Both the position numbers and the translations under genes were made by a program. Under the pieces are notes generated by a model. It made no database searches. It saw nothing but the letters and a program-made list of their open reading frames with translations, and was not told the DNA's origin. 28,202 bases of DNA from a virus, in the IMG/VR virus record IMGVR_UViG_3300025694_000024, positions 1-28,202 of that record; one strand, 5' to 3'. This document shows positions 1-28,202 of this stretch, piece after piece (positions within the stretch are counted from its first letter, which is position 1; every line of letters starts with the position of its first letter).

Positions 1-154
1 TAAACTCCTCAAAAGATTTAGTGTAATCTCCTGACTCATTTAAACCTTTATACAGTTGTTCTGATTTTTTACTGTCGCCATACTGTTCTACAAATTCTTC
101 ATAAGATTTAGTGTAGTCTCCAGCTTCAAATAAAAGGTTATATAGTTTTTCCAT
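1..154 (-). CDS. N-terminus of a protein with 30-residue tandem repeats (partial)
   Basis: Only the first 51 codons are in the window; the gene runs off the left edge. Its ATG overlaps the stop of the upstream 682-aa gene as TAATG, so the two are probably translationally coupled. The visible protein is repetitive: the motif GDYTKS(Y/F)EEF appears twice, 30 residues apart, preceded each time by an L-Y-x-x-L-x-E-(A/S) stretch. The pattern is acidic, aromatic and helix-like. I have a memory of similar 'YTKS-EEF' repeats at the start of large phage virion proteins, often ones that also carry enzymatic domains further on, but nothing here shows such a domain. Because it follows two probable internal virion proteins, a role as another virion or ejection protein is a reasonable guess. 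Function is otherwise unknown. Confidence 0.75.
   Translation of the reverse strand, partial: MEKLYNLLFEAGDYTKSYEEFVEQYGDSKKSEQLYKGLNESGDYTKSFEEF
14..121 (-). repeat. 90-bp tandem repeat, about 1.2 copies visible
   Basis: The 18-base segment at 14-31 is repeated at 104-121 with a single difference, giving a period of exactly 90 bases (30 codons). It encodes the repeated GDYTKS segment of the partial gene. The array continues beyond the left edge, so copy number is unknown. Confidence 0.7.
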
Positions 155-2202
155 TAGTCGTATTTACCGCCACCACCACTACTATATCCTGCGGCTTGTT
201 CAGGTAATATTTGTTTTAAAACTTCGTCTACAGCTTTATTAACCCGTGACTTTAAGTCACCAGTTTTAGTTCCTTTAACCACTATTGGCTCATCTCTTCC
301 TTTTACTTTTATTGTAATAGTAGTTCCTGATATTGTATAACTTACATTCTGACTTGCAGAACTATCTCCTCTGGCTTCAGCAGCTTTATTTATTGCAGAT
401 CTAATTCCGCCTTCTAAATTTTGCATTTGCTCTTTATCTCCATCTTGATAGAAGTTCTCTTCAATTCCTTTAACCGCTTCATCATAAAAACTATTAACAG
501 GAACAGCACCTTTACCTTCACCTATTGTAGTGTCGCTATTAATAGCTTCTCTAGCTTCTCTTTTTTGTTGAGATGGAGTGCTTCTCTTTTTATTAATTTG
601 ATACTCTTTAGAAATAAACTCATCGCCATCAATTTGATTTTTATAAGTACCATCCCAATCTTTACCTTCAGGAACTTCAGTTCTTTCGGCTTCTACAAAC
701 TGCGATCGTCTTGTTGTTGGCTTACCATCCTTATCTACAAACTCTCCATCTGCATTTATTTTAAATTGCATTCTTTTACCCGCTTCATTCATAGCGTAAT
801 CAGATTGACTTCTGCCAGATATATTTGCTTTACCTCTAGCATCTTTATAGTCAGCACCATTTTTGTCAGTTTGGAAGAAAGCATATCCTGTGTTTAAGAA
901 ATCTTCTTTGTTTTTACCTTTAGATAATCTTTGTTCTTTTCTATTAGCCTCATCATCAAAATACACTACATCGAAATAGTCTCCTTTGTCTTCAAAGCTG
1001 TCGTATCTAAATCCAGACTGTGCGTATAATGCATCTAAAGCTCCGTCTACCTGTGCTTGATCGCCCGAGTACACTGCGTCTAAATTCTCAATTATAGTTC
1101 CTCCTTTTTTAATTTTGTCATCCCTCTTGATTTTGTCTTGTGGATTAAATCCTTTCTTAGCCGTTCCTTTAGAATCCATTTTGTTAGCAATCTTTCTTTT
1201 AACAATCTCAATAGCTTTTTCTTTAGCTTTAGGCGGAAATGTAAATTCAACAGAATTACCTGTTCCTTTCAAATCAATATACTTAGGAGCGTCTTTATCT
1301 TTAAATTGATACCCTGCTTGCGTTGCCAATATTTGAGCTATAGCAGCATCATCTCCAGTTAAAGCCTCAGCTTGAGAGTCAAGCCACTCATCAAATGTAG
1401 TAATATCGTCTGGTAGACCTAGTTTTTTTAACCTATCTTTATTGTTAAACATTTGCCTAAAATCCGTAAGAGTATACTCTGCACCCGTATCTGGATCTAC
1501 ATAAGCCGTCATCATTACCCCTAAATCATCTACAATCTTATTAGTTTCTACATCTAAATCAACTTTAACACCACCGTCATATTTCATCATATCCAAAATA
1601 ACACTTGGATTTTGAAAAGCATTAGGGTTTTTTTCAGGATCCGGCATAACAGTATATTGACCTTTATCGTCTTTACCCATAGTAACAACCTGAAGTTGGC
1701 CGTTAGCAGGGTTAGTCATAAATTTTTTATTATTTAAATTTCCAAAAGACTCTATTCGCTCCATAAAAGCCATGTCTGCTTCAGTGGCTGTTTTATTTTT
1801 TACCCTTTCTTTAGCGGCTGTATACCATCCGTCATAAACTTTAGTTATGTTTTTAAAATTAGTCATTCCATTCTTCATCTCATTCATTCTCAATTTATAA
1901 TCATGCATTTTAAACACACCTTTACGAACAAGCTTCATATTCATCATAAGTTGTTCTTGTTGTGATTTTGCAGAATCTAATAGAGCTTTGTCTAAAGATT
2001 GACTATTTACGTCAGGAAGTTCATTTAATTTTTCTATAGCCGACTGCGTAGCATCTTCAACAGCTTGTTGATCAGCTTTTCTTTTTTCATTAAATAAACC
2101 TATTTGTTTAGATATTGTATTGGCTATACTGCCCCAGTTTACTGGAGCTGCTGGATCTAATCCTGCGTATGTAGAATATTTACTTTTGTTAGATGTAGCC
2201 AT
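154..2202 (-). CDS. Probable internal virion (ejection/cargo) protein, 682 aa
   Basis: I do not recognise a catalytic domain. The N-terminal 100 or so residues are rich in Q, A, K and E and look helical, with a short lead segment around DPAAPVNWGSIANTISKQIG. The middle (about 280-560) is highly charged with many K/D/G residues, and the C-terminus ends in a glycine/serine tail (SSGGGGKYD). There is no signal peptide or membrane segment. Position is the main clue: it is the second of two Q/A-rich proteins following the tail-hub genes, where short-tailed phages keep their internal core or ejected proteins and crAss-like phages their cargo proteins. It starts 9 bases after the preceding gene and its stop overlaps the next start. 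A role in genome ejection is inference; a virion structural role is more secure. Confidence 0.55.
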   Translation of the reverse strand: MATSNKSKYSTYAGLDPAAPVNWGSIANTISKQIGLFNEKRKADQQAVEDATQSAIEKLNELPDVNSQSLDKALLDSAKSQQEQLMMNMKLVRKGVFKMHDYKLRMNEMKNGMTNFKNITKVYDGWYTAAKERVKNKTATEADMAFMERIESFGNLNNKKFMTNPANGQLQVVTMGKDDKGQYTVMPDPEKNPNAFQNPSVILDMMKYDGGVKVDLDVETNKIVDDLGVMMTAYVDPDTGAEYTLTDFRQMFNNKDRLKKLGLPDDITTFDEWLDSQAEALTGDDAAIAQILATQAGYQFKDKDAPKYIDLKGTGNSVEFTFPPKAKEKAIEIVKRKIANKMDSKGTAKKGFNPQDKIKRDDKIKKGGTIIENLDAVYSGDQAQVDGALDALYAQSGFRYDSFEDKGDYFDVVYFDDEANRKEQRLSKGKNKEDFLNTGYAFFQTDKNGADYKDARGKANISGRSQSDYAMNEAGKRMQFKINADGEFVDKDGKPTTRRSQFVEAERTEVPEGKDWDGTYKNQIDGDEFISKEYQINKKRSTPSQQKREAREAINSDTTIGEGKGAVPVNSFYDEAVKGIEENFYQDGDKEQMQNLEGGIRSAINKAAEARGDSSASQNVSYTISGTTITIKVKGRDEPIVVKGTKTGDLKSRVNKAVDEVLKQILPEQAAGYSSGGGGKYD

Positions 2203-2211
2203 AGAATTTTT

Positions 2212-3075
2212 TTAATTTTTGTCAAAAAGTAATGACGCAAAATCTTGTATAACGCTTGAGTTTCCAGCTTTTAGATCTATTAACATATTTTTCTTTTCTT
2301 TATTACTTAACTTATTAAACAAGGGATTATCAGTAAATAATTTTCTAGATTCTGGATTAGTTATATCAAAACCTTTAGGAAGACCAGCTTCTTTAAAAAC
2401 ATCCATACTACCCACTTGAGTCATTATATCACTTGTTAACTTATCATCTCTTCCTTGTAAGTATCCCGGTATCAATCCAGCTGCGCCTTGTAAACCAGAA
2501 GCTAATCCTTCTTGAGCTCCTGCCATAGCTTGACTAGCTTGCCTATTTGCATCTTTAGCTCTAAGAGATTCGTCTTGAGCCATACCTACATTTATATCTA
2601 TACCTTGTTGGTTTATGTTTTGCTTAGAGTCAGCTTTCATTTTATTGTTTTGGTACAAAGCCTCACCTAATGCTACTCTAGTTTTTTCTCCCTGTTCCCC
2701 TGCTAAAGCTCCAACTCTACCCACACCAGCTGCAACAGATCTTGCATCTCCTTCTTGTAGTGCTTGTAGTGATTGTTGTTGTTGTTGTAAAGTTTCTTCA
2801 AACTGTTTATTAAAAGCATCTAACGGTACGTTAACTCCAGCATAATAATCTTTTTCAGCCATTCTTTTGGCTTCGTCCATTAATTGTTTGTTTTTTCTTT
2901 CTGCTTCAGCCTGTTTACGCCTAGCAGTAATCATACTGTCAATACCCATTCCAAAACTAGCTAACCCAGATAGCGCACCAATACCTCCAGAAACTGCACC
3001 AAAGATTTCTTCTGTGCTCATTCCTTCATTGTCTTTATATCGATCTTGATTTTGTTTTTGTTTCCACCTAGGCAT
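2212..3075 (-). CDS. Probable internal virion protein (T7 gp14-like in character), 287 aa
   Basis: The protein starts with a basic, polar segment, followed at about residues 24-45 by a glycine/alanine-rich weakly hydrophobic stretch (GAVSGGIGALSGLASFGMG). A long A/Q/E-rich helical region with a run of glutamines near residue 97 comes next, and then a second glycine/alanine-rich patch near 190-205. Small, Ala/Gln-rich proteins with an N-terminal glycine-zipper-like segment are typical of ejected internal core proteins of podoviruses, such as T7 gp14, which enters the outer membrane. That match is by composition and position, not by a recognised motif. A promoter-like element lies just upstream (3104-3111), so this gene and the 682-aa gene after it may be transcribed separately from the tail genes. 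Confidence 0.5.
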   Translation of the reverse strand: MPRWKQKQNQDRYKDNEGMSTEEIFGAVSGGIGALSGLASFGMGIDSMITARRKQAEAERKNKQLMDEAKRMAEKDYYAGVNVPLDAFNKQFEETLQQQQQSLQALQEGDARSVAAGVGRVGALAGEQGEKTRVALGEALYQNNKMKADSKQNINQQGIDINVGMAQDESLRAKDANRQASQAMAGAQEGLASGLQGAAGLIPGYLQGRDDKLTSDIMTQVGSMDVFKEAGLPKGFDITNPESRKLFTDNPLFNKLSNKEKKNMLIDLKAGNSSVIQDFASLLFDKN

Positions 3076-3103
3076 GTTAATAGTTTTTAATAGTTAGAAT
3101 ACA

Positions 3104-3111
3104 CAAAGATA
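3104..3111 (-). promoter_or_regulatory. Bacteroidota-type -7 promoter element
   Basis: On the minus strand the 43-base gap before the 287-aa gene contains TATCTTTG, an exact match to the Bacteroidota -7 consensus TAnnTTTG, 29 bases before the ATG. The identical octamer occurs in two other intergenic gaps of this window. I see no convincing -33 TTTG partner at the usual distance, so a phage-specific or weak upstream element would be needed. Confidence 0.5.
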
Positions 3112-3118
3112 CTAAATT

Positions 3119-3874
3119 CTAAGGATAACTTTTCATGACATCACTACCCACTGAGAATAGTTCAACTGGGCTAGTGTTGCTATTTGTTAAAGTAAATTCC
3201 ATGTAATAACCTAGAACACCATGCGATTCTGCAACGCTATTTTTATAAGACATTATAAAATTTCCTTGAACAGGGATGTATGCACCTTGTGCCGAGGCGT
3301 CTACAGTGATCGTAGTAGACGTCATTGCTGTAACATACCCTACTAACTCTGGAGTAGTTTTTGCATATATTGCATCACCTATGCTTAGAATACTTCCTAA
3401 AGGTTCTGTGAATGTTATAACTGTAGCGTTTGCAGGGCCAGCAACTGCTGTTGCAGAACCTAATCCATTTGCAGATCTGAAGTTCCAGTTTATAGTGTCA
3501 GCCTTGCTTCTAATATATGTAAACCATTCTCCCTCTTTCTTTTCAAAGTATGCGCTTGCCATAGATCCGCTGTTTAAATCTGTGTTTAAATCAGTGACAG
3601 TCCAGCTGTCATCACTTTCTAGAGATAATGTTTTAAATAATTTTATATCTAATGTTGGCTTAGGATTAAACACACTAGTAATAGATGATGTTCCTTGAAT
3701 GCCATAATAGTTATTACGCAAAGAGTTAGTATTGTGTTGATATAAATTACCTCCTTTAAAAGAATAGAAGTAACTATTCATGCCAATCATAAAATCTGGA
3801 TAGAAAGTATAGAACGATGGCCAGCCTTTGCTGCCGTCACTATATGATAATGTTTGTAATGTTTCTATCGCCAT
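3119..3874 (-). CDS. Conserved tail structural protein, 251 aa
   Basis: The N-terminal half has the pattern SDGSKGWPSFYTFYPDF, then MNSYFYSFKGGNLYQHN and a later LFKTLSLESDDSW, all rich in aromatic residues and beta-prone. I recall this signature from short-tailed marine phages, where it occurs either alone or fused to the large stabilization/tail-hub protein. Residues about 135-208 form a distinct Thr/Val/Gly-rich insertion (ITFTEPLGSILSIGDAIYAK, then VGYVTAMTSTTITVD) similar in pattern to an insertion in the connector protein at 12502-13497. The gene follows the module-repeat genes by 10 bases, and its start region resembles that of the 782-aa tail-fibre gene. A tail-hub or tail-surface role is likely; the exact position in the particle is unknown. 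Confidence 0.55.
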   Translation of the reverse strand: MAIETLQTLSYSDGSKGWPSFYTFYPDFMIGMNSYFYSFKGGNLYQHNTNSLRNNYYGIQGTSSITSVFNPKPTLDIKLFKTLSLESDDSWTVTDLNTDLNSGSMASAYFEKKEGEWFTYIRSKADTINWNFRSANGLGSATAVAGPANATVITFTEPLGSILSIGDAIYAKTTPELVGYVTAMTSTTITVDASAQGAYIPVQGNFIMSYKNSVAESHGVLGYYMEFTLTNSNTSPVELFSVGSDVMKSYP

Positions 3875-3892
3875 ATCTTTTTATTTAACATA
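3870..3892 (-). repeat. Gene-junction repeat shared with 26818-26841
   Basis: This is the partner copy of the junction at 26818-26841. It follows the module protein ending PQLC; the other follows one ending PALC. Both downstream genes begin with the codons for MAI. Confidence 0.6.
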
Positions 3893-4826
3893 GTTGAGGA
3901 TAACCAAAATTCACAACACCACTGCTGTTTACTTCAATATATTCTCTGTTATTACTTCCAGTTCCAGTTAAATAATAATAACCACCAACTAGAGTGGTTG
4001 TTCCACCAGAATTACTGTAACAAGTATCACCTGTTGCAGGTAATGTACCGCTTCCATCATGGTAGTAAGTTTGATTTGCAGGAGGATTAGATCCGTCGAA
4101 CGGACATACTCCGTTAAAGTTACTCATAGTCGACGAGCTATATGATGTTAATGATGCTGGGCAATTAGTTACTGACGCAACTACACCTGAACCGCCTGTT
4201 ATTTGCATATAAATCCCACTTCCAGTTGTAGCAATTTTATAAAAACCATTACCTAAAACTGTTGTTTTACATAAATCACTATAACATACATCTGTTGCAA
4301 CCGGGGGTTGACCGGAAGATCCGTTATGGTAATAAGTTTGATTTATAGTTGCAGAACACGCATTAGTAGAAGTGGCTTGAACTGAACTAGATGTAAACGC
4401 TATTCCTACTGAAATTGTACCAACACTAGCAACAACACCTGAACCACCTGTTATTTGCATAAACGTAGTTGAAGTTAGCTTATAATATCCATTCCCTAAA
4501 ACATTTTGTCCAGGATCTGAATAACATACGTTAGTTGCAACAGGCGTACTTCCTGAGCCTGTATGGTAATATGTTTGATTTATTGTTGCTCCACATGCAG
4601 CTGACTCGCTTGTTTCTACCGTAGAAGAACTGAATGTTGTACACTCACAAGTATATGTTGTACTTAAAACAGGTGTGCTAGGCGCACCCGTTTGTTGTCT
4701 AAATGTATTGCTAGACGTTTTGTACCAACCGTTTGGAGCCGCTGTTGTCAATGCCGCATTTGTATATATGGCTGTAGCGGTTGCAAAGGAAGTTGTATTT
4801 AAAAAGTAGGTTCCTTGCGTGGGCAT
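3885..4826 (-). CDS. Surface protein made of four TYYH/TYF modules, 313 aa
   Basis: The whole protein is four copies of one module. Copy 1 (residues 1-62) is of the 'TYFLNTTSFATATAIYTN' type; copies 2-4 are of the 'NQTYYHxGSG' type. The shared frame is TYY-x(n)-Y(S/T)(D/N)-x-x-G-x-L-x-x-G-(Y/W)Y, then a short strand ending in I/E, then SGVV and a terminal Cys. The protein ends on the module cysteine (PQLC). Composition is Ser/Thr/Gly/Asn-rich and beta-prone with almost no charge, as in phage adhesins. There is no signal peptide, so it is a virion component and not a secreted protein. It is tandem with a paralogue (4841-5839) sharing its N-terminus MPTQGTYFLN. I do not know a named family. Receptor binding or particle decoration is inferred. 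Confidence 0.65.
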   Translation of the reverse strand: MPTQGTYFLNTTSFATATAIYTNAALTTAAPNGWYKTSSNTFRQQTGAPSTPVLSTTYTCECTTFSSSTVETSESAACGATINQTYYHTGSGSTPVATNVCYSDPGQNVLGNGYYKLTSTTFMQITGGSGVVASVGTISVGIAFTSSSVQATSTNACSATINQTYYHNGSSGQPPVATDVCYSDLCKTTVLGNGFYKIATTGSGIYMQITGGSGVVASVTNCPASLTSYSSSTMSNFNGVCPFDGSNPPANQTYYHDGSGTLPATGDTCYSNSGGTTTLVGGYYYLTGTGSNNREYIEVNSSGVVNFGYPQLC

Positions 4827-5839
4827 TTATTTTATTTTATTTATGGGGCACAATTGCTTATTCCCGCTACATACCCGTCTGTTCCAGTAATATGAATCTT
4901 TTTATCAGTTCCACCATCTTCGTAGTGATAATGTTTTGGATCAGCTACCGCTGTACCTGCTGAGTTTGTAAACATTGTGTCACCTGCTGCTGGATAAGTT
5001 CCGCTTCCATTATGATAGTAAGTTGTTCCTGGCGTTAATGCACATACTCCAAGGAAGTTACCACCTATTGTAGCTGTAAACGATGTTAAACTTGAACATC
5101 CAGTACAACATACATCATCTGCACTTGTTCCTACACATAAGCTAATTGAAGTTGCACAATCTGAACATGTAGTTTGTGTTCCTAAAGTTCCTGTTCCTCC
5201 TGTTACTTCTCTATAAACAATAGCTCCTCCGTTACCAGGGTTAAATGAATAGAATCCATTACTTGCTACTGTAGTTCCGTCAGCAGTGCTATATAATATT
5301 GTTGAAGCTGCAAAAGTTGTTTGGTTCATGTAATATGTACCTGACACACCTGTACAACATCCTATTGCTGCTGTACTACCAAATGTTAACCCTACTGCTG
5401 GGAAACATGTAGCACATGATACTGCTGTGCTTAATCCTGAACCATCGGTTGCGTTACTTGTTTTTTCTCTGCTTTGAGAAGAATATGAATAAAATTGATT
5501 AGCTGCAAAACTACTCAATAATGGGTTTGTATAAATACTTGTTGTTGCTGTAAAAGAAGTTTCTACATAAAATGATGAAGTAGTTCCAGAACAACATGCT
5601 GCGAATGCTGAAGCTCCGTAACCTAAAGTCAAGACAACTCCACATGTAGTACATGCAGCTGAAGTTCCTAGCGTACCATTACCTCCAGTCACTTCTCTAT
5701 AAACATTGTTATTATCCTTATACCATCCGTTAGGAGCAGCTGTTGTTAATGTTGCTTCTGTATATATATTTGTAGCAGTATTGGCATTTCCTGAAGCCCA
5801 AACTGTATCATTTAAAAAATAGGTTCCCTGCGTTGGCAT
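4735..5839 (-). repeat. Duplicated 5' ends of two neighbouring module genes
   Basis: The first 10 codons of the genes starting at 4826 and 5839 encode the same peptide, MPTQGTYFLN, and their DNA differs at only a few positions. The following blocks also align (LTTAAPNGWYK in both), with a short insertion in the 5839 copy. This marks a tandem gene duplication that has since diverged. Confidence 0.7.
4841..5839 (-). CDS. Surface protein made of four modules with CxxC/CC linkers, 332 aa
   Basis: Four module copies are visible: three of the 'TYF/FYV/TYY...TTFAAST(I/L)Y(S/T)' type and a last one of the TYYHNGSG type (about residues 265-330). The first three are joined by cysteine-rich linkers: CTTC then ACC, CATC then GCC, and CSDC then VCCTGC. 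The N-terminal ten residues are nearly identical to those of the next gene, so the pair arose by duplication. The linkers could bind metal or form disulfides in the mature particle; the sequence cannot decide. The gene is preceded by a 60-base gap with a small hairpin, and followed 14 bases later by its paralogue. Like its neighbours, it is low in charge and Gly/Thr/Ser-rich. The function is inferred to be a tail-associated adhesin. Confidence 0.65.
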   Translation of the reverse strand: MPTQGTYFLNDTVWASGNANTATNIYTEATLTTAAPNGWYKDNNNVYREVTGGNGTLGTSAACTTCGVVLTLGYGASAFAACCSGTTSSFYVETSFTATTSIYTNPLLSSFAANQFYSYSSQSREKTSNATDGSGLSTAVSCATCFPAVGLTFGSTAAIGCCTGVSGTYYMNQTTFAASTILYSTADGTTVASNGFYSFNPGNGGAIVYREVTGGTGTLGTQTTCSDCATSISLCVGTSADDVCCTGCSSLTSFTATIGGNFLGVCALTPGTTYYHNGSGTYPAAGDTMFTNSAGTAVADPKHYHYEDGGTDKKIHITGTDGYVAGISNCAP

Positions 5840-5857
5840 AAAGTAATAATTTTATTC

Positions 5858-5905
5858 TTGTAAATTTACAAAAAAAAAATATAATATCCTTAAGGTGGAT
5901 TAAGG
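5858..5905 (-). terminator. Weak hairpin and A/T palindrome in the 60-base gap
   Basis: Reading the minus strand, the stop of the 166-aa gene lies inside the hairpin CCTTAA-TCCACC-TTAAGG (5905-5888). About eight bases later comes a run of T residues (5879-5870), then the perfect 14-base palindrome TTGTAAATTTACAA (5858-5871). The stem is only six base pairs and is separated from the T run, so this may be a weak terminator or a processing site, or have no function. Confidence 0.35.
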
Positions 5906-6400
5906 AGTTACGCAAGGTTCAAGTAACGCTACAAACCCTGTATTGTTTGTAATTCTAAAAAATGTACTTGTTCCAGACGCATTAGTATGATAATAATCAT
6001 TAGCTAAAGGGTTTACACCATTAGCATCAGAGTAGACTAGTTCGCCAGCGGCTGGTATAGTTCCAGATCCGTTATGATAATATGTTTCTGTATAATTAGT
6101 GTCTCCACATATTCCGTTAAAAGTTCCTCCTATTGTTGCAGTAAAAGCAGTGAGTGTTGTGCCGCAACCAACACAGCATACTTCAGATGCTGAAGTAGAG
6201 TCGTAACATAACGACAATGCGTCTCCACAGGTTGGACAATTTGCAGCTGCTTGAAGAATACCATTTACTTGTCTACGAGCAATAGTACCTAAAGAATAAT
6301 AACCGTCAGCAGCTAAAGTGTTTAGCGCTTGATCAGTGTATAAAGAAATTGCATTTGCAAAACTTAATCCATCAAAGTAATATGTTGCTCTTGTTGCCAT
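5900..6400 (-). CDS. Surface protein made of two modules with a Cys-rich linker, 166 aa
   Basis: Module 1 (residues 5-55) begins TYYFDGLSFANAISLYTD; module 2 (about 104-163) begins TYYHNGSGTIPAAGELVYSD and ends at a Cys. Between them is the linker NCPTCGDALSLCYD...SEVCCVGC with six cysteines. The same linker, CYD followed by CCxxC, occurs in the C-terminal region of the 1722-aa protein, so the two genes share an evolutionary unit larger than the module alone. The gene starts seven bases after the 1722-aa gene and is probably co-transcribed with it. Its short size, beta-prone composition and placement suggest a tail-tip or tail-surface accessory protein. The role is inferred; no named family is recognised. 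Confidence 0.65.
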   Translation of the reverse strand: MATRATYYFDGLSFANAISLYTDQALNTLAADGYYSLGTIARRQVNGILQAAANCPTCGDALSLCYDSTSASEVCCVGCGTTLTAFTATIGGTFNGICGDTNYTETYYHNGSGTIPAAGELVYSDANGVNPLANDYYHTNASGTSTFFRITNNTGFVALLEPCVTP

Positions 6401-6407
6401 AATCTAT

Positions 6408-9400
6408 TTAACAATTTTGTAATCCATTTCCGTCTATATCTCCTGAGCCGTCAGTTCCAAACCATACGTTAGCAGCTCCATTAGTTCCTACGCTATATAA
6501 TAACACTATACCTGTAGCAACCGTTCCTGTGTTATCACTATATATAGTAGTTCCAGCACCGTCACTTGGCCCTGTTCCTGATGTAGTATAATATACTTCG
6601 TCTAAAACTCCAGAATACATACACGCTGTTTGAGGGTTTGCTTGTTGCTTAGTGTTGAACGGATAGTAAGTTACCGTAGGGCATGTTACTACCGCATATA
6701 CTTGTCCAGTACCTAAGTTTAAGTTAATAAATTCTGTTGAAGATATTCTGTAGTATCCGTTAGTCAACTTAGTTTGTCCTTGATCTGAATAACAGAAGTC
6801 TCCAGCTTGAGGCGCTGCATTTGCTCCAGTATGATAGTATGTTTGATCTATTGACTGTGTACAGATAGTTGATATTTGCGGATCATTTACACTAGAATTA
6901 AATGCTTTGATCGCACAACTTCCATTACTCACAACCACTCCGCTACTACTAACTTGTATCCACTCATTATTACTTCCCACTTCATAGTATCCAGATTGTA
7001 ATCTTGTGCTTGATGCACTGTCATCGCATGTTGAAGAAGAATAAACAGTATCTCCAATTGAAGGTAATACATTCACACCATCATGATAATATGTTTGACT
7101 TGCAGGCTGTACACACGCTATAGCTATAGAAGCTTGTACTGTGCTTGATAAATATGGTGTACAGAAATCTCCACAACCACAACACGCATCACCAACTACA
7201 CTAGCATCATAACAGAACGAAGCAGAGTTTGTTGTTCTGTAATCGTATATTAAATATAAGTATTGGTTTCCAACAGGTAAATTGATTGAAGATATTGTTG
7301 CTTGATACAATCCACTTGAAGGACTGTTTACAGCTGAGTTTGGCACTGTAGTTGCAGCCGCCAATAACGCATTTATATCGGTACTGTTATTATCGTATAA
7401 AGTGTTTGACGACAGCCATGCGAAATTATCATTATTTACAACCCATGTATAGTCATCAAAATTAATTTTATTTGACCTTACCGTTACGTTAGATCCTGAG
7501 TATGGGTATACACCTATTGATCTTGTTCCTGATTGTATAAAATATTGTGAAGCTATTTGAACGTCTGATCCAAAAGTCATCATGTTTGATGCTACTGGAC
7601 TTGAAATGTTTGCGTCGTCCCATTTAAATTCGTTATGAATAAACTTACCAACATCTTCGCTTGAACTTATACCTACCTGAACCACTACTAAAGAAGTTTC
7701 TGTAGGACAGTTACATGTTATATCATAGTCGGCTGATGGATTTGGTGTAACTGTAACTAAAACAGTTGTTGGATTATTTTTAGTTTTATTAAAATTTAAA
7801 CTTCCACTAGTTGTAGCATCAGTTACTGAAGCTACTTGAGTGCCATCCCAAACCATACTTACACTCATAGTTCCTGACGCAATAGTATAATCAAACACTA
7901 CGTTACCAATTACATTCCCTATTTCTACTGTATATTCTTGAGCGCTTGTAGAGTTTACTAATGATTTTTGTGTTCCACAAGGCAATATTACCGGAGGTAA
8001 TGGTACCGTGTCTCCGTTTGTGCTTAATACATATTCGTCCATGTAAGGATCATAAGCTCCTAGTTTTTGAGTATTTAACTGAACATTAAATTGATCTCTA
8101 AACCATGATCTCATTCCAGTGTCAGATATAACTTCTAACGCATCATTATTAGCTGATGTACCTTTTAATTTTATTACAGCAGTTCTTTTAGTGTCGGTAA
8201 AATACATGTCATAACCCCAAGAACTAAAACTTTCTGGATTATAACTAATACCGTACTCTTCTATTCTAGCTATTTGTGTTCCTAAAACTTGAGGTACTGA
8301 AGCAATTACACCACCACCTGTTGAATCACTAATAAGATTTTTTCCAGTTAACACATAACTAATCTTATCTTCTTGCAATACAAGAATATCTGTTTCTCTT
8401 GAATGCAGTTTCATTATAGGGCCAAAGCTAGTTTCTAAATCTTTATAATTAACCAACCCTAAATTAAACTCATTTAAGTTATTTAAATTAGAATTACTAC
8501 TATAAATACCACTGTATGTTAATTCAGCAAATCTATCTGCTTCTTTAAAATCTTCTTTTGACACCGCTAAAACTCTTTCTCCTAAGTTTACAGCTTGACC
8601 ATCTAATGCATCTAATATTTTATAACTTTCTACTCCGTTTCCAAAAGTGTAACAATTAAAAAACGGTAGCGTTACAATAGCGTCTTGCGTTGCAGTTTGA
8701 GCTTGGTCTCCATCACCATTACCACCCATGTGATAACCACCTATAACGTCATAAGATTCAGATGAATCATAAAATAAATTAGGATCAGCATCAGCAGGTT
8801 TTGTTTCCCAAACAATTAAATTATTAGCTCTAGTAACTACTATCTCAGCTTCCATAAACCAAGTTTTACTTCCGTTAGCACACGCAATTACACCACTTCT
8901 ACAAGCTAAATATAATGGAGAAGCTGCGTCGCCTGGGATTGCTTGCCAAAACTGGAAACTAGGAGTCCATGGCGCCGGACATTGCACAGCTCCAGGACTA
9001 GTAGCGATTGTATTAATGAAAACAGGATTTTGTAATCTTCCATCCCCATCGTCAATAACATCCCCTGCTGCTGGGTTTATAAAATCTCCTTGAAACCAAG
9101 CGTGTAAATCATCATAATCTTGTGAAGCAACATAAGTGTTTTCCCATATATAATCTATACCAGGACAACCGCTTGCATCATGCCTTCCTATTCTCCATTT
9201 TATTTTTACACTAGACTGTGCTGGTATTGTATAGTTATCAGTAACACTATTAGAGTCAGTAGTAAAAGCTGGATACTGTAAATAAGGAGTACAATAAGAT
9301 CTGTTAGTACCTGAAGCAGTTTTTTCACCCGCATCAACAACAGCGTTCGAGTCTAAATTAATACTAAAGTTTTGAGCTCTAATTTGCATATAAAGCCCTG

Positions 9401-11576
9401 CTAGCTGATTAGAATCAGTAGGTGCTTCACCTTCAACTTCTAAAAAATTTGATGATTCAGCGCTAACATCTAACACTTGACATGTAACCTCTCTATTTAA
9501 AGGCCCGCTTGCGTCAGTCTTAACAATTAATATATCACCTTTTTGTACTTTGTTTTGATTATCACCTTCTAGCTTAAAGTATATAACTCTTGTTGTTTGG
9601 CTCTGATAATAAAAACTAGAGTATATTGTCTCATATCCTCCTTCACTTGGTTTTAAAACAAACTTATATTTTGTAGCCCATGCAGGTGGATAATTCTCTA
9701 CATTAACTTTTATTTTATTTTGATCAACAGAAGCAGAAGCTGGAACAAAAGTTGTATTAAACTCCGACACTAATACTGTAGAAGCCCTACCATAATCGTC
9801 CATATATACAATTCCTGTTTCATAATCTCTATTACTATGCAAAGATGATGTGTCTTGACTAGAAGTAAAAGTTCCCTGACCTCTTGTAAAATAAAAATAT
9901 TCATACACATCAGTCGTGCCTGAATTATACTTCATAGCCAACACCTGTAAGGAAAATACATTTGATCCTACTGTAGATCCTATTCTAAAACCTTGTTGTG
10001 TTTGAGAATCTATACTACTGTTTGATTTAGTAAATACACAATTAGTAGGCACTATTGTAACAGTGTTAAATAAGTCTGTTAACGAATTACCTTGAGTCGA
10101 TGTTGCTAGAGGTTGAAAATTAGTATTCAAAACCGTACCAATACGTTCAGCAAATTCTAGTGAATTTACCATTTCATACACTGAAGTATAATCTCTATTT
10201 ACTGGAAATATTACAGATAATTCAAACGGAGTGTTTTCAAATGCTGAGTCATAACACGCATCACCGGTATCTCCATTTAATTGAGAATGTTGTATAAATA
10301 CTGTAAAAGCTAATGAAGATCCTTTGACTAGTCTATTAGCAAAATCACTTAAATCAAAACTAATTTTAGAATTTTGTACAGTTGTGTTTGTGTTAGGATT
10401 TATAGTATATACAGCTCCTGTCGACATTGTTGCCTCTGGCAAGTCGTCAAATAATATATCGTTAGTAAATAATGATGTTGTAAAGTTAATAGGTATATCT
10501 TGTCCAGCTGCATTTATTATATCATACCCATCAGTATAGTTACCATAAATTAACCTATTACCTTGTATTGTTTGAGCTTGTGCAACTTTAGGAACATTAT
10601 CATATAATCTTAATAACTCATCACTTCCTATTACAGTATATATTTTACTGTTTGTAAAAGTATATGTTTGTTTTGAATTATTAGCCCATCCATAGTCAGA
10701 TTTCTTAAACCTTTCTATAACATAAATAGAATTACTATTACTTGGTTTAAATAATAAATCAACCTCAATAACTTTATCTGATCCAGTTTCAAACTGTACC
10801 TCAATAGAGTTATATATATTTTTCATTGAAGCATTATTAAAATTGTTTACATCAAAATCAAAAGGCCCTGGTTGAAAAGCTGCTGTAGAAAACAACGACG
10901 TTGCGCTATATTCATTGTTTACATACCTATATCTATAAGCAAAAGTTATGAATCTAGTTTCTAAATAATTTTCTTCTCCAGGAACGTTTAAAAACTCTAC
11001 GCTTGGCGCAGGCAATGTGTCTAAAGAATCAAACCCTGGTGGTTTTAAAATAACACTAATGTCAGTTTCTTTAATACCATCATTTACCCCTGCCGGATCT
11101 GGATAGTTTTGAGTTACATTTATTTTTCTAGGAGGATTTTTGTCGTCTGTCCAAAAAAGTAAATCTTCTATTTTGTTTACTCCAGTAATTAAAAACTTAG
11201 GATCAAACTTTAATACTTGTTTACTAATAACATGATATGTTATAGCTTGTGATTGTACATTAAAAGAAACAATTAAGTCTAACTTACCGCCTACAACAGG
11301 ATTGTTTGCGTCATGAATAAACCAATATATAGTTTCTTTTGATCCATCTTGATAAGCTCCAATACATATTGCTGAATTAGATAAGTTTTGACCGCCATAA
11401 GCTAATGTAGTTAACTGCGTGTTACCTTTTGAATTTTCTAAAGCACCTATCTCAGTGGTTTCTGTAGATCCTAATCTTACGTTAATTGCATTAACATATT
11501 GGCCTGGAGGAACAAGACGTTCATCAACGCTCTTATTCATTTTACCCGCAACAAAATTTGTATTTACTATCGGCAT
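6408..11576 (-). CDS. Large tail hub / stabilization protein with C-terminal surface modules, 1722 aa
   Basis: The N-terminus NFVAGKMNKSVDERLVPPG, followed by YVNAINVRLGS and GALENSKGNT, is a signature I associate with the large 'stabilization' (tail hub/muzzle) protein of crAss-like and other marine short-tailed phages. The bulk (to about 1190) is beta-rich with many aromatic and Asn/Thr residues. Residues about 1195-1290 look like an inserted Ig-like or jelly-roll domain ending in CNCP. From about 1440 onward there is a different region: a Cys-rich linker (FCYD, then CCGCGDFC) and three TYYH-type modules ending in the final Cys. The protein is long for a hub protein, and the extra length is mainly the added C-terminal modules. 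It probably forms the main body of the tail and exposes the modules at the surface. It starts one base after the preceding connector gene. Confidence 0.65.
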   Translation of the reverse strand: MPIVNTNFVAGKMNKSVDERLVPPGQYVNAINVRLGSTETTEIGALENSKGNTQLTTLAYGGQNLSNSAICIGAYQDGSKETIYWFIHDANNPVVGGKLDLIVSFNVQSQAITYHVISKQVLKFDPKFLITGVNKIEDLLFWTDDKNPPRKINVTQNYPDPAGVNDGIKETDISVILKPPGFDSLDTLPAPSVEFLNVPGEENYLETRFITFAYRYRYVNNEYSATSLFSTAAFQPGPFDFDVNNFNNASMKNIYNSIEVQFETGSDKVIEVDLLFKPSNSNSIYVIERFKKSDYGWANNSKQTYTFTNSKIYTVIGSDELLRLYDNVPKVAQAQTIQGNRLIYGNYTDGYDIINAAGQDIPINFTTSLFTNDILFDDLPEATMSTGAVYTINPNTNTTVQNSKISFDLSDFANRLVKGSSLAFTVFIQHSQLNGDTGDACYDSAFENTPFELSVIFPVNRDYTSVYEMVNSLEFAERIGTVLNTNFQPLATSTQGNSLTDLFNTVTIVPTNCVFTKSNSSIDSQTQQGFRIGSTVGSNVFSLQVLAMKYNSGTTDVYEYFYFTRGQGTFTSSQDTSSLHSNRDYETGIVYMDDYGRASTVLVSEFNTTFVPASASVDQNKIKVNVENYPPAWATKYKFVLKPSEGGYETIYSSFYYQSQTTRVIYFKLEGDNQNKVQKGDILIVKTDASGPLNREVTCQVLDVSAESSNFLEVEGEAPTDSNQLAGLYMQIRAQNFSINLDSNAVVDAGEKTASGTNRSYCTPYLQYPAFTTDSNSVTDNYTIPAQSSVKIKWRIGRHDASGCPGIDYIWENTYVASQDYDDLHAWFQGDFINPAAGDVIDDGDGRLQNPVFINTIATSPGAVQCPAPWTPSFQFWQAIPGDAASPLYLACRSGVIACANGSKTWFMEAEIVVTRANNLIVWETKPADADPNLFYDSSESYDVIGGYHMGGNGDGDQAQTATQDAIVTLPFFNCYTFGNGVESYKILDALDGQAVNLGERVLAVSKEDFKEADRFAELTYSGIYSSNSNLNNLNEFNLGLVNYKDLETSFGPIMKLHSRETDILVLQEDKISYVLTGKNLISDSTGGGVIASVPQVLGTQIARIEEYGISYNPESFSSWGYDMYFTDTKRTAVIKLKGTSANNDALEVISDTGMRSWFRDQFNVQLNTQKLGAYDPYMDEYVLSTNGDTVPLPPVILPCGTQKSLVNSTSAQEYTVEIGNVIGNVVFDYTIASGTMSVSMVWDGTQVASVTDATTSGSLNFNKTKNNPTTVLVTVTPNPSADYDITCNCPTETSLVVVQVGISSSEDVGKFIHNEFKWDDANISSPVASNMMTFGSDVQIASQYFIQSGTRSIGVYPYSGSNVTVRSNKINFDDYTWVVNNDNFAWLSSNTLYDNNSTDINALLAAATTVPNSAVNSPSSGLYQATISSINLPVGNQYLYLIYDYRTTNSASFCYDASVVGDACCGCGDFCTPYLSSTVQASIAIACVQPASQTYYHDGVNVLPSIGDTVYSSSTCDDSASSTRLQSGYYEVGSNNEWIQVSSSGVVVSNGSCAIKAFNSSVNDPQISTICTQSIDQTYYHTGANAAPQAGDFCYSDQGQTKLTNGYYRISSTEFINLNLGTGQVYAVVTCPTVTYYPFNTKQQANPQTACMYSGVLDEVYYTTSGTGPSDGAGTTIYSDNTGTVATGIVLLYSVGTNGAANVWFGTDGSGDIDGNGLQNC

Positions 11577-11577
11577 C

Positions 11578-12498
11578 TTACTTTAACCATTTATCCTGGC
11601 CTCTCAAACTCATTAAAAGGCGACCAGGGTGAATATTACTTAATCTAATTTTTGCATTTCTTAACAACGATGACTTATCTTTCCTTGCTCTATTTACAAT
11701 ATATTCTTGTACCCCTAATCTACCATTTAAAAGAGAATATTTTACATAAGCATATAAATATTCTTCAAACAATTTATTAACGCTGATGCTTCCGTCTTCA
11801 CCATTCTCCATACCATCTGAAACATACTCTACAACAACTGAAGCTCCGTTACCTATAGAGCTAAAATTAATAACTCCTCTTTGTTTGTCTATACTAAACG
11901 TTGGATTTGCGTTAGCTGTTTCGGTGTTTAAACCAAATCTTGCTCCTATTCCAAAGTCAAAATACCAACAGCCATCTACATTCCATCCTGATTGATTGTT
12001 ATATGCGCTACTTTCATTTAAATAAATGGTTTTAGCTCCGCTAGTAAAAGACATGTCTAGTTGTGAAAACTGTGGCTTTAATACATTACCATCTTGATCA
12101 TATATAATCTTAGCATTATTGTCTTGTAAGTATGTTGATGCCCATCCTGTTTGTATGTTTTCTGTTAAAGGATATAATACGCCATTTAAATATTGTGATA
12201 TTCTTACCCAGTTTACATAGTCAGAGGGTAATATAAATCTCAAGTTATCATCTAAATCCATTTGTAATACTTTCACTTCTTTCATGGCATCATAATTCAA
12301 TTCTTGAATTCCTCTTTTAGCGTGAAATAAAACTTGGTATCTATTTAAATTATTAATTAATTCATGATTACCTTGATACATTAACATGAAATTATTTACA
12401 ATATCATTTAATGAAACGTATTGGTATGATCCCCAATTTTTATCTTGAGGTATTGCTCCTGAATTTGCGTAATATGCGTAGTCATTTATATAAGCCAT
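11578..12498 (-). CDS. Connector / ring-type head-tail protein, 306 aa
   Basis: The N-terminal half reads as a helical adaptor: VSLNDIVNNFMLMYQGN, then HAKRGIQELNYDAMKEVKVLQMDLDDNLRFILPSDYVNWVRIS. The combination of an early helical bundle, 'LPSDYVNW' and a later beta section is what I recall of tail-tubular or ring proteins in crAss-like and other short-tailed phages. The C-terminal part (LFEEYLYAYVKYSLLNGR, then ARKDKSSLLRNAKIRLSNI) is helical and basic. The preceding gene (12502-13497) has a related plan, including an equivalent 'LPSDYY' motif, and stops 3 bases before this start. Both lie between the capsid and tail-hub genes, as head-to-tail adaptors do. Assignment to a specific ring is not possible from sequence alone. 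Confidence 0.6.
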   Translation of the reverse strand: MAYINDYAYYANSGAIPQDKNWGSYQYVSLNDIVNNFMLMYQGNHELINNLNRYQVLFHAKRGIQELNYDAMKEVKVLQMDLDDNLRFILPSDYVNWVRISQYLNGVLYPLTENIQTGWASTYLQDNNAKIIYDQDGNVLKPQFSQLDMSFTSGAKTIYLNESSAYNNQSGWNVDGCWYFDFGIGARFGLNTETANANPTFSIDKQRGVINFSSIGNGASVVVEYVSDGMENGEDGSISVNKLFEEYLYAYVKYSLLNGRLGVQEYIVNRARKDKSSLLRNAKIRLSNIHPGRLLMSLRGQDKWLK

Positions 12499-12501
12499 AT
12501 C

Positions 12502-13497
12502 TTACGTTTGTATTTGGTTATTTTGTACTTCTTCTTGTTTACCAAACTGATAAACATCTCCTTCTCTAATCTCTATACCTATATACTGACATATTTTAGC
12601 TACAATACCAGGTTCGTCTGAAGAAGGTAATTCAAAGTCTTGATAATCTGCCTGATTAATGTCAAATAATGGCTCACCAGAACTAAGTGTTTGGTACGTC
12701 CATTTGGGCGATAAAGGGTATCTAATATATTCAGCAGTTACACTTCCATTGTTTGTTATTGTTGTAGGATAAACCGTGATCGTATTACCTAATTGACCAG
12801 TGTTTGCGTCACCAACAACAGATGTAGTTGCTCCTCCTAACACATAAGCTGGGAAGCCTGTGGATGGTGCAGTAAGCGGTGAATTGTTTAAATAAAATAT
12901 TTTGTTTTGATTAACTCTTTCTACTTCAACAATACCTGTTGTATTAAATATACCATAACTATTTCCTATAGTTGCTGCTACTCCAAAAGGCGAGTATGAT
13001 AATGTAAGTTGAGTTTCACTATCAACACTTATAACAAACGCACTAAATCCTGAGTAGCTTGATGAAGCTGTAGTGTTTACTACTTGTTGCCCTACTTTTA
13101 CTCCGCTAGATACAAATGTAGCTGCTGTATCAGTTAATGTGTTTACGCCTGCCGCAGTGCTTGTTCCTGATGTTATTTGAGTTGGAAAATAGTTTACCTT
13201 ATTAATTAAATAATAATCGCTAGGTAAATTAAATAAATTAGCTCCTTGTTGAGCTAAACTTCTAGTAACTGAAAAACTATCAATTACCTCAACCAATCCT
13301 TTTACAATATCAGCATATCCTGATCCTGAAAGCCTTTGGTTTTCTTTATTAGTCCAAGCATTGTATTGATAAAAATAATCTTCAAACAAATCCATTTGCG
13401 CTTGTTGCGCATATAAATTAAAATCTTGCGGAGATATATATCCGTAATTATTTTTATTAGCTATAGCAAGCACGGTATTTCTAACAGAGTTTATCAT
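12502..13497 (-). CDS. Connector / ring-type head-tail protein with an inserted domain, 331 aa
   Basis: The first 100 residues are helical with aromatic residues (YISPQDFNLYAQQAQMDLFEDYF) and reach FNLPSDYYLINKVNYFP, resembling the adaptor core of the next gene. An insertion of Thr/Ser/Val-rich beta sequence follows at about residues 106-182 (TLTDTAATFVSSGVKVGQQV, then SVDSETQLTLS). A similar insertion pattern occurs in the tail protein at 3119-3874. The C-terminal part returns to the adaptor type with ITVYPTTITNNGSVTAEYIRYPLSPKW and a helical end. The gene has its own control region: a strong terminator lies upstream and a TATATTTG promoter-like element is 16 bases before the ATG. It is probably the first gene of the tail transcription unit. 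Confidence 0.6.
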   Translation of the reverse strand: MINSVRNTVLAIANKNNYGYISPQDFNLYAQQAQMDLFEDYFYQYNAWTNKENQRLSGSGYADIVKGLVEVIDSFSVTRSLAQQGANLFNLPSDYYLINKVNYFPTQITSGTSTAAGVNTLTDTAATFVSSGVKVGQQVVNTTASSSYSGFSAFVISVDSETQLTLSYSPFGVAATIGNSYGIFNTTGIVEVERVNQNKIFYLNNSPLTAPSTGFPAYVLGGATTSVVGDANTGQLGNTITVYPTTITNNGSVTAEYIRYPLSPKWTYQTLSSGEPLFDINQADYQDFELPSSDEPGIVAKICQYIGIEIREGDVYQFGKQEEVQNNQIQT

Positions 13498-13512
13498 GTT
13501 AAATTCTTTTTA

Positions 13513-13520
13513 CAAATATA
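13513..13520 (-). promoter_or_regulatory. Bacteroidota-type -7 promoter element
   Basis: On the minus strand TATATTTG matches TAnnTTTG exactly, 16 bases before the ATG of the 331-aa connector gene and immediately downstream of a strong terminator hairpin. The arrangement of terminator then promoter suggests a real transcription boundary between the capsid and tail genes. Confidence 0.5.
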
Positions 13521-13523
13521 GTC

Positions 13524-13556
13524 AAAAAAAAAGAGGTCACTTTTTTTGTAACCTCT
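13524..13556 (-). terminator. Strong rho-independent terminator
   Basis: The minus-strand transcript reads AGAGGUUAC, a loop of seven A residues, then GUGACCUCU: a 9-base-pair stem with one G-U pair, followed at once by a run of eight U residues (13531-13524). It lies 22 bases after the stop of the small decoration-like gene and before the connector gene. Polarity fits the minus-strand genes because the long U tract is on that side. Confidence 0.85.
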
Positions 13557-13578
13557 GATTTTTAATAAGTAAAAAAAC

Positions 13579-13995
13579 TTATGTTTGTAATGAAGCAGCT
13601 TTTACACCTGTCACAATCGCAGTGATTTTAGAAGGTGGGGTACCAGATGCAGCACTCTTAGGGTATCCTCCTGGAGTGTAAACTGGTTGTTGCCATGAAA
13701 GCTGAAGCGATGTTTCTACCGCATCATTTAAGAAATCTTTCCATAAATGAGAATTAGCCACAATTGCATCATGAGTAATTTGTAAAGACTGCACTACATT
13801 AGTTTCAGCTGGCACTGTAGCCGAACCGTCATTAGCAATAGCATATCCTGCTTGTGCAGAAGAAATACTATTGTAGAAAATGTTAACTTTTGTTGTACTT
13901 TCTTGTTTAATCTCCACGATTCCGTTCACGGGGATTAGTTTATATCCAGCATCTTGTCCAGTGCCTGATATAAGTAGTTTAATAAATTTTTCCAT
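13579..13995 (-). CDS. Small decoration-like virion protein, about 138 aa
   Basis: I prefer the ATG at 13995 (MEKFIKLLISGTGQDAGYKL) over an in-frame ATG at 14028, which would add 11 residues. The internal start fits the usual form of such proteins ('MEKFIK') and leaves room for the promoter-like element at 14026-14033. The protein is small and beta-prone (KLIPVNGIVEIKQESTTKVNIFYN), Ala/Thr/Val-rich in the second half, and has no cysteine in this form. Small proteins of this kind directly after the capsid gene often decorate the shell or cement it, but no family motif proves this here. It is the last gene before a strong terminator, which fits abundant expression with the capsid unit. Confidence 0.6.
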   Translation of the reverse strand: MEKFIKLLISGTGQDAGYKLIPVNGIVEIKQESTTKVNIFYNSISSAQAGYAIANDGSATVPAETNVVQSLQITHDAIVANSHLWKDFLNDAVETSLQLSWQQPVYTPGGYPKSAASGTPPSKITAIVTGVKAASLQT

Positions 13996-14025
13996 AGGTA
14001 ATAATGTTAATGGGTTAATAAAGCA

Positions 14026-14033
14026 CAAAGATA
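14026..14033 (-). promoter_or_regulatory. Bacteroidota-type -7 promoter element
   Basis: Minus-strand TATCTTTG, followed by TG, is 30 bases before the preferred ATG at 13995. The decamer TATCTTTGTG is identical to that at 3111-3102. It supports a separate promoter for the small virion protein, transcribed as a short unit ending at the terminator 13524-13556. Confidence 0.5.
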
Positions 14034-14039
14034 CGCTTT

Positions 14040-14795
14040 CTATTTATCTTTTTTTAAGCGCTTCTTGAGGTACTTATAAGCCTCTAAACCATCGTCACTT
14101 TGTAAGTAGGCGCTTATAGAATTGTAAGGATCCTCATTAAAAGGAACACTCATCATTTTCTTTTTGTTGCCAGGCAGGTTATAATAAACATCTCTTCTGT
14201 TATTTCTAAACGACAACCAGTTATTATCAATAAACAAATGAACTTCGTTTTGTAATTCTAATAACGGATCGTTTACAATGTCAATTAATTCTTCAGGATT
14301 ATTTTTAGCATACACTAAAATATCTCTTTTTAATTCCGGTATAGTCATGGAGTTGACCGATGCTCCCATTAAAATTCTACTTACAGAAAGTAATTTTTCT
14401 GTTGATAAATTTTTAGCCAAAACTTGTGCGTCTATAGTTAACTCTACTGAAGCTAATTCTTCTGACGCATCTTTTGCGTTGTCTACTTCTTCAAATACCA
14501 TTCCATTGCCTGGATGATAGTGTAAGAATTGTTGTAATACTTGATTTTCTCTTTGTACAACCAACATACCGTCTTCAAATACAATAGGCTCTAAAATAGC
14601 ATTACCATCTTGCTCGTCTTCAAATGGAGTTTTTTGGTTTCTTGCATATCTTAAAGGCCTGTTTACACCTTGATCTTCATCAAAGTATAATAAAGGTGAT
14701 CTGTTTGAATGTCTTGAGGATAGCATATAAGACAAAGGTCTTTCAGATCTTTTAAGTCTATACGCTTTAGTTTTAAGGGGTGTAGTGTTTTTCAT
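14040..14795 (-). CDS. Conserved phage protein of unknown function, 251 aa
   Basis: The N-terminus is basic and Ser-rich, then shows the pattern SPLLYFDEDQGVNRPLRYAR followed by NQKTPFEDEQDGNAILEPIV and 'FLHYHPGNG'. I recall this combination from many marine phage genomes close to the capsid gene, always as a conserved hypothetical protein. The middle (about 105-190) is helical and acidic, and the C-terminal region (WLSFRNNRRDVYYNLPGNKK) ends in a lysine-rich tail. There is no membrane segment or signal peptide. Its position directly after the major capsid gene and a terminator-like hairpin suggests a virion or head-assembly role. I cannot name a reaction or a partner. Confidence 0.6.
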   Translation of the reverse strand: MKNTTPLKTKAYRLKRSERPLSYMLSSRHSNRSPLLYFDEDQGVNRPLRYARNQKTPFEDEQDGNAILEPIVFEDGMLVVQRENQVLQQFLHYHPGNGMVFEEVDNAKDASEELASVELTIDAQVLAKNLSTEKLLSVSRILMGASVNSMTIPELKRDILVYAKNNPEELIDIVNDPLLELQNEVHLFIDNNWLSFRNNRRDVYYNLPGNKKKMMSVPFNEDPYNSISAYLQSDDGLEAYKYLKKRLKKDK

Positions 14796-14832
14796 TATAA
14801 TATAATTTAATTTGATTTAATAATAATAAATA

Positions 14833-14859
14833 TTACCCCCGTCTTAACAACGAGGGTAA
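14833..14859 (-). terminator. Terminator-like hairpin after the major capsid gene
   Basis: In the minus-strand transcript UUACCCUCG pairs with CGGGGGUAA (nine pairs, one G-U) around a nine-base loop, 16 bases after the capsid stop. The following sequence is AU-rich (AUUUAUUAUUAUUA) but not a pure U run, so it may terminate only partly. Attenuation there would raise capsid mRNA relative to downstream genes. Confidence 0.6.
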
Positions 14860-14874
14860 AATTTATGTAACAAT

Positions 14875-16323
14875 TTAGTCTTGGAATAAGAAGAAGTTGT
14901 TTGCACCTAAAGTACATACAGCTCTTTCAGATAGGAAGTTTACTTCCATTGCATCCAAGTCAGAAGTTCTTGCTCCACCAGCTGAACCAGTGATCCAAGT
15001 TTTGTATCTTCTGTCTTCAGTTTCTGAAGCTCTATATCTAACATGTAAGAAAGGTCTCTTAGCGTTCTTACCTAAGATCTGATCGTATACAGTAGTTGAA
15101 CCAGCTGGTACTAATAGACCATTGATTGCTCCACCAACAACGTCACCTCTCATTGTAGGATCGTTAAGGTATTTCCAGTCAGACTTATAAAAGTCATAAC
15201 CTCTTCTAAATCCTGTAAATCCAAGATTTAAAGCCATGTCTTTATCATTGTCGAAAAGACCATAAGATGTACCACCCGCTCCGTAAGAGTTTTGAGCAGC
15301 AAGCATATCGTCAATATCAAAAGAGAATTCTCTGTTTACGAAAATTACGTTTTCTTCAATTGAACCTTGCTTATCTAGTCTTTGGATAATGCTATCAAAC
15401 TGAGAAAGTGTTTGTGGATTTCCTCCACCCCATACGTTTCCTCTGTTTCCTACTACATAGAATACACCGTCAGAACCATTAAGGTTTGCTAAAGATGCTC
15501 CAGCTGCTGTTCCTTGTAAAAGGTCACCAGCACCAGATCCAGCATCAGCAGGAACTGCTTCTAGCATTGCTGTTTCTAAATAGTCCTCGAATCTTAATCT
15601 AGTGTCATGCTCAGACTTTAAATACCATAAGTATCCGCTTACGCCGTCTTCACCTGAAACTTCAATCCATCCGATTTGAGCCATATCAGAACCAGAAACA
15701 GAATATTTGTCTTTGATAATAATTGGCTTGTTGTCGAAAATTAAGTCATCAGATTCGTTAGAACCAACCATTCCGTTTGTTCCTTTATTGAATTCTGATC
15801 CATATATAAATATATCACATTCTACACCAGCTGCCACTGCTTGACCGCCAGCTTCATAGTAAGCTATCTCTACTGTTTGAGCTCCACCAGCTGCTGAAGC
15901 TGTTTTTACAATACCTTTGTTAGATAAGTTAGAACCAGGAGTTTTGTCACTGATCATAACTGTTTGTCCAACTCTTAAAGCTGATGTGTTTTGTGATCCT
16001 AGCGCTGGATTAAAGTTAGCGTTAGGAATAGTCCATGTTCCTTCAGGTTGCGCTGCCGCTTGTCCTGAAGTACATCCTGTGTACTTAATGTGTAGTCTTC
16101 CTTGCTCTGCCCATTTAATAAGGTCAGAGTTAGAAGGCATTTCTGCACCAACCATTCTAAGGAAAGATGCAATTGTTCTGTTACCATATCTTTCAAATTC
16201 TTTTTCATAAGTATCAGGTAGATACTGATTTAAGAAATCAAAATTATTGATGTAGTTTGTACTTACAGGCACTTGTTGTGCACTTGGTTGTAAGTCAAAA
16301 CCTGGGGTTAAATTTACTGCCAT
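14875..16323 (-). CDS. Major capsid protein (HK97-type fold expected), 482 aa
   Basis: Position after portal and scaffold, size and composition all fit a major capsid protein. Recognisable segments include LPDTYEKEFERYGNRTIASFLRMVGAEMPSN near the N-terminus; FEDYLETAMLEA in the middle; QTLSQFDSIIQRLDKQGSIEENVIFVNREFSFDID, which fits the long spine-like helix and following strand; and GFTGFRRGYDFYKSDWKYLND, then MRGDV near residue 390. The C-terminal VRYRASETEDRRYKTWITGS resembles the end of the capsid P-domain. Codon use here includes more C/G-ending codons than the tail genes, as expected for an abundantly made protein. No prohead protease gene is in the window, so maturation cleavage cannot be judged. 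The start is preceded by an A-rich leader without a Shine-Dalgarno sequence. Confidence 0.8.
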   Translation of the reverse strand: MAVNLTPGFDLQPSAQQVPVSTNYINNFDFLNQYLPDTYEKEFERYGNRTIASFLRMVGAEMPSNSDLIKWAEQGRLHIKYTGCTSGQAAAQPEGTWTIPNANFNPALGSQNTSALRVGQTVMISDKTPGSNLSNKGIVKTASAAGGAQTVEIAYYEAGGQAVAAGVECDIFIYGSEFNKGTNGMVGSNESDDLIFDNKPIIIKDKYSVSGSDMAQIGWIEVSGEDGVSGYLWYLKSEHDTRLRFEDYLETAMLEAVPADAGSGAGDLLQGTAAGASLANLNGSDGVFYVVGNRGNVWGGGNPQTLSQFDSIIQRLDKQGSIEENVIFVNREFSFDIDDMLAAQNSYGAGGTSYGLFDNDKDMALNLGFTGFRRGYDFYKSDWKYLNDPTMRGDVVGGAINGLLVPAGSTTVYDQILGKNAKRPFLHVRYRASETEDRRYKTWITGSAGGARTSDLDAMEVNFLSERAVCTLGANNFFLFQD

Positions 16324-16342
16324 TTTTTTTTAATTTTTTAGT

Positions 16343-17473
16343 TTAACTTTTTTTAATACTTCTAATTCTGAGTCCTCTTCCACTATCAACTTTTCCTACG
16401 GGCCTTATTTTCATACCGTCTTTTGAAACGGCTTGTGGAGCCTGTCTCATGTCCATATTAATGTTTTTAGATTTTCTAGTAACATTATCTACGGCGCTTG
16501 AAACACCTTGTTCGTAAAAAAACTGAGCAAACTTTTCAGGGTTCATTGCAACTGATAAAGCTTTATGATAACCTTTAGCATCTGACATTAAACCTTTTTC
16601 ATCCGTATACTTATTAATAAAATTACCAATGTCTTTTTGAACATTTTTAACCTCATCAGCAGTACCCGGTTTGTAAGTAAAATTATTTTCACCAACCTTA
16701 AATTCAAAACCTTTGAATTCATTGTTAAAAACCTCGTTGGTTTTATTTAAGAAATAATCATACCTTTTTTCGTTTTGCTCCTTAACAGTTTTAGATTCAT
16801 CAAGATAACTCTTATAAGCATTTAAATTTTCTTTTTGATCAGCAGATAATCCATCCCCACTTGACTCAAGAGGAACTTTATATTTATCTTTTTGTTCATT
16901 CAAAAACTTTTTCGCTTTCGCAAGTTCTCGTTTTTTCGCTAACTTAATTTTCTTAATATCTTTCGGATCGTCAATTTCTTCATCGAAATCAAACTTATCT
17001 TCAATAATATCTTGAATATCTATTGCATCTAACCCTTCTTCCGTGTTAGAGTAATAGTTAGCAAGTACAGAATTGTCATCCATAGAATCATAGTCTTTTT
17101 GCAAATTGTAAAAATCCTGTATGTTTCTACCGGTTTCTTTTTTGTACTTTAAATACGCAGATACATCTTCAGGCAATGGTTCGTTTGCCTCTTTTTCCGC
17201 AAACAGTTCGTCAACTGAATTTATATCTTTGTTATATCTATCTTTAATATAAGAAAGAACGTTGTCATCATTTAACTCTAATGACGGAGTTTTATCTTCT
17301 ACAGGTTCAGTTTTTTCTTCCTGAACAGGTTCGTTAGTGTTAACTTTTTCCACAACTTGTTCTTGTTGTGGTGTTTCTTCAAACTTTTCTTCATGCTTTT
17401 TTAGAAGTTGCTCTTCTATTTCAGCTTTAGATTTTTCTTCGACCAATCCTAGGTCTTTGACTTTTATTTCCAT
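16343..17473 (-). CDS. Probable scaffolding protein, 376 aa
   Basis: The protein is very acidic and lysine-rich with almost no aromatic clusters. An N-terminal E/K/Q/P/V-rich low-complexity region (residues 1-70) is followed by helical blocks: LAKKRELAKAKKFLNEQKDKY and YKSYLDESKTVKEQNEKRYDYFLNK are coiled-coil-like. The C-terminal end is basic (RGLRIRSIKKS), which fits the helix-turn or basic tail through which scaffolds bind the coat protein. It lies between portal and major capsid genes, the usual scaffold position. No catalytic serine motif of a prohead protease was seen. Upstream is a 50-base gap with a TAACTTTG promoter-like element, so scaffold and capsid may share a separate promoter. 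Confidence 0.65.
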   Translation of the reverse strand: MEIKVKDLGLVEEKSKAEIEEQLLKKHEEKFEETPQQEQVVEKVNTNEPVQEEKTEPVEDKTPSLELNDDNVLSYIKDRYNKDINSVDELFAEKEANEPLPEDVSAYLKYKKETGRNIQDFYNLQKDYDSMDDNSVLANYYSNTEEGLDAIDIQDIIEDKFDFDEEIDDPKDIKKIKLAKKRELAKAKKFLNEQKDKYKVPLESSGDGLSADQKENLNAYKSYLDESKTVKEQNEKRYDYFLNKTNEVFNNEFKGFEFKVGENNFTYKPGTADEVKNVQKDIGNFINKYTDEKGLMSDAKGYHKALSVAMNPEKFAQFFYEQGVSSAVDNVTRKSKNINMDMRQAPQAVSKDGMKIRPVGKVDSGRGLRIRSIKKS

Positions 17474-17489
17474 TTAATTAAATTTTATA

Positions 17490-17497
17490 CAAAGTTA
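17490..17497 (-). promoter_or_regulatory. Bacteroidota-type -7 promoter element before scaffold and capsid
   Basis: Minus-strand TAACTTTG matches TAnnTTTG exactly, 17 bases before the scaffold ATG, in the only sizeable gap between the portal and capsid genes. A promoter here would let scaffold and capsid be made in excess of portal and terminase. No clear -33 TTTG partner is visible. Confidence 0.4.
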
Positions 17498-17523
17498 AAC
17501 AATATTTATATTATTTTTTTAGC

Positions 17524-19959
17524 CTATCTCGGCTCAAACTCCGCTAGATCAAAACCATCTAAACTATCTTCGTTTGATTCAAAATTCACAGGAGGTAAAT
17601 TATTTTTACGCTGCTCTATTAATTTAGACTGTTCTGTTGACTGTTGACTTACTCGTCTGTCTTTTGCTTTTTCTCTATCTTGCTCTCTTTGACTTAAATT
17701 AGATTGCTCTAATCCTTTTAATTGCATTTGAAACTCAAACTCTGTTTGCATCAACTCTCTTTTAAGTTGAGCTTCGTTTTTAAGCTTCTCAATTTCAAAA
17801 GCAACGTCAGCTTGTCGGTATTGTATTTTAGCTTGAGACTCCATTTGTATTTTCTGCATTTCACCTTGAGATTTAGCTTGCTGCGCTTGCATTTGCATTT
17901 GTGCTTGCATTTGTTGTTCTTGTTGTCTCTGTTGTTGTTCAGCTTCTTGTTTTTTCTTACGCTTTAATTTTAAAAGTTGATTAGCCATTTTTAAATTACT
18001 AATTTCTCGTATATCAATAGCATCTTCTAGATTTATATCTTTTTGAGATAACGCCATTTGAATATTTTGTTCGAGCATTGCTTTCTGCTCTTCGTCAGGA
18101 GCCATTTCTATAAAAATACCAAAGTCATACAAATACAAATGTTTTATATCTTCTAGTATTTTTAAATTATACTTTCCAATCTGCATAGCAAACTCATCTT
18201 TAAAATCTGCATACTCTAATATATCTGCTGTTCTTATTGATAAACACTCAGCAATTGTTCTTGTTATATATAAACTGCCTTGAAGCACATGCCTAGTTGC
18301 TGTATTAGAATTTAAAGCTGCTAATTTTTGAACACCTACTAAAGAATTAGGATCTGGTGTTGATCCGTCTCTAGCTTCATTTAATCCAGTTACTGCTCTA
18401 ATCATATCTAAATAATGATTATAGTTTGCAATAAGCATTTGCATTTTACTAGCACCACTATTAGACGTTAATTGTTGTATTGGCACTCTAGCGTTATTAA
18501 ATTCACCATCTTGGGTATAACTCCTACCGACTACACTACCTGTTTGGAAATATAAACGCAATGCATCTTCAGGATTATATGCGTTTCCTGTTCCTAAATC
18601 AACTTCGTTTAAACCATCTGCATCAATAAACACACCGTCTGGCACAACTCTTGATACCACTTGTTGAATTTTAAGGTGTGTCATTTGTATTAAATCTGCA
18701 AACGGAATCATTCTTCTAACTAAAGACTCTAAAGATCCTTTGTACATTCTAGGCGCTGCTGCCACATAATTTGGCATTGCATACTGGTTAGAGGATTTAG
18801 GTCTTACCATGTTTTCTGCAAGTTTCCATTGCAAAATAATATTAGTTCCCATAACCATAACACCATCATACCATACATCAATTCGTTTAGTTACCTTTTC
18901 AAACTTACCTTCATCCATCATTTCTTGAGGAGGATTAAACTGATCGTCTTTTTCAACCGTCTTATATGATCCGTCTGCTAATTTTTTTCTTTTATAAACA
19001 AATGAATGAGTTGTTTTATAATTGAAATACATCAATGTTGCAGTGTCCCTGTAGAACATGCTGTTTTCATAAAACTGCGCCGTATTAAAATAATTATACC
19101 ACGATTGACTGTATTTAGCTATTTGGTTTAAGTCTTCGTTTGTTAAATCTGGATCAATCTTAATTAGCTCCGTCATTGGAACTGTTTTAATTTCTCCCCA
19201 ATAAAAACAATCTTTAAAATACGGATCTTCCGTATAACTATAAACAACGTTAGCTGGATCTACATAATCTAGTTTCACACCAGAACCTGGTAAAAATTCA
19301 TGTTTTGTAATTCCTATTCCTATTGTTGTAAGATCATAATCAACCCTACTTCTAATGTCATTATAATGATTTTCGGCCATCAATGTATCAATTGCTTCTT
19401 CTTGAGCAATTTCAATAGCAGGCTTGTATTTCATATTCATAAACAACTCCATTTCTTCGTCACTTTCCGGAAGCTCCTCTTCGTTAGTTTGAAATACATT
19501 TATACCAAAATCGTTATCTATTTGCTGAAATAATGGTTTAGCTAAAACTTCGCCTTCAATCATTTCTTGAAATTCATTTCTTTTCTCAGCAGACAATGCG
19601 TCCTCAGCGTAGGCCTTAACTTTAAAAAGTCTGTCGGACATTCCGTTTACTACGATGTCGACAAACTTTGGGATTATAGGTACGGGTGACCAATCTAAAT
19701 TGAGATAACTTAAGTCGCCATCTATTGCTAATTCATTTTTGTATTTTGCTACGGATTGCTCTCCTCTAGCATACAAACGTAATCGCATGAACTCGCTCCA
19801 TTGACTATAAAATCTACATGAGCCGCTGTCTCTTCTAAACCATTCGTATTGTATTGCTTGACCTATTTGTAATCCATACTCTACAGTGTCTTTTGTAGCG
19901 TCAGAAACAAATTGATCTGGAAATGCAGCAGCCTGTATATCTATTGTTACTTCTTTCAT
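17524..19959 (-). CDS. Portal protein, 811 aa
   Basis: The portal forms the dodecameric ring at the packaging vertex. The N-terminal region shows the pattern of large portals I recall in crAss-like and marine podophages: RRDSGSCRFYSQWSEFMRLR, YARGEQSVAKYKNELA, WSPVPIIPKFVDIVVNGMSDR. An acidic segment (about 150-185, EEELPESDEEMEL) follows; 'VDPANVVYSYTEDPYFKDCFY' marks the wing region. The stretch around RMIPFADLIQMTHLKIQQVVSR and VTGLNEARDGSTPDPNSLVG is typical of portal stem/crown helices. From about residue 650 the C-terminus is a long coiled-coil-like tail rich in Q and K (QQQRQQEQQMQAQMQ), which may line the crown or barrel. Its ATG overlaps the TerL stop as ATGA. Confidence 0.8.
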   Translation of the reverse strand: MKEVTIDIQAAAFPDQFVSDATKDTVEYGLQIGQAIQYEWFRRDSGSCRFYSQWSEFMRLRLYARGEQSVAKYKNELAIDGDLSYLNLDWSPVPIIPKFVDIVVNGMSDRLFKVKAYAEDALSAEKRNEFQEMIEGEVLAKPLFQQIDNDFGINVFQTNEEELPESDEEMELFMNMKYKPAIEIAQEEAIDTLMAENHYNDIRSRVDYDLTTIGIGITKHEFLPGSGVKLDYVDPANVVYSYTEDPYFKDCFYWGEIKTVPMTELIKIDPDLTNEDLNQIAKYSQSWYNYFNTAQFYENSMFYRDTATLMYFNYKTTHSFVYKRKKLADGSYKTVEKDDQFNPPQEMMDEGKFEKVTKRIDVWYDGVMVMGTNIILQWKLAENMVRPKSSNQYAMPNYVAAAPRMYKGSLESLVRRMIPFADLIQMTHLKIQQVVSRVVPDGVFIDADGLNEVDLGTGNAYNPEDALRLYFQTGSVVGRSYTQDGEFNNARVPIQQLTSNSGASKMQMLIANYNHYLDMIRAVTGLNEARDGSTPDPNSLVGVQKLAALNSNTATRHVLQGSLYITRTIAECLSIRTADILEYADFKDEFAMQIGKYNLKILEDIKHLYLYDFGIFIEMAPDEEQKAMLEQNIQMALSQKDINLEDAIDIREISNLKMANQLLKLKRKKKQEAEQQQRQQEQQMQAQMQMQAQQAKSQGEMQKIQMESQAKIQYRQADVAFEIEKLKNEAQLKRELMQTEFEFQMQLKGLEQSNLSQREQDREKAKDRRVSQQSTEQSKLIEQRKNNLPPVNFESNEDSLDGFDLAEFEPR

Positions 19960-22205
19960 TTATTAAGTAATTGACTTACTGAGTTCTTGTTGTTATATCT
20001 TGCAAAGTTAATGCTTATTTTTGATTGTTTTTGAACGGGTGTATACAAGTGTTTTTGATTTGCCATAATTGCTAAACCAGAACTAATTGCAGCATCAAAC
20101 TTTGTTCTGTTTGTTATGTCAAATTTAGCCCAGTCTTCTAGTGTTCTTTGAAAATACATACTACCTATATCGTCTTTTTCTCTATAATCTCCTTCAAAAT
20201 CTAATCCTACATATTTCTCAATATACGACTCAATCGCTGAGGCGTGAGATTGCTTAACATCTTCAGATGAATTTGGAATACCTCCTAATTCTCTTTCAGT
20301 CTTAGATAACTTATTATAAGTTTTATCCGGTCTGTTTAAACAAAAGCCTCGGTATCCTCTATTTTTAAAATGATACAATAAACGAGGTTTATTATTTTCA
20401 CATAATATTGGCATGCCATAAAATATACACGCCATTAAAACTTCTTCAAAAAATATCTCAGCGGTTTGAGGTCTGGCAATATATTCTAAAAAGAATTCAT
20501 TACTAGGCGCATCATCCATATTAAATTTTGTCTGCCCATGTAAAGCTCCGTTAGAACCTTTACCTACTACAACTCCTGAAATATCATAAGAGTCACAGCC
20601 AAACGATCCAATATGTTCATTCCCTGGATACATCTTTCCACCCTTCGTAATCACATTGTTTTGAAGAGAAGCTTTAGGGATGTAAGTTACAAAAAATCTA
20701 CCTCTTTTATTTGGGCTCCAGATTACCTTAGAATCTTTTATACCATCTTTCCAATGAAAAGATCCTTGTGTCATAAAATGCCCCATGTTTATAGAGTCAT
20801 TATAATCTATTTGTTGGTATATTTTAGTTAAATTAAACAACGACTGTTTGCTTTCATCTCTAAAGGCATGTGATTCTGTTCTTGGAAACTGTCTATAAAA
20901 TTCATTTAAAGCATCAGGATCAGAAGTTAATGATTCAACCTCATTGCTCCAGTAGTCTACAGCACCTTGTTTAATAGGTTCTTTGTCTATTCCTTTAACA
21001 GGCTTGTCAGGATTTTTGAATACAGGCATGCCATACATGTCAATAAACCCTTCCATATTCCACTCCATAGGAATAAACAGATTATATAAACCGCTTTTTG
21101 TTTGTCCGTTAGAGTTTCTGTTTCTGCAATCAGATGACTCAAATAAATCTTTAAAATTTCTACCACCTTTATCTAACGCATTTGATGTAGATCCCATCAT
21201 ACACTTACCTATAACTTTACTACCCAATCTTAAACATGTTTTAGTAACACGCCAGTTATTTAATATATTTTCTGGCCTCTCCCATTTACCGCTTTCATCA
21301 TGTATTAATAGTTGTAATTTTTCACCATCATAACTGTTATCAGATGTGTTCTTCCAGTCAATTGTTGTATCTAATCCCTCAAGCTCCTCTTCACTTACTG
21401 TATACATATTCTTTTTAGTAATCTTAGAAGCTGGAACTCTATAAGCCAATTCTGTTTTAGGCTTATCCATACCATCTTGTATAGGTTTAAAAAAGAAAGG
21501 ATAGTTGTTTGATATTGGCACTATCTTGTCTGTAAACATCTTCTTTGCATCCGCACCAGTTTTTGATAGTATACCTATTCTAGAATCTTTAGTGATTGTA
21601 GCTGTATTCACGCCCTCACACGAGCTCATAAATGAAAATCCTGAACGTCTTATTTTTAAGTAACACATACCAAAACTTCTTTTATCAGCTTTGCATGCCT
21701 CCCAGAATATATAAAACAAACGATTTGCCTCTCTAAAGTCTGGATGGCCAACGTCAATCTTTGTCCATTGTAAATACATGTAATGTGTTCCTGTAATGTA
21801 AGTAGGAACCCCGTTATTCATAAACCAAAAACCCTCTTCTCTTTTATCAAACTCTTGCTCGATATAATCCACCCATTTGTTTTTGAATTGTATTGGCGCT
21901 TCATGCCACTGAAATATTGACTGTATTCTTTTTAGTTCTTTACTTATTTCAGACGCTTCCCAATACTGATCTTCTTTCTTTTTTGACCTTGAGTATACTT
22001 TTGTAGGAGGTTTTGGTAGCGCAATATGCAGGCCATTTATTTCTATAACATCACCTATTTGACCTGATTTAGATATAACAACAAAATTATATTTTTCGTT
22101 ATAACCATAAACCCAAGTTCTTGCTTTATTTTTTGTAGATAAAACATTTTTTGGAACTACTCTAGTTAGTGTAGTATATAAGTTATTTAGATCTTGATTC
22201 AGCAA
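19956..22205 (-). CDS. terL: Terminase large subunit (ATPase and nuclease), 749 aa
   Basis: TerL powers DNA packaging and cuts the genome. Walker A is non-canonical: residues K184-S191 read KIRRSGFS, with the lysine at the start of the loop and Phe where GK(S/T) would have Lys. This resembles lambda gpA (KSARVGYS). Walker B is LQLLIHDE with D303-E304. In the nuclease half, a likely acidic triad is D538 (SFGCDSYD), E603 (ILCENNK) and D704 (TKFDAAISSGLA). The WMNNGVPTYITGTHYMYLQW-like region (here FMNNGVPTYITGTHYMYLQW) near residue 127 is typical of this TerL branch. The gene overlaps the putative small-terminase gene by 23 bases and the portal start by four. Triad assignment is by motif spacing and needs alignment to confirm. 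Confidence 0.85.
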   Translation of the reverse strand: MLNQDLNNLYTTLTRVVPKNVLSTKNKARTWVYGYNEKYNFVVISKSGQIGDVIEINGLHIALPKPPTKVYSRSKKKEDQYWEASEISKELKRIQSIFQWHEAPIQFKNKWVDYIEQEFDKREEGFWFMNNGVPTYITGTHYMYLQWTKIDVGHPDFREANRLFYIFWEACKADKRSFGMCYLKIRRSGFSFMSSCEGVNTATITKDSRIGILSKTGADAKKMFTDKIVPISNNYPFFFKPIQDGMDKPKTELAYRVPASKITKKNMYTVSEEELEGLDTTIDWKNTSDNSYDGEKLQLLIHDESGKWERPENILNNWRVTKTCLRLGSKVIGKCMMGSTSNALDKGGRNFKDLFESSDCRNRNSNGQTKSGLYNLFIPMEWNMEGFIDMYGMPVFKNPDKPVKGIDKEPIKQGAVDYWSNEVESLTSDPDALNEFYRQFPRTESHAFRDESKQSLFNLTKIYQQIDYNDSINMGHFMTQGSFHWKDGIKDSKVIWSPNKRGRFFVTYIPKASLQNNVITKGGKMYPGNEHIGSFGCDSYDISGVVVGKGSNGALHGQTKFNMDDAPSNEFFLEYIARPQTAEIFFEEVLMACIFYGMPILCENNKPRLLYHFKNRGYRGFCLNRPDKTYNKLSKTERELGGIPNSSEDVKQSHASAIESYIEKYVGLDFEGDYREKDDIGSMYFQRTLEDWAKFDITNRTKFDAAISSGLAIMANQKHLYTPVQKQSKISINFARYNNKNSVSQLLNK

Positions 22206-22458
22206 ATCCTTTAGGTGTGTTATTTTTAGTTACATCTATACCCTCTAGTAATTGCTTTTCGTCTTCTATACGTTTTAAGATTTCAAAAGCATCAAAGATG
22301 GCTAGTTTTTTTGTAGCTGCCGCATTCTTTAATCTATCCGCCGCCAGCTCATCATCCTTATCATATTTAATAATATCTTCTTTTGCTACTTTGATTAGTT
22401 GTATAACAGCCTTTTCACCGGCCTTTATGATTTGTTCTTTAATTTCTTTTGTATTCAT
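22183..22458 (-). CDS. Candidate small terminase subunit, 91 aa
   Basis: The protein is small, strongly helical and rich in K, E, D, A and I (KEIKEQIIKAGEKAVIQLIK, then ADRLKNAAATKKLAIFDAFEILKRIEDEKQLLEG). No helix-turn-helix can be assigned by eye, but the size, helical content and position directly upstream of TerL, overlapping it by 23 bases, are those of small terminase subunits, which bind viral DNA and regulate TerL. Its start shares one base with the stop of the co-chaperonin-like gene. I recall similar 'AAATKKLAIFDAFEIL' proteins next to TerL in marine phages, annotated only as hypothetical. TerS is therefore a positional inference. Confidence 0.5.
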   Translation of the reverse strand: MNTKEIKEQIIKAGEKAVIQLIKVAKEDIIKYDKDDELAADRLKNAAATKKLAIFDAFEILKRIEDEKQLLEGIDVTKNNTPKGFAESRSK

Positions 22459-23021
22459 TACATAATCATAGTTATGTTATCTGTAAACATTCTATATAGC
22501 TTTTCATCTTCTACATAAAACTCATACTCTGACTCTGGAGTAAAAGACACTTCGTCTCCCACCCTTACACCTAAGTTTTTTAACTCTTTGTTATTATATT
22601 TTACAATACCCATTAAAGGTTCTTCTTTACCAGTCTTTCCTAAAAAAGATTTTTTTGGCGGAATAGGTTTTATAAAACAATATTTAGAATGGCTTTTCCA
22701 CTCTTCTTTATTATAATACAAAAAAAATTGATCAAAGTCAATAAAGAATAAATCATCTTTGAAAAAGCTTTTACCACTTTTCTCACGCCCATACATGTCA
22801 TTGTAATATTTAAAAACATTATGATGTACTAAAAGTATATCTCCTGTATTAACATCTCCTGAATAATTTATTGGAGTTGACACCACCTGCGCATAGCGAT
22901 TAGCTGTTTTGTGATCTTCTTTAGATACGCTAATTAAAAAATCTAAGTCGCCTATTTTCTTTACGTTATCATACCTAGTACCATTTACAGGACGTACGAT
23001 AAATGAGAATGGTGATTGCAT
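22458..23021 (-). CDS. Probable co-chaperonin with two cpn10 (GroES)-like halves, 187 aa
   Basis: Both halves follow the order of a cpn10 fold. Half 1 (about 5-105): FSFIVRPV, a loop, YAQVVSTP, VNTGDILLVHHNVFKYY, then FFIDFDQFFLYY. Half 2 (about 112-187): YCFIKPI, a loop with KKSFLGKTGKEEP, LMGIVKYN, GVRVGDEVSFTPESEYEFYVEDEKLYRMFTDNITMI. The 'GD(I/E)(L/V)' strand and the 'LYRM...DNITMI' ending are the parts most like GroES. In each half the loop after the first strand could be the mobile loop that contacts GroEL. T4 gp31 and related phage co-chaperonins assist capsid folding; a role beside terminase and capsid genes fits. The assignment is from pattern, not from any identity score. Confidence 0.5.
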   Translation of the reverse strand: MQSPFSFIVRPVNGTRYDNVKKIGDLDFLISVSKEDHKTANRYAQVVSTPINYSGDVNTGDILLVHHNVFKYYNDMYGREKSGKSFFKDDLFFIDFDQFFLYYNKEEWKSHSKYCFIKPIPPKKSFLGKTGKEEPLMGIVKYNNKELKNLGVRVGDEVSFTPESEYEFYVEDEKLYRMFTDNITMIM

Positions 23022-23245
23022 TAAAAGTTTATATTATATTCTAAAGAGATAGGCATTGTAGTTTTAAACTCTTTCCATATAAGAATTTCTTGATTTTTTT
23101 CTATCCAGATTTTATATGATTTTGAAGATGCGTCGTGTTGTATTAAATGAATTACATAAGATCCCCCAAGTACATCTTGCCCTGTTATATAGTGCATAGC
23201 TCCAGACTTATAGTCTGCTCCTATTGAAATCTTTCTAATGTCCAT
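23021..23245 (-). CDS. Hypothetical small protein, 74 aa
   Basis: I do not recognise this protein. It starts MDIRKISIGADYKSGAMHYITGQ and continues with alternating polar and hydrophobic residues (YVIHLIQHDASSKSYKIWIE), suggesting a small beta-sheet. It has no cysteine, signal peptide or membrane segment. It shares one base with the start of the co-chaperonin-like gene and lies 4 bases after the previous gene, so it is translated within the same polycistronic unit. It may be a regulator or a small virion component; no evidence favours either. Confidence 0.55.
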   Translation of the reverse strand: MDIRKISIGADYKSGAMHYITGQDVLGGSYVIHLIQHDASSKSYKIWIEKNQEILIWKEFKTTMPISLEYNINF

Positions 23246-23249
23246 TTAA

Positions 23250-23768
23250 TTAAAATGTAGAATCTAATTTTAGCTTTCTGTATGTAATATTTATATATAA
23301 AGTTCCATTTCCTTCGCTTGGACTAGCCAACCCACCTAAAGTTATTCCTGCGTTTTCTGTAATAAACTCAGCAGGTGAAGGATCATTTTTATATACTTTT
23401 TTACTTGCAGCATTTAATAAAAGTAGTGGCAACGGCTCTTGAATAGCGCCTTGCGTTATATTTAAAGTGTTTACAAAATTATAAGGAGTTGACCCTGGAA
23501 TGATTAAACTTACAATCTGGCTAACATCATACACATAACCGTCTCCAGGAGGAGCTAGCAATGTGTATGGTTGTGCTGCAATTACTTTTAAATACGTTTC
23601 TGGAATAGCTATTGTAACAGACGTAGTATTTAAACCAAACAAAGTCTGTAAGTTTTCTAACGTACAAGTTTTAGTGTTTAAATTGTTTTCTGCATCAGTT
23701 AGCACAAAGTAATCCGGCAGTGTAGGAATTATACTTGAGTACGCTGTGGTATTACTTATTCTAGCCAT
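23250..23768 (-). CDS. Probable virion accessory protein, 172 aa
   Basis: The N-terminus has SNTTAYSSIIPTLPDYFVLTDAEN followed by NTKTCTLENLQTLFG. I recall this 'LTDYFVLTD...TKTFTLQNI' type of start from head-fibre or tail-fibre proteins of marine phages, where it seems to anchor the protein to the particle. The remainder is beta-prone (YTLLAPPGDGYVYDVSQIVS, ITYRKLKLDSTF) and could be a small jelly-roll. It lies between the fibre genes and the terminase genes, in a run of small genes separated by 4 bases. A virion surface role is inferred. It has no catalytic motif. Confidence 0.5.
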   Translation of the reverse strand: MARISNTTAYSSIIPTLPDYFVLTDAENNLNTKTCTLENLQTLFGLNTTSVTIAIPETYLKVIAAQPYTLLAPPGDGYVYDVSQIVSLIIPGSTPYNFVNTLNITQGAIQEPLPLLLLNAASKKVYKNDPSPAEFITENAGITLGGLASPSEGNGTLYINITYRKLKLDSTF

Positions 23769-23772
23769 TGTT

Positions 23773-24033
23773 TTATTTTATAGGTTCCGCTTCTACTGCT
23801 TGCGGTTTTTTAGTGACAATACCTGTTGCTAAATCAATAACAGCATCTTGTCCATATTTCTCCGCTAATTTTTTCTCTTCAATACCAAACGCACCTCTTA
23901 AGTCTTCTAAAGCTTTTAGATTCATTTGCTGTCTTAATACATTATCAGCAATCTCTAGTTTAGCTTTAGTAAAGTCTTGGTTTAGTTCTTGAATTTTTTT
24001 TAATTCGTCTTCAGTTAATTTAATTTCACTCAT
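23773..24033 (-). CDS. Hypothetical small helical protein, 86 aa
   Basis: The first 60 residues are charged and helical (LTEDELKKIQELNQDFTKAK, LRQQMNLKALEDLRGAFGIEEKKLAEK), a likely coiled coil. The end is YGQDAVIDLATGIVTKKP followed by an acidic tail. I recall proteins of this pattern in many tailed-phage genomes but with no assigned function. It is 4 bases before the next gene and is preceded by a 53-base A/T-rich gap containing a short palindrome and an imperfect promoter-like element. Because of its size and coiled-coil content it could be a chaperone or adaptor in particle assembly; this is speculation. Confidence 0.55.
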   Translation of the reverse strand: MSEIKLTEDELKKIQELNQDFTKAKLEIADNVLRQQMNLKALEDLRGAFGIEEKKLAEKYGQDAVIDLATGIVTKKPQAVEAEPIK

Positions 24034-24066
24034 TTTAATTTATTTTTAATGTTAATTTTATTTATG

Positions 24067-24074
24067 TAAATATA
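24067..24074 (-). promoter_or_regulatory. Imperfect Bacteroidota-type -7 element
   Basis: Minus-strand TATATTTA matches seven of eight positions of TAnnTTTG, 33 bases before the ATG of the 86-aa gene. In such A/T-rich sequence a seven-of-eight match has little weight, but the gap is larger than its neighbours and holds a palindrome just upstream. Confidence 0.2.
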
Positions 24075-24089
24075 GTAAATATATTACTA
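24073..24089. other. Inverted repeat TAGTAA-N5-TTACTA
   Basis: A perfect six-base inverted repeat around ATATA spans the stop codon of the 120-aa gene. It is too A/T-rich for a stable terminator and has no following U run. It could be an operator-like site or have no function. Confidence 0.3.
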
Positions 24090-24449
24090 TTCTTCAGGCG
24101 GTGCTGGAGGAACTGGGTTATCCCATGTAAAGTATAAATCCTCATCAATAGGATGCTTCTCTAAATCTATTTGCTTAGATAAACTTGCTTCCATATCACT
24201 TACAGGTAGCCCTGCTTTTAACCAGCTAATAACAACATTCTCAAATCCTTCGTCATCTGCGTAAGGAACAAAAGGTGTTGATGGATCGTACTGTAAAGAG
24301 TAAGTTCCTATTTGACTAGCGGTGTATTGCGAGTCTTTGTCGTCTTGTGCGGTATACGTCCAATGTACTGTGTAGATTACGTTTTGATTCCCATCTTCTT
24401 CTATACGGGCGTTCATTTGATTTATTGTCCATTTATAAAAATTTGCCAT
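24087..24449 (-). CDS. Conserved small phage protein, 120 aa
   Basis: The protein starts MANFYKWTINQMNARIEEDG and continues with NVIYTVHWTYTAQDDKDSQY, an alternating aromatic pattern that suggests a beta-sandwich. The C-terminus is acidic and proline-rich (NPVPPAPPEE). I recall proteins with the same 'Y-W-x-I-N-x-M/L...NVIYTVHW' start next to fibre and structural genes of tailed phages, without a known function. It has no transmembrane segment. It is separated from the fibre gene by 24 bases that include an exact promoter-like element, so it may be the first gene of the small-gene/terminase unit. Confidence 0.55.
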   Translation of the reverse strand: MANFYKWTINQMNARIEEDGNQNVIYTVHWTYTAQDDKDSQYTASQIGTYSLQYDPSTPFVPYADDEGFENVVISWLKAGLPVSDMEASLSKQIDLEKHPIDEDLYFTWDNPVPPAPPEE

Positions 24450-24464
24450 AGTTTAATATTTTTA

Positions 24465-24472
24465 CAAAGATA
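24465..24472 (-). promoter_or_regulatory. Bacteroidota-type -7 promoter element
   Basis: Minus-strand TATCTTTG lies 16 bases before the ATG of the 120-aa gene, between the fibre stop and this start. The octamer is identical to those at 3104-3111 and 14026-14033. It could be the promoter for the small-gene and packaging unit. Confidence 0.5.
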
Positions 24473-24473
24473 A

Positions 24474-26822
24474 TTATTTATTTTTTAATAATTCTATTTC
24501 TGCTTTTAGTTCTTGTATTGACTTAACTAGTAAGGGAACTATTTTAGAATAGTCAACAGTTTGGTATGATGGCCTTTTGCCATATTCAGCTTCTTTAATT
24601 AAATTATGATCATCATCATATTTTGCCTCTTTAACCACATGGTCTTTTTCATAATCTTTATCACCACCAACAGCTTGAGGTAAAACTTCTTGAAGCTCAT
24701 GTGCCATAACCCCATAGCCTCTTTCATTACTTATTTTCCATTTAAAATCATATACAGGTATTTTACTTATCACCTCTAACCCACTAAAACTTTTTAAATC
24801 TTCTTTTAATCTATAATCAGAACTTGTTGTGAATAGAGTTGCAGAACCGCTTGTTTGTATTTTACCAACCGCACCATTTGGATTAAAATATTCTTGTAAA
24901 TCAGTTAATGCCGTAGAATTACTTCCTTGACACAAAGTCATTCTTGCTTTAGAATCTTTTTTAAATGCACTTCCTGAATTTTGAGTAGCACTAGCGACTT
25001 CTAAATCTCCAAATATTACACTACCGGTATTAAACGTCATTGAAAACCCATTTGAAACACCCCCATTAGTTTGTTGAAAATATTGCCTAACATTTCCAGC
25101 GGTTACATATTCATCCATTTCTAATCTAAAACTAGTACTTGTACCACTATAGTTCCATATTTGATAAGGTATACTTGATTTTTTTGTTACAATTAAACTT
25201 GCGGCCCCTGAATGATTACCACTAGTATCAGGAATTGCAACATACCCCCCAGATGTTATACGCATTCTTTCTTGATTAGTAGGCGTATTTCTAAATACTA
25301 TATCTTCTGTGTCAGCAAATATTTCAGCTCTTTTAGTTGTGTTAGTCCAAAACTCTAAACTACCTCCACCACCTGTATTTCCTCTTAATGCTATTTCAGC
25401 CCAACCACTAGACGCTTGTATATCTAATTCTCTTGAAGGCGAATTCGTTCCGATCCCGACGTTGCCGCCGTTAAAATATGAATCACCATCAGCTCTAACT
25501 AATACTTTAGTTGTTGCACCTTTGCGTAACCATAAAGAACCTTCATCTCCAAAATATTGTTCTAATGATGCTATATTCCCTGAAGCCGTATGAATCTGTA
25601 TTCCTGATGTTGCAGACCCAAACACTTTCACGTTAACATTAGTTGTTCCATCACCAACTTGAAGCTTTGAGCTAGGCGAAGTCGTCCCAATCCCGACGTT
25701 GCCGGAAGCACCCAAAACAACTAATCTTGAATTTGTATTATGTGTTAAATGAAATACAGCGCCTCTATTTTCTAATCCAATAGGAGTATCTCTTGAATCA
25801 TTTAATATCAATCCAACAGAACCTCCGTGTTCTATTTCTAAAACTTTATCTAATGAGTTTGGATTATCAACATTTGTGTTTCCAATAATTACGTTACCGT
25901 CTTTATCTATCCTCATTCTTTCTTGAATACCGGCACCTCCGGGAGCAGTCCAAAATCGCAAATTACCGGCATTGTTAGCGGCTTGTCTATTAGCACTTAT
26001 CATTGCAGTTCGTGTACCGCCTGCACCAAAAGAAAGTATACCATAGTTTTGCCCTTCGGCATCAACGCTTGGCGCCAGTAGTTCTATAGTACCCGCATAA
26101 CCCGCAGTAGTACCACCCATTACAGTTAAAACTTTATAACCATATCCTGTTTGGTCAGGCGTTTCAGTTCCAATTGCTACATTTCCTCTGTCTAAAACTA
26201 AATTATTGGTATAATAAGTTCCAGCATATCGTGTTACAAACTCTAAGACATTTTCACTGCCTGAATTTCTCCATGTCATTATTCCTTTATAATTAGTGTC
26301 AGTATCACTTACCGCAACACTAGGATCTGAAGCATTTAAAACAGTAACAGAAGGCCCTTTAAATGTAGAGGCACCACCGTTTTCTATCTCTAAAATATCC
26401 AAACCATTTCTTCCAATTCTAAATTTACCAGATGCACCTATATTTTCTATAAACCAAGTGCTGTTAGTATATGTTGTGTTTGAAGATCCTAAAAAAATAG
26501 CTGGTCTACCTGCCCCAAAAGTTCCTATTTTAACTTCATCTACCGAACTGCTGGCAGCGGACGTATTAGATAAATTTGTAAACGTAGTGCCTACAGCTGT
26601 TAACTGTATTTTGGTGTCACCAGATCTTTGTATAAGAAAATCTCCACCTACCACATTTAATTTATCATAATACCCTTCGAGATAATTACTAGAATTATAC
26701 TTAACTTGTAACAATGCATTTGATGTTGTAGCTTCTGTTAATATTCTATCGCCAGCATTAACTTTACCTGAAGTAGTTATATCTCCTGTTATATTTTCGC
26801 TACTTAATATTCTTATTGCCAT
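24474..26822 (-). CDS. Tail fibre with C-terminal S74 intramolecular chaperone, 782 aa
   Basis: The N-terminus MAIRILSSENITGDITTSGKVNAGDRI is a common start for phage fibres. The body is a beta-rich repetitive shaft with many 'GNVGIGT(T/N)SPS' units that fit a trimeric beta-helix. The C-terminal 115 residues are an S74 peptidase/intramolecular chaperone domain: the catalytic dyad is S668-K673 in SDYRLK, followed by the GYGVMAHELQEVLPQAV pattern, an acidic insertion and the helical end IVPLLVKSIQELKAEIELLKNK. In S74 proteins such as endosialidase and L-shaped fibre, the domain trimerises the fibre and then cleaves itself before the Ser. It most likely recognises a surface polysaccharide or protein of the host. 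It starts 11 bases after the small module protein. Confidence 0.8.
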   Translation of the reverse strand: MAIRILSSENITGDITTSGKVNAGDRILTEATTSNALLQVKYNSSNYLEGYYDKLNVVGGDFLIQRSGDTKIQLTAVGTTFTNLSNTSAASSSVDEVKIGTFGAGRPAIFLGSSNTTYTNSTWFIENIGASGKFRIGRNGLDILEIENGGASTFKGPSVTVLNASDPSVAVSDTDTNYKGIMTWRNSGSENVLEFVTRYAGTYYTNNLVLDRGNVAIGTETPDQTGYGYKVLTVMGGTTAGYAGTIELLAPSVDAEGQNYGILSFGAGGTRTAMISANRQAANNAGNLRFWTAPGGAGIQERMRIDKDGNVIIGNTNVDNPNSLDKVLEIEHGGSVGLILNDSRDTPIGLENRGAVFHLTHNTNSRLVVLGASGNVGIGTTSPSSKLQVGDGTTNVNVKVFGSATSGIQIHTASGNIASLEQYFGDEGSLWLRKGATTKVLVRADGDSYFNGGNVGIGTNSPSRELDIQASSGWAEIALRGNTGGGGSLEFWTNTTKRAEIFADTEDIVFRNTPTNQERMRITSGGYVAIPDTSGNHSGAASLIVTKKSSIPYQIWNYSGTSTSFRLEMDEYVTAGNVRQYFQQTNGGVSNGFSMTFNTGSVIFGDLEVASATQNSGSAFKKDSKARMTLCQGSNSTALTDLQEYFNPNGAVGKIQTSGSATLFTTSSDYRLKEDLKSFSGLEVISKIPVYDFKWKISNERGYGVMAHELQEVLPQAVGGDKDYEKDHVVKEAKYDDDHNLIKEAEYGKRPSYQTVDYSKIVPLLVKSIQELKAEIELLKNK
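25453..25467 (-). repeat. GC-rich microrepeat encoding GNVGIG (copy 1)
   Basis: A 15-base segment, atcccgacgttgccg on the plus strand, recurs exactly at 25690-25704 and with one change at 27886-27900. Eleven of 15 bases are G or C in a strongly A/T-rich gene, whereas other copies of the same peptide motif use A/T-rich codons. Confidence 0.7.
25690..25704 (-). repeat. GC-rich microrepeat encoding GNVGIG (copy 2)
   Basis: This copy is identical to 25453-25467 and lies at the start of another shaft repeat of the same fibre gene, followed in the protein by TTSPSSKLQV. Confidence 0.7.
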
Positions 26823-26841
26823 ATCTTTTTATTTTAACATA
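26818..26841 (-). repeat. Gene-junction repeat shared with 3870-3892
   Basis: The junction between the small module protein and the 782-aa fibre matches the junction between the 313-aa module protein and the 251-aa tail protein almost base for base: the terminal Cys codon TGT, stop TAA, the A-rich leader AATAAAAAGAT and the start ATGGC. The only difference over this stretch is one extra A. Homology also continues weakly into the module end. Confidence 0.6.
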
Positions 26842-27316
26842 ATGCTGGGTAACCTGAGTCCACTATTCCTTGATTTGATGATATTTTTATATACGATCTG
26901 TTGCCTAACCCAGTCGCTGAATTTATATTATAATAACCTGCCAGTAAAACTGTATTTCCTGCTGCGTCAGAAGTGCATCTATCTCCTGCTGCCGGTAGAC
27001 TGCCACTACCATTATGGTAATACGTCTGCGATAATCCAGGGTTTGATCCATTAAATGGACACGCCTGGTTAAACACTCCCATCACTGAAGATGAGTATGA
27101 TGTAGTTGTAGGAAAACTTCTTCCATAAAACTCAGAAAATTTATGTGGCGCAACCTGATTTACAGGAGGACTAGCAGTTGCATATATTTTAACCAATGAT
27201 CCTGCCGCTGGCGTTGATGCTCCAGCCAACTTAGTGTTAGCTGTATTACCTGCTCTAGACGCTTCTACGTTTATCATATTTGCCGATATTGGATTTCCTG
27301 GTTGTGGTAATGCCAT
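26834..27316 (-). CDS. Small fibre-type protein with one TYYH module, 160 aa
   Basis: The N-terminal part MALPQPGNPISANMINVEAS and the later HKFSEFYGRSF match a start I associate with phage receptor-binding or tail-tip proteins ('LP..G.IS...IN.E...', then 'FSEFYG'). This section presumably attaches to the particle. Residues about 75-160 are one copy of the module found in the 3885-7200 cluster, introduced by YSSSVMGVFNQACPFNGSNP and ending GYPALC. It is closest to the last copy of the 313-aa protein, which has the equivalent PFDGSNPPANQTYYHDGSG. The gene sits 4 bases after one S74 fibre and 11 bases before the next. It probably provides a small accessory adhesin. This is the clearest link between the module and host recognition. 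Confidence 0.6.
   Translation of the reverse strand: MALPQPGNPISANMINVEASRAGNTANTKLAGASTPAAGSLVKIYATASPPVNQVAPHKFSEFYGRSFPTTTSYSSSVMGVFNQACPFNGSNPGLSQTYYHNGSGSLPAAGDRCTSDAAGNTVLLAGYYNINSATGLGNRSYIKISSNQGIVDSGYPALC
26837..27100 (-). repeat. Remote copy of the TYYH surface module
   Basis: This is the fourteenth module copy, about 20 kb from the main cluster. It contains TYYHNGSGSLPAAGD, then AGYYNI and the terminal Cys. It is fused to an unrelated anchoring N-terminus, showing that the module is mobile between protein contexts. Confidence 0.65.
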
Positions 27317-27320
27317 TATT

Positions 27321-28202
27321 TTATTTATTTTCTAATTCTTTTACTCTTGCTTCTAATTCTTGTACTGCTGCAACTAACAATGGCACTAACTTAGCTTGAT
27401 CTATACCTTGTGGTACAATACCACCTTCTTCATCAACTTCATCTTTTTCTCCTACAATAGCCTCAGGAACTATATCTTGTACTTCATGCGCTATAAATCC
27501 ATCTACTACCTTACCAGGTTCTTCTATAAAATTAAATCTACTTGGTTTTAATTGATTAAGTCTAGATATAGACTCACTTATTGGAACAATATTTTCCTTT
27601 AGTCTATAATCAGAACTTGTAACGTATGAAGTTGCTGAACCAGATGTAGATATTCGCCCTACATAAGCTTGACTTGTTCCTGGATTTTTATGGTAAAATT
27701 CTATTTGATTAGTTCCAAATTGATTGCTACCAAACATCATTATATTTGCAGCTGCATCAGGAACATAAAACATACTATTTCCGCCACTTGCAAAAAAGTT
27801 ACTTGCAGCAAATCTAGCTGTAAATGCATTAGTAACTGTGGTTGTAGGCCCAGTATGTAAAGTTGTTTGTGGAGAAGTGTTACCGATCCCGACGTCGCCG
27901 CTTGGAAGCATAACAAGTTTTTGAGAACCTGCTAATTTAATTTCCATTCCTCCATTGTTAAGCCCAGTTATAAAAGGATTTATATCTACAGCATTTCCTG
28001 ATCCAAAATTTGTATTTAATCTTAATGTGTTTACGCCAGCGCCTCCGCTAAGTGTTTTAATTTCTAAATTAGCACCAGGCGTAGTCGTTCCGATTCCTAC
28101 GTCCCCACCAGCTGTAATACGCATCTTTTCTGAAAAAGTAATAGTATCCCCAACACTAGAGGGCAAACTAGCACTACTCCATGCAAATATGCCATCCTCC
28201 AT
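27321..28202 (-). CDS. Second S74 tail fibre, C-terminal 293 residues (partial)
   Basis: The reading frame is open to the right edge; the Met codon at 28200-28202 is probably internal, so the true start is outside the window. Visible shaft sequence includes GGDVGIGTTTPGANLEI and a second DVGIGNTSPQTTLH unit. The S74 chaperone domain begins after TSGSATSYVTSSDYRLKENI; in visible numbering the dyad is S197 and K202. The pattern then follows the family: VVDGFIAHEVQDIVPEAIVG, a short acidic insertion, and LVPLLVAAVQELEARVKELENK. The domain is shorter than that of the neighbouring 782-aa fibre and lacks its insertion. It is likely a homotrimeric receptor-binding fibre that self-cleaves during maturation. 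Confidence 0.8.
   Translation of the reverse strand: MEDGIFAWSSASLPSSVGDTITFSEKMRITAGGDVGIGTTTPGANLEIKTLSGGAGVNTLRLNTNFGSGNAVDINPFITGLNNGGMEIKLAGSQKLVMLPSGDVGIGNTSPQTTLHTGPTTTVTNAFTARFAASNFFASGGNSMFYVPDAAANIMMFGSNQFGTNQIEFYHKNPGTSQAYVGRISTSGSATSYVTSSDYRLKENIVPISESISRLNQLKPSRFNFIEEPGKVVDGFIAHEVQDIVPEAIVGEKDEVDEEGGIVPQGIDQAKLVPLLVAAVQELEARVKELENK
27886..27900 (-). repeat. GC-rich microrepeat encoding GDVGIG (copy 3)
   Basis: This differs by one base from the two copies in the neighbouring fibre, a change that turns Asn into Asp. A fourth, more diverged copy is near 28089-28108. Its presence in a different gene argues for exchange between the fibres or strong codon conservation. Confidence 0.6.

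Follow-up and report, generated by a model that had tools for sequence, protein, structure and literature searches.

Small repeated beta modules at the split muzzle gene and the fibre locus of a crAss-like phage: candidate host-binding parts

The viral DNA analyzed here (28,202 nucleotides, IMG/VR record IMGVR_UViG_3300025694_000024; hereafter the window) carries a row of neighbouring genes filled with copies of a small repeated module. To which particle protein do these copies belong, how are they gained and exchanged, and what could they do for the phage? CrAss-like phages rank with the most abundant known phages, yet their host recognition is poorly understood, and the environmental members are little studied. 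The original prediction, made from the letters alone, described about 13 copies of one roughly 60-residue module and a further copy between fibre genes.

Module copies in the window

Fourteen module copies (nine of subtype T1 and five of subtype T2) were placed letter for letter, all on the minus strand, as are the muzzle and tail-fibre genes described below. The copies fill three genes (A, B, and C), the end of a 1722-aa protein, and part of one fibre-locus gene (E). Gene A (3885-4826, 313 aa) consists of the T2 copy A1 (4641-4820) and three T1 copies, A2 (4404-4640), A3 (4161-4403), and A4 (3888-4148), the last being an exchanged terminal slot (see below). Gene B (4841-5839, 332 aa) holds three T2 copies, B1 (5642-5833), B2 (5405-5638), and B3 (5156-5395), and the T1 copy B4 (4850-5086). 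Gene C (5900-6400, 166 aa) is composed of C1 (T2, 6227-6394), a Cys-rich linker, and C2 (T1, 5912-6151). Residues 1473-1722 of the open reading frame at 6408-11576 are formed by the T1 copies D1 (6915-7160), D2 (6681-6908), and D3 (6411-6671). The remaining copy, E1 (T1, 26837-27103), was found where it had been predicted, in gene E (26834-27316, 160 aa), which lies between two S74 tail-fibre genes and encodes a fibre-locus adaptor with one T1. The main module span, 3888-7160, matches the predicted 3888-7200.

Each copy was scored in a leave-one-out HMM test, giving 18.7-80.9 bits against shuffle maxima of 8.6-17.0 (1000 shuffles per copy). As all shuffles were exceeded, the copies are true repeats, and T1 and T2 share a common ancestry. 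The predicted number of copies was thus confirmed, but not their uniform size: T1 modules are 76-89 aa long and T2 modules 56-80 aa, or 56-64 aa without the Cys-rich stretch preceding B2 and B3. The consensus of T1 is sFssSxxxxxxxxaCxxxxxqTYYHxGsGxxPxxgdxvysdsxgttxlxxGyYxxxxxxyixvxxxGvVxxxxxC and that of T2 is xxTYYhdGsxfxxatxxYtdxxltTxaxnGxYxxxxxxRxxxggxGvlxxxxxCxxC. The terminal Cys, said to be shared by the copies, is generally present, but A2 lacks it; D3 is a divergent T1. The low charge was borne out by the composition (K+R 2.4%, D+E 5.3%, S/T/N/G/Q 49%, Cys 3.5%). Of the 151 T1 rows extending to the module's end, 148 contain both the first and the last Cys, and a disulfide between these two residues is plausible; tail parts of crAss001 are disulfide-stabilised (PMC10172136). 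No repeat was seen at the module region in a DNA tandem-repeat search, so the copies have diverged at the DNA level.

A Cys-rich linker of the form CxxC...LCY......CCxGC recurs at 6152-6226 (gene C), 5087-5155 (gene B), and 7161-7220 (muzzle). It is located between a T2 and the following module or, on the muzzle, ahead of D1, and may form a small knot held by disulfides or a metal. The linkers were modelled by AF2 with low confidence.

Block-mean pLDDT was about 79-94 for the T1 of gene C; for D1-D3 it was mostly about 75-90, with 57-77 where D3 ends. In the two models, C2, D1, D2, and D3 share one strand order of short beta strands with one short helix. Unrelated folds, which would have spoken against a common module, were not seen, and the copies align significantly with each other, in agreement with the proposal of a beta module amplified and shuffled on a tail protein (D1-D3) and on free-standing proteins (genes A, B, and C). 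Pfam searches with the module proteins gave nothing above cut-off, and the BACON families (PF13004, PF19190) had no match in any module protein of the window. Foldseek with gene C returned no significant relative from the PDB (best E 0.88); among viral predicted structures, matches included gp62 of phage phi17:1 (rmsd 2.0, 90 columns, E=5e-5). A weak sequence-profile match in the PDB, to Mitsuba-1, a designed lectin (E=0.013), was treated as chance.

The muzzle and its interruption

The 1722-aa protein (6408-11576) had been taken for a tail hub; it is instead the N-terminal chain of a crAss-like muzzle (phrog_14478, E=1.6e-245), and tblastn matched it to Cellulophaga, Flavobacterium, and MW202828 genes at the muzzle position. 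Its conserved body (residues 1-1185) is followed by inserted beta domains (about 1186-1468) and the three T1 copies. The C-terminal chain is a 251-aa protein with a gene of its own (3119-3874; Pfam crAss_MUZ_C, E=3.3e-13), whose family maps onto residues 1195-1371 of crAss001 gp44 (hhalign, E=1e-7). Judged by sequence, the 1722-aa and 251-aa proteins together are the crAss-like muzzle. They correspond to crAss001 gp44, which, unlike the pair in the window, is one chain and carries no modules. In crAss001 the muzzle is a hexamer at the tail tip (PMC10172136). The adhesive coat of the original prediction is not supported: the only firmly placed copies are those of the muzzle, at the tail tip.

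The interruption site was placed, by alignment to the contiguous muzzles of Elemovirus and Calle, at approximately 8010-8024 (minus strand). The insertion begins after '..DPYMDEYVLS', at about residue 1185, and the alignment breaks between '..YDPYMDEYVLS' and 'TLSYSDGSKGWPSFY..'. When the profile of the contiguous Elemovirus and Calle muzzles was aligned to crAss001 gp44, it crossed the break point (E=2.6e-5), and the split site corresponds to about residue 1192-1199 of gp44; the N-terminal muzzle profile gave no significant alignment to gp44 (E 0.04-0.1). In crAss001 this region lies after the crass domain, in the C-terminal part completing the propeller, and the published length variation of gp44 concerns the crass and IG2 regions (PMC10172136), whereas the insertion in the window is in the conserved C-terminal part.

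Among the relatives read, a one-chain muzzle was found only in Flavobacterium phage elemoF (Elemovirus, L169; 1493 aa) and Cellulophaga phage Calle_1 (Callevirus, L170; 1324 aa); the muzzle is encoded by two genes in the window, MW202828, and phi13:2. The muzzle genes are separate and cut at one site in 57 of the 57 loci holding both parts as separate open reading frames, a count that includes the window and a few loci that are the same contig fetched twice. Every split locus but phi13:2 has at least one module at the end of the muzzle chain or within the gap, and most have module genes in the gap. Phage phi13:2 (L168, 4150-8991) has a split muzzle and a gap without modules. In its insertion a Big_9/cadherin Ig domain is found instead, so surface-type domains of more than one kind can be accommodated at the site. 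A fold search with the muzzle insertion gave generic beta-sandwich matches only (TM mostly 0.1-0.2). Two observations go beyond the original prediction: the module genes occupy the split between the muzzle halves, and T1 is also the variable C-terminus of fibre-locus proteins in other, unrelated phages of marine flavobacteria.

Module exchange and the fibre locus

Comparison of copy number between close relatives had been suggested as a check, and the number does vary: 13 in the window clade, 14 in locus L158, 16 in L029, and 8 in the L102 clade, with an overall range of 3 to 16. Most relatives have three modules, namely a T1 ending the muzzle and a T2 and a T1 that start and end the next gene. 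The extra modules in gene C of L029 duplicate the A2-A3-A4 block of gene A (70% identity over 244 aligned residues, 80% over 679 nt), and this block copy is supported by a module tree built on few columns and with many open forks. Between the window and L024, DNA identity is 92% in gene B, 73% in gene C, 68% in A2-A3, and 79% in the muzzle body; this contrast points to recombination of gene B. In the tree, A4 of the window groups with the fibre-locus module of L113, and A4 of L023 and L029 is of a different type, grouping with other fibre-locus modules. Within the window, A4 and E1 are 59% identical, which is above the identity of A4 to any other copy. Compared with L023, the T1 and most T2 modules are 51-78% identical, the muzzle body 87%, and the T2 modules A1 and C1 82-85%. 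Module gain by block copying, gene-level recombination, and exchange of terminal modules with fibre-locus types are shown at the level of sequence.

Gene E is flanked by a gene for a tail-fibre protein with a C-terminal S74 chaperone (24474-26822; Pfam Peptidase_S74, E=1.2e-11; PHROG tail fiber families) and by one for a second tail-fibre protein with an S74 chaperone (27321-28202; Peptidase_S74, E=4.3e-11), which may run off the window end. A 120-aa protein with a Pfam DUF7936 match (E=1.4e-18) is encoded near the fibre genes at 24087-24449. Gene E has a C-terminal T1 beside a tail-fibre gene and matches PHROG 21885 over its T1 part (E=9.5e-6), from profile position 62 only; the alignment of its adaptor with the one in phi18:1 gp62 is poor. 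PHROG 21885 is a family of unknown function (phi18:1 gp62, phi17:1 gp62, and Calle_1 gp016), the C-terminal half of which is matched by genes A, C, and E, and the members tested end in T1. What the family describes is a fibre-locus protein made of an adaptor and one T1; it covers neither T2 nor the arrays at the muzzle.

A DNA motif scan of viral contigs yielded 78 stretches, 72 of them with T1 by HMM. Many T1 in crAss-like contigs are in small proteins near terminase and fibre genes, with an N-terminal adaptor and a single T1. The module almost always forms the C-terminus and is often the only copy, as in fibre-locus proteins of about 100-160 aa. L117 has an S74-like tail fused behind T1 (Pfam E=0.0018, which does not reach the cut-off). 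In L096 and L138, a T1-like stretch is contained in longer proteins ending in VYYANGILTHN, which resembles a Hint/intein end. The motif scan of 84,980 bacterial and archaeal genomes, which misses divergent copies, gave six matches and no true T1 by HMM. Gene A had no match among phages in tblastn, and the consensus T1 query found named phages. Those with a C-terminal T1 are the Helsingorvirus siphophages phi17:1 and phi18:1 (gp62 in both), phi12:1 (gp61), phi38:1 (gp086), and Calle_1 (gp016), in each of which the T1 gene adjoins a tail gene; in phi38:1, an S74 fibre gene, the T1 gene, and a tail gene again follow one another.

The gp62 proteins of phi17:1 and phi18:1 are 85% identical in the first 60 residues and 32% in T1, and the flanking genes share 96-97% of their DNA. 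The host on record is C. baltica #17 for phi17:1 and #18 for phi18:1. Phage phi18:1 infects 2 of 19 strains, of which only Cba18 is infected well and Cba17 a million-fold less (PMC11946311). Phages phi12:1 (host #12) and phi18:1 have identical T1 and different recorded hosts, so T1 alone does not set the host strain. While gp62 of phi18:1 is annotated as hypothetical, its neighbours gp59-61 were seen by MS/MS. Genes A-C of the window would give few tryptic peptides (low K/R); such a composition could explain why gp62 has no MS/MS annotation, and does not show that it is present. In Maribacter phage Molly, gp062 (Molly_1, L184, 3501-3956) has the adaptor of T1 proteins (52% over 55 residues) joined to a BACON domain (PF13004, E=3.1e-10) and no T1, and the gene adjoins an S74 tail protein. 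The T1 HMM gave about 0 bits on this protein, with the BACON part unmatched.

Proposed role and related systems

The modules are most readily read as exchangeable host-surface-binding parts at the tail tip and the fibre locus, a reading to which a probability of roughly two in three is given. They would be small, probably disulfide-stapled beta domains displayed on the muzzle and at the fibre locus, and the likeliest ligands would be glycans or other molecules on the outer surface of a Bacteroidota host. The muzzle gene is interrupted at one conserved site, between two neighbouring beta strands of the C-terminal conserved part. Its upstream half terminates in T1, its downstream half forms a protein of its own, and the space between them is usually taken by one to three module genes. 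The two halves would re-associate in the virion; in a hexamer as in crAss001, about 18 T1 copies would be placed on the muzzle ring, and the free module proteins may ride on the tail tip. The constant exchange of modules would reflect adaptation to host strains. Binding is favoured over spacing or docking because of the C-terminal position, the fast divergence beside a constant adaptor, the exchange between muzzle and fibre locus, and the replacement by BACON. Adhesion was proposed in the original prediction as an inference, and such a role appears better grounded now, because BACON replaces T1 behind the same adaptor in Molly. BACON domains themselves are not proven carbohydrate binders (PMC6949934).

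The modules might alternatively be mainly structural, as stalk or spacer units (the role ascribed to bacterial BACON domains) that make the tail tip longer or stiffer, while the binding is done elsewhere, e.g., by the S74 fibres. T1 and T2 do stand in tandem, and Ig-like repeats are common spacers in tails. A linker role is also suggested by the one BACON crystal structure cited in PMC6949934. This explanation is considered unlikely: a spacer that is nearly always C-terminal and often single would carry nothing, and T1 is the divergent part beside a conserved adaptor in phi17:1 and phi18:1. Still less probable is docking inside the virion, in which the T1 of muzzle, accessory, and fibre proteins would plug into a common partner or into each other via disulfides. 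The presence of the same module at two loci, the Cys-rich linkers, and the disulfide-stabilised tail parts of crAss001 (PMC10172136) fit such an arrangement, but a docking face should be conserved, and most T1 in orthologous slots are 51-78% identical to those of L023 compared with 87% in the muzzle body, and are swapped as well; in addition, T1 is found in siphophages with no muzzle gene in the stretch read.

The free proteins A, B, and C could also act outside the virion, being produced inside the infected cell or set free from it, e.g., to block receptors on lysed debris or to act against superinfecting phages. There is no proteomic support for these three proteins in any virion so far, and some Helsingorvirus T1 proteins adjoin lysis genes. 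Their genes, though, are flanked by those for the two parts of a conserved tail protein, and one set of T1 is built covalently into the muzzle, which makes this explanation very improbable. The reading as host-surface-binding modules can be extended, more tentatively and with the odds somewhat against it, to the split site as a cassette in an essential tail-tip gene: the halves would assemble, the exchangeable receptor-binding array would trade parts with the fibre locus, and the tail tip, in addition to the fibres, could thereby follow changes of the host.

No named system of this kind was given in the original prediction, but related BACON/Ig repeats on crAss-like tails are known. Tail-associated tandem beta domains that grow in crAss-like phages by duplication and horizontal transfer have been described for BACON (PF13004/PF19190; de Jonge et al. 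2019, PMC6949934). Like them, T1 and T2 are small beta domains that recur on tail-associated proteins in crAss-like phages, and in Molly BACON sits in the T1 slot behind the same adaptor. Unlike BACON repeats, they belong to a different sequence family with a conserved Cys pair, are located at the muzzle split, and alternate between two subtypes across several adjacent genes. The T1/T2 family, a muzzle split at this site, and module genes housed in the split were not found in the literature searched, mostly without subscription papers.

If the proposed reading is true, it would provide a named module, a profile with which to find it, and cultured models in the Cellulophaga phages phi17:1, phi18:1, and phi38:1. 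The muzzle would have a site at which large insertions and a break of the chain are tolerated, and host-recognition parts would be linked between podophages, siphophages, and, via BACON in the same slot, other flavophages.
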